A stretch of DNA of 64,000 nucleotides, from assembly GCA_946699065.1 (NCBI GenBank), contig CAMPDV010000282.1:1-64000 (forward strand). Direction: 5' to 3'. Below, in pieces: positions 1 through 64,000 of the stretch. Both the position numbers and the translations under genes were made by a program. Numbering within the stretch: the first letter of the stretch is position 1; every line of letters begins with the position of its first letter. Origin of the DNA: Loxodes magnus. Lineage: Eukaryota; Ciliophora; Karyorelictea; Loxodida; Loxodidae. The notes below the pieces were generated by a model. The model made no database searches. It worked only from the letters and a program-made list of their open reading frames with translations, and had not been told where the DNA came from.

Positions 1-1400
1 GGACAAAGCTAGAAGAACATTTACGGCTACGCAGTAAGAATGCTAGAGTACACAAAAATATTCGTATAAAGGAATGCCTCTACTAACGGTCCATGTGCTG
101 ATATTTTTAACAAGTTATGTTAATTTATTATTTACACATCTTGAATGAAAATAAGATACAGCATTTTTAAAATTGGTGCTAGCATATTAAAGTCTACTAA
201 TTAGTCTCTTTAATTCTAAGCATAATTAAGTAGTCAAATATAGCTTAAATTAATAAATTGAAGTTTCAAGTCTATTTTAAATAAGAAGATAGTAGGTCTA
301 CAAATTAATTATTAAGATACACAGTTTAAGTAATTAAGTACTTACTCTGATAATCTATATTTAATTTAAGTTCTCTATAATATTTAATATTAAGATGCTA
401 AGGATAGGTTTAAATAGACCATATCGTTTAACTATAGAATCAATTAAAATTAGTATAAATCTAAATGCTTGAATAATCCAAGTCTCTTCTAGTGATGCTG
501 CTTAAGAGAGTAGCTTTTAGAATTACTTTCTCAGTCATATGCCTTAGTAGGGTTAAAGGACGGCTTTTAGATGTTTTCCCTTCTGATTAATGATTCCAAT
601 TTTTTTAATTTCCAAGACCTTTCAGCATAGCTTTGTACTTTTTTAAATTCTAATGCTCTAATATAAACTAGAGAATGTCTTCATTTTCTACTTGGAGTAT
701 TATCAAGGTTTAAGACCAGTCAAAAGTGGTTTTCCGTGCTTACGCTTCACAGAAAATTTACAACTATTCTTAGCTTTATATTTTTCTACTGCTGAAAATT
801 AACTTGTTTTCCGTCTTCTTTAGAACTTGACTGAATAATAATTATCACTTCTAACATTGGATTTTAATACAACAGTCTTCAATCCCTATATTATAATTGC
901 ATTCCTCCTCTTAATTAACAGCTGACTGATCTCTCAAAGCTTTCCTTCATTTAGATTGCCTTTTCAATACCAATACTCTTTTCTTTACCTAGAAATGCTT
1001 TAGCTTTTTAGCCGAAAATTGAGTCTCTTACTCTTTAATGTATTTTAAAACTAAATTTTCTTTCTAAGTCCCAACCCTTCAATCTAAGGAATATTTGAAA
1101 GCAAAAGAGAGTTGTAAAACTGGTTTTAACTTACTTAATAAATTGTTAATCTTCTGTGCTCTTAATAGCAACCTAAAATATATATTTAAATCCTTATACT
1201 TATATATTAGCCTTTTTATTTCAGTTTGTATATCTAAATTTACTAATAAAGCATTTATTTACTGTTATAATTAAGAAAGAGTTAAGATGCTAGATTAAGA
1301 CTTATTATTTTTATTATGTATCAAGTAGAGCTTTTATATCAATATTTCTTGTTGTGTATTATCAGATCTCTTTTCTAACCTAAGTGTGTTCCACAAGAGA
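1..1400. other. AT-rich stretch without a recognised gene
   Basis: No domain, RNA or repeat could be recognised on either strand. Parts of 450-1400 are pyrimidine-rich on the plus strand, as minus-strand genes are elsewhere in the window, but no motif supports a gene. Confidence 0.4.
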
Positions 1401-1418
1401 GGGAGTTAATTAGCTTGC

Positions 1419-1463
1419 CCTGGTTGGAAGTCCTTGCCAAAAGGTTTGAATACTCCAACCAGG
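1419..1463. repeat. Strong GC-rich hairpin
   Basis: CCTGGTTGGA at 1419-1428 is the exact reverse complement of TCCAACCAGG at 1454-1463, giving a 10-bp perfect stem around a 25-nt loop that itself contains CCTT/AAGG. It stands out in the surrounding AT-rich DNA, just before the satellite. Its role is unknown; a structured RNA or a boundary element are possibilities. Confidence 0.7.
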
Positions 1464-1589
1464 CTTTTCCAGGTGGATTTTTCACGAGTATTTCAACTTA
1501 ATCTAAAGAACTATTTCTCAACGTATTTAACCTGATGCTAAACAAGAAAATTGCTATTAAAAAAGAAATAAGACAACAAAACTAGCTTC

Positions 1590-4500
1590 TAAGACTATAT
1601 TTATGAATCCAAATAAAAAGGAAAGATAATTAAAGCTCTCTAGAAATACTTTAGAAAAGAGCAGAAACTAGAACTTCTAATTAAAACTACGTTCAGCGTG
1701 AGATCTATGAACTAGCTCTCAAAATAAGTCTAAGAATTAATAAAGCTGAAAATCTGAAAAGTCTGAAATAGAAGTTGAGTTATGACTACGAAATACTTGA
1801 GAGCTCTGATCTAGTTCTCAAACGAAGTCTAAGTATCAAAAAGCTGAAGAAATAAAAAGACTGAAATAAGAACTTATAGTTAAGACTTAGTTATAATCGA
1901 GTGCTCTGATCTAGTTTTCAAAATAAGTCTGAGTTGAGTTAAAACTGAAGAATTTAAAAAACTGAAAGATGAACTTATAGTTAAGACTCCGTTCATCTTA
2001 AGAGCTCTAATCTAGTTCTCAAAATAGGTTTAAAATCTAAAAAAGTTTGAAAATCTGAAAAGTTTGAAAGTAGAAGTTTATATAAGATTCCATTCTACTT
2101 AATAGCATGCTCAAATAATTAAAATAATCTAAGTATTCAAAGCTGAAGAAGTTAAAAGACTGAAATTACAAATTTGAGTTTAGTATCTACTCATCTTAAG
2201 AACTCTGATCTAGTTCTCTAAATAAGTCTCAGTATCGAAAAACTGATGAAGTTAAAATACCGATATAACAACTTTGAGCGAAGACTCGGATTCTCTTTAG
2301 AACCTTTCACAGTATTAAAATAAGTATGATTAACATATTGCTGACTAACTATTAAAACTGCAGAATTTAAGTAAAGACTCAGATATACTTTAGAGCTCTT
2401 ATCGAGTTCCTAAAATTAGTCTGAATATCGAAAAGATGATGAAGTTAAACTACAGAAATAGAAAATCTGAGGGAAGACTCCGATATTTTTTGAGTTCTGA
2501 AATAGTTTATAAAGCAATTCAGTGTTGCGTTAAAGCTGAAAATCTTAAAAAACTGAAATAAGATTTTGTGAATAGAAACAGAAATACTTAATAGCTCTGA
2601 TCTAATTATAAAAAGATTATGATAGAGGTAAAACTTAAGAAATTAAAAACTAAAAAACGGACTTTAAGCGAAGAATCCGACATATTTTAGAAATCTGAAC
2701 TAGTTTCAAAAATTAAAAGTATCGAAAAAGCTAATTAAGTTAAAGTACTGAAATAAATCTTTGAGTTAAGACTCAGATAATCGTGCGTTCGACACTAGTT
2801 CTAAAAAAAATTGACAAACATATTGCAGATAAACTTAAAAAACTGTTAACAGACTTTAAGTAAAGAATCCGTCATACATAGGAGTTATGATCTTTTATTC
2901 AAATTTAATCTGAATATCGAAAGTGCTTAAATACTAAAAGACTGTAAGAAAAAATATAAGATTCGAATCCGTTTCCATTGAGAACTCTGATAAAAATAAT
3001 AATTAATCTGAATATCGAAAATGATGAAAAAATAAAAGATTAAAGAAGAATTTTAAGTTTGGAATCCGTTAATCCTTATGAACTCTGATACTGCTCTCAA
3101 AAAAGTCTGGGTAGAGATTAAGCTATAGAACTGTAAGACTGTAAGAAAATCTTTAAGTTTGGAGGCCATTATCCTTGAAAGCTCTTATCCAGTTCTCCAA
3201 AAAGAGACAAGTAAGATGTAAAGCTTAATAACTAAAAGACTTTAAGAAGAACTTTAAGATTGCAATCCGTTATCATTGCGTGCTCGGATCTATTTCTATA
3301 GTTATATCTGAATATCGAAAGCGCGGAAAATACAAATTGACTGTAAGATGAACTTTAAGTTAGGAATCCGCTTTCCTTTAGATTTGTTCAAATCCTGCCA
3401 TTAACTGAGAATCGAGATTACTTAAATTTTAAGAATCTGTAAGAGAAACTTAAAGTTTAAAATCAGTTAATCGTTAAATGCTCTGATCAAGTTATCCGAA
3501 AAAGTTTGCTGATCTCTAGCTTAAGAACTATAAGTCTGTAAGAAAAACTTTAAACTTGGAATTCGTAAATCCTTAAAAGCTCTAATCAAGTTCTCCAAAT
3601 TTGAACTGAGAATCGAAGGTGCTAAATCTTAAAGACCGTAAGAGAAACTTTAAGTTATGAATCTGTTAATAGTTAAAAGCTCTTTTAAATTTCACCAAAA
3701 AAGTTTGCTGATAAAAAGCTTAACTACTAAAAAATTGTAAGAAGAACTTTAAGTGGCAATCCGTTATCATTGCGTGCTCGGATCTATTTCTATAGTTATA
3801 TCTGAATATCGAAAGCGCGGAAAATACAAATTGACTGTAAGATGAACTTAAAGTTTGAAATCCGTTATCCTTTAGATTTGTTTAAATCATGCAATTGAAC
3901 TGAGAATCGAGAGTGCTTAAATATTATAAATCTGTAAGAGAAACTTTAAGTTTAAAATCAGTTAATCGTTAAATGATCTGATCAATTTATCCGAAAAAAG
4001 TTTGCTGATCTCTAGCTTAAGAACTATAAGTCTGTAAGAAGAACTTTAAGATTGCAAACCGTTAACATTGCGAGTTCGGATCTTTTCCTTAAATTTAATC
4101 TCAATATGCAAAGTGCTGAAATACTAAAAATCTATAAGATGAACTTTAAGTTCGGAATCCGTTATCCTTGAGAGCTTTAATCAAAATCTCAAAAAATGTC
4201 TGTGTAGGGTTAATTTTTATGAACTGTAAGACTTTAAGAAGAACTTCAAGTTTGGAATCCGTATCCTTTAGAGCTCGATTGTTTTCTAAAGCATAGTCAA
4301 ATTATCGAAAGTGCTGAAATCTAAAATACTGTAAGATGAACTTTAAGTTTTGAATCCGTTATCCTTGCGAGCTCTGATCAAATTTTCAAAAAATGTCTGG
4401 ATAGATGATAAGCTTAAGAGCTTCAATACGTTATGAAGAATTTAAGTTTGGATTCCATTTTCTAGATTGCTCTGTTCTTTTTCTCAAAATATGTCTGAGT

Positions 4501-4870
4501 TACGAATAAGCAGAAGTACTTAAAGAATGAAAGTTCAACTTATTTTATAGACTCCGTTTCATTTGAGATCTTTAGTTTAGTTCTAAAAATTTTTGTCGGG
4601 ATAAAGTTGAAAAACCTAAAATTTGAAAGAAGAGCTTTTACTAAAAAACTCCATTCTGTTTCATATTTATATCCAGTTCTTAAATTATTAGTAATAAATT
4701 TTAAAAGCGGAAGATTTTAAGGTTGAACATTTAGTTAAAGAAATTTCTGCTTGAGAGCTTGGATCTAGTTCTCAAAAGGAGTCTCAGTAGTGATAAAGCT
4801 GAAGTTCCTAGAAGATTTTGAGTAGAACTTTGAATAAAAACTCTATTCTGCCCTTTCTAAGAATTTTCTC
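1590..4870. repeat. Diverged ~100-bp tandem satellite, about 33 copies
   Basis: Units recur with landmarks such as gagctctgatctagttctc and actttaagtttggaatccg. Measured spacings between successive ctttaag landmarks at 3151, 3252, 3353, 3449, 3548, 3648, 3747 and 3847 are 96-101 nt. The period is not a multiple of three and varies, so a coding repeat is unlikely. Copies are heavily diverged except for a block near 3264-3357 that recurs almost unchanged 494 bp later (3758-3851), indicating a five-unit higher-order repeat. Similarity fades near 1590 and 4870. Confidence 0.85.
3264..3851. repeat. 494-bp higher-order repeat inside the satellite
   Basis: The string beginning ccgttatcattgcgtgctcg occurs at about 3268 and again at 3761, and about 95 nt around it are identical, although neighbouring units differ strongly. 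The following units (3361-3540 and 3857-4040) also match each other better than they match other units. This implies recent amplification of a block of five units. Confidence 0.75.
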
Positions 4871-5441
4871 ACTCTCCTTCTTTTTACCATATTCTTACTT
4901 AAGATTTCTTAGAAATGCAAAATAATTTCATTTGTTTGCATTTCTGCTGGAATGAGTCTTTGGTTGAGTTCTTTTCTTCTAAAATTTTTTAAATTGTTAA
5001 ATTTTTCTCTTTTAGCAGTTCCGAGCTTCGTATTCTCGTCTATTTTTTTCTCATTCTTTTCTTCCTACATTCTAAAGATTTTCAAAGAGCTCCTGTCTTA
5101 GTAAATGTTCTAACTTAGCTACTTTTTTTGATATTAAGATTAGTTAAAGATTCTATCCCTTTTTTAGTGCATTCCTCCTAGTAGTTTTTAAAGATTTTAG
5201 GATAGAGATGTTTTTGTTAATTAGATAATAAAAAATGTGATTAAGTTGTAAAGCTGGTTGGTTTTTTAAATTTAGCAAAATGTATTGGTGCGGATTGTAG
5301 ATAGATACTTGATATAAGAGGTGAATATTGTAGTATGTATGTAATGATAGATATTTGAATTTATAATGGTTAATTATAATTTTTGATGGTAACTGTTATA
5401 AATTACCTTTATAAGCTTTTTTAATCTAAATAATAATAAAA

Positions 5442-6880
5442 ATGTAAGCGTTACCAAAATGCTTAATCTGCTAAGAAGATTACAACTTAACTAATGCTCT
5501 TCCAACTGTCTTACCTTGTGGACATATTTACTGTGGTTTGTGTTTGAATACTCAGTTCTGATTATAAGGCATAATGTAATGTCCTATTTGTTAAAAAGGA
5601 TTCCATTTTAGATTTGAAGACTTACCTTAAGAAAGTGATTTAATAAGAATGATATTTTAAAACTAATAATACATATAAAAGATTTAAGATGCTAGATAGA
5701 AATTAAAAGAGATAAGGAAGTAAATTATGCAAAAATCTAAAACCATTACAACCAAATTATCTAACATTACTAATACTCTCATTATACCATATACTAATAT
5801 CATCAATACCATTAACTACAACTAATAACACTAAAATATTATACAATCATCCTAATTCCCTATTTACTCATTTCTAAAACCAACTCAAATCCAAACTATA
5901 ACAGTCTAACTATATTCCACTATATAACCACCTTTACTACTAAACCCTAAATTAACTTCAAATTATATCACACAAATAAGAAAAAAACTATAATACAATA
6001 CAAAGTAAGAACAGTTAAACACTAAACAGGCTAATTAACATAAACTAACCTAGTAGCAACATTTTATTCAATCTAACTATATTCACCTTTTAATTGGACG
6101 ATTTAAAAATTAAGTTTATTTAACATTTAAACTGAGAAATTACGATAAGTCTAAGTTTAAATTATAATTCCAGACTATAGTAAAAGTATAGAATATTAAA
6201 ATAAGTTATATTTAATTGGAGGAAAAAACTAAAATTAAAAGAAAGGAATAAAAGAAACTTGATAGTTCGATTTCGAAGGTAATAATACAAAACTTAGTGA
6301 TCTAAATGAGGAAAGATATTAATTTGGATTAGCAGCAGCTTAAAATTATCTTTATGTGGTTGGAGGAATTACTAATATAAATAAAATGTTATAATCAGTA
6401 GAAAAGTTAAAGATAGGAAACTAAAGTAAATGATAAAAATGCTCTTAATTTCCATTCTTAATAGCAGGTTAAACTTTAGTAGTAGATAAAGATGAATAAA
6501 ACATTTATTCAAATGGAGGTGCAAATTAGAAATTATAAACTTTAAAAGATATATGAAAGTATAACATATAGAATGATAGATGGAGTAAGTAAAATTTGAA
6601 TCTTCCTGAAGCTGTTGCTTATCCTATAGTTTCTTTAGAGCCTTTTGTCATATTTGGAGGTTGAAAAAATTTTTCTACGGAAGAATATTTAAGAAGAATA
6701 TATAAAAGAAACAAATAATAATGGCAATAAAGTTAAATTTTTAAAGATGTTGAATATTTAACAGAGATGAAAATAAGAGGTGTCTATGGATATGTTTTTG
6801 CTTATGAATAGGAAAGAGTTTCAATAATGAGGATTGATTTAGAAAAGTTGAGTTATAGAAGTGTTAAAGGGGATAACTGA
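5442..6880 (+). CDS. RING finger-kelch repeat protein (copy 1)
   Basis: Read with TAR=Gln and TGA=Trp. From the ATG at 5442 a C3HC4 RING is clear: CLICQEDYN, then LPCGHIYCGLC, then CPICQKGF. Kelch repeats follow from about 6030, with NKLYLIGGKN, YLYVVGGITN, IYSNGGANQ and FVIFGGWKNF. The product is probably an E3 ubiquitin ligase using kelch blades for substrate binding (family knowledge). It is a paralog of the minus-strand gene at 47860-49404: the segments SLFNIQTEKLRQ and LHIFNVEAEKYK align, and both genes end about 20 residues after the last matching block, here at the TGA 6878-6880. The RING and kelch parts are in different frames (length leaves remainder 2). The change falls in or near a 230-nt almost G-free block (5741-5975), so an intron, an insertion or a frameshift lies there. 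Function prediction is good; the exon structure is unresolved. Confidence 0.8.
5741..5975 (+). other. Nearly G-free block within the RING-kelch gene
   Basis: About 235 nt contain a single G on the plus strand while C is frequent. The block separates the RING frame from the kelch frame of the surrounding gene. The paralog at 47860-49404 has an ordinary coiled-coil linker here. It may be an inserted segment, an unusual intron or a biased linker. Confidence 0.6.
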
Positions 6881-7500
6881 GATAATAATAATATTGATAT
6901 GATTAATATTATTGATAATAAATATAGTTTTATATGTAAGTAGTTTAAATATCTATAGTAAATATGTTACTACTTATTAATATGGTTAATCTATACTTAT
7001 TAATGTTGTATTTTTATAAGTTTTTTTGTATGTTTAAGTGTATATATGATGTTGATATGGTAATGTAGTTATAGCTATATAGTTGACAATAAAGATTATT
7101 TTCCTTACTAGCTCTTTTTAAAGGTGAAATAAATAAAGAATCAAATTTTATCTAAACATCTTTAAAAATCTATTATTCAAATATTATCATTATTCAGATA
7201 CTAACATACAGCTTATAACATACCAAAACATATTCAACAATGTCAAAAAACTATCTTTAATATATCCTTATATTTAAATTATACAAGTACAGATTACTAT
7301 TTATCTAATCAAAACTATAATCAAATTATCATTAACCTATATCTAAATACAAGTCATTATTACTATCATACACTCTAAAATACATACTTTAATACCAACT
7401 ACTAAACTTTCCTATACACATATATCAAATCAGGCCATTATAACCCCTATACTTTTGATAAAAGTTCAATCATAATAAATAATAATAAATAACAACGTAC
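6881..7500. other. Intergenic region with strand-skewed blocks
   Basis: 6881-7110 is G-rich and C-poor on the plus strand, and 7140-7460 is C-rich and G-poor. No gene, RNA or domain was recognised. Confidence 0.5.
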
Positions 7501-8167
7501 ACTTGTGTGATAAGCCTTACTTATTTGAGGGTTCTCTCGATCGGTACCAGAATCTAACTAGGGTGCTGAAGTCCAAGTCTCAGAGTAATCCTGCCTCTAT
7601 GTCGTTAATCTGGTTAGGAATTAGAAAAACCTGAAGACATGACTGAGACAAATTATATCTTTAAGTAGAAAGATAAATTCGATTGTGAAATCTGGCACAA
7701 GAATTGGATTTTATTCTGATCCCTTTTAACTTTAGCCTTCGGAAAGAAATAAAAGAATTTGAGAGTAAAGGTAATACATTTTTATTTAAAAAACTGAGAA
7801 AAAAGTGACCAAAGAGATCAGACGAAGCAAGAAATATTTCTAGACTATTTTAACAACAAAATTTGGTTTTTTTATTAATCGTGGTGAACCTAATAAAGGT
7901 AGAATCACGTTAATTTATTTATCTTTAGAAACTTTCTCATCAGATTATTAAATCCTAGCTTCCTTATACTTAGCAGATAAAACTTCCCTTTTAAATTTAG
8001 TCTTCTAGGTAGCATTAAAATTAATACTTACTTCTGTGATATTCGATTTTAGCTTAGAAAAAGATGCAAGAGAGTAGAATTTACATAATTAAAACTTTAA
8101 GTTGTCTAAAAGTAGTGTAATATATTACTTAGTAGCACATGAAGGTTAATTGAACCAGCTAAATATT

Positions 8168-9120
8168 ATGAATAATCCTTGAATTAAATTAAAAGTTCTG
8201 AAGAGCCCTACTAGAGAGTAAAAATCTCCTAATGGCAGTGTATCAGGAAAAATATTGAGACCTTTAGTATTACGAAAAGGCTCTGATGTAGTAAAATGTA
8301 TTCCTGATATTGATATTTTTGTAAGAAGAGGAGTGGTCACTGGAGATAATCCTTTTGAATTCATAAATTATGGAGTAAAAAGCGTTATAGATTTGTCCTT
8401 TTGTTTAAAATTAGACTTTTCAACAGTGCTCTATGATCTTAAAACAAATCTGAAACAGCTGATTTATCAACTTATTAAAAACATAAAAAAACTCGAATAG
8501 GAATTAAACTCCCAGGAGAAAGAGATACTTGTATTAAGTCAGGATTTGATAAGATGATGATGAAATCCATATGGTAGACCGAAGAGCTAAAGTCGGAGTT
8601 TATGAGCAAATGACAAGTTTAGGGAATAATATTTGAATAATGCAAGAGTAAGACAGAAAAACTGAGCAAAATTAGATTCTATGCTTAAATTAATAGAAGA
8701 AAACCTGTAGAAGCCTTCATAAGGAACTCCAATCGAAATAAAGAAACGGGGAAGGCCATTTCCTAGAGCAAGAAAAAGATGCTACATTTGCAACAGCACT
8801 TGACATTTATGACGGAAATGTCCTCAATAGAAAGAAATAAGAATGAATATCTGGAAAAATGTTAACTAATAGCAACTGAAGTAGCAAGCGATGGAATTCT
8901 TCCCATCGGGAAATGGGAAAATCCGGAAAAAAATTCTCAACTCAGATTATATAAAAGAGATCAGCAATTTTATCTCATATCTAGCTTAATAAACGAGTCT
9001 GAAAACAAGCTCAATTGAGGATTAAAAGATAACTTTTTGTTTCAAAGTGAGAGAACTTCAATACCTTGAAGAAACTTAGTATTATATAAGAAATGTTGCA
9101 ACTCTTTTAGGATAGTTCTG
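8168..9120 (+). mobile_element. LINE ORF1-like protein with CCHC zinc knuckle
   Basis: From ATG 8168 one frame runs through a charged coiled-coil (LKQLIYQLIKNIKKLEQELN), a basic KKRGRPFPRARKR stretch and a CX2CX4HX4C knuckle, CYICNSTWHLWRKC, in which both Trp are TGA. Such coiled-coil plus knuckle proteins are the nucleic-acid-binding ORF1 (Gag-like) proteins of non-LTR retrotransposons (family knowledge). A block after the knuckle near 8890-8960 recurs at 32093-32160. The end is not certain: the frame continues past 9120 without a clear TGA. GC-richer sequence at 7500-8167, with coding-like text such as LEKPEDMTETNYIFKQKDKF, is probably the 5' part of the same element. No ORF2 follows, so this is likely a truncated copy. 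Confidence 0.6.
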
Positions 9121-9499
9121 TAATGCTAATAGATAAGGAATATCTATAGAGATAAGATACATATGTCTTTAGTTAAAAGCTCTTAATTGTTAATACTGTA
9201 AGGATTGGATGATATTTTAAAGGCTACAATAAATGAATGATTAAAAGTAGAAAAATGTATTAGGAGAATAAAGAGTAGAAGGTTACTAATGGGGTATTGA
9301 ATAGATATTAGTTACAACATTTAATACCATATAGAATGATAGGTCTAAAGCATATTTTAGTTAATCTTATAAAGCTATTATAGTTATTATAAGTGAAATA
9401 CCAATAATAACCAATTTTCATTACTTCCTATTCCAATAATCAATACTATCTAAAATTAAACTAAACTATCTACACTTAAACCAAACTAATACCTCCTTT

Positions 9500-10671
9500 T
9501 AACTGATTCAAACCTACACTAATACTGAGTAATTAACTGAAGAATTCTAACAAAATTAAATTACTTCCAATATTACTACCAATATAGTCACTCAAATTGC
9601 TAACCAAAAGTAAAACCATATCATCAAAAATATCCCTTAAAATACTGTTTTTTCGCTTTTAGATTTTTGCTCTTTATTAGCCATTGCTTTATTTGCATAT
9701 TAACTCCAAAAATATTAAAATGCATTTCTTTTTAAATAAGATCTTCTATATCAAGATAGGAACTAAAGAAAAGGTAGATTCTAAATTGCCAAGTAAATTA
9801 AAAAAATAGAAGATGGTAAGTTACCTAAAACCTACAGTTATAATAAAGATTTTAGAAAGAACTATTGAACCTACAAATAAGAAGAATGTCTGTTTTATTT
9901 AGAGTTTGCCAAGCTTTAAAGATATAAAAGAACGAAACTGAGTTTATTCTATATACTATCAAAGTAAGTAGATTCAGAAGAACGGGATTAAATTCTTCTC
10001 ATGGAAGATTAAATGATGCTAAACCTTAACAAAATACTCAACATATTGGGCCATTTTCTCATATTTCTAGGTGTGATTATTTGGTTAAAGCTCTTAAATT
10101 GAAGAATTTTCTAATTCGATATACTAAGAAGAGTTAGCTATGCCTATTGCAATCAAGTTATATCTTGCTTCTATTATTTGCTTATAATTATCATAGAATA
10201 AAAGGCTTATAGCAGCTTTTAATTTTATCAGCAGTTTATTATTTGTTCAAATGTACAGGGATTTTCACTAAACAGAAGCAAATTAAGCTGGCGTTTTTAT
10301 TAATCAGTCTATATAGTTTATAAGCGTAAGTTTTTATAATCCTGCTAAGCTTAATTTCATAGTTAAATACTTAACATTTAGAGTTTCATCCAAAACTTTT
10401 TTATCTCAGGCTAAAAAATAAATTTTTTTCTTACTATTACTTAAAATTCGGTCCTAACAGAATTGATGCTAAAGAGATCAACGATTTTATTATTTCTTTA
10501 CCCAATATAAAAGAGGAATAATTTTGCTTTGCATATAAAAAAGTGAGATTTACGACAGGAGTTAATAGTCCGATTGAAGAAGTAATTGAAGTGAAATATG
10601 TCTGATTTATTGATGTCAAGAAAATGGTTATTCAGATTTAGGTTAACTCATTCCTAAGCTTTTAAGAATGA
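9500..10671 (+). CDS. Predicted multi-pass membrane protein, unknown
   Basis: A frame on the plus strand shows hydrophobic segments LLDFCSLLAIALFAYQ (about 9655), ILGHFLIFLGVIIWLKLL (about 10045) and VISCFYYLLIIII (about 10155), separated by charged stretches, then a soluble tail containing KFGPNRIDAKEINDFIIS. The shift between the membrane part and the tail is resolved exactly by a 20-nt GTTAAA...TTTAG intron at 10362-10381. TGA at 10669-10671 ends the frame. The start is not resolved: the frame is open upstream into the ORF1-like element and a C-rich block. It resembles an ion-channel or transporter layout, but no family could be named. Confidence 0.5.
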
Positions 10672-10689
10672 GAAAATTATCTTTCTAGT

Positions 10690-12970
10690 CTAAGCACGTT
10701 TTGGTCCATGAATTAGGTTTTATTATATTCTATAAATTTGATGAGTAGTTCTATTAGATTATCGTGCTTATTGAATCCACTTCACCTTTCATTCTAACTG
10801 TTAACACTTTTATTCAAAAGCATCTCTGAGTTTAAAATCTTCTTTGGTTCTTTTTTTGCTGAGTGAACTAATTTAATCTCTTTTTTTCGGACTTTCAAAA
10901 ATGATTATGGTAATCGTCACTTTCTTTCTATCTTAAAAAGTTCTAAAATATCTTTACATACTAATTTTAGAGTTAATAATCAGATTAATATAAACTCTTT
11001 TACATGTTACTCTTCGACCTTGACAACTCTTTTCCCTTTTATTTCTTTTTTCCTTGGCAGATTATCTCAATTTCCTTTATTTAAAAAACTGCTTTTTAAT
11101 TATTTCTTCAATAATTTAAACTTTTCTAGTACTTTCTGTATAAGTACTTACTTTCGTCGTTTAGTCAATATGCTTTAGATATTTTTCTAGATACTGAAGT
11201 TTCTTTTAAAGTGATTTGTTGATCCTTTATAGCTTTAGTTTTTTGGATTTTTATCTGATATAGGTAAACTAGGAACTTTGCATTTAGGCTTTTCTTGTTT
11301 GATTTTATATTCTTGAGCCAAGTTCTACTATTAACCTCTTTTTTGTTATCATTTTTTTAATCTAAGACACTTTTCTTCTTTCTATCTAGCCCTGATTTCT
11401 AAGATGCTTAGCTCAAGTTAGTAGGAGGAACGGATTTATTCTCTAAATTCTTATAATAATTTGGCGTTGCTTGATTCCTTTTTATTCTAGTATTATAGTA
11501 GGTTTTTTAAAACTTGAGGCTTTTCTGCTTACTTATTATCATTGCAAATTAGAGCTTAAATAGCTTTCTAAATTAGATTGGATTTTTAAGTTTTTTAATT
11601 AGAAATTTTTTGAGTAACCTGGCTTTTTTTATCATTTAGACTAATTTAATTTTACTATTTTTCGCTTTTACTTAGATTACTGCTCCACCTGTCGCTCATA
11701 TCTTGATCATTCTTGCATTTTACTAAATTTATTATTTTACTTTATCTAGTGTCTTTGAGCAGATCTGAAGATAGAAATCAGGGAAAATTGAAGGGAGATA
11801 AAAATTTATCCTCAAGATGCTTCTACTTACTTACAGCATTTTGGTCACCTCTCCATATTACCTTTATAAAATTAATTCCTTTAATGACTCGTTAATTTCA
11901 GACAAACTTTAAAGACTTCAGTTAGTTATTTCTCCAAGGATAGCAACGTTTATTTCCCTTATTTTTAGCTGTTTTGCCTTACTAACTTTCAGTTATTTTT
12001 ACTCATTTACTGTATCTTAATTTATTTTTCATGATTGAAAAAGCTGTTGAGTACATTTAAATTTCTCTGCTCCGAAAGTTTATCAGAAATATATCTTTCC
12101 TTGATTTAAATATCCGCCTGAAGATAAAAAAGGCAGCAGATCTTTTTTAATTTTTTTAAATATCTTCTGTTAAACATCTGTTTAGAATTCTACTTCTTGA
12201 TGACTATTTTTCATCTTAAATAACCATTAAAAAATTCTTAAGTTTAGATTCCTTGATTAATAAAGCTGCTTCTACTTTATTGATTACTAGTACTTTAAAT
12301 TATTCCCTGAAATTAAGATTTAGACTAATCTGAATAATTTTAATTCTTTGAAGTATTTTCAGAAATGTCGAATTAATTACCTTTTTTCCATTGAGCTCTT
12401 CTTCTTACTTTAGAGCTGTTATTCGTGCTATTCTTAAGTTTGTTTATTTCTGTTTCTCAGCTATGATAATGATAAAGCTTTTTCATACATGTAGCTATAA
12501 AGATTATAATACTTTTTTTATTCTTTATAGATATAAGGTGAGATGCAGATTTTCATGGATGAAATGTATCTTAGCTAATATGTAGGAAATTAAGAAGAAT
12601 TCTGCACTTCTCCAGAATTTACCTTGATATTCTACTTTTAGAGGTAATAGCATTTTTTTAAAATACCTATAATCATTTTTAAAGGTATTTTAATTTCTTC
12701 ATACGAGCTTTCTTAATAACTTGTTATTTCACTTTCCCCACCTAGAAGACCAGCAATCTATCCAACCTGCTAGCTTAACTGTAATTTTTGGTATTTTTCA
12801 TCAACATAAAAACAATCTAAGGTTTCTATTTTTCCATGCTATTTTATAATAATCTCTCTTCCTTATTCCTTTAGCTAGCTGCTTTATATTTTTGCTTTTT
12901 ATTCTGTTACTCATACTTTTCTAATATCAGTAACTCTTAACCTATTCTTAGAGCTTTAGTATCTACTCTA
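10690..12970 (-). CDS. Minus-strand Gln-rich coding-like region, unknown
   Basis: Pyrimidine-rich on the plus strand, with abundant tta/cta triplets (TAA/TAG Gln codons in the complement). Coding-like stretches include IAGLLGGESEITSYQESSYE (near 12750), CKVPSLPISDKNPKNQSYKG and LSRSKSNMQKSLYQSDYQLQ (near 11000). A 16-nt intron GTAAGTACTTATACAG at 11136-11151 joins two of these stretches in frame. The 3' end lies close to, and convergent with, the membrane-protein gene. Ends, full exon structure and function are not resolved. Confidence 0.4.
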
Positions 12971-12979
12971 AGTATGGGT

Positions 12980-13840
12980 AATATTTACGATTAAAGAGGT
13001 TCTATTGCAAGTCTATTTTTTAAAGGAAAGTCAAGGTTTATACTAATTTCAGGAAATATCAATTTCTAGCAACTTCAAGAGATCAGCATTTCAGGAAACT
13101 TGCTAAACTTAGTTATGATTAACTATCAGCTTTCTCAGTTACTTTTAGGTGATAAACGAGAAGTTTTGGATGTAATTATAGGTTAATTTAAGATTCTGTA
13201 ATGATGATATCTTTCTTTGATATTGTGTCAAGCGTATTAATTTAGTTATGTACTAGGTAATTTAGGTATTTTGCAACTATTCTAATTTATTTTTATGTTT
13301 ACTAGTTTGGTGATATAAAGTTGTAGGTTTATTTGCATAATTAATTTGTTTAATTTGCGTTTTCAGAGATGACTGTAAATATGTAGGAAGTAGTTTTTGA
13401 TGAGTTGGTGGTTATATAATATTGTAGATTTTGTATATTAGGTTGAGATGTATAGGGTATTAAAAATAGGATTTAAATAGTAATTGGCTGAAATATTTGT
13501 ATATGTTTTAGATAATATATTTGGTTATTAGGTTGATTTAGCATAAATGATAGTGAGTTATTGAAATAAAATATAGTAATGTAGTGATGTAAAATTGACT
13601 AATATATTAGTATGTTACATGTTTGTAAGATTATATTAAATATTTAGTTGTGGCTTAATATTTATTATTTATAAATTATCTAAAATTTTAGAGGGAAAAT
13701 TCTTCCATTTTATATTTTAATTTTAATAGTAATTATTCTTCTATTTATTAAGTTATAAGTAATTAAAAGGATTATTATTTAGTTTCATATCTAAATCTCT
13801 TAAAACCAAAAATTACTTTCTTTTTAGTCTATTCAAAAAT
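12980..13840. other. Intergenic, G-rich C-poor on the plus strand
   Basis: Between the minus-strand coding-like region and the RING/B-box gene. From about 13110 to 13640 the plus strand is strongly G over C. No gene or RNA was recognised. Confidence 0.5.
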
Positions 13841-13843
13841 AAA

Positions 13844-14731
13844 ATGCTACCATCTAAATGCGAAGCTTGCGAAAAAGACTTCAACTAAGAGTTTAGAAAG
13901 CCTAGAAAGTTGGATTGTGGATGTATTCTTTGTGAGAGATGTTTGAAAAGCTTCTACAAAATCTAATAGATGTTTAATTGTAAAAAGCACAACATCATCA
14001 CTTATAGACCAATTGAAAAATTAGAAATGGAGGTTTCACATCTTTAAGAGGAGTCAAAATAAAACTTACTGAATATATGTTAAGAGCATAATGAGATTCT
14101 AGCTTTTTATTGTCTGAGTGACAGTATATTAATATGTGAAAAATGCCAATGGAATTCTCATAAGAAGCATCAATGTGGTAGATAAGAGGAAATCGTTCCT
14201 ATTATGTAAGTTCGAATGTAAATGACTTTGAGTGCTATGAAAGAGAGGTTGAATCAATATTCTTCTGTCTTAGGCTAATGATAAATGTAGTTGGCTTAAG
14301 ATTATATGATAAATATAAAATATATAGTATAGATCTATGATAATATCAAGAGAAGTTTAGAGTAAGCATGTGAGGAGTTGGTGATAAGAGTATAGGAGAA
14401 AGGCGAATAGAGTAGGTAGGAAATAAGTTAAAATAATATTTTTGAGATGAGTAAGTAAGTAGAGAGTATCGGATAAATGTAATAGACCACTATATAGTAA
14501 TGTGAGATAAAGAAGAATTAATTAGAGAGATTGGAAGTATAGCTTTAAGAAAATCAAATAAATGAAGAATAAAAATATTCTTAATATTAAGCTATTCTTA
14601 TACCTTAGAATATGGAAGCTTAAGTTTTTTAAAAGATGATGAAAGGGAGTTAGTTTGGTTTAGAATAGGAATTGCATGCTAGATAGAGAGTATAGATATA
14701 ATCCTTTTAAAGAACTATATAACTTTTATGA
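13844..14731 (+). CDS. TRIM-like RING/B-box/coiled-coil protein
   Basis: A single frame of 295 codons from ATG 13844 to TGA 14729-14731. Residues 6-48 form a RING-type finger (CEACEKDFN, then LDCGCILCERC, then FNCKKHN). Residues about 77-115 form a B-box: CQEHNEILAFYC, LICEKCQWNSHKKHQC, with the Cys/His spacing of B-box type 2. The rest is a Gln/Glu-rich coiled coil (QLERLEVQLQENQINEEQK). This RING-B-box-coiled-coil order defines TRIM proteins, which are usually E3 ubiquitin ligases. An internal TGA (GQWQMQ, about codon 147) must be read as Trp, because coiled coil continues beyond it. The gene lies 44 bp from the convergent receptor gene, which supports TGA as the real stop. No C-terminal ligand-binding domain is seen. 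Confidence 0.8.
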
Positions 14732-14775
14732 AGGAGAGTTAGTTGTAGGCTTAATATTATGAGAGTGTTAATTTC

Positions 14776-16636
14776 TCATAAGGAAAGAATAGTAAACAAA
14801 AATAATAAAGCAAGTAACACTACAATTTTTACGATAAATCCTTTCTTAAATTTTTATTTATCTCTTTCTTTAAATGGGCAAGGTTAATATCATCTGTCTT
14901 CGAAAATTCCAATGTTTCCATCTCCTCACATAAAAGGAGTTTTATAATCAAAAATCACATCACAAAAAATACAGTAAGATCTAATTTATTAAAGGCATCA
15001 GGTTCCTTATTCATCTTTTCTATAATTAAAAATAGCTCAAGGCAAAAATTCTCTATCGTTAGTGGAATCTTTAATACTTATTTTCCAGTAGCTCCTATAA
15101 ATTTAACTCTTCTTATTTCTTTTATGATATTGTCTTGATTAGTGTAATTTTCCCCTAATTCGATCAAATTTTTTAAAGCATGTGCTCCTAGTAAAACACT
15201 ATCGAATTCATTAAAGATGTTGTTAGATACTGTAGAAGTTTTAAAATATTCTTGTATTTAATCTTTTATAGACTATCCAAACTCACCTATTTCCCCAATA
15301 AAATCAAATTAAATTGCTCCTTTTAAGACAGTTTAGATTTTATAGATTCTTCTCTTTTTTCTAAAAAATGCTAATTTAACCAGCCAAAGGCTAATATTTC
15401 AAAGTCTCCTTCCCTTGCTCCTAAGTCATATAAATATCTTAGTAAGTATTTAGCATCATCATCATAAACACCTATTATTACCACTCTTGTTTCCTTATAT
15501 ATCTCTTATACCACTAATTTTCAGGTATCGTCTTGACTTTATGAGCTGATGTAATTAATTTATCTTAGTTAGTTTACTATATTTATATTAAAATGATCAG
15601 CTTCTTTTTAAAAATAGTTATAAATACCCTTAGATCATGCATTGTCTTGATAAATAAATCCTATATTTTTCCATCCTTATATTTGACATATTCATGTTAT
15701 CAAAACTGCTAGGTAAGAATCAGAACAAATTGTACGAACGAAAAATGGAAATTTTTTCATATCAGATAAATCGGGAGCAGTGTCGCCTCCAGAAATGCAG
15801 GTTATTGTAAGATTTTATTACTCAAAAAAGTGGTAGAGATCAATAGAATTAGCACTTGTTCCAGGCATAAAATGAATTAGACCATATTAATCCTTTTTTT
15901 GACTTCATTCTTTATATGCATAATCATAATCAAATCATTCTGCACCTGTATACATATTAGCTGACTTGAACTTATAATAAGGTAAGATATTACTAATGGT
16001 ATTTAAATACTAAATGCCATATAGTCTTCCTTAATAATAAGCAGAAATCCATTAAACTTCAACTCCGTCGGGATTTTTATCATCCAAAACCATGCTAAGT
16101 GGAATTTAAATAAGGCTATTATCAGGTGGCGTTGAAGTTCCATCAGGTCATATTATCATCTCACTATAATTAATTTAAGACATACTAGCGGTTCCAACTA
16201 CTTTAATCTAGTTATCTTATATATTCAAAATTTAAAGTTAGATATTTTGACTGGAAAATAACTTCTATACAAGTTGATTTACTTGAGCGTTATTAATAGA
16301 ATGAATCTCCTTTAAAAGGCTAAGAATTTATTAAATAACTAGTTCGACACAGTAAAGCTAATATTCTATCTTATTTTTATTGAATCGTTAGCCAAAGTTT
16401 AATCCTATAAATCCATTTAAGTTAAATTTACCTACTAAATCCCAAGCCAATCATAATAACTCTTCTGGAGTACAATATAAATTACTAAAAGATTATCATA
16501 ATTTTAAATTTTCTTTTTATTGCTTTCGTTTGAAATACCAGTAGTATCTTAGCGATGTACATATCTCCTGCATTATCAGTATTTTTTAAACTCTTATATA
16601 AGAAAATTCTTTCTGTCTGATCTTTAGGTTCAACAT
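14776..16636 (-). CDS. ANF-receptor-like ligand-binding membrane protein
   Basis: The frame shows the type I periplasmic-binding fold of the receptor ligand-binding family (ANF/GABA-B type): APDLSDMKKFPFFVRTICSD, then GWKNIGFIYQDNAWSKGI, then RVVIIGVYDDDAKYLLRYL, then NIIKEIRRVKFIGATGK and DSTNDREFLPWAIFNYRKDE. A single membrane helix, KIVVLLALLFLFTILSL, lies next to the end at TGA 14776-14778. Two frame changes occur. One is explained by a 20-nt GTTAAA...TTTTAG intron at 15361-15380. The other, at an A-run (15081-15084), needs one extra base and is either a sequencing error or a disabling mutation. Starts at 16636 or 16573 are possible; the upstream side runs into an ORF1-like remnant. No kinase, cyclase or channel domain follows the helix, so downstream signalling is unclear. 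Confidence 0.7.
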
Positions 16637-16639
16637 CCA

Positions 16640-17540
16640 TAATCATTCATCGGTATAATTTAAAGGAATATTCTTTCAGTCAGCTCTGTGAATTGGTTGA
16701 ATTTAGTTTCTAATTATTAAATTATTATCTTTGCTGAGCAATTATTTTCAGTTTTTATTCTTATGTGTTAGATATATATTATTTTTCCTTTAAGCTCTTA
16801 TTCGTTTCTTAAAAGTTTAAAATTCTCTTATTGCATAATTTTAAGTTCTTATGGTATATTTTGCTAATCGAAATTTGATTGGGATGAATCCTGTTTAGAA
16901 GAGACTTTTTGCAAGCAATTTTCCATTTTTTTATCATAATAATACCAATAAATAAAATTATTGTGGCTTTATTTGAATTTCAACATTTTTACTACCGCCT
17001 TCTAGTATAATCTGGAGTCTAAAAATAAAAAATTTTATGCTCTCTACCTGTCTTAATGTCTTAGATGATTCTGTCTTTTATCAGTTCTGTTGATTTTTTT
17101 CCTTTTAATTTTTTCTAATCAATTCAGTAGCAACTCTTATTCTCTTTTTATTCTTGTTAAATATATCTTTTTTATTGCATTTATCTTTCATTTTATCAAC
17201 CTCTAGGATTAAAATATTGTATCTTAATCTATTGCTTATAAAAATGTCCTTTTATCTTACAAAATAAGCATTCTTCTCTTTAAGTTTAATAACTTAAATC
17301 TCAATCTTATCGATTTGCATTCTATCTTACATAAATTAATGTAAACCTATTTAATTTTTTATTTCTATTGCATCTCAACTAACTTTTCTACTTTATTTTA
17401 ATTATCTTTTAGTTGCTTTCGTCTTCGAGAATTGACTAATTTGATTTTACTTCGTTTTAAATTTAAATTTAACTAAAAAAATTTGTGGTATCTTCAATTT
17501 TCAGAATATGTTCTTCCAATTGAAGGTATTATATTGTTTT
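16640..17540 (-). mobile_element. LINE ORF1 remnant
   Basis: On the minus strand, LQKVSSKQDSSQSNFDQQ and LETKFNQFTELTERIFLQ (about 16950-16660) match remnants at 43780-44000 and 59440-59700, at both protein and DNA level. Near 17271-17230 a partial knuckle, CLFCKIKGH, lacks the last Cys. Such degeneration and juxtaposition suggest piled-up or broken copies. The receptor gene begins directly at its edge. Confidence 0.65.
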
Positions 17541-17556
17541 TAAATGTTATTATATA

Positions 17557-20500
17557 TCAAGTTTATTGCTCTTCAGAACTAATTTTCTAGTTTAGGTTTT
17601 TTTTTCTTCTAAGTATCTCCTTTCTTGTTCATTTTCAAGCTAACTTTCATTTTTTTCTATTTTCTGTTGTCAATCTTCTTCTTCTTCATCTTCGCTATCG
17701 TTTTCCTCTTCGTTCCAATCTTCTTCTTCCTCATCAATTTTCATCTAATTTTGTTGGACATCTTATTCTTTGTTTTCTTGTTTTTATTATTCTTCATTCT
17801 CTTCATTAAAATTTTCTATTCTTAGATTTGCTTCTTTTTTATTATTTCTCGTATTGCTCTTCTTCTTTCTCTTGTTATAGAATTTCTCGCCTCCTTTTGA
17901 TAAACATTTGAATGAATATTTTTATTTATTCATCCACCATTTCTATTTTTTTCTTAGGAAAAGAGTTTATATATAGTTAATCGTAATTTATTAGTTTCAA
18001 AATATCACACTAACCAATTTTGGAGACCAATCATTCTCTTATATCAATGTAATATATGCACTCCATTACATGTTGGAGAGTGTCATATTCTCTGTATATA
18101 CAAAAAGGGTTTTCAATATCATAATTTCGATCTTTCAGAGTCTTTCGAAATGCGTAAGACTGGCTTCTAATCTTATAGATGCAAATTATTTCTTTCAAAT
18201 ATTTTTTGTTTAATTTCGTGTATGCTATTTTGGGGAATTATCTTAGGTTTTAAAATTGTTCTGTATATATTTATGCAGTAGGGATTCTGCTGAATCTTGA
18301 AAGAGCTAATTCAAAATATGTCTTTTATATTTATGCCTACACATATCTACTGAATTAAGTTAAGTTGTTATTGTGCTCTTTATTATCAATTTCTATTTTA
18401 TAAAATGAGGCCAGTTTCTAAACTTCATCATAATATTGATATCCCTCTTTATAATTATTCTCAAACAATATTCCAATAGATGAATAAGGTTGATTTTAGC
18501 TTTCATTTCTAATCTTAAAGAAAAACCTGAAATACTTAAGAACCATCATGTGTTTGAATGGCATCCAGTTGAGGTCTACAAAGCATGATTCATTAAACGT
18601 ATTTCCTGCTGATTAAAAGGCTTTTCTGGCTATTAACCTCATGCTCTTTTCAATTCTGTTCAAGATTCCATTTATTCCATACTGCACAGTCCAAGGTATT
18701 AAGTCCCCACCGTATTCTGCTTTAGGAAGCATGAACAGTCTACAAAGCATTTTGAAATTTCAAGGTGTTACATTTCTATATCTTGATAATGCAAATACTA
18801 CCTTTTTAATTGCTGAAAGATAGTTTGCAGCAACGTATTTGCAATGGTTTATTAGATTCTTCTTTTGGTGAAAGATCACCCCTAAATATGTGACTTGCTG
18901 TTTCTAAGTTATTGCTTGGTCTCCTATTTTTAAGTCTAGTTTTGTTTCTTTGCTTTTCTTTTTTAAAAACTATAACGTTTCGCATTTGGAGACATTTATT
19001 TTAAGAAATGTCTAATTGAAAATGGAGTTTGCTTCATTAATAAGTGACTACATGTTTTTTTAAGAGTTCGATAATAGGATTAAATCGTCAGCTCAACCTC
19101 TACAAGTGAACCTATTCTTAAAATTAGCACATCTGAATCCTAATATTTCTCCTTTGTTTTCTATATGTCTAATGACAATGTCATAGTATAATAATGCAAG
19201 CACAGGTCCATGCGAACTTCCTTACATCACTCCATTGCTAAATTTCAATTTCTTAGAATTTGTTCCGTCTATAATAAAGGAAGTAGTTAAGTTATTATAA
19301 AATGATTCTAAAGCCAAGATGAGACCTAGTGGTAATTTTACTCTTCTTAGTTATTTAAAAAGAATTCTTCTTTCAATAGAATCAAACATTTTCTCTACGT
19401 CAATTAAAGTTGCAATCAGTTTAGTTTTTCCTTTCGCTTGTTTTCGATAAAGATCTATGATTTATTGGATCACTCATATTTATTAGGTGGTTTATTTCTT
19501 CTTCATAAACCCCATTTAGCTTGAGTGGATTAACTGTCTTTCATAAATTATTGAGTAGAGTCTCTTCGTAAGGGCCTTATCATATAATTTCAAAATAGTG
19601 TTGATAAGGGAAATAGGGCGTCAGTTTTTTCAATCGTCTTTACTTCCTTTTTTGAAAATGGGGATTATGATAGAAGTATTAAGCTCTTCAGGAATCCTTC
19701 CAATTCTAAGCATGTTATTTATAAAAGAATGAAGCATCAACGCTAGATAATATCCTGCATATTTTAGCAGTTCTCCTTTTATTCCATCTGGCCCTGCTGT
19801 TTACCATTAGGAATTAGACTTATAAGTTAGGTAATCTCTTCTATTGTAAAAGGATCGAAATTTTATAAGTAAGAAAAGGGTTAATTTTGAATTTCTATGT
19901 TATTTTCATAAATTGCATCTATTTTCTAGTTACTTAGTTCAATCTATTGGTTAGTTAAATTCGAATGCTTGCTAAATACCTAATTTTCCCATGCTTCTAC
20001 AAACTAGTCCTTCAATTCCTTAATAAAGTTCATCAAATTTTATTGTCTAGGGTTAAGTATTTTCTTTGCCTAAGAAAACATATCTTTTGTGGTTTCATTG
20101 AGGAGTAAGAATCTGTTTTTGGCCTTTTGTTTTTTAAATTTTCATAAATGATGCTAAAAGCTTTTTCATAATGTGTTCGCTCTTTAGTGAAGATCAATGA
20201 TTTCTTAGTTATTCCTCCCTATATATGCTAAAGTTTCTTTGTACAATTAATTTGCTCTCTTTGCTTCGATATATTTTTATGTGAGGTCCTTAGGAAGTCT
20301 ATTATACTTCGGGTCTGGGATAAATGAGCCTAAAACTTAATCTGCATTGTTCTAAATGCAGTCTCTAATATAAGTGTACTAGTCTTCTAAGTTATCTTTA
20401 TCAATTAAGAAGAATACTTCTACTTAATCTTTGAATGAATTCTAATAGATAAATCTATCAATAGGATCCTACAGTCTACTTATTTTGTGCTTTCTCACTT

Positions 20501-21236
20501 TTATTTTTTCAGTTTGAAGATGAGTATGGTATACAAATTCAACTGTGAATGGAATATGATCTGAAAATAAGCTATAATTATGAACCTGAAAATTTCTAAA
20601 TTAATTCATATTCAAGTGATTACTGATGACAATATAATCGTTGCAATACATATTTTTATTCCCTTTATGTAAGCATGTGTTCATATTTGCATCGTTTATT
20701 ATTTCTAAATCGTTTTAGAGAATGAATTCTTAGAATCTATTTGTATTGTCATAGTTGTTAATAGGGTTATCCCCAAAGCCTTATAGTAGTGCGCTAAAAT
20801 CTCCTAATAATATATGTGAGTTGTCAGGAAAAGAATTAAGGAATACATTTATATATTCATATGCTTCGTCTTTTATATTTTCACTCTTGCTGTTATCTGG
20901 CATGTAACAAGATGTTATGAATATATTATCTAGTTTGATTGTAACGAACCTCTCTTGAGCTAATTGTTATATGTTATTCTATTCCGTGCTATTAAGTTAA
21001 TCTCTAACAATTAAGCAAACTCCTCCTCCTTTTTCTGAGTTCTTGAAATAAGTCCTATATCCATTAATAAGTATTGGAGGATAGTCTTATTTTTATCACG
21101 TTTCATTAATTGAGAAAATGTCTAAGTCATTATTTCGTATAAATTCTTCCACGTTTAATTGCTTGCTTCCAATTCCATTTATGTTAATATGTCCAAGCTT
21201 TATTATGCCTATCTCTCTTTGCTTATCGATAGGCAT
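17557..21236 (-). mobile_element. LINE (non-LTR) ORF2: APE endonuclease and reverse transcriptase, decayed
   Basis: From ATG 21236 the frame gives an APE-type endonuclease: KLGHININGIGSKQ, then IFSINETWQKQDYPP (ETW with TGA=Trp), then SCYMPDNS and HILLGDFSALLQGFGDNP. A reverse transcriptase follows: AGPDGIKGELLKYAGYY, IPIFKKGSKDDWKNWRPISL and the catalytic box RGWADDLIL. A C-terminal finger is present (FCIYREYDTLQHVMEC, about 18080), then a Glu/Asp-rich tail at 17900-17620 and a TGA at 17557-17559. At least one one-base break lies near 19800, where NGK and AGPDGI are out of frame, so this copy is probably dead. The element would copy RNA into DNA at a nicked target. The endonuclease Asn-Gly-Asp residues seem kept, except that the usual GDFN is GDFS. 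Confidence 0.88.
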
Positions 21237-21239
21237 CTT

Positions 21240-24120
21240 TATTTCTTAATTCCCAAATTCTTGTTTGCATTAATATGGTTATTCTTCATTGTTCTCTACA
21301 CCTCCTTTGAGTCTTAGTTATTTTTAAAGGACAATATAGTTAATTCTAAAATCAGTTTAAAGCAGCGTTTTAACTATATAATTTCCGTTTTTTATAAATC
21401 GATAATTTCTTATGATGAAGTCAAAACTCCTCCTTTTATTCCTGGTTCATAAATACAGAGAATCTTCTCATTTTGATGAATTTATATGTTAAGCAATTTG
21501 GGGCAATTTTTGATATATTACCTGTAACTTATTATAATGAATAATGTCAATGAATCGTACTTTTCGCTCAATTTATTATCGATTTTTATATCTATTTCAT
21601 TTCCATCACACGTAGCATGGTTTAGTTTGCAAGATAAAGTTATAAATCTATTGCCTACTAAAGTGAAAAGATTCTAATTTCATCATTTATTGGACCTTAT
21701 AAATTAAATTAGTTAGGCGTCTTTAAATTCGTATTTATTTAAAATCTCTTCAATATTTATTTCATTAAACCCAAATTTTGACTATTTTAAGTTTAAAGTG
21801 TCTTGATTAAATTTGGCATCTCTTCAACTTCTCTTTCCAAATTTTGTTTGACTATCCCAATTCATCACATATGATGTCTAATTATTTGAATTTTCTAAAA
21901 TTTCAATCTGCTAATCTTCTTAAATTTAATCAATTAAAAATGTTTATGTTGAAGCGTTTCATTTTATTTCTTTCAAGTAAGATTGAGTTTTAGCATCTTA
22001 TTATTTTCTCTATATTTCTGAAATTTAAGCATAAGCATTTAGCTTCAATTCTACTTGATGCTCATAATCCTGCATGAGTTAAACATATAATCCGTTTAAT
22101 TCATTATATTACTCTTACAGTTTTCCATTATTCTATTTTGTGATTTATAGTTCTTGTTAAGAAGTAACTAGCTAATGATTGGTAACTACTGTTATTGTTC
22201 CTTCATCCTTAGTATTGATAGAATTTTAAGTCTAAATAACCTAATTCTTTAACTCCATGATTCTTGTCTAACTATAATTGCTTATTAATTTCCCTTTTTC
22301 TGTTCATGTTCAAGCATCTTTGCTATTAATTTTTAAGCAGGTTTGTGTTTCCTTTTCTCAAAACTATTTTTATTAACATGAGACAAGCCTTTAGTAGACA
22401 CTCTATATATCTTAATTGATAAATTATTTGTTTAATTTATCATATAAATTCTACAACTTTGTATACTTCAATTCAACGAAGTCGCACTAGGTAGATTTAT
22501 CTAAAAATAATAAGTCTGTACCAGTAGTTGAATTTAAAGTCGATATAGTAGCTTGAGAAATTTAGTTGCTGAATTGAATTTCAATTTATGTTTATTCATT
22601 CTATGCCTGAGGAGTGATTGTTTATGTAAAAATGCTTTTGACTGATTTGGCATATTTATTTTTTTGAAAGCTCAGTTCCTATGATATTTAATAATTCTCA
22701 TTTTGTAATAATTAACACTAAGCCTGTTTTTACTGGCAATTGACTGTAAGTGAATGTACCTTTTAGTCGATCTGATCTATTTTGCTTAATAAATGAAAAT
22801 TTTCACCTTTGAGATTTTAGTTAAGAGTTTCTACCTCCATAAGATGTTGTTATACTTCATTATGTCTCAAATTACATTTACTCAATTCAGCTTGAATGAA
22901 TTAAATTTGAGTAACCAAATTGTTTATAATATTTTGGGCTTCTTACTTGGAAGCAAGTATTGCCTCATCTTGTAGTTTAAAGGATTGTGTCATGTTCATT
23001 AGCTCCTCACGAAGCATAGCTTGTTTTTCTATACTTTGCTATTAAGTCTAAGTGAGAAGTTAACTCTAAGTTTCCAATTCTTATATTTAAGTTAAGGAAA
23101 GATCAGTATTCGTTTATATTGATTATTATTTATTTGTAGCATTATTTACAAATTATTTGGACTAAAGCATTAACTATTTCTACTAATTATCAAGCCTTAA
23201 GATTTAATTTTTATTCTAAATTTTCTTAATTTACTTTTGAGCTTTAAATAAATAAGTTTGGTATTATTCTAAGTGTATTTTATATTGTGATTTAATGTTT
23301 AAAGTTTCTTTATTGTGTTACTCATAGATATGTATTAGCTTTTCTTACAGAGAATTATTTTTAGTTATGAGTTTTTAAATTCGAAATTTAAGATTTTTGC
23401 TTTCACTTAGCCTTTAATTTTCAAAAGTATTTGCCTCTTCTATCTTGCTTTAAATTTTATGTTTTAATTTTGCAATTTTTTCTTAAAGTTACGCATTTTA
23501 AATCTCTTGATCAGTTAAGTATGTAATATCAAACTTCTCTTAGTAATCAGTTTAAATGTCTATATAAATCTGCTATTGACTTTTTATGTTATTTTGTGTA
23601 TTGAATTGTTGAATTTTTATAGTCTCTTATTAATTTTGTATTTAAATTTAATTTTAGTTTTTAATTAAAGAAATATCTTAAATATCCTAAGTATCTAAAG
23701 TATCTTACTGTATATACGATATTTTAGATACCATCGTAGAGGTTGAAGTAACAAGCTAGTCTTTTAAGTATATTTCCTATATTTGAGTTTAGTCTTCAAT
23801 TAATGTCCACGTTTTAAAGAATTGCCAAGCTGTCTTAGTGGAATTCGAAGATATCTATTAATTTGGCATTAACTGCAGCTCTTTAGCAAATTTCTTAGTA
23901 ATTTCATGATATTATCAACGCATTTAAGTTGCAGCGATTCCATGTCTATTTCATAAAAGTAGTTGAACATCTGCCTATGCTCATCGTTTTAGAAAGCAGC
24001 TTCTTTATTTTTAGATAAAGAAGAGTCGCTAAGAAAGAAATCTTGCGAATTTTTGTACAAGTCCATTTTTTTTTCTATAAGATAGTTTTTTGGAGTAAAT
24101 TACAGGCATATAACAACTGG
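21240..24120 (-). mobile_element. LINE ORF1-like region upstream of ORF2
   Basis: A long Gln-rich minus-strand frame precedes ORF2, for example QDYEHQVELKLNAYAQISEI, TSYVMNWDSQTKFGKRSWRD and LTLFIIISYRQ (22100-21520), continuing to within a few bases of the ORF2 ATG. It looks like a coiled-coil protein with a globular C-terminal part, as expected of a LINE ORF1. No intact CCHC knuckle was seen here. Frames above about 22400 were not resolved. Confidence 0.55.
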
Positions 24121-24129
24121 AAAATGAGG

Positions 24130-25070
24130 TAATATATATAGTTCTCAGTTATTGACTAGAACAAATACTACTCCAGCTATTTTCAACTATAAAACTAGTT
24201 TTTTTCTCTTGTATAAGTTCATTCAGGATTACAATAGAACTTTTCTAACTTTTTTATTCTTCTAAAATCAATATTATTTTTTAAAGCTCCAACATTTTTT
24301 GCAACTCTTGCATACATGCTATTAACTTTTGCAAAACTAGAATGCTTTCCTAAATCTTATTTTTAATTTCTGTTTTTTTAAGCCTTGTTTTGTCTTTCCA
24401 TTTGAGATTAGTTTATTCCAGTTTATTCTATTTCCATTTTTTATTCCTGAAATTTCCTTGATTTTTATTTTTTCCTGTTTTTGGCTTTGTAATTGGTTTT
24501 CGATCTGTTAGCTTTAATCTTGAATTTTCTATAGGTGAGAAATTGTCTGATTAAACTTCTCTCGTTAGTATTTTTGTAAGGCAAATAATTCCTTTTCCTA
24601 ATTGGCATTCTTTAATCCACCATATCTTAGAGACCATTGCTTATTAAATCTTCAGCTTAGAATTTTCCCCGCTGAGCTTCTTAACCTCTTTCTGGAGGTT
24701 TAGTATTTATTTGATGAGCTTCTTCATGCTTATTTGTCCAGAAGGATAAAGATTTGAGACTTCTAAATATAGGAAGGATTTTTCCTATTTCTTCAGTTTC
24801 TCACAAAGATTGGTTTTAAAGCAATATGAGTTACTGTTAGGTTCCTGAGTTTTACTTCTTTGAAGCCACGAAAAATCCCTTCCTGAAATCCGACATCTTT
24901 TTTATTATTTTACTCAGACAATTATAAACAAAAATTATGCATATTAATTCAGCTAATTTAATGATTCACTTAGTTATGGCTAACTTAATGGAGCATGGGA
25001 AAATAGGATGATATAATAACATCAGAAAGTATTTAACTGCTATATCTTATGATAATAAACTTATCTCACT
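24130..25070. repeat. Dispersed repeat copy interrupted by an ORF1 fragment
   Basis: 24130-24215 (tactccagctattttcaact and flanks) and 24925-25065 (ttaattcagctaatttaatg, then atagctatatcttac-like text) match neighbouring parts of 50880-51240. The ~700 bp between them is the ORF1 fragment. The second copy therefore looks like an unfilled site. Confidence 0.6.
24215..24896 (-). mobile_element. LINE ORF1 N-terminal fragment
   Basis: Starts at ATG 24896 with MSDFRKGFFVASKKQ, which matches MEGLKKGFYTTSRKQ of the plus-strand copy at 25220 and MSEGLQKGF at 43036. It continues with VSNLYPSGQISMKKLIKQIL and NLQKEVKKLSGENSKL, alignable with the 25220 copy. The fragment interrupts a dispersed repeat (24130-25070) that is uninterrupted at 50880-51240. 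Confidence 0.65.
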
Positions 25071-25219
25071 CTATTTTATAAATAGACAAAAGAAAACCAA
25101 ATTATTTTTATTTGTTTTATGATAAAGTATCTTCAAATAAGGCTATTCTTTTTGGAATATTTTTTTTTATTTACTAAGAGTTTTGTTAATTAATTCTCTA
25201 TTAACTTTTTTAACTCTAT

Positions 25220-26094
25220 ATGGAAGGCTTAAAGAAAGGTTTCTACACCACCTCCAGGAAATAGGAGAGGAAACCAGAAGCAACTCTTAATCAGTCGTCT
25301 TACAGTTAACCCTAATCTTCTTCGTAATAAGACTAAACTCCGGCGAAGTAACATTAATCTTCCTTACCCAGGGGAGAATATCCAATTGCTAGGACAAGCC
25401 ATGAACTCACTCCGTCAACGCGGGAAAAGCCAAGGAAGCAGCCTAAGTCGGCTCTACATTAGGAGGTGTCGGAAGTCTATCCATCCGGGTATTTGAGCAA
25501 GAACAACTAAAAAAGGTAGTCATAAACCTATAGGAAGAGGTTAAAAAGCTCAAAAGGGAAAATACGAAGTTAATGGATTTAATTGAGCAACATGATTCAA
25601 GAGAGCTTCGAATGGCAAATTGGGAAAGGGAGCTTGACATTCTCTGGAAGTATCAGTAGGAAGAGGTGAAACAGATGAGTGCCTCAATAAAGACGATACA
25701 AGATTAGAATAAGGAAATAATATTAAGTTAGAGACAAGAAATTCCTAAGATCGTCAAAATGGAAATAGAAGAAGAGCAGGTAATCAAGATGGAGCCGGCT
25801 AGAAAGATAAAGAAGAAATGTTACTTTTGTAAAAGCCAGAATCATCTGTACAGAAGATGCAAGAAATTCTAGAAATTCAAGAAAGAATACTGAATTAAAG
25901 AAGAAAAGGAAAGGAAGAAACTGTATTGCAATAAAGACGGACAAATATACAAGAAAAAATAAAAACAATCAGGAACTTCAAGAATAGAGAAGATGAGAAT
26001 TAGGACAAGAGAGAATCAAGAAGAAAAACCACCAAGATTGAAAAACTTTTATTTTATGCGGCGGTTTGAAGCTACTGCAGAACATTTAAATTGA
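25220..26094 (+). mobile_element. LINE ORF1 copy with CCHC knuckle, frameshifted
   Basis: ATG 25220 opens MEGLKKGFYTTSRKQ. A second frame carries coiled coil (NLQEEVKKLKRENTKLMDL) and an intact CX2CX4HX4C knuckle, CYFCKSQNHLYRRC, at about 25830, ending at TGA 26092-26094. One base change near 25490-25505 separates the two frames; total length leaves remainder 2. A (TTGAA)4 tract follows directly. The copy points away from the LINE at 17.6-24 kb and is GC-richer than its surroundings, suggesting recent arrival. Its RNA-binding role is inferred from the family. Confidence 0.75.
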
Positions 26095-26110
26095 ATTGAA
26101 TTGAATTGAA
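26091..26110 (+). repeat. (TTGAA)4 microsatellite at the element end
   Basis: Four perfect TTGAA units overlap the TGA of the ORF1 copy. Many non-LTR elements end in short tandem repeats, so this may be the 3' terminus of the copy. Confidence 0.7.
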
Positions 26111-26245
26111 CTTTTTTTAACTTTTCAATTAATATTTAAAGTGTACTAGTTTTCATATATTTCATTAATTAGATACTCTTAGCTAATGCGCATCCTTAGA
26201 AACTTTTAATTTTCCATTTAATAATAATAATATAAATAAATTAGA

Positions 26246-26286
26246 TTATAGAGCGTGTAGCACTCTCGTTGGTGTGCAGCTCTTTA
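26246..26286. repeat. Dispersed motif ttatagagcgtgtag...gcagctcttta (copy 1)
   Basis: A GC-rich motif that recurs at 42910-42949 (opposite orientation), 60861-60892 and, degenerately, 63791-63820. On the minus strand it can be read as RAAHQR, shared in protein with the copy at 42910. An AGAGC...GCTCT inverted pair closes it. Confidence 0.6.
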
Positions 26287-26299
26287 AATTAATTTTATT

Positions 26300-27640
26300 T
26301 AATGTTGAAAATTTTTTTTATGGGTCTCTCTATCCTTTTTTCTTTTCCTGCAATACATCCCTGTAGTTTTTCCTTCCAAGCATAGGATGAAATATACGAT
26401 TACAAGTACATCTTTCTCCAACCTATAATGAAGAAGGTTTTTTCCTGGCATTCAGAGTTCTCCAGCTTGTCGAATCTTCCTTCTCTTGTTATTGATTTCT
26501 CTTTCTCCGATTTATTCTCCGTCCACGCTCATTTTATAGTTGCCTTGCTGGGCCTCCAAGCAGCATCCGAAGGAAAGGGCTTTCCACCCTATTTAAAATA
26601 TCTATCAATATTTTACTTAAAGGTTTAAAAAGGATTTTGCTTTCTCCAGGATTTTCAACCCTGTTTGAAGCGGTTCATATTTTTTGGTATGCTTGACTTT
26701 TACGGTTCTTTTAGGTAAGGAAGACTATCAGGAAACTTGTTTTTCGTATGAGATTCCTTGAAAAACTTTTCTTTTATATATTTCTGATTTTTTAGGTAGA
26801 TTCTTGCTATCTCTTTTAGTGTTTCTTCCTCCTATTTTTTTAGTTTTTTAGATTTTTAACAGTTTTAAATTAAATGACAGATTGATTATCAATAACAGTA
26901 TTTCTTCCTGCTAATTGTTCTTTGCGTTTTTTTCATAATGTTTTTTAATATCTTCTATTCTTTTAATTAAGGTACCTTAATCTTTATTAATCTCTTATTA
27001 ATATTTATATTGAGGAGCGAGTATGTATGATAACTAATTTTATTTAGTTTCTTTTCTATTTTTACATATTAAGATGGTGGAAGTTAAATCTGAGATAAGA
27101 TTTATTCTCGCGTTATAAAATATTTTTTATTAGTAAATCTTTAAGTAAATCAATTTTAATTTTTAGTTTGATATCTTTATTTGCTAAAATTTCTGTTATC
27201 TAATTTGAAAGAATGAAGATTGTTTCCTCTTGTTTAACTATGACTATTTAAAGTTTTAAATTTTTTCCTTTTTAGATTAGCAGCTCGGGATTTGTCATGT
27301 GCTTGTCTTTAAAAGGAGATGAATAACTTGATTAATCAATAGCCTATAATTCTTATTTTTAGATCTTAAGATCTTTTCTTCTAGCCTTCTTAATTTCTCC
27401 TTTTGTATGGATTTGTCCAATTTTAGATTCCATTTTTTATTAGGAAACTTTTATAAATCTTAATTTTTTATTTATAAGCAATAATTTTAATATTGATATC
27501 AACTCTTATATAAATCCTCGCTTTTCTTCCATTCAATAAATGACTTAAAAAAAGGGAGAATAAGTAGCTCCAGTTTAAGAGAGATAATAAACTTAATACT
27601 TTAATTGCTTTTGTATAAGAAAAAAGTTTTTTTATTTTAA
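26300..27640. other. Unresolved region, possibly minus-strand coding in part
   Basis: 26330-26640 is GC-richer and its minus strand gives text such as GGKPFPSDAAWRPSKATIKW, perhaps from another mobile-element ORF. 26640-27640 is pyrimidine-rich on the plus strand, but no domain was recognised. Confidence 0.3.
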
Positions 27641-27658
27641 TTTATTCAATTCTTCTAG

Positions 27659-29618
27659 TCAAAAAATCATGCAGCGACATCTTGATTTTTTCACGATCTA
27701 AACTTAGTTCATGCTAGCTTCTCTTTGTAAAAGTTATTCTAAATCTTTTTTCAAATCCTATTAAGTCATATTTGAATTTTATCTTAGGATAATCTCAACA
27801 AAACCTTTTAAGCTTATTAGTCTATATTATTCTTTCTTTGAATAATGGAAATATCAGTCAATATCTCTCCTCCTTTTTAGCATTTTAAACTGTTTCTTAT
27901 TTTCTTCATCTTAAGTTTATATAAAATCTTAGTATTTTTATCTTAACTATTAATCTTATTCCGTTAAAGGGTTATAAACGCCGTATAAAAAGATAAAAAT
28001 TTCTCCAAAACGGTTTCCATTTACTTCAAGTTAGAATTTATGCTAATATTTTCCTGAATCTTTCTCCGTTTTAATTTCTATTTCCACTATTTCGCTTTAA
28101 TTTGGATTTAAGTCTCCTATTTTGTAATTTTATACCAAATTATCTATATTTTCTATCGAAACATTTTATGGCCATTGCTCTTTTCCAATATTTTATACTT
28201 CTAACTATATTTTAACCACTTCTTCATTTAAATAATTATTAAGCCCTTATTTTAACTTAATAGAACCTTAAGGTAATTACGTCACTTCAAAGTGGACTTA
28301 GCATTCATTTGAAATATTTTACTTATCACTTTTCTTAAGTACAAATGTTTAAAAGAATTTTGTTTCTTTAAAATCAATAAAACTAATTTATATCTTCTTT
28401 ATAGTAGATTCTTATGGTTATAGATTTTGGTCTATTTTTCAAAGTTATTGTGCTTCATTCAAGATTAAATAAACAGGCAAATTTCACTTTTCAATTCCAA
28501 TATTTTTTATTTTGCTAATTTATAAAACTTACAATTCTAGTTCAACTTGCTAACCGCTATATACTCTTTAATATTAATTAACGCATTCTATTTTTCCCTG
28601 TATAAAGACTTACTTCATATATTGAACTATATTCACTCTTTTTATCCTCCTAATATGTTTTTCATTATTTTTCGTTTATTATTTTATTATTGGACTGCAG
28701 TTGACTTTATCTTAACTCTTCATCTTTCTTTTACAGTTATAGAGCAAGTTCTTGAATTTTATTTTCATAGCTTAGATACATATTTTATAACTAATTTTGG
28801 AATTAGTTAGTTAAATCATTTTATGCCTTTTAAATCTAATCCTATAAATAATTCTTTTCTAATTGTACTTGCTAGATTTAGTTTGGAAAATCTTGCTCTT
28901 TTAATTTTACTTCTTCCTAAAAAATAAGTTAAAAGTTGTTTCTTTATTCTGTGTCATTAATTATTTCTTCTTAGTATTTTTATCTTAACTAGTACATTAT
29001 TCCTGGCTTTTTTTACGAATAATACTACTCTACTTTTTCAGGATTATGCTTATATATCCAAGCTATTTTATGTAATACTTATTCTTCTTGACTGCTTATT
29101 TTATTTTCCTTCGAAAAAGAAGTCTAATCTTTATTAAAATATGCAAGCAACTGTAAACACTTAGATTATAACTCGTCCATTTGTTTCATTCGCTAGCACA
29201 TTTATTCCATTTCATTTAGACTTTATCTGTACTTTTCTTCTTTTGTATCCATTTTTAAGTTTCTATCTAATACATCTAGATCTCATTGAATCTACTTTAA
29301 TAAGTCAGAATCCTCTCTAGGTTCTAATATTCTAGCTATCTTTTCTCTTTTTCTAAACTTCTAAATTATTTGAGTAGTTTTTTAAGTTTTTTCATCGAAT
29401 TCAGCAAGATCTGACCTGGTTATTTTACTAAGTTAATTTAAGTTTTCCGTAATCCAATTAATGATATTCTAACACCGCTATGATACCAGGTCATAGAGAG
29501 AATACTAGATATCTGGCTGTTAGCATAGCTCAATAGTTTTGGTTAGCTATTATATCCCTTAATAAAATTGATTAGTCTCACTAGGTTTTTATGGATTAGA
29601 CTAATAATTAGGCTACAT
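27659..29618 (-). CDS. Coiled-coil protein with tandem NBR1-type FW domains, gene A
   Basis: Three exons: 29618-28614, 28597-28533 and 28514-27659, separated by a 16-nt (28598-28613) and an 18-nt (28515-28532) GTAAGT...AG intron. All junctions keep frame, giving 641 residues to TGA 27659-27661. The N-terminal part (LEPREDYDLLKQIQWDLDVL) is helical and coiled. Two Ig-like repeats follow, with ELEFKIKNIGIEKWNLPV and LEVQNIGKEQWPQNV plus GNRFGEIFIFLYGVYNP, the pattern of the FW domain of NBR1 and ILRUN (next-to-BRCA1 central domain). It lacks the Gln-rich exon and first intron of genes B and C. FW proteins act in selective autophagy or protein scaffolding, so that role is inference. Its 3' half is nearly identical to B. 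Confidence 0.85.
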
Positions 29619-29619
29619 T

Positions 29620-32080
29620 TTTAAATAATAATATATTTGAAATGAAGCTTTAAATGTAACTAACTATCCACAAGTTATTTATAGCTCTTTTTATATGAAT
29701 CTTTTCTTTTAGTTTCCACTTTAATAGTAAATAAATAATTTAAAGGTAAAAATTAAATTAAAATAAAGATACGGATTTTTTAATTTAAGAACAAGGTTAT
29801 GCTCTTAAGGGCCTGGTTTAAGAGCAGAGATTGTGTTAGCTAGTAATAGAAGATACACTATAAAGACTTTGCAATAGCATTTAATAAAATCTACTCATTT
29901 TAAAACTTTTGTTTTGTAAATAGTTTTGTATAATAATACCTAAACCACGTGATTACCCCAGGTTTAAATATTCACGACGCAAATTATCAAATCAAAACTC
30001 TGTTTGGCTTTATATTCCTTAGATACCTTGACTAAGCGATTTTTGTCTTCATAATGTACAATACTATCTTTCGATCTAGCTAGACTTTCTAGTAAATTAT
30101 ATATAGTAAAATCCCTATTAAACACTGCACTTTTTCGGAGTATAATATTCCGATATAAATTTATTGATTTTCATTATAGAATTAGCAAGATACTAGTATA
30201 TAGCACTAGTTACTTTTTTAAGTATCTTTCTATAGTTTCTTTATACTCAAGAGATACTATTTTGCATGCTTTTTCTTCTTCATTTATTCTAATTTAAGAG
30301 CAAGAAGGAAATATTAAGCTAATAGACAAATGAAGTATGTTGCATTCTAAAATGGGAAGTTGTAAACGCTTTTAACTCTAAATCTGCTATATATTTTTTA
30401 TCCTTATTTTATATAAGAAATTTCTTATAAGTTGCTTATTTAATCTTGTGTAATCTAAAGGCACTCCTTAAATAAACTAGCAAAGAGAAGCTAAAATCTC
30501 CTCTATTAAATACTCCAATTTTTATATATCAAACTGAAGAAAAATATATGGAACTCTCTTACTCAAGTGGAGCAAATTAACTGATACTAAGCTCTTGAAA
30601 TCACAAGTAAAACTATCGTATCAAGTATTAGGAGTTAAGCATTTTAAATGATTATTTCTATGAAAATAGCTTCATTTTCTAAATGAATGCTTTCTTTAAA
30701 CTTTTCCCTCAAATTTGAAGCCGTGGATTTCCTCTGAAAACAACGCTATACGACTGTCTTTTTAGCATAAGCTTACTACTCTAAGCAGATAATCTATCCG
30801 CTTCTTAATTATGAACAGAAAGGGTTATTCAATGTTCTCCAAGTTTATTCTCTATTTTATAGCTGAAATATGTAAACTATTATCAGTAGCTTTGGAATTA
30901 TTGCTACTTACATATTTGATTACTCTTATTACTAACCTAGGGAAACTATTAGAGATTATAGAAGACAAGGAAAGGCTAATTATTTTCTGAGAAGCATTAA
31001 TTTGATAAGTTGCTGATTTACTCAGCTTCCTTATTATTAAAAGAAACAGCTATTAGATTATAAAGCTTAGATCATTATTACTTTATAAAAAGCTATCATA
31101 AAGCCTATAGTTTTATTAACTAATAAATATGCCTTTAGGTAAATCTGTAAGTTAAGGACTTCAAATATATTATAAAAGGCATATTGCATTTGACAGGCTA
31201 ATTAAGACCTATCTAATTTAGATGATAAGCTTCAGCTATAATATTTCTAATTGGCATATCCTTTATTTATGAGATCAGTATATAAAATAATGACTTTAGC
31301 TTTTTGATTATATTATTTAAAGTTAATAGGATATTAAAACATTAATTAAAGGATGTCATTTTTATCTGGCCTGTCACAAATCACCATTATTAGCCTAAAT
31401 AATTTAGTAACTTTCTCTTCCAAGGATATAAAGTTCTTCATCCTTCTTTTATATAAAAGTAGTCAAAGATCTGGTTATCTTATAGAAGTTTAGAAATTCG
31501 TTACTAATCTTTTTCTACAACTTCTGAAGAACTAAAAATTGATAGGAATTCTATATGGCAATTTTATAAACCAATTGAGTTCATCAAATTATTCCTTATC
31601 TCCTCTTAATATACTAAATCAAGAACTAAATGCGTTTGTTATATTCATAAGCTTCACTCTCTTAGATTTACTATAGCAATACCATTTAAACTCCTTTACA
31701 TCATTTCTAATCTTCTACAAGTCATTGGACCAAATGATATCACTTGCTACTTTTTACTATTAGACTCTTTTCTAATTTAGCATGATCACTAACTAAGCTA
31801 TTTAGATATATTTTGCACTATTTAGTAACGCTCAGAGAGTGATTAATCAAGTCATTCAACTTTAATACTTTTTGCTGATTTATTCTCTTCTTAGTATTCA
31901 AGGTGGCTAAGATGACCGAATAGAATTGGTTGATGAGATGGTAATTTTGATAAGAATGAAGATTGTAAGCAGAAAAGCTTCCTAAGATATTAAAAGTAAG
32001 GGATAAGTGATAAAAATAGAGACATTTAATTAAACAGTAATTATAAGGATAAACTTTATATATTCAATTATATAAAACGG
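29620..32080. other. Diverged paralogous block, coding-like in places
   Basis: 30160-31000 matches 53330-54200 in the same orientation at many short identical strings (for example actccaatttttatatat and gattactcttattactaac). The minus strand of 30200-30560 reads like protein (IGVFNRGDFSFSLLVYLRSA, KKFLIQNKDKKYIADLELKA), but the other copy has lost this frame. No function could be assigned; it may be a decayed gene. Confidence 0.4.
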
Positions 32081-32089
32081 AAGTACTGA

Positions 32090-32180
32090 GCGACGGAATT
32101 CTTTCTATCGGAAAATGGGAAAATCTGGGAAAAAATTCTCAACTCAGATTATTAAAAGAGAGAAGTCTAGGAAAAAGAGC
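32090..32180 (+). mobile_element. LINE ORF1 fragment
   Basis: gggaaaatctgggaaaaaat and flanking bases match the ORF1 at 8890-8960 (FFPSGNGKIRKKILNSDY versus FFLSENGKIWEKILNSDY). Only about 90 bp are shared. Confidence 0.65.
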
Positions 32181-32229
32181 AATGCAAAAATAGAATATGC
32201 AGGAATGGAGATATTATACATTTAAAACT

Positions 32230-33990
32230 TCAATTAAGTTGGAAGGCTAATATTTATTTTAATGATTAAGGATTAATTATATCAAAACCAAATGAGGATG
32301 TGAATATTCTAAAAATACAGCTGACAGTAGAGTAAAAAAGCTTGAATAAAACAAAAGAAAACAATCAAAATAAACCTTTTGGTGAAACTATTAAAAATCA
32401 GAAGAAAATCGAAGTATTATTGAATCAAAAGAGTAAATAGATTATTAGCAAGATGTTAAGACGATGGAAGAAGGACTTTGGAAATTGGATATAGCGTTAG
32501 TAGTATAAGGAATTAAGCATATTAAGAAGGTTAAATTTAGTAATGTAAAAGATTCTTTACTCTTGGTCAATAAGCTGGTGGGAACACGTAAGAACAAAAA
32601 GGCAGAAGAATGGACTTGACTGCTTAAAGAAAGTTTAATTAGATAATTTTACAGAACTACTGAATATTTACCAATAATGCAGAAGACGCTTAGCAAGCTA
32701 TTTCAATTTGTACTAAGAACTAGCCGATTTAAAAAATAAATAAAGGTCTTGAGTTAGTGAAAGCGAAAGAATAGGAGGACCTAAGCTTGAATTTACTTTA
32801 AAATAAAGCTAATTAATACTATAAAATATCCCAGATAATGGGAAATCTGATTATTTTGGAATTGCACTAAAAATAATTAAATTAGCCAAGGTATTGCAAG
32901 AAAGAAAGTGGGATTAGGAGTAATAAATGCTGAGGCCGTCTAGTTTATCTAGCAATTTTTCGAATGATAAGTAAACTAAATAGAGAACAAAATATATCTA
33001 AAACTACATATCAAGCTAAGAAAGCTAAGATGGTTATATCTTCATTATATAGTTTACTAGTAATCCTTCTTTAGAAAAATTCTAGTAATTAAAGTAAATA
33101 GTTAGTTGTAAGCAAAAAGAAAGATTTAGAGTTATTTTTCTATTGAAGGTGTAATAGATTAGAAGTTACAACAGTATAAAAGCACAATTTTTTAAGCTAA
33201 GAAAAAATTTCTCTCATAAACTACAAAAAAATCAAATAATTACATTACTTACACAATCTAAAACTATAATATAGAACCTAACCTCATTAGAAGAAAACTG
33301 ACTAGCTCTTACAGGAATATCTGAGAAAGTCTATAGCTTAATCATTGAAGAGCTAGAATAAGAACTATAGGATTAAAAAAGTTTATATGACAATTTATTT
33401 TTGACATATAATCATAGCTCTGAAAACTCTTAAGAATTTTAACATGAAATAGATGAATTCTTGAACGAAGACAAGAAAACAGAAATACCACCATTTGGTT
33501 ATTCAGGAGCAGGAAATGGCGTTGCTTATAAAGCAACTAGCCTTAAGTTTACTAAAGAAAAACACGAATGCTTGCCAGTTTGTGCATACTTACCTATCAT
33601 AAAAGAGTTTAGAAATAGCTTAGCTTAACAGGCATTAAGCATATACAGCATTAAAGCTCAGAGCAACTGAAGCTTAGGAAGATAGTATTCCTTCTAGATG
33701 CTTACGATGAGATTGGAAATTATGTGTCTATAATGAACACAAATAAGCGCACAACAAAATTACCACAACGAAGTATATAATAGCATGTAGAAGTAACTAT
33801 GTCTTGAAAACTGATAGCTATAAGCAGTTCTTTTTTTCTTTATTATGAGAAAAAGCAAATGAACTAGCTGTATGAGCTTTATAAAAAGCCTTTTACGATA
33901 AGCTAGATCCAAGACTATTCAAAATTAATTCTTTGAAATAGACAGAAGAATAAGAGATAAATCCTAGTGGAGATAAGGGAAAAAATAATT
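32230..33990 (+). CDS. Plus-strand coding-like region, possibly helical-repeat protein
   Basis: Purine-rich, with protein-like stretches in changing frames. FTNNAEDAQQAISICTKNQP and NLLQNKANQYYKISQIMGNL (32660-32860) resemble TPR helices. ENWLALTGISEKVYSLIIEE, NHSSENSQEFQHEIDEFLNE and PPFGYSGAGNGVAYKATSLK lie at 33280-33560. Tiny introns of the kind seen elsewhere could join them but were not resolved. No homolog was recognised; it could also be a decaying gene. Confidence 0.35.
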
Positions 33991-34000
33991 TATAGGCAAA

Positions 34001-34486
34001 ATGGCATTCAAGCAAAGAAGTGATGATGTTTATAACATCAATCTTAGGACTACTGGAAATACTAAAAGACTCTTTCTTATTAGAGATTTTTGTAACAGAT
34101 GTAGAGATACTAAAGAAATAAAAGGAAGCAACAAGCGGAAGATATTTAAGTCTAATTTTTATGCATTTTTTATTAAAAAATGATATAAGGATAAGAAAGA
34201 AAAACTTATACTATAAGGGTAAAAAATGGAAATGATAGAAGAGTTGGAAAGTATCTTTACTAAATATCCACAATGACTGTACATAAACTACTTAGCCAAA
34301 AGAGCATTCCAATTAGGTGCAAGGAAAGCGATGAAGAATGATTCAGGTTACTAATTGAGGAAAATTACTAAAAAAATTACCCTAATCCTTAAAATCTAAA
34401 GGATGAGAATCGTATCTTTCCTGAAAGTGTAGGTAATGAGGACCTTGATGGTACGGGCTTCAGTAATGCTATATTGCGCTGAGTGA
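34001..34486 (+). CDS. Hypothetical protein, 161 residues
   Basis: ATG 34001 to TGA 34484-34486, with two internal TGA read as Trp (FIKKWYKDKKE and KYPQWLYINYLAKRAF). It begins MAFKQRSDDVYNINLRTTGN and is basic. Amphipathic patterning and Lys/Arg content look genuine, but no family was recognised. It may be the last part of the coding-like region upstream. Confidence 0.4.
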
Positions 34487-34667
34487 ATTTTAAGTTTCCT
34501 TTGAATAAAAAAAAAGAAAAACGAAAATCAATGGATGAAAATTGAGATGAGAGAGTCATCTGAATAGTATTTAGGTTTTGACTTGCCTAAATATCTTACG
34601 GTATATTAACTTCTTAGGTATTATTAGTTTTTATATATAATCATAATGAACTTTTTTAGCGCTAGCT

Positions 34668-35171
34668 ATGAATTTTTACTACCACCTTCACTTAAAACAA
34701 TAGATTCTGATAAATTAATAATTTGAGCAAGCGTCTGGGCTAACTAATGAATAATCAAGAATTCTGAAGATTATTCATAGATAATTAAGGATTTTAAAAA
34801 TATACTCATTGATCTTGCTTCAACAAGTCACTTTTCCTACTTTATTATATATAGTAAAGCACGAGCTGGTGCACATAATGGGTAAAATAATCAATGGCTT
34901 GCTAAGGAGTACATTTTGTTATGATGCTGACTGTAACTATAAAATGTTTGGACATATTACGGATAAAATTTTTATTTTCTCTCTACAGATAAATGCTTAG
35001 CAGACATATTTGGAATATTTTGAACAAGTATGATAAAAGAATTAAACCAATGACAAGGAATTTACATTGCATACAGTCTAATAAGCCTAGCAAACTTAAT
35101 ATTTCTAATATGATTATAAGAGGAATCAGACTGGAGATAAATACTCTAAAATGAGAAAAGCAAGCAAATGA
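34668..35171 (+). CDS. Hypothetical protein with an HEXXH motif
   Basis: ATG 34668 to TGA 35169-35171, 167 residues. It contains VKHELVHIMGKIINGLLRST, where HELVH fits the HEXXH zinc-binding core of metallopeptidases, preceded by a hydrophobic stretch (SLILLQQVTFPTLLYIV). The protein is much shorter than known peptidase domains and no third ligand can be assigned confidently, so a chance match is possible. The TGA at the end could also be read as Trp, which would extend the frame. Confidence 0.35.
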
Positions 35172-35978
35172 CTGGAAAGTAGTAACTCATATTAAGCCAT
35201 TCGCACTGATACGATTACTAAACTTCAACATTTTGTTTATAATTTAAATATGAAAAAATGGTTGCATTGCAATATATAACTTTGGTTTAAAGCTTTTCGC
35301 TTTTTAAAGATGTTTCACTTACATTCTTCTTTAATATATTTATTCAAGATTTTTCTTTCTTTAGTTCAATCTATTGGAATGTATTTTATTAATTTAGTGT
35401 TTTTTAATTTTATATATTAATTTAGATATAAGACAATATCGGAAATTTGTCTCATGGTTCTACTATGAGCCCCTTTTTCTTAAAGAACTAATATTTAGCA
35501 GTTCGATATAATTCAGAATGTTTAACTCATATTATTTCACATAGTAATACTTTATTTTGGTTTCATATGAAATGTAAAAAACATTTTTTAAATTTTGCTT
35601 TTAAGGCCACAATAACAATCAACAGACAGTATTTGTTAAGATTTTCTCTACATGCTTTTAATTTTTATAAAAAGGATATTATTTTTCATTAATTCTGATA
35701 TTAAAGTCCTTATTTTTCATTTGGCGGAAAATTAAGATAATTGAATCAAAGAAACTAATGAAGATGTTTAATTTCGTTTTTTACTCTCCAGTTGTTTGAA
35801 TCTTTAAAATCTTTGAACGTTAAAAATCTTAGGTTGAGATTTCAAACTTTGCAAACTTTATGCGGCTCCTCAGAGAGTCTAAATTAGTCACCATTGTTCA
35901 GTTACAATACTTAAAAGCTTCTTACTATAGAATCTGCATTTATGCATAAGTTTATTACACTGACATCCAGTTCCATTA

Positions 35979-36278
35979 ATGTAGAGTATAATAAGAAATT
36001 ATTGTAAGCTAATAGAATGTCTAGCTATCGATGATTAAACTGATATTTATATAGAAGGATCATAAATTAATTTATTAATACTCCAAAGTCCGAAATTAAT
36101 GACTCTGACTTTAGAGTTTCTTCCTAAAATTAGAGAATTTGAACGAAAAAAATTAAATGAAATTGCTGAAAATATTGGCAAGATTGAAATAGAAGCATTC
36201 CTTAACATGCTAGAAGCTTTACCTATTTTTAAAGCTTCAGCAATAAATTATTTTCATTTGATGAAAGAAAAAAATTGA
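35979..36278 (+). CDS. Small hypothetical protein, 99 residues
   Basis: ATG 35979 to TGA 36276-36278, with no internal TGA. Sequence such as KLIECLAIDDQTDIYIEGSQ and FERKKLNEIAENIGKIEIEA is strongly patterned for an alpha-helical protein. It could be a complete small gene or a terminal exon. Confidence 0.45.
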
Positions 36279-36289
36279 TGCTACTATAA

Positions 36290-37730
36290 TTAATACTGAA
36301 TAATCCTTAAATCTCTGATCTTTAATTTAAAAGAATTAGTTAAATCTAATTTAAACCCAAAGGCATATATTATAGTTAGTTAATTTTTAGTGATCTACTC
36401 TACTATGATATGTTCCTCAATTTATTTTTATTTTTTCTTCCAAGGGTTCAAACATAAATATACAAGGTTATGGAAAAAAAGCAACTAGAAGTTTTGATTT
36501 GAGTATAAAGAATTGAGCAGAAATAATTATATTGTGAATAGATAATTTAATCCTTATTACCTTACTCTTACACATAATAGAAAGTTTCCCTAAGACCAGA
36601 GTTAAAATCTATGGGATATAGCTTTTAATTTAAAGCAATATCATTAAATATCTCTATACCCTATATCTGCTTAAGTTAAGCTAATTTTAATTAAAATCTC
36701 TAAATCTTAGTATCTATTAATGAAAACTCTGAATTAGATATAATAGAATATAGCTTTAGTTTAAAGGTAGCTATGTAATAAACTTCTAATAAGACTAAAC
36801 TTAAAATAAATATGCAGTAATGGGCATATAGATGTAATATTGGCGATGATGTATAAGTGTAATTAGTTCTATGTTGTATCATAAAAATAGAATTAGTAAG
36901 AAGATATAAGTGAAGGCTGATGTAGGAAACTTAATTGTAATTTTTTAAAAGAAATGCTAAATTGATGCTCTAAACTAACTGAGGCATACTACAACTATTA
37001 ATTATTAATATTCTTAAAATATCGAATTTTAATCCTTTAGATTTCACACCACATGCTATAAATCTCACTATATACTAAAATCAGCTAAATTTCTCATTAG
37101 AATAGCTTTTATCTCTTCTTTAACTAATGACATACATGCTCACTTTATAATTTAGTTATAATACTTTAATTATATGATTTATAAAGGAGTCTATAACTTA
37201 ATTAATGGATAAACTTAGATTGTCTTTAATAAAATATTATCTTGTAATTTATTCCTTATGGACTTAGAAAATTCCCTTATAGCTAGTAATTTTTATATCA
37301 TACTACTCCTTTGCTTTACTGCCAGTTATGAATATACTTTTTTCTATTATTTTCTCTAATAATTAGAGTAAGTAGAAAGTTCTAAATCAACCTTTTGAGG
37401 TTAATTTTTATCTAGTTAACTTTTTTTGTTTCAAAATGATTGAGCAAATGTAAGTAACTCGTAACTTTCTTCGAAGGCTAATTTAAATTAAACTAAATAA
37501 CTAACTTGAAATGATTATCTATGTAATGTTGAAATTATATGGTATAATAACTATAAATAAAGCTTAAGTTATCATCTTCTAGTAAAAACTCTACTTAGAG
37601 CTTTCTTTTTAATTCCCTTTCTAGTTAAATATATTTTGCATCTAAGCTACTTTTTATAAAACTATCATTAAATAAATTAGTGACTAAGCATTCTAATGCT
37701 TAGCTTCTTTGATTTTCTATTTTAACATTA
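36290..37730. other. AT-rich upstream region of gene B
   Basis: No gene recognised. From about 36960 to 37700 it matches 54880-55600, the region upstream of gene C, at a much lower level than the genes themselves match. Confidence 0.45.
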
Positions 37731-37736
37731 ATAAAA

Positions 37737-39980
37737 ATGTAGCCTAATTATTAGTCTAATGTCTAAATGCTTAACAAACCTAATAAATTTGACTATGGGA
37801 TATAATAGCTAACCAAAACTATTGAGCTATGCTAACAGCCAGATATCTAGTATTCTCTCTATGACCTGGTATCATAGCGGTGTTAGAATATCATTAATTG
37901 GATTACGGAAAACTTAAATGAACTTAGTAAAATAACCAGGTCAGATCTTGCTGAATTCGATGAAAAAACTTAAAAAACTACTCAAATAATTTAGAAGTTT
38001 AGAGAAAGAGAAAAGATAGCTAGAATATTAGAACCTAGAGAGGATTACGACTTATTAAAGTAGATTCAATGAGATCTAGATGTATTAGATAGAAACTTAA
38101 AAATTAATACAAAAGATGAAAAGTACAGATAAAGTCTAAATGAAATGGAATAAATGTGCTAGCGAATGAAACAAATGGACGAGTTATAATCTAAGTGTTT
38201 ACAGTTGCTTGCATATTTTAATAAAGGTTAGACTTCTTTTTCGAAGGAAAATAAAATAAGCAGTCAAGAAGAACAAGTTGCGCATAAAATAGCTTGGATA
38301 TATAAGCATAATCCTGAAAAAGTAGAGTAGCATTATTTGTAAAGAAAGCCAGGAATAATGTACTAGTTAAGATAAAAATACTAAGAAGAAATAATTAATG
38401 ACACAGAATAAAGAAACAACTTTTAACTTATTTTTTAGGAAGAAGTAAAATTAAAAGAGCAAGATTTTCCAAATTAAATCTAGCAAGTACAATTAGAAAA
38501 GAATTATTTATAAGACTAAAAATTTTAAAACTGGTAATAGATTGTTCGTAAGTTTTACCTATTATTTTAGCATAAAAAACTGAGGGAATGAAAATGAAAA
38601 TTGATAGTAACCAAGAAGATTAAATAATATAGATGGGAACTTAAAAGTAACAAGTAACACTATCTAATGCATATCATTAATAAAATCAAATTTAACAGTT
38701 AAATTAAGGTTATTACGAAGATAATCAATAATAGTAATATTTAGCTTTCCCTATTTAAAGCTAAGAATAATATGACCCTTATAATAATTATTAATAAGAT
38801 TAGATCTAATAGATAAAAGATGCCTATGCTAAATAATATCAAAACTAACTACATGATATGTAATTAAAACATGAAAGTTGCGTTTAGGAACTTAATAAAA
38901 TACTAAAAGAAAAAGATGAAAAGTTAAAAATGAATCAAGTGCAATCCAGCATTCAGAATATAAACGAAAAATAAAAAAAAAAATATTAGGAGGAACGAAG
39001 CAGTGAATATAGTTCAATATATGAAGTAAGTCTTTATACAGGGAAAAATAGAATGCGTTAATTAATATTAAAGAGTATATAGCGGTTAGCAAGTTGAACT
39101 AGAATTGTAAGTTTTATAAATTAGCAAAATAAAAAATACTGGAAAAGAAAAATGGGACAAATCTGTGAGTCTATTCTTAGTAGAAAATTAATAGTATTTT
39201 TAAGTTGATAGAGTATTAAATTCCTCAGAAGTTATTAAGAAAAAGATAAAGACTAATTTGATTAGTTATGAGGAAAACTCTCTAGTTCAGACGTTTGTAC
39301 TTAAGAAAAGTGATAAGTAAAATATTTCAAATGAATGCTAAGTCCACTTTGAAGTGACGTAATTACCTTAAGGTTCTATTAAGTTAAAATAAGGGCTTAA
39401 TAATTATTTAAATGAAGAAGTGGTTAAAATATAGTTAGAAGTATAAAATATTGGAAAAGAGCAATGGACATAAAATGTTTCGATAGAAAATATAGATAAT
39501 TTGGTATAAAATTACAAAATAGGAGACTTAAATCCAAATTAAAGCGAAATAGTGGAAATAGAAATTAAAACGGAGAAAGATTCAGGAAAATACTAGCATA
39601 AATTCTAACTTGAAGTAAATGGAAACCGTTTTGGAGAAATTTTTATCTTTTTATACGGCGTTTATAACCCTTTAACGGAATAAGATTAATAGTTAAGATA
39701 AAAATACTAAGATTTTATATAAACTTAAGATGAAGAAAATAAGAAACAGTTTAAAATGCTAAAAAAGAGGAGAGACATTTCATGATATTTCCATTATTCA
39801 AAGAAAGAATAATATAGACTAATAAGCTTAAAAAGTTTTGTTGAGATTATCCTAAGATAAAATTCAAATATGACTTAATAGGATTTGAAAAAAGATTTAG
39901 AATAACTTTTACAAAGAGAAGCTAGCATGAACTAAGTTTAGATCGTGAAAAAATCAAGATGTCGCTGCATGATTTTTTGA
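37737..39980 (+). CDS. Coiled-coil protein with tandem NBR1-type FW domains, gene B
   Basis: Four exons: 37737-38547, 38571-39025, 39042-39106 and 39125-39980. The introns are 23 nt (38548-38570), 16 nt (39026-39041) and 18 nt (39107-39124), each GTAAGT...AG and each needed to keep frame; the product is 728 residues. Residues 1-270 are a helical, Gln-rich coiled coil. Residues 271-422 are a low-complexity Gln/Tyr region (YYEDNQQQQYLAFPIQSQEQ) and a coiled coil. About 423-520 and 521-625 are two FW-type Ig-like domains (LEFKIKNTGKEKWDKSV; LEVQNIGKEQWTQNV; SGKYQHKFQLEVNGNRFGEI). A helical tail follows, ending at TGA 39978-39980. TAA and TAG are frequent Gln codons throughout. Proposed role: receptor or scaffold in selective autophagy, by analogy with NBR1; no PB1 or ZZ domain is visible. 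Confidence 0.9.
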
Positions 39981-39984
39981 CTAG

Positions 39985-40580
39985 AAGAATTGAATAAATT
40001 AAATATAATTAACATTTTCATTTTAAAGCCAACTAATTAAATATAAGCCTTTCTAAATTCTTATTTTAAAATTAATTAACAAAACTTAAATTTAGAAACT
40101 TTGTGAATGTGAAGGGAATATAAGATATTCCTAAAAGATGTCATAAATACAAAAGTATTTTTTAGATACAAAATGAAATATTTCTATGAATAATGAATAA
40201 ACTGTAAAAACATAATAATTAGGTAAGAAATTCAAATTAAAAAATTTTAGGAAAATGAGTATTTCTTTTTAAAATTATTAAACCCTGAAATAGTGAGCAA
40301 TTTTCAAGATTCCATAGTTTAAAACAATTTCACTACAGGAATTACGCTACTTCTCCTTATTTTCATTTCAACTTGGCCAAGAAGTAGTAAAATTTTTTTT
40401 AAATTTCTTGTAGATTATCTTATTTTATCTGCAATTTCTTCAAAAGATTTTTGTGCTACTACAACTTTAAATTTAAATTTTACTAAAATAGTCTTGTGAT
40501 ATTTCATTGTTGGAATTGCTTCCTTCAATTAAAGATGTTATAATTTTATTTAAAATTTTTAATTTCTTCACACTTTCATC
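39985..40580. other. Intergenic, nothing recognised
   Basis: Similarity to gene A stops about 20 bp after the TGA of gene B. The rest is AT-rich with no motif seen. Confidence 0.5.
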
Positions 40581-40589
40581 TTCATCTTC

Positions 40590-41480
40590 TTCTTAAACTT
40601 GATCATCTTCATCATCAGTTTATTCCTTCTTTTATTCTTTTTACTCTTTATGTTCTTCTTCCTTCTCTTTATCTTCCTCATTCTCTTCATCTTTTTCTTG
40701 ATCTTTAAATTCTTCTCCCTTAGTTGTAGAATTTTCTAATCAATCATCTTTTTCCAGTTCAAATAATTCTAATTTCCTTTTAATTAACATCCTATGAAAA
40801 TTTTTTATTTGTAGATCAATGTATTCTAATTTGTTTTTTGGAAATTAATTGATATAGTTTTGGTCATATGTTATTAGTCTTCTAATATCACATTATCCAA
40901 TCTTTGCTGATATCCATTCCCGCATTTCTATATAGCAATCGCAATTCAGAATATGCTCAAACTTATCAAATTCTCCACATACGCAATGGGGATTCTCGAT
41001 AGAATAATATCTGTCTTGAAGGTCTTTTCGAAAGTTGTAGATTTATGTTCTGAGTTTGTATATACTAATTATTTCTCTTTGATATTATTTATTTAATTTC
41101 AGATAGGTAATTTACGGGTATTATTATTGTTATTAGAATTGTTCTATAAATAACTTTGCAGTGGGTATCCTTTTTAGTCTTTAAGTGATTATTTTATAAA
41201 ATTTGCTACTACAACTTTATTATTTGTTCTTGAATAATTTTAATTTCATCTTTCTATTTTTTTGGAGTAACTTAATAGAGTTATTAGGTTGTTTCTAAGT
41301 CAGTTGCTTCGAAACGGACTCAATTATTTTTACTTCTTTTTTTATTTATTAAAATTTATCACTTTGGTGCTAAATTACTCACGGGTCTTGGTCTAGTTCT
41401 TCCATCTTAGTTTCGTACTTCTATTTTAAATTAAATCAGGATCTGATATTTCCTTCGATAGTGTGAAAATAGGTATCATG
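40590..41480 (-). mobile_element. LINE ORF2 C-terminal fragment
   Basis: Minus strand reads CVCGEFDKFEHILNCDCYIE and EWISAKIGQCDIRRLITYDQ, aligned with the C-terminal finger of the ORF2 at 17.6-21.2 kb (CIYREYDTLQHVMEC). An acidic tail follows (EEFKDQEKDEENEEDKEKEE) in the same order as in that element. The upstream part toward 41480 is weakly similar, and the RT and endonuclease domains are absent: a truncated copy. Confidence 0.75.
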
Positions 41481-41489
41481 TATGATTTA

Positions 41490-42480
41490 TTTAAAAACTC
41501 TTTTTAAAGTATCATGACAATTCTTTTTAAATGGAATATTATTTCTTAAGTCTGCTTAATCCATTCAAAGGGTTTTTTCTATGGTTACATTACTCAAATC
41601 ATCATTCTTATTTAATTTTCTTACACTATTCCCTTCATTCAGTTCTTTATCTTTTTTTAAGGTATTTTGTTTTATATTGTCGAGATATGCTAGTACTCAC
41701 CTATCCATCTTGGAAGAGTCACTAGTTAATTTTCTTTTGTAAATTTCTCTCTTTTAATATTAATTAAGAAGTTTGGATAGTCAAAACTAAGACGTGAACT
41801 ATACTAATAAAATTATACAAATTAGTAAATTAATTACATCATAAAAAATAAGAACAATTAATGGAAAAAAGCATTCTAAATCTAAACTATAATCAAATCT
41901 TTTTTTGAGAGTTACTTAATTTACGAATCAAATTATTTTTTAGCTTACTAGTTGATTTATTTTAAAGTTGATTCTTATTAAAATTAATAAAGACATTTTG
42001 ATGAGCCATTCAACTAAATAGTATGCATATTATAATGCTAACCAGACTTAAATTTATAACTCTAAAATATGAAGTTTCTATCCCTCTCTTTTCATTTTAG
42101 CTTTACGTTTTAATCTACTTTAATATATTTCCACTTATATATTTTTAATCTTTATTCATTTCTATATATCTTACTACTAAGTTTATAAAGCTAAATTAAA
42201 GATAATCTTTATTTATACAACAAATGTAATTTAAAAAATGCTTCATTAATACAATTTTTTATTTCTTAAGATAATTTAACTAAAATCCCTTTTTAGTAAG
42301 AGTAATTAAACATTCAAATCTCACTATTTTTATCGCCTTAATTTTTCAAAACTAATCCACTTTTTTTTAATTATTTCAGTTTTAAAACTCCCTATAGCTT
42401 TCTTAATATCCCACTAAGCATTAAGATATATACGCTTAAAAGGAAAAAATCCTTATAAGCACATTTAATAACTTTAATTT
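41490..42480. other. AT-rich, nothing recognised
   Basis: No domain, RNA or repeat family was seen on either strand. Confidence 0.45.
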
Positions 42481-42599
42481 ATTAAATTAGTTATTTAGAT
42501 TATTTTGCTATTAGAAGATATGCAAAGTATATTAAATTTAATTGGAGACTAGAAAGGATAATTTAGATCTTAAATAGTAGATAACTCGTAAAATTAAGC

Positions 42600-42960
42600 T
42601 TATACAAAGGCTTATTGGTGTATATAGCAATTAATCAAAGGAAGGTTGGTTTACTTGTAGTTTATAACCAATTTTTTGGCTGAAAATGGAAAATAAAATA
42701 TAAGAGGAAAATGTTGATTAGAAAATTGGAAGATAGGTAAGAAAAAATAAATTAAGCTTGTAATAAAGATCTAATAAAACGTAGATAAATAAAAGACAGA
42801 AGAATAAGAGATAATGTAGAGGAAAATGATGAAGCTATATAGTTAATAAGAGAAGAACTTCTATTACTTGAAGGCTTACTTGAAGAAACGGATATATACT
42901 GAAATATAGAAAGAGCAGCACACCAACGAGTTGCTACGCGCTCTATAATAAAATTTATTT
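42600..42960 (+). CDS. Coding-like tail ending in the RAAHQR motif
   Basis: One frame reads NKDLIKRRQIKDRRIRDNVE, then NDEAIQLIREELLLLEGLLE, then NIERAAHQRVATRSII. The last part coincides with the dispersed motif at 42910-42949, shared with 26246-26286. It lies about 75 bp before an ORF1 start (43036). It is possibly the end of an element-encoded protein or a host gene used as a target. Function unknown. Confidence 0.4.
42910..42949. repeat. Dispersed motif (copy 2, reverse orientation)
   Basis: The reverse complement matches 26246-26286 with a few changes (tatagagcgcgtagcaac and cgttggtgtgctgctctt). Confidence 0.6.
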
Positions 42961-43035
42961 ATTAATTAAATTATCTAATTATGATAGTATTTTACTCTTA
43001 GTTTTTATTTTAATTATTATCTTAAATAAAAAAAG

Positions 43036-43640
43036 ATGTCAGAAGGATTGTAAAAAGGATTTCTCTAAAAAATTTTTAGTAAATGGTCCCAAAAATCTTA
43101 TCACCTAAACTAATAAAGAAATTTATCGCTTTAAATAGGAAATTCTCAGATCTTAAGAAAGCCCTTTTAAGTAAGAAAGGTAAATTATGCAATAAGAAGT
43201 TTCAAAATTATTTTCAACTAAAAAAAGAAGATTGATGAATGAAGCCTCAGTGTAAAACTTTGATAAACGGTAGCAATAGATTAAAAATTTATGTCATAAG
43301 ATCGAAAAATTAAAACTTTTGAATTGTGAAACAAAATAATTGAATAATAAATTAAATTAAATAGTTAAAGAATAAAAATAATAAATTGGAATTGTAAATT
43401 TATTAAAAGCTCCAACATAAGCAATCTATTAAACTTAAAAAGTTGAAATAATGTAAATAGAAAAAGTAAAAGACTGAAAAACTTAAAAATAATGCTTTTA
43501 TTGAGAATTGACCAAACATCTATATAAAATCGACAAAAAATTCTATAAATCTAAATAAATTAGATAAAAGAAAAAAGGATAAAACAAAATAATTAATAGA
43601 TACTGAAAATAATAAAAAGGAATTAATATTAATTGTGAAA
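43036..43640 (+). mobile_element. LINE ORF1 N-terminal fragment
   Basis: ATG 43036 gives MSEGLQKGF, the start shared with ORF1 copies at 24896 (minus) and 25220 (plus). Then SPKLIKKFIALNRKFSDLKK in a second frame matches the region after the start of those copies. It is AT-rich and frameshifted, so an old copy. Confidence 0.6.
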
Positions 43641-43659
43641 AGTGATTAATGATAAGGAA

Positions 43660-44000
43660 TCGGCTCCACATCCTCGGTGTCTCTTGTTGTTGTATTTTTT
43701 AGAAATAAACTTTCAGTTATTTCCGCTAATTGATTGAATTTGGATTCTATTTGTTTAATTCTCAGATTGACTGGTTGGAAATTTTCATTTTTTAGTATCT
43801 TAGTATTAGATAATAGGTATGCGATTTATCCTTCAAGCTTTTATACGTTTCATAAAAGTTTAAATTCTCCCATTACATAGTTTTTAGTTCTTAGTGTATT
43901 TTTTGCTAATCGTAATTTGATTGGGATAGATCCTGTTTTGAGGAGACTTTTTGCAAGATATTTTCCAATTTTTTATAAATTATAACTAGTTTCTTGAAGC
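43660..44000 (-). mobile_element. LINE ORF1 remnant
   Basis: Minus strand reads LQKVSSKQDLSQSNYDQQ, then IKQIESKFNQLAEITESLFL, aligned with 16660-16950 and 59440-59700. The string gattgggatagatcctgttt is almost identical to the copy near 16880. It lies tail to tail with the 43036 fragment. Confidence 0.7.
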
Positions 44001-44335
44001 TTATCTACTTCCTCTTAAACCAAAATATTCTGAAACTGATTCCTAGGCTTTTCCTCTATAATCAAAGTTGCAACTTGATGGGCACTCTATCATTATCTGA
44101 TACTCTTTCTTAATCCCATAATTTCCAGGATTTCATTTTGCATATTTCCTAAAAGTAGCCAGGAATAGTTTCCAAATATCTTTTGGCATTTTTTAGATAA
44201 ATAATCTATTTAAAAAATAAGTTATAGCTATTTTTATAGCTTAAACCTTTAGCTATTTAAATACCAAACTACTAACTACTTTTGTTAAATTCTGGTATTT
44301 TTAAGTTTACTTAATCTCTTTCGAGACAATTCAAT

Positions 44336-46246
44336 ATGGGAGCTAGTAATTACTAGGGACTTATAATTCCTTATGAAAGATTATAAAAAGTAAAAATATT
44401 AGGATAAGGAAGCTTTGGAGTGGTATATGCTGGAAAATGGAATGAAGTAAATGAAGTTGCGATAAAAGAATTTTACGAAGAGAATTTAACTTACAATACT
44501 TAGATAGAACTGAAGACTGAACTAGAAATAATGTCATAGTTGAAACATCCAAATCTGGTTAAACTATATGGATATTGTATTTCTCCTGTGAGTTTGGTAA
44601 TAGAGCTAATGTATTAATCTTTATTCAATTTATTACAAAGTAATGAAGAGATAGATTGAAATAAAAGGTATTAGATAACTTTAGATATAGTTGAAGGCTT
44701 GAAATACATTCATTTAAAAGGGATAATACATAGAGACCTGAAAAGTAATAATGTTTTATTGGATAGAAATTGAAAAGCTAAAATATGGGACTTTGGCTTG
44801 TCAAAATAAAAATTATTGTCAAGATAAAAAATATCCTAGTAGAGAAGTAGCTAAAAATAAGAAACATTATGTTGAATGGCACCTGAGTTATTAGGATTTA
44901 GGCCTAAATATAGTTTTTAATCTGATATATATGCGTTAGGAATGACTATGTGGGAGATAGCGGAGAGAAAATTACCGTATATGAATGTGATAGAAAACAT
45001 TCTTATAGAAGGAGTGAAAAAAGGAGAAAGGGAGTAAATAAGTTTAGACTGTCCTTAAGAGTTTAAAGAGTGTATATAGTAGTGCTGAAGAAGCGAAGCT
45101 TAATAGAGGATAAGTTTGGAAAATCTATAAAAAATGTTGCTAGAAGGAAAGAGAAATTTAAATAGCAAAGAACAATCAATGAAAGTATAGAATATATCTC
45201 AGATATAAATAAAGGAAGAAGATTAATCATAAAATTCGACTGCATCTATATAAAAAGCAGAAAAAGAAATGAAGTTCGAGAATGGTAATAGATATATAGG
45301 ATAAATTGTAAATGGAAAAAGATAAGACAAAGGAACTTACTATTACAAAAACGGTAATATATACGAAGGAGACTGATAAGTAGACAAAAGAGCAGGATAA
45401 GGAGTTTTAAAATATGCAAATGGAGCTAGATACGATGGATAATGACTAAAGAATAAAAAACAAGGAAAAGGAATTTAATATTACAAAAACGGTAATACAT
45501 ACGAAGGAGATTGATAAATAGACAAAAGAACAGGATAAGGAGTTTTAAAATATGCAAATGGAGCTAGATATGAAGGATATTGATTAAACGATAAGAGATA
45601 AGGTAAAGGAACTTACTATTACAAAAATGGCAATATATACGAAGGAGATTGATAAGAAGATAACAAATCAGGATAAGGAGTTTTTAAATATGCAAATGGA
45701 GATAGATACGAAGGGTAATTCTTGAATAATAAAAGATAAGGTATAGGAATTTATTTATGCAATAATGGAGATAGTTATGAAGAATAATAATGGCAAAACA
45801 AAATGAAAGGATATGGAATTCTTAAATATTCAAATGGTGATAGATATGAGGGATAATGATTAAATGGTAAAAAAGAAGGCAAAGGAGCATTATATTATAT
45901 TAATGGTGATATATTCGAAGGATATTTTTAAGAAGACAAAAGAATATGATATGGAGTTTTAAAATATGCAAATGGAGATAGATACGAAGGATAATGATTA
46001 AACAATTAAAAATCAGGCAAAGGAACTTATTATTGCAATAACGGGAATATATAAAAAGGCGATTGGTAAAGCAACAAAAAAATAGAATAAGAAGCATATA
46101 ATAATTGGAATGAAAGGAGTAAAAGTTAATAAAAAGATTGTTTTAGATCTAATAATTAAATTTTATATAGAATATTAAATAAAATAAATATTTGTTTACA
46201 ATAGCAAGAAATAAATAATTAATAATACTTTCTTTTACATTAATGA
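44336..46246 (+). CDS. Protein kinase (TKL-like) with C-terminal MORN repeats
   Basis: One uninterrupted frame of 636 residues, ATG 44336 to TGA 46244-46246. The kinase domain covers about residues 14-270: glycine loop LGQGSFGVVYAG (22-33), VAIK lysine 44, HRDLKSNN from 132, DFG from 152, and LCWMAPE with Trp 180 encoded by TGA. HRDLKSNN with WMAPE is the tyrosine-kinase-like pattern. From about 312 come twelve MORN repeats alternating two types (KNGNIYEGDWQVDKRAGQG and YANGARYDGQWLKNKKQGKG), where the conserved Trp is TGA and Gln is usually TAA. MORN repeats bind lipid or partner proteins and would place the kinase at membranes or cytoskeleton. DFG is preceded by an unusual Trp (KIWDFG). The last residues after the repeats (about 600-636) are less certain. 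Confidence 0.93.
45265..46080 (+). repeat. 138-bp dimeric tandem repeat encoding MORN motifs
   Basis: Successive MORN units of 69 nt alternate (NGNIYEGDW type and YANGxRYEGQW type), so DNA identity is highest at a 138-nt spacing, for example aaatatgcaaatggagctag and ggtaatacatacgaaggaga. This suggests growth by duplication of two-motif units. Confidence 0.8.
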
Positions 46247-46249
46247 AAT

Positions 46250-47285
46250 TAAAAATAATCTCTAAAGATATTAGCTTGGTATATATTTTAATCTATCATT
46301 AATTAAATTAATTTCCTATGGGTTTATAAAGTAAATATCTTCAAAGTAAAATAGGATAATAAGACTTAAATGGAGTACGAAGATATTAAATAAATAAAGA
46401 CTAAAATCTATATTATAAAAATTTATTTCAATGAGGGAATATTTAAATTAGGATAAGAGGAGTAGCAACACGAAATAAAAAGTGAAGTAAGATACTATAT
46501 ATATTTTTAAGTGTTTAATGTTTAAGATATAAAAACTGAAAAATGTTGAAAATTAAGTAAACTGATGAAGTGAAATATAAGAAAAGCGAATAGCGCGAAA
46601 AAAGAGAGAATTAGGAGAAGGAAGAAAAAAAGAGTACAAATAAGAAATTTTAAAATAATAGTAAAATTTTAATGAGAAATTGTAAAAATTTAGAAAAAAA
46701 TTTTTTTGTTCAGCGATTAATAAAATAGAAGAAAAAGGAGACTCTTAAAAATTTTGTAAAGCAGGAAATAAATTGAAGATAAAATAAAAGAGATAGCTTG
46801 GAAAGTTTGAAAAAGGAAAGGAAAGTAAAAAATTAAGTAAGTAATAAATTTTATTTGCAAAAGAGGTAACAATAAAAAGAAAATATATAAATAGTATATA
46901 AAAAAGAAAATATAAAATTAACAATCTAATTTAATCGAATATCATATAATAAGATAAAGAGCAATAATCTTGGAATTCTTTGCATAATCAGTTCAGTAAA
47001 GGATATCAAATATACAATATGAATAAAACAAAAAAGATTAAAGATTAAAATATTAGAATAAATACATGGAAAATAGGCTAGAGTAAAACTTTAATTCCTT
47101 TTATTGAAGATGCAATAAATAGTATATAATCGTAAATGAGATACAAATTGGATGAGATTGAGAAATAATTTAATCAAATCTTTCAAACTTATTATTTTAC
47201 TTTTCTTAATCTCTATATAAAACGAAAGAAATTAAAAGAAATTCAATAAGAAATTGTATAAAGACTTAATTAATAACAGGGAATA
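46250..47285. other. Purine-rich AT region, no gene recognised
   Basis: 46600-46900 is very A/G-rich on the plus strand. Upstream exons of the small ORF at 47291 could lie here, but nothing supports them. Confidence 0.4.
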
Positions 47286-47290
47286 TTCAT

Positions 47291-47605
47291 ATGGATATCG
47301 AAGCAATGATTAATAACTATATCTTAGAATAAAAATACGCTGCTATGTTTGATAAAAGTAGCATCGTTATAAAAGATGCTGGTGACGAAACCGAATCTAT
47401 GAAAATAATAGAAGAAAAACAAAAAATGAAAAAGAAGATTAGAAATTTATTCATTTTTATTGCTTAGGTTTTTATATTATACGAGAAAGTCCAAAAACAA
47501 TAGTTTAAGAATGTGGATTTCTATATGGAGGTAAAAATATTGCGTATGAAAATCAAATATAGAATTAACTAATTAAAAAGATTTTATGAGATTGAGCTTT
47601 TATGA
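47291..47605 (+). CDS. Small hypothetical protein, 104 residues
   Basis: ATG 47291 to TGA 47603-47605 with no internal TGA. It begins MDIEAMINNYILEQKYAAMF and contains SSIVIKDAGDETESMKIIEE, then a hydrophobic helix NLFIFIAQVFILYEK and a basic tail. Not recognised. Codon patterning is convincing, but the start could be an internal Met of a longer gene. Confidence 0.5.
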
Positions 47606-47859
47606 AATTAAGGAATTTAAAAGTAATTTTTAAGAAGAAAATTTTAAATTTTATTTTTTACTCAGCGTTTTTAAAAATTAAAACTTATAATTCTTAAAAA
47701 ATTACAGAACTAACACTTTATATTAAAGATGTCATTAAGAATTGAACAATTGACTTCTCTGTAGTAGAATTTAAATAATATTAGTAAGATTAAATGATTA
47801 TCCTTATTCTTTAAGGTTTTAATATAAGTAAAAAGTTAAATAAGAGTTTATTAAATCTA

Positions 47860-49404
47860 TCAGAAATCCACCTCTACTAACTACTAAGACTTCATATCTT
47901 TCATGCTTATTTTTACTACAAAAAACTTTCTCTCATCTTTTTGTCACATCCATGAATAGATATAATCATCTAATGTAATAGTAGCTGGTCAACTCGAACA
48001 GTTTTTTGGAAGATTTCCCTCTTCCCAAGTTAAAGTTTATCACTTGTATATTTTATTTGACTATTATCCTGTTTCATTCACAAACCCACCGAATACTATT
48101 AGAGGTTCAAGTATCACCATAGTACCAAGAAACGCTTCTGGTATTTTAAAATCTAATTCTCTTCATTAATCCTCTTTTAAGTTGTATTTTAGAATTGCAT
48201 CTAATGTTTACTATTAGGAATTAACTCCTCCAAAAGAGTAAATATTTTCTTCTTGTTCATCAGTTAAAAGTGTTTAGTAGAATATTTCATAAGGAGTATC
48301 CGTGCAAAACTACCATTCGTCACTTTTTTTTACATATCTCTCTACTGATTTTAATGAAAGAGTTTAACTTATTCTTCCTCCTGCTGAATAGATATTTCCT
48401 TTAACTGACGTAATACCAAAACCATATCTAGCTTATTTCATTCCAGCTACTTATTAGCATCTCCCTTCAAGTTCTACCTCTCACGTTGTTTTTAATGGTC
48501 TTCCATATATTTCACCTCCTACTATATATATTTTTCCATCGCATTCCACACTACTATGTCCATATGGAACTTCCTTTTCTACATTTACTAATTTATATTT
48601 CTCTGCCTCAACATTAAAGATATGAAGATTTTTAGTTCCGTTACCAAATATATGAATCATTTTTGATTTTTGTTTTTACTTTCCGTTCTTTTCTTACTAA
48701 ATCTCTTTCGGATCGTTAGTTCGCTGATATTGGTTCTTACTAATCTAAGCTTAGAGGACTTCAAAAATTTCTTCATATCTTTCAGGTAGATTCTGAGAAG
48801 CTAGTTCAAGTGTTTTTCCTATAATATATACTTATCTTTACTTTAACTAATCCATTATTTCTATTTCTTTAAGATTTCTATTTAGCTTAATATCAATAGC
48901 TTTCATATCTAGGTTCTTAAGAGAATTTCCTATGTTCATTTAAGTTAAATTTTTAATTTGTGAAAAGCTCTCCAAACTATTGATCCTATTATTAATATCT
49001 TCTAATCCTACTTTTAGTTCTTTGGATATTTACATACTCATTGGAAATATAAACTATTTCATAAGACTTCGTACTTTTTGAGTGATGTAAGCCTAGTACT
49101 GAATAACCATTTAGATAGCTTATTTAAACTCCTTCCTTTTTTCCTTAAGCCTATTTACTATATTTGTAATCTCAGATTTATTCTTAGTTCTTTATTCTAT
49201 TTCACTTGCTATCTAAGTATTAACTCTATAAGTTTGAGCATTTAAGTTCACTTTACACTCAGGACATCTAGTTTAACCTGTTCTATTTTATTCTGATTAT
49301 AGGCATAATGAGCAAATGTTATGATTACACGGAAGGAGAAATGGAATGCGAGTTTATAAGTCAAACTCTTTTGAGCATGATCTGCATTTGAGTAAGTCTT
49401 ACAT
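47860..49404 (-). CDS. RING finger-kelch repeat protein (copy 2)
   Basis: One intron-free frame of 514 residues from ATG 49404 to TGA 47860-47862. A RING lies at residues 7-50 (KCRSCSKEFD, then LPCNHNICSLC, then RCPECKVN), followed by a coiled coil to about 260 (VNRLKEKRKEFKQAIQMVIQ). Kelch repeats follow: KIYIVGGEIYGRPLKTTWEV, GNIYSAGGRISQ, NIYSFGGVNSQ and LIVFGGFVNETGQ, with Trp residues encoded by TGA in several blades. It is likely an E3 ubiquitin ligase with a kelch substrate-binding propeller (family inference). It is the paralog of the gene at 5442-6880, and the two end at equivalent positions, supporting TGA as stop. The intact frame makes it the better model of the pair. Confidence 0.9.
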
Positions 49405-49419
49405 TTAGAACTTATAATA

Positions 49420-52400
49420 ATTAATATTTGAAAATGAAATAAAAAAATGGAAATCTAAGCTTATTGTTTAATATGGATACCATTATTAAGATCCTTTCTC
49501 ACCCACATCTTAATTTAGTTATTTCATATTTCCTTTCGTCTTTTTATTCCATTCTTTCTACTTCTCATCTAATATATCCTTAAAATGATTTGTTTCTTAT
49601 AACTTAAAGTATTGCAATCTATTGTATTCTACATATGTACTTTATCGTTTTTGGTAGAAATGTCTTATATTAATTTAGATGGAATTGAAAATACTAAAAG
49701 AGTATATAAATTAGATGTTTAAAGCCTAAGCAGGGTAATTGGCTATTAGTCATAATCTTAAGTACTCTGTTATATAAATAGACAGATAAAAATGGAATTC
49801 ACAACTGAAACTTAATTAAGGAAATAATTTAGTATTTTAGTGCGATATAAAAGAGCTATTCTGGACATAGCTACTTAAATAAAAATCATATAAAAGAAAA
49901 GGAATAAATAGAGTAGAATACTTTAACTTTAAATACCAATCTATATTGAATAGGAATCTAAGAATCAACTTAGTAATTCCAAAGTTAGTTATAAACAATC
50001 TAACTTTTTCATTAACTAAGTGAAGATTGTTTATAAGTATATAGTAGCATTACAATCAAAAGCATTATAGATTTTAAACTGTATTAATATAAAAAAATAT
50101 AATATTCTTAGTTGAAGGTGAATAGAACTCTTAAAACTAACACTAGAACTTCCTTTAAAATAGTATTTTACTCTCCTTATCAATTTGAATATTTTCTTAA
50201 TCAATAAGTTTGAATATATAATAGTTAGTCATTAATTACTAGTATATCTGAATATAAGAATAGCTTTTAATAGTTATAACTACATTTAAGTATTATAGTA
50301 CAGCTAGTTAACTAAATAGGTAAACTTTATGGAATTAAAAAGAAAGAGTATGAGCTAGAAAAGTAAGCTTAATACTAGCTCTGCTTATTAAGATTAAGTA
50401 GCATTAAGAATTATATTTCAAGGGTGTAGACTAAATGATTCTAATGTTAAAGTTTAATTTAGAATAGCCAAGAATGCTATATCAGAAGAGTAATTTAGAA
50501 TAGAAAAATCTGATTAGTACTTTAGCTAAGTTGAATAGATCTTTGAAGGATTGTTATTTATCAGAAGAAGCTTATTTTTAATAGACAAGATTCTTAATTA
50601 TCTCTAATAAAATAAAAAATAAGAGCATTAAATGAAGTTTCAGAGATATGCTCCTATAACTAATACTAACAGGCTAAATAGGATATACATAATACAAGGA
50701 ATCGATAGTTTAAATGCATTTGCCAATTTAAAAGAATGCGAATTATTTAGGTTGAGTTCTTAGAAGCTTAACCGTATAAAATCTATTTGAATCCCTGTTT
50801 GATTATTTGAATATGATTAAGCATTCACAAAGGTGTAGTTGGAGATTTTAATTATGTAGGGTAGTTTTAGAATAAAATACAGGAATATGATAACTTAAAA
50901 ATAAATTAAATATATAATTCTCAAGTAAGATATGAATAGATACTACTTCAGCTATTTTCAACTATAAAATTAATTCCTCTCATATGCAAAACGGATTTTA
51001 CCAAATAGATACTCAGAATTCGATTTGAAATCAATTTGACTATCTAGTAAAAAATTTCCTTAATAAAGCTAATGCTTAACTCAACCAATCATAATCAAAA
51101 ATTATATATACTAATTCAGTTAATTTAATGAACTGTTACATTTTGACCAACTTAGTGGAACATGAAAAAAATAGAGATATATAAAAGTCAGACAGTATTA
51201 AATAGCTATATCTTACAATAATAAATGTATTAATATATGTATTTTAAAGTTTGTCTAAGGTATTATATATAAAAGTATTTTGAATTTCCTAATTTTTTTC
51301 TTCTTATAAAATAACTTAATTTAATAACCTAAGTATATAACCAACAGAACTAAAATAAGTTATACACTTCATTTAGAAAAAGTTAGGTATGCTATTTATT
51401 ATCATTATATTAATTATTTTTCTTAACTTAAACATTAGTCTATTTCAGAAGCTTATATAGTTATATACTTTAGAATGCGTAGAAATAAGAAGTTAAAAGA
51501 ACTTTAAATGTAATTTTATAGAGTTATTTTTAGTCTGTTTAGATAGATAGCAAAAAATGATTTCAGCAGAAGTTAATTAATATAGTTGACTAAATTTCTA
51601 AAAAATAGAGAAACTAAATATACTACTTTTCATACTATCGAAATATGAGCTACACATAAAAGTAAGAATATAGTCTAAAATATAGATTTAAACTTCTTCA
51701 AATTTAAGAAAAATAACGATTTTAAACTTAAAGAAACAACAAATTTCAGAAATTGAAGTATCTCTTTTAAAGAAATTAGCTATCAGTTTTTAAAGATGAC
51801 TCTATTATCTCTTCCTTATTTTCCTCTATTTTCTAATATAACTCTGTAAATCTTACTTATTAACACAAGAAGAGAAATTTACCTGAGTGAGCTTGCAGTG
51901 AGTTTTGGTAAAAAAAAGATAAAAACCGGTTTAATTTTATTTTCCCTCTGTTTAAGCATTTCTTAGTTATAGGGTAAAAAAATAGAAAAGTTAAGTTAAA
52001 TCAGTCAAAGAATAATAAAGGAAAAAATAGAAGATAAGGAAACTAAAAACAACTTTTATTAATTATTCAAATAGGAAATGTAATTATAGCCTTAACTTTA
52101 GTTATATAGGTTGCTAGTGATCTAATAGCATCAAGTTAATTACTAAAATGTAAGGAATAAATGAAAAAATACTTACATCCATCATTCTTTATACTCGTTT
52201 AAAAAAAACATATGTAATATAATATTTTATTTCAGTTCACAAAGTGTTAAGAAGAGAGAATATTGATAACTATTAAAAGATAGTTCTTAATGAAGCACAA
52301 ATTAACTATTTATCAATATTATAGATATTTTGCTTCTTTAGCCAGCAAGGGAAAGATTCTTATATAAAATTAGATGAAAACAAATACTAATATAAGTAAA

Positions 52401-53300
52401 AGATAGACAGAGTTATTTGATAGTAAAAGTGCATTTTTAAGATTATGAAAATATCATAAATCTCTTCTCCCTAAAACTAACCTTGCTTTAGAGCTAAAAT
52501 CAAAGATTTTTTTATATTTCCTCGCTAAAGCAAAATTTAATAAGTAAGCAAATATGTTTCTTCATAATTTCTTATGTCGAACCATTGAAAAAAACTGAAA
52601 AATAAATAAAAAGAAAAAATGGTTCAACTATGAATAAATAGGTCTGGGATTTAAATTTAAGCAAATGCTAAATTTTTAAATTTTAGTAAAGGGATAGTAG
52701 TAAACCTAGAAGATTGATGCCTTAATTATTTTAAAATAGTTTATTAGTACTATCATCAAATATTATAAGAAGAATCTATTATATATTGTAGTTTTCTTAT
52801 ATTAAAGAAGATTTAGTATGAGCAGTTTACAGACACTCTTTTCTAGCAGATTTAATAGCTCTTCTTAAAATATTATTTCCATTAAAGAATTAAAGTTTTA
52901 AAAATTACGAATAAAACCCTTCCAAGCATATGGAAATATTGAAATATAAACTTCTACTACTCGAAAAATTTAATTTCTGTATCTACTGCTATCTTTATAA
53001 AAAATTGCGAATACTCAAAAGAAGTTCAACTTCACCTACGTCTTTTTCAAATTTCGATCTATGCTAATACTTTCCTGAATCTTTCTCTACTACAATTTCT
53101 AAATTGTAAATAACTTAGTATAATCATAAATAATATAATTCTTTCTTAGTTTTCTTCTCACCTAACAAAGTTCTCATGACAAAAATCTGTTTGACTCTCT
53201 AATCCTAAGATATTTGATTAAATTATTTTTTTCTTCTATAAAACATAATAATATTATGATTTAGATAGATTGTATAGCAATAATCTCTTAGTAAAATCAC
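49420..53300. other. AT-rich region, no gene recognised
   Basis: About 3.9 kb without a recognisable domain. It includes the dispersed repeat at 50880-51240. Short protein-like stretches occur but none is convincing. Confidence 0.45.
50880..51240. repeat. Dispersed repeat, uninterrupted copy
   Basis: Matches 24130-24215 and 24925-25065, which are separated there by an ORF1 fragment. Shared strings include gctattttcaactataaaa and tagctatatctta. Confidence 0.6.
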
Positions 53301-53329
53301 TAGTATGCATTAAAATTTTCTGAATATCA

Positions 53330-54280
53330 TATTCTGCTGTAAATTATGACTTTGCATTAAAGCTTTAAAAAAGTTGTGAGCATATAGTGCTAGTTACTTT
53401 CATAAGTATCAATCTATAATTTTTTGGTTCTTAATAGATACTATTTTCATGCTTTTTATTCTCCATGCATTCTTATTTTAAGTACTAGATTGGAATGCTA
53501 CAAAAGAAGTGAAAGGATTACATGATTATCGTTCTAATGTTGTTTATTTTCTAGCAGTTTGATTCTAGTCTTTATAAATGGAATTTTTTGTATTCTTAAA
53601 TGAATAATTGTAAATGCTTTGAACTCTAAATCTACTAAATATTTTTAACCTATTTGATATATGAAATTTCATACAACTGCTTAATTAACTTCAAGTAAAT
53701 ACAAAAAATCTTTATTCAATTAGTTAAGAGTTCTCTTCTATTGAATACTCCAATTTTTATATATAAAACAGTAGAAAAAGTATTTATGGTACTATATTTA
53801 TTAAGTAGTACGAGCTAAGTATTTCAAATTATTTTATCTTTGCAAACAAATTCTAATTTCTAAACTAACTAAATGCTACATCTAAGCTTTACCACCAAGG
53901 CTAGAAATAGTAAATTTTCTCTCTAAATCACCAACATATAATATTATATTTTTCTGAAACTTAATAGAAAATACTACTTAACATTCTACATACACAATCT
54001 CAATTAAATTCCAGAAATACAAAGGTTATTATCAGTAACTAAAGCTATGACTATTTCCATTTGTTGATTACTCTTATTACTAACTTAGCAAAAATATTAG
54101 AGAAAATAGAATACTAGGAATATTGATGATTTTTCTGAGAAGCATTAGCTGATATACTAATTATTTAAAATTTGCTTATACCTAAAAGAACAGAATTCAC
54201 TATTACACTATAGAAAGATATTTATCTCAATGGAGATAAAAGAATAAATCTTTAAATAATCTTCTTTGTACAAAATAAGA
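53330..54280. repeat. Diverged copy of the 30.2-31.0 kb block
   Basis: Same order and orientation of short matches as 30160-31000. It lies about 1.3 kb upstream of gene C, as the other copy lies upstream of gene B. No intact frame. Confidence 0.55.
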
Positions 54281-54284
54281 AATT

Positions 54285-55640
54285 CATACCGTCTAATTAA
54301 ATATAAATTAAGTCATTTTATTAAAATGCTGCAAAGATAAATCAAAAATATAAAATGATTCTCAAGCTAAAAATGAAAGCTATGATTGAAACTAATAAGC
54401 TAAAAGTTTTACTATTACGTACTCTTTTACTCTAATTTTAAGCATAAAAGCTATTAAAAATTTAAATTAAATAATAATCTTCATATATTTATTAGAGTAT
54501 ATTTTATTAGCTAAATTAATATAGGTAGAAGAAACATAAGAATGAAGGAGATTAATTATGTTTAAGCTAAAATCTAAAAAGTAATATTTAGTATAAGATA
54601 ACTAAATTAGGTAAGGGATAAGTCAAGATATGAAACTAGTTATTATTTGCTAAATTTGCTATCATTAAAAACTAAATTACATAACATCTTTTACACTCTA
54701 GGAGAACATGAAGAGACATAAGAGGAAAATGCTATTGCTTTTCAACTTCTACCTAATTAAATTATTTTTCGAAGTTTCTTAAATAATCAAATATCTTTTC
54801 TAAGTGAAGGTACCGAACAAAATAGTCTTAACGATATTTAAACTTTTCTTATATATTCAAGTTTATAAGTATATTTTACTATAGCTTAATGACTAAATTA
54901 TTATTTTAATTTTAGAAGAGAAGCATACTAAATCTAAAAATACTAAAGCCCTAAAATGTTTATAGTTAAATCACATAGATTTTAAATCGCATGCATTGAA
55001 TCTCATCATAATCCTAAACCAACAAAGTTCCTCAATTAAATAAATTTCCTTTTCTACAAGTGTTATATATTAATCTATTCTCTCTGACTTGATACTTTAA
55101 TATGTGATTTATAAAATTGCTTTATATCTAAGTGATTGTTATAATCTTCGTTTAATATTAAAAAATATTATATTATAAATTTATTTCTTAATTGATTTCG
55201 AAAAACTCTTTTAAACTAGATATTTTATAATATATTACTCCTAACCTTTTTCTACTGGTTATGAGTATTCTATTCTTAATTTTTGATGAAAGCTTAAGTA
55301 AGTTGTAAGTTATCAATTTATTTTTTAGATATAATGCTGATATTCAGCTAATTTTTTAATTTTTATGGTAATCAACTCTAAGTTTTCCTTTTACATCTTT
55401 TAACTTTAGCATCCATATTTACCTTAAATTGACTATCACTACGAAATTTAATTTATTATTACGCAATAACTAAAAATATAACTGAAGATGTCATCTTATA
55501 ATAAAAATCTTATATAAGCCTTTTCTATTTTCCTTTCTGAAAAAAGTAAATTAAAACTTTATATTTATTGAATGGCAGCTATTAAAGAACTTAGTTAAAG
55601 TAGCCTAATCCCTAGTTTTATTTATTTTAAATTAATTATT
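54285..55640. other. AT-rich upstream region of gene C
   Basis: 54880-55600 matches 36960-37700 upstream of gene B at low identity. No gene was recognised. Confidence 0.45.
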
Positions 55641-55649
55641 ATTTAAAAA

Positions 55650-58107
55650 ATGTAGCCTAATTATTAGTCTAATGTCTAAATGCTTAACAAAGCTAATAAA
55701 TTTGACTATGGGATATAATAGCTAACCAAAACTATTGAGCTATGCTAACAGCCAGATATCTAGTATTCTCTCTATGACCTGGTATCATAGCGATGTTAGA
55801 ATATCATTAATTGGATTACGGAAAACTTAAATGAACTTAGTAAAATAACCAGGTCAGATCTTGCTGAATTCGATGAAAAAACTTAAAAAACTACTCAAAT
55901 AATTTAGAAGTTTAGAGAAAGAGAAAAGATAGCTAGAATATTAGAACCTAGAGAGGATTACGACTTATTAAAGTAGATTCAATGAGATCTAGATGTATTA
56001 GATAGAAACTTAAAAATTAATACAAAAGAAGAAAAGTACAGATAAAGTCTAAATGAAATGGAATAAATGTGCTAGCGAATGAAACAAATGGACGAGTTAT
56101 AATCTAAGTGTTTACAGTTGCTTGCATATTTTAATAAAGGTTAGGCTTCTTTTTCGAAGGAAAATAAAATAAACAGTCAAGAAGAATAAGTTGTGCATAA
56201 AATAGCTTGGATATATAAGCATAATCCTGAAAAAGTAGAGTAGCATTATTTGTAAAGAAAGCCAGGAATAATGTACTAGTTAAGATAAAAATACTAAGAA
56301 GAAATAATTAATGACACAGAATAAAGAAACAACTTTTAACTTATTTTTTAGCAAGAAGTAAAATTAAAAGAGCAAGATTTTCCAAACTAAATCTAGCAAG
56401 TACAATTAGAAAAGAATTATTTATAAGATTAAAAATTTTAAAACTGGTAATAGATTGTTCGTAAGTTTTACCTATTATTTTAGCATAAAAAACTGAGGGA
56501 ATGAAAATGAAAATTGATAGTAACCAAGAAGAAATAATTAATGAAACAGAATAAAGAAACAACTTTTAACTTGTTTTTTAAAAAGAAAATCAAATACAAG
56601 AATAAGACTTACCAAGCGAAGTCTTTCCAGTCTAGTAAACATAAAATTAATAATAAACTTAGGAGCTTTATAACTAGTAGTAAGCTTACTGTAAGTTTTT
56701 ATATTATATTAGTATAATAAACTGAGGAAATAAAACATGATTATGAATTAGAAGCCACAATAATTTAAAAGGGGAATTACATGCAAAACTTAACACCATC
56801 TAATGTATAAAATTAATAACTTCAAAATAAACAGTAAATGAAAGGTAATTACGAAGCTAATCAATAATAGTAATACTAAGGATTCCATATACAAAGTTAA
56901 GAATAGTATGCTCCTTATTAATAAGATTAAATCTAATAGATAAAAGCTGATATTGCTAACTAGTACCAAAATTAGTTAGAAAATATGTAGCTAAGCTATG
57001 AAAATCAAATTTTTGAACTTACTAAAAGGTTGTAAGAGAAAGATGAAGATTTAAGAAAGAGATAACAGCTATTCATCAATCTAAAAGAAAACGAAAAATA
57101 TTAGAAACCATAAAAGGAGGAATAAAAGAGTGAATAAAATTCAATATATGAAGTAAGTTTTTATGCAGGGATAATTAGAATGTGCTAAGAATAATTTAAG
57201 AGTATATAGTGGATAGAAAGCTGAACTAGAATTGTAAGTTTTATAAATTAGCTAAATTTAAAATATTGGTAAAGATAAATGAAGCAAGCCTGTTAGTCTT
57301 TTTGAAACAGATAAGTAATAGTCTTTTAAACTTGATAGAACATTAAATTCCTCCGAAGTTATCAAGAAAAAGGTATAAATTAGTTTTATTAGTTATGAGG
57401 AAAATTCACTAGTACAGACATTTGTACTTAAGAAAAGCGATAAGTAAAATATTTCAAATGAATGCTAAGTCCACTTTGAAGTGATGCAATTACCTTAAGG
57501 CTCTATTAAGTTAAAATAAGAATCTAATTATTATTTAAATGAAGAAGTGGCTAAAATATAGTTAGAAGTATAAAATATTGGAAAAGAGTAATGACCATAA
57601 AATATTTATATAGAAAGTTTAGATAATTTTACTTAAAAATGCTTTGTAGGAAATTTAAATCCAGAGTAAAGTAAAATAGTAGAAATAGAAATTATCACAG
57701 AGAAAGATTCAGGAACTTACGAACATAAATTACAACTAGAAGTAGAAGGAAACCGCTTTGGAGAGATTCTGGCTTATTAATACACTGTTTATAATCCTTT
57801 AACTGAATAAGATTAGTAGTTAAGACAAAGTTACTGAAACTTCGTAAAAAATTTAGATGAAGAAAGTTTAAAATAGTTTAAATAGCTAAAAAAGAGAAGA
57901 GACATTGCCTGGTATTTAATATATTCTTAGAAAGATAGATTTTAGTAGATAAAGAAGGAAAATTTAGTTGAATCTATTTTAAGATAAAGCTCAAATATGA
58001 CTTAATAGGATTTGAAAAATGATTTATAAAATTTTTCACAAAGATAAGGTAAGACCAACTAAGTGCTGATAGTGAGAAAATCAGGATGTAACTGTGCGAT
58101 TTTTTGA
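55650..58107 (+). CDS. Coiled-coil protein with tandem NBR1-type FW domains, gene C
   Basis: Five exons: 55650-56460, 56484-56690, 56713-57152, 57169-57233 and 57252-58107. Introns of 23 (56461-56483), 22 (56691-56712), 16 (57153-57168) and 18 nt (57234-57251) all start GTAAGT and end AG. Frame is kept throughout, giving 792 residues ending at TGA 58105-58107. Domain order is as in gene B, but an internal duplication of about 230 bp (56296-56525 and 56526-56750) adds one exon and one intron. The first 870 bp are almost identical to B. The FW part has diverged in sequence but keeps KDKWSKPV and KEQWPQN, where both Trp are TGA although B uses TGG. Role as proposed for B: scaffold or autophagy receptor, by inference. 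Confidence 0.9.
56296..56750 (+). repeat. Internal exon-intron duplication in gene C
   Basis: The string gaagaaataattaatga, acagaataaagaaacaactt and the following intron appear twice, 230 bp apart. The second copy is more diverged. Genes A and B have one copy. Confidence 0.85.
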
Positions 58108-58224
58108 ATCTCAAAAAGAAAAAATTAAATATTTATGACTCTTTTGCTTTTATACTAATTATCTAAATATAAAATCTTCTAATCTCATACATTTTAATTT
58201 AATTAATTTCCTATATCTAAATAA

Positions 58225-58470
58225 TTAATTATGGAGCTGATGGAAATCACGTACTCTTCTAAATCCAGGTTAATTTTGCTAATGGTTTGAATACCTTAAA
58301 TGGGGTGAAGTATTTAGTTATTTCGGTTGGAGGAGGCTTCGATAAAGACAATCGGCGCTTAATCCCTGCTCAGCCTGTATTCAATTACAAAGTATCACTG
58401 GGCTTATCAGTTCTTGAAGTAGGGCCATGAAGATCAATCCAACAACAAAGCTGACTTTGATTATTATATA
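58225..58470 (+). other. GC-raised island, block 1
   Basis: Distinctly richer in G and C than its surroundings. One frame reads like protein with few stop-type codons: NTLNGVKYLVISVGGGFDKD, then RLIPAQPVFNYKVSLGLSVL. No family was recognised. It lies about 120 bp after gene C and its composition differs from every gene in the window, suggesting foreign origin or a structured RNA. Confidence 0.45.
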
Positions 58471-58510
58471 TCGTAAATTATGGGGTGGAAAATCCTTACT
58501 GTTCTGCTAT

Positions 58511-58530
58511 TAAGCATAAAAATGCTTACA
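58511..58530. repeat. Small hairpin between the two island blocks
   Basis: AAGCAT and ATGCTT form a six-base-pair stem around AAAA, next to a ttaattaattaatt tract. Confidence 0.5.
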
Positions 58531-58532
58531 TT

Positions 58533-58875
58533 TAATTAATTAATTTTAACTAAAAGAGTTTTTGGGACTGGAAACTACTTTCCGATTAGACGACCCAACA
58601 CTCTCTTTTTTAAGGAATAACGGGTTATCCTGTTGAGCTCCAGGCACAGCTACTATGGAGCTCCATCGCTATGAGCAGCTAGGCTTCAACCCCTACCAGT
58701 AGAAGATAATCTCGTAGACAGCACTCCTTCAGAAAATGACTCTGACCGGGGACTTTTTCAGCGAAAGGAAAGGAATTCGTTCCTAGCCATAAAATCAGAA
58801 AGCTTAGCCAAGAAGGCCAAAATCTGCTCTCACCATCTGTTCAGTTATCATTAATTAATTAATTCAGCCTTACAT
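58533..58875. repeat. Island block 2 flanked by direct repeats
   Basis: The segment is bracketed by attaattaatt tracts (58533-58546 and 58850-58863) and by cttacattt on both sides (about 58527 and 58869). This could be the footprint of an insertion. The inner ~300 bp are GC-raised. Confidence 0.5.
58550..58850 (+). other. GC-raised island, block 2: coding-like and hairpin-rich
   Basis: Two frames look protein-like: RLDDPTLSFLRNNGLSCWAP in one, EDNLVDSTPSENDSDRGLFQ in another. The DNA also holds an 8-bp perfect hairpin, GAGCTCCA...TGGAGCTC (about 58635-58663), and AGGAA-TTCG-TTCCT (about 58770-58783). Whether it is a gene piece or a structured RNA cannot be decided by eye. Confidence 0.4.
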
Positions 58876-59019
58876 TTTATTTATTTTGGGAATTGAACAG
58901 AAACAGAAGATATTCATAAAATTATCATAAATACATAAGTATTGCTTAAGATACTATGTGAAACTTTTCTAGAAATGAGCTTAAATTGAAAAATAATAAT
59001 AATAACTAATTAACATAAT

Positions 59020-59720
59020 TCCATCTATATTTGGCTCATCATGAATTAAAAATTTAATGTTAAATCAAGCATTAACTTACAATTTGCTTGGATAATGTCT
59101 ATTATAAGTATTGATGACTTTCAGCTTGCTCTGTCTAATAGTTTCGATAGGTCGATTCCCATTTATTTCTTATTGAATTAATTAGCTGCATATTAGATGT
59201 ATGGAGCTTCTTTGTTAAGTTGGAATATTTTTTTCCTGTAAATTTTTCCTTCTTAATTGCAATAAAATCTGAATATATTTTTCCATTCATTCTCTATGAT
59301 TCTCTTTTCTTTTAGTCTAATCTTGATACAATTTCGCACTTTATGTCCTGGACTCTTGCAATATCAGCATCTAATTATTTTCCGATAGGGAATATAATTT
59401 ATCGTAGGTTGTTGTTCTAATTAATCAGATAATTCATGGATATATTTTAGAGAAATATGCTTTCCATCAGTTCTGCGAATTGAATTTTGTTTCTAGTTAA
59501 TGGATTCTGATATTTGCTGCCTACTGATTTTCTGTATTTTGTGCATTTGTACTAATCATAAGGCATTCAATTTTTCTTTCGTGCTCTTAAAGTTAAAAGT
59601 TTAGAATTTTGTTATTGCATAATTTTGAGGTCTTAAAGTATTGTTTACTGATTGTAGTTTGGCTGAGATGAACACTTTAAATAAGAGATTTGATGGGAAA
59701 AAGTTCCATTTTATATAATA
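59020..59720 (-). mobile_element. LINE ORF1 remnant with CCHC knuckle
   Basis: Minus strand holds ISLKYIHELSDQLEQQPTIN and an intact CX2CX4HX4C knuckle CWYCKSPGHKVRNC (59369-59328, Trp as TGA). Upstream, QFAELMESIFLQNISMN matches the remnants at 16.7 and 43.8 kb in a different frame. It is therefore a frameshifted copy. No ORF2 follows. Confidence 0.7.
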
Positions 59721-59724
59721 TATA

Positions 59725-60850
59725 ATAATAATGAAGCAAGCTATAAAAAAATCTTAAAACAGTACCAAAAAGATAATAAGCAAATAAAATAGATAAAAGG
59801 GATAAATTTGTCTCCTAATATGCTAATGATAATGATTAACTTTGGATGTTTGAGAGCAACTAAACTCTAGTAGTGTTGCTTTACATAAACTATTCTTTTT
59901 GGAAATAACTGGGACATTCTACTGATAATTTTTTGAAAGCAAGGATCATCATGTGTAATGAGAGCATATTTTATAATTATAAACTTCCTTTCCTAAACTT
60001 TGAGATGCGCTTACTTAAAAATTTTGGATTAAACTAGGGACTTCTCTATAGTAGAGATACAATCAAAAAATAAAAATGTTGCTCCCACCATTTTTAATCT
60101 TTCTAACTTGTAATATATTAATATTTAAAAAATTACATTAAAGAGTCTAGATTACATGATAGACATTTTTAATTAAACAAAGCAAATAATGTCACTTGTT
60201 AAATTTGGACTAAAAATAAGAGTCAAAATAGTAGATAGTTTAGCTTAAAGTAGATGATATGATTTATAAATATACTTAGAGAAATAATAATTTAAATACT
60301 GAATTTCTAATAAATACAATAATAAAAAACTAAGCATAAGCACAATGAATAATTATAATTAGAAGTAAAATATCTAAAGCTATATATTATAATATAATTA
60401 ATAAAGTAATCTTATTTAAAATATATTAAGTTTAAATTAGAATCATTTTATTTATATTCTACTGTAATTAACTTATAGTAATTATCCAATTTTTATTGTG
60501 CTTACATATCTTTAAAATCATTTTGTTAAATAATAATATTCAAATAATATAATGAAAATAGCTTTTCAAAATCTTTAAATTCAATATAGCCCTATTGGTT
60601 TTCAATAAGGCCTTTTTTATATAATTTAAATTAGTTTAACTTTATTTAATCGATTCTTTAATATATTAGTGAAGCTTAGATACTTTTAACTATATTATAA
60701 TTTAACTTCTTAATAGTAAATAAGAAACTATTTTTAAATGGATGTGCTTATTTTTTATTGTAGTAATGTTAAAAATATTATTATCTATTTATTCTTTATG
60801 CTTTATATTTAATATTTAAACATTTTATCCTACTTTATTATCAATTATTA
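59725..60850. other. AT-rich, nothing recognised
   Basis: Very AT-rich with no motif or repeat match seen. Confidence 0.45.
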
Positions 60851-60860
60851 ATTAATGAGA

Positions 60861-60892
60861 TTATAGATCGCTCAATGGCTCGCAGCTCTTTA
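60861..60892. repeat. Dispersed motif (copy 3)
   Basis: ttatagatcgctcaatggct followed by cgcagctcttta keeps both ends of the motif seen at 26246-26286; the middle is shorter. Confidence 0.5.
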
Positions 60893-61117
60893 GTCTATTT
60901 TTAATTCAACTCATTATTTCCTCAAGTCTTTCATAGTGCTACCATTATTTTTTTAGTCTTGTCTTTTATAAGCCATCATCGGAATGCTACCCTAAGAGAC
61001 TTTAGTATCTGTCATCTTTCATCATTAGCGTTACTTATGTCTCTTCAATCTTGTCTTCTCTTGACTCCTACCAAGATTCTTGTCCGATTCTTCATCCATG
61101 GGTACTTGCTGTAGCAT
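60872..61117 (-). CDS. Small hypothetical protein, 81 residues
   Basis: ATG 61117 to TGA 60872-60874. It starts MLQQVPMDEESDKNLGRSQE and ends KIDQRAASH. Internal TGA codons give QRQWWKM and KQWVELK. The end overlaps the dispersed motif at 60861-60892, and RAASH resembles the RAAHQ of the copies at 42.9 and 26.3 kb, so it may belong to a mobile family. The function is not recognised. Confidence 0.4.
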
Positions 61118-61589
61118 AATTAAGCTAATCTTAGTTTTAGGATTGTTCCTTGCTATTTAAGATATGAATATAAGAGCATTAAATTAAGATTAGATTTGTT
61201 CTTTTAAGATAATATAAGGTAGAATAAAATAAATAGTTAGCATTGATTTAGACTATAATATTAGGATGCTATTTTTATTTATTTTTAGATCTATTTTTTA
61301 CATTTTTTTATATTAAAGAATTAAAATTATTTTAGAACCAATTTAAATAGTAAGAAATAACAGCCAGTTTATATAGAAATTCCATTTAAACCAAAATTAA
61401 ATCCATAATCTTAATAAAAAAGAAACTACCTACCAATAATAAATTCAACATTATCAATTGTCAATACAAAATGTATACCATAAAATACTAAACTTATAAT
61501 CATCATTTATTATCAAAAATATCAAATTGCCTTATAAACACGCAATAGTCGATTCCTCTAGAAACTAAAAAACAACAGTTAAGAGGAAC

Positions 61590-62340
61590 ATGGCTAAGGA
61601 GAGTTAAAAGTAGATTATTACATCATCATCTGGCTCCTCTTCCCAAGGTAAAGTGAGGGTTGGAACAGTACAAGCAATCTAATATAAGAATGATCATCAA
61701 TAAAGATTTTAAAACTAAATTGAATAAATGAAGACTATAATTACCTAAAAAAATTATTTATAGCAGAGTTTTTTAATAAGATAATTAAGGAACATAATTG
61801 ATTTTCAGAATAATTAACTAACAATTTTAAGAAAATAAATAATATAAAATCAATTAGTAACTTAAGAATGATTATGAAAGATAATTATATTTAAACTTAA
61901 CCAATTAAAAATCAATAGAATTAGAAAAATTCCAGCTTAGATTAAAAGAAGAACTCTCAGAATTAAAAATTTAAGATTAGAATTTAATTAAAAGAAGAGA
62001 AAAGAATGAAAACTAGATATTTACAAAAATTAATAAAGATAAAAATCAAGCGGTTGTGGTTTTGTAAATCAAGATTTTATTTTCTAATAAAATACATTAC
62101 CTAAAGCAAACTGAATGATAAAGAGCAAAAATGAATATGAGCCTAGATTAACAAGCTATGGATTACATCAACAGGAGTTTATAAGAGAAAAATACAGGCT
62201 GGATCAACTGAGAGCCAGAAATGTGACCTTACATTTAATCAAGAAGGTCGCGATATCCTCGTTAAAAAAAATAGCAGTTAATACCTGGTAGAAATCCCAG
62301 AGAAAGTTAAAGTTTTTTACATTTAGTTTATAATAATTAT
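61590..62340 (+). CDS. Hypothetical coding-like region, multi-exon
   Basis: ATG 61590 opens MAKESQKQIITSSSGSSSQG. Later frames read QLRLKEELSELKIQDQNLIK (coiled coil, about 61940) and KLWITSTGVYKRKIQAGSTE followed by CDLTFNQEGRDILVKKNSSQ (about 62150-62290). The frame changes need introns; a candidate is GTAAAT...AAAG at about 62065-62107 (43 nt), which joins two stretches in frame. The GC content of 62130-62300 is above its surroundings. No family was recognised and no stop was fixed. Confidence 0.4.
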
Positions 62341-62344
62341 AAAT

Positions 62345-64000
62345 TCTTCAATTTAAAAGAAATTATTTATGAAATTTCCAATGAAATGAAAGAAGTTGGG
62401 TTATATTGAAACTTTTGATAAAAAGCATAATATATAAAAAATAACTTATTAAAAATATGTTGATATAGAGAATAATAATAGTTTTAAAGTAATTAAAATT
62501 AAAGTTACTTAAAGGAAATAAAATTTATTAATAAAATTAGTAAATTATTGACTATATAAGCAGATAAAAAACTAGAATTAATTTTTAAAGTAAAATTGAA
62601 AAATGAAAGAATAATTAAGTTGTAAACATATAAGATAAAGAGTAAAGGCGTTGCCAGTATTACAGGTAAAAATAGATATATATAAATATTTTAAAGACTC
62701 TACTTATTATAAAAACAAATAAAAAATTTGCTTGAAAAATTAAGAATAATCTTGAAATTTAGAAAATGAAAGAATATGTAATTAAATGAAGAGACTCTGT
62801 ATTTAACTAAATATCTAACTTAAATAAATTAAAATTTATATTTAATTAAAAAAATATTTTAGATAATTTAAACTTTTAATTTTAATTATTTGCATATTCA
62901 TTCATTATTTTATTATTTTCAACTAGGATTTATTAATTAACAGCTTTAATTAACCCTTATTTTATAATATTTAAGACTACTATTACTCTTTTGTTACAAT
63001 TTTTTTTAAATAAGTTGACTTTTAAGTCTATTTGTTTCTTTAAAAAATGTTCCAAAATAAATCATTTTTTAATTTTTGGAGATGTCAGAAATTATTTCTT
63101 CTAATTATGAATTTTCTGCTAAATGCTTTTAGTTTATTTTTAGAATTATAAATTTTTGCTGTTTATTAACTTCTAGGATTTTCAGTAAGGATCTGATTTC
63201 CATTTTCTAAGTACAGAGAATCTAGGTATTACAAAGGATTTCGTATTTTTAGTAAAATGATTTAGTTAGTAAATAGTATAATTCTGAATGGTCTTACAAA
63301 AAAGACTAATTAAGTATTCTATTATTTAATCTAATTATAAGTTAATATAATAACTTTAATCTAGCTATTATTTATTTAATTTTTAATCAAATTACAAATT
63401 TAATTCTAGCAAAAATGAATCTGAAAAAGCAAAAAATAGAGTTAAAAGAATAAATAAATGATATTAAAAAAGTTTATTTAAAGCAATATTATAGAATAAC
63501 TGAATAATTTAATATTTTAGTTATATTCCTATTAGTTTTATATATTAGTCAGTTGCTAATAAAATTAAATATACATACACTTTTTCAAATATATTAAAGA
63601 ACTAGTTTGAAATATAATCTATTTAATTTACCTTAGTATTAAAATATTTCCTAGAGTTTATTTATTTTTCATCATTCAAATTATTACTACCTTTTTAATT
63701 TTAAATAAACAATATTATAATATTTTAAGATATTTTTCAATAAAGGAAAATAGTTTTAAGATTTTATAAATAAATAATAAATTAATATTATTATAGAGCG
63801 TGTAGAATCTCCTTGACGAGTAATTTTTTCAATATTAATATTAATAAAAAAATGCTTTTTACTTCTTTTTGTAATTCGAACTTTCAATGAGTCAGCTTCT
63901 CCAAATGGGAAATCTGCTTATTAAATATTATTTTTGAATTTAGAACTAAATACTTTATTCGTCTTGAATAAGATCAAAATATGAACTAGTAATTAAGTGA
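62345..64000. other. AT-rich, nothing recognised
   Basis: Apart from the degenerate motif at 63791-63820 (ttatagagcgtgtag), no gene, RNA or repeat was seen. Confidence 0.45.

Follow-up and report, generated by a model that had tools for sequence, protein, structure and literature searches.

The window analysed here, a single 64 kb stretch of DNA, is almost certainly part of the Loxodes magnus macronuclear genome read with NCBI table 27, with its genes A, B and C as recent duplicates. The assignment of TAA and TAG to glutamine and of TGA to tryptophan or stop is well supported. The finding is a correct re-derivation of table 27, which was already known for karyorelicts and for L. magnus itself. 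A codon with both a sense and a stop meaning is relevant to the choice of the ribosome between tRNA and release factor, and the window adds a clean natural experiment in which 25 open copies of one family have TGA and TGG swapped at the same tryptophans.

Codon exchanges among NBR1-like paralogs

The last exons of the three genes (Table 1) match the NBR1-type Ig domain of Pfam when translated with code 27 (E-values of 1.6e-10 for B, 2.5e-6 for C and 1.9e-8 for A), with scores of 41.9, 28.4 and 35.3 bits respectively, all above the cut-off of 28 bits. A, B and C are members of one duplicated family, which has a predicted NBR1-type Ig (FW) domain. The dN/dS ratio is 0.46 for A/B, 0.42 for B/C and 0.40 for A/C; across the family it ranges from 0.30 to 0.83, none of the 16 pairs tested reaching 1, and the NBR1-like family is under purifying selection. 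In all three genes the last exon follows a predicted 16-nt intron of the form GTAAGT...CAG at a GAA/GGA junction (Table 1). Gene B has a possible second intron at 38548-38570 (23 nt by eye, GTAAG...TTTAG), near a change of coding frame in our self-trained coding model. Within gene C a segment of about 218 bases is duplicated locally, 56293-56510 and 56523-56740 being 75% identical, and this duplication is missing from gene B.

In frame, the KEQW motif reads IGKE-CAA-TGG-T in gene B and IGKE-TAA-TGA-P in gene C. This exchange had been claimed in an earlier note on the window and proved exact to the base. The same note had described a second conserved tryptophan with TGG in B and TGA in both A and C, which was likewise confirmed. 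A third tryptophan site, absent from that note, shows the reverse exchange, with TGA in B and A and TGG in C.

Table 1. Positions in the window of the genes, predicted introns and codons discussed in the text
Feature	Position	Strand	Remark
Gene A last exon	27659-28597	-	Pfam PF16158
Gene A terminal-exon body	27662-28594	-	
Gene B last exon	39042-39980	+	NBR1-type Ig domain, Pfam PF16158
Gene C last exon	57169-58107	+	Pfam PF16158
Gene A predicted intron	28598-28613	-	16 nt, homologous to that of gene B
Gene B predicted intron	39026-39041	+	16 nt, GTAAGT...CAG, GAA/GGA
Gene C predicted intron	57153-57168	+	16 nt, homologous to that of gene B
Gene B KEQW codons	39462-39467	+	CAA TGG, homologous to those of gene C
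Gene C KEQW codons	57589-57594	+	TAA TGA, Gln-Trp
Gene A second conserved Trp (column 36)	28484-28486	-	TGA
Gene B second conserved Trp (column 36)	39153-39155	+	TGG
Gene C second conserved Trp (column 36)	57280-57282	+	TGA
Gene A third Trp site	27854-27856	-	TGA
Gene B third Trp site	39783-39785	+	TGA
Gene C third Trp site	57910-57912	+	TGG
Gene A terminal codon	27659-27661	-	TGA
Gene B terminal codon	39978-39980	+	TGA
Gene C terminal codon	58105-58107	+	TGA
Protein kinase and MORN-repeat gene	44354-46150	+	TGA at conserved MORN and kinase tryptophans
LINE-type retroelement	17842-21332	-	Endonuclease and reverse transcriptase frames, same code

A search of the genome DNA with gene C gave 36 matches, of which 29 were taken and the seven shortest (139 bases or less) omitted. 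Two copies with frame breaks (L020 and L026) and two partial ones (L036 and L037) were dropped before codons were counted, leaving 25 copies in which a single frame stays open for about 310 codons; the tree and the codon-change counts used 24 of these, without L014. The NBR1-like family is strongly amplified, 29 of the 36 matches being longer than 300 bases, and these longer matches lie on four contigs (C282, which is the contig of the window, C180, C1445 and C210) in both orientations.

Three columns of the 25 copies hold both TGA and TGG, at ratios of 12 to 12 (plus one TGT), 12 to 13 and 12 to 12 (plus one CTG). The KEQW tryptophan is TGG in 13 copies and TGA in 12, with nothing else, and the glutamine before it is TAA in 11, CAA in nine, GAC in three, AAA in one and ACC in one. 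Five of the eight family columns that contain TGA have no TGG in any copy. On the tree of 24 copies, exchanges between TGA and TGG account for 8 of the 13 inferred TGA changes, at a rate that tops all A/G third-position pairs. Changes of TAA were inferred to or from AAA (32), TAG (26), CAA (15) and GAA (15). Pooled exchanges between TAR and CAR on the same tree (21 changes per 110 units of exposure) run at a rate between those of synonymous leucine changes (21 per 59) and of amino-acid-changing T/C exchanges at codon position 1 (15 per 139), and TAG pairs with CAG in 7 of 29 columns. The paralogs alone thus give far stronger support for TGA as tryptophan than for TAA and TAG as glutamine. The earlier note had held that paralogs prove both readings. 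Both were borne out, and for tryptophan the paralogs are strong evidence, the KEQW site holding just the two codons; for glutamine the word is too strong, since TAA exchanges more often with AAA than with CAA and the KEQW glutamine column is itself mixed.

Codon meanings from outside homologues and release factor genes

The support for glutamine comes from outside homologues and from eRF1, the paralog changes being weaker. With TAA, TAG and TGA masked as X, translations were aligned to solved structures of kinases, MORN1, the LINE-1 reverse transcriptase and a Kelch design. Seven alignment blocks were used. Five covered a single domain apiece, the sixth stood for a group of five that were nearly identical, and the seventh was a single domain from a single chain. 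TGA stood opposite tryptophan in 9 of 16 columns and 17 of 28 cells; for TGG, taken as a control, tryptophan was opposite in 5 of 13 cells. Scored with BLOSUM62, the best reading of TGA was Trp at +38.1 bits, with Tyr next at +3.8; for TAA it was Gln at +2.7 bits followed by Glu at -1.4, and for TAG Gln at -0.6 followed by Ser at -1.5. The margin is wide for TGA as Trp and narrow for both TAA and TAG as Gln. Masked gene C gave two weak matches to solved structures (E = 0.086 and 0.46), which were not used, and the masked endonuclease frame gave none. The MORN match in Pfam likewise depended on how TGA was read, scoring 176.3 bits with Trp against 112.3 with Cys, 113.4 with Arg, 107.6 with Gly and 121.2 with the codon masked.

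Two full-length eRF1 genes of the same genome (L044 and L045) have 436 codons and all three eRF1 domains. To our knowledge the GGQ motif of eRF1 is invariant, and in both genes its glutamine is encoded by TAA (GGT GGT TAA). They contain 20 and 21 in-frame TAA or TAG codons and no in-frame TGA, and both end at TGA. These counts cover L044 and L045 out of three eRF1_1 matches, of which L043 scored best. The two genes are near-identical and lie about 35 kb apart on contig C196. Their N domain has RAQNIKS and FLCENTF in place of the usual motifs, TASNIKS and YxCxxxF.

Under table 11 the 64 kb window contains no open reading frame of at least 150 amino acids. In the frames called coding by the self-trained model, TAA, TAG and TGA occur at 59.6, 20.5 and 13.6 per thousand codons; the model had not fully converged and some of its segments may be non-coding. 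It used an order-2 background, a mononucleotide background having been dropped because of drift to low-complexity sequence. A C-terminal piece matching the LINE-type element was seen by eye at 40335-41753, and diverged tandem repeats occur at 1655-4506 (an AT-rich coding-like array) and at 45143-46132 (the 69-base MORN repeat unit). ARAGORN and Rfam found no tRNAs and no RNA families in the window. Ten further window frames were without a Pfam match, as were two in another set of ten.

Gene ends and alternative readings

The earlier note had also described TGA as both a sense codon and the end of the protein, and indeed A, B and C all run into a shared TGA. A shared last codon followed by TGA was found in 20 of the 25 NBR1-like copies. 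The 44 sense TGAs of these 20 copies all lie at least 64 codons upstream of the stop, and in all ten copies examined the GC content drops there, from 0.25-0.37 over the final 60 bases before it to 0.10-0.18 over the 60 that follow. TAA makes up 24 of the 400 codons within the last 20 of the TGA-ended copies, against 506 of 5819 before. The remaining five copies comprise L035, which has TTG at the stop column, the frameshifted L014, and three related copies in which TAA occupies that column (L031, L033 and L034, on contigs C282, C180 and C1445). In these three the first in-frame TGA beyond the TAA is 319, 192 and 52 codons away and is not common to them, and GC drops at the TAA from 0.25-0.30 to 0.10, much as it does where copies end in TGA. 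Because they form one lineage, their TAA endings count as one event. Two pairs within this lineage gave dN/dS values of 0.79 and 0.83, from 13 and 25 differences, and the copies may therefore be losing function; the lineage may be a decaying branch. A drop of identity past the TGA was clear between the A/B copies (0.99, 0.79, 0.64) and L009/L015 (0.85, 0.63, 0.64), unclear for L009/L019 (0.72, 0.70, 0.69) and L009/L022 (0.69, 0.73, 0.61) and absent from very close copies, and was given no weight because it is inconsistent among pairs.

Several other readings of these genes were weighed. If A, B and C were decaying pseudogenes under the standard code, their in-frame TAA, TAG and TGA would be premature stops, and the large number of copies, some of them frameshifted or partial (L014, L020, L026, L036 and L037), would be in keeping with decay. 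Against this stand dN/dS values below 1 in every pair tested, the confinement of TGA to Trp columns, the same pattern in kinase, MORN, Kelch and reverse transcriptase frames and in both eRF1 genes, and the absence of long table 11 frames. Since a living cell must have at least one working eRF1 gene, we consider the pseudogene explanation refuted, with only a very slim chance left to it. That TAA and TAG encode glutamate, as in Blastocrithidia (table 31), has next to no probability. Glutamate is the commonest residue opposite TAA in the masked alignments (11 of 72 cells, against seven for glutamine), and MORN alone slightly prefers it, with 176.3, 177.7 and 153.8 Pfam bits for Gln, Glu and Lys. 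The same three readings give 194.8, 189.7 and 192.3 bits for the kinase, 93.8, 86.3 and 84.2 for the reverse transcriptase and 42.4, 36.0 and 39.7 for the NBR1 Ig domain, putting glutamine ahead of glutamate by 5.1, 7.5 and 6.4 bits, to which the masked test adds a lead of 4.1 bits. The TAA codon at the GGQ glutamine of both eRF1 genes and the pairing of TAG with CAG also argue against glutamate.

A code like that of Condylostoma (table 28), in which UAA and perhaps UAG would terminate besides UGA, is improbable. It would accommodate the TAA stop columns of L031, L033 and L034, with their GC drop and lack of a shared downstream TGA, and in L. magnus coding UGA and UAA, not UAG, are reported to be depleted over about 20 codons before stops (PMC11441545). 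Yet TGA ends the window genes, most of the family and both eRF1 genes; UGA is named the only stop in L. magnus in the same source; the TAA endings reduce to one event in copies that may be losing function; and copies ending at TGA also have TAA among their last 20 codons. The earlier note had proposed codes 27 and 28 as candidates. Code 27 fits, as TGA is the terminal codon of A, B, C and the two eRF1 genes; code 28 keeps a small probability through the three TAA-ended copies. We also regard it as unlikely that UAA keeps some terminating power near the end of Loxodes transcripts, so that the karyorelict code would be less clean than table 27. On that view L031, L033 and L034 would be genes that naturally end in TAA, and such termination would have left its mark across the genome in the published, unexplained depletion of UAA, but not of UAG, ahead of stops. 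If UAA does end genes, the list of karyorelict terminators would need correcting and UAA depletion before stops would gain a reason.

Comparison with known codes

Our strongly favoured reading is that of table 27, under which UAA and UAG in L. magnus encode glutamine and UGA tryptophan inside genes, with UGA acting as terminator near the 3' end of the mRNA. On this reading A, B and C arose by recent duplication of a gene with an NBR1-type Ig domain, and synonymous changes after duplication, CAA to TAA and TGG to TGA or back, fell at residues that were kept. The codon meanings, the selection on the frames and the common TGA end were observed in this study. Behind them, a short-stem tRNA-Trp probably reads the sense UGAs of these genes, tRNAs matching UAA and UAG would insert glutamine, and eRF1 would prevail over the tRNA only close to the end of the transcript. 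A tRNA-Trp(CCA) with a 4-bp stem is reported in Loxodes (PMC13092985), and a model in which the tRNA wins by default and eRF1 near transcript ends has been described with the same code in Parduczia (PMC4967479).

Karyorelicts including Loxodes are described as using table 27, in which UGA alone is a stop and is read as Trp when it lies at a sufficient distance upstream of the poly-A tail (PMC11441545). The genes studied here share with Loxodes magnus and Parduczia the glutamine meaning of TAA and TAG and the use of TGA both as tryptophan inside genes and as terminator at their ends. Very short introns and a retrotransposon-rich genome are also in common; the introns predicted here have 16 nt, against a mean of 19.3 and a mode of 17 given for L. 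magnus (PMC11441545). In the 20 TGA-ended copies sense TGA is missing shortly before the stop. No difference from table 27 was established, and the three TAA-ended copies are unexplained by it. Condylostoma magnum (table 28) has in common TAA and TAG as glutamine, TGA as tryptophan and context-dependent termination, but all three codons also terminate there, whereas here TGA stands at the ends except in three copies. UGA as tryptophan together with a 4-bp-stem tRNA-Trp is also reported in the dinoflagellate Amoebophrya sp. ex Karlodinium veneficum (PMC13092985), which belongs to another phylum than Loxodes.
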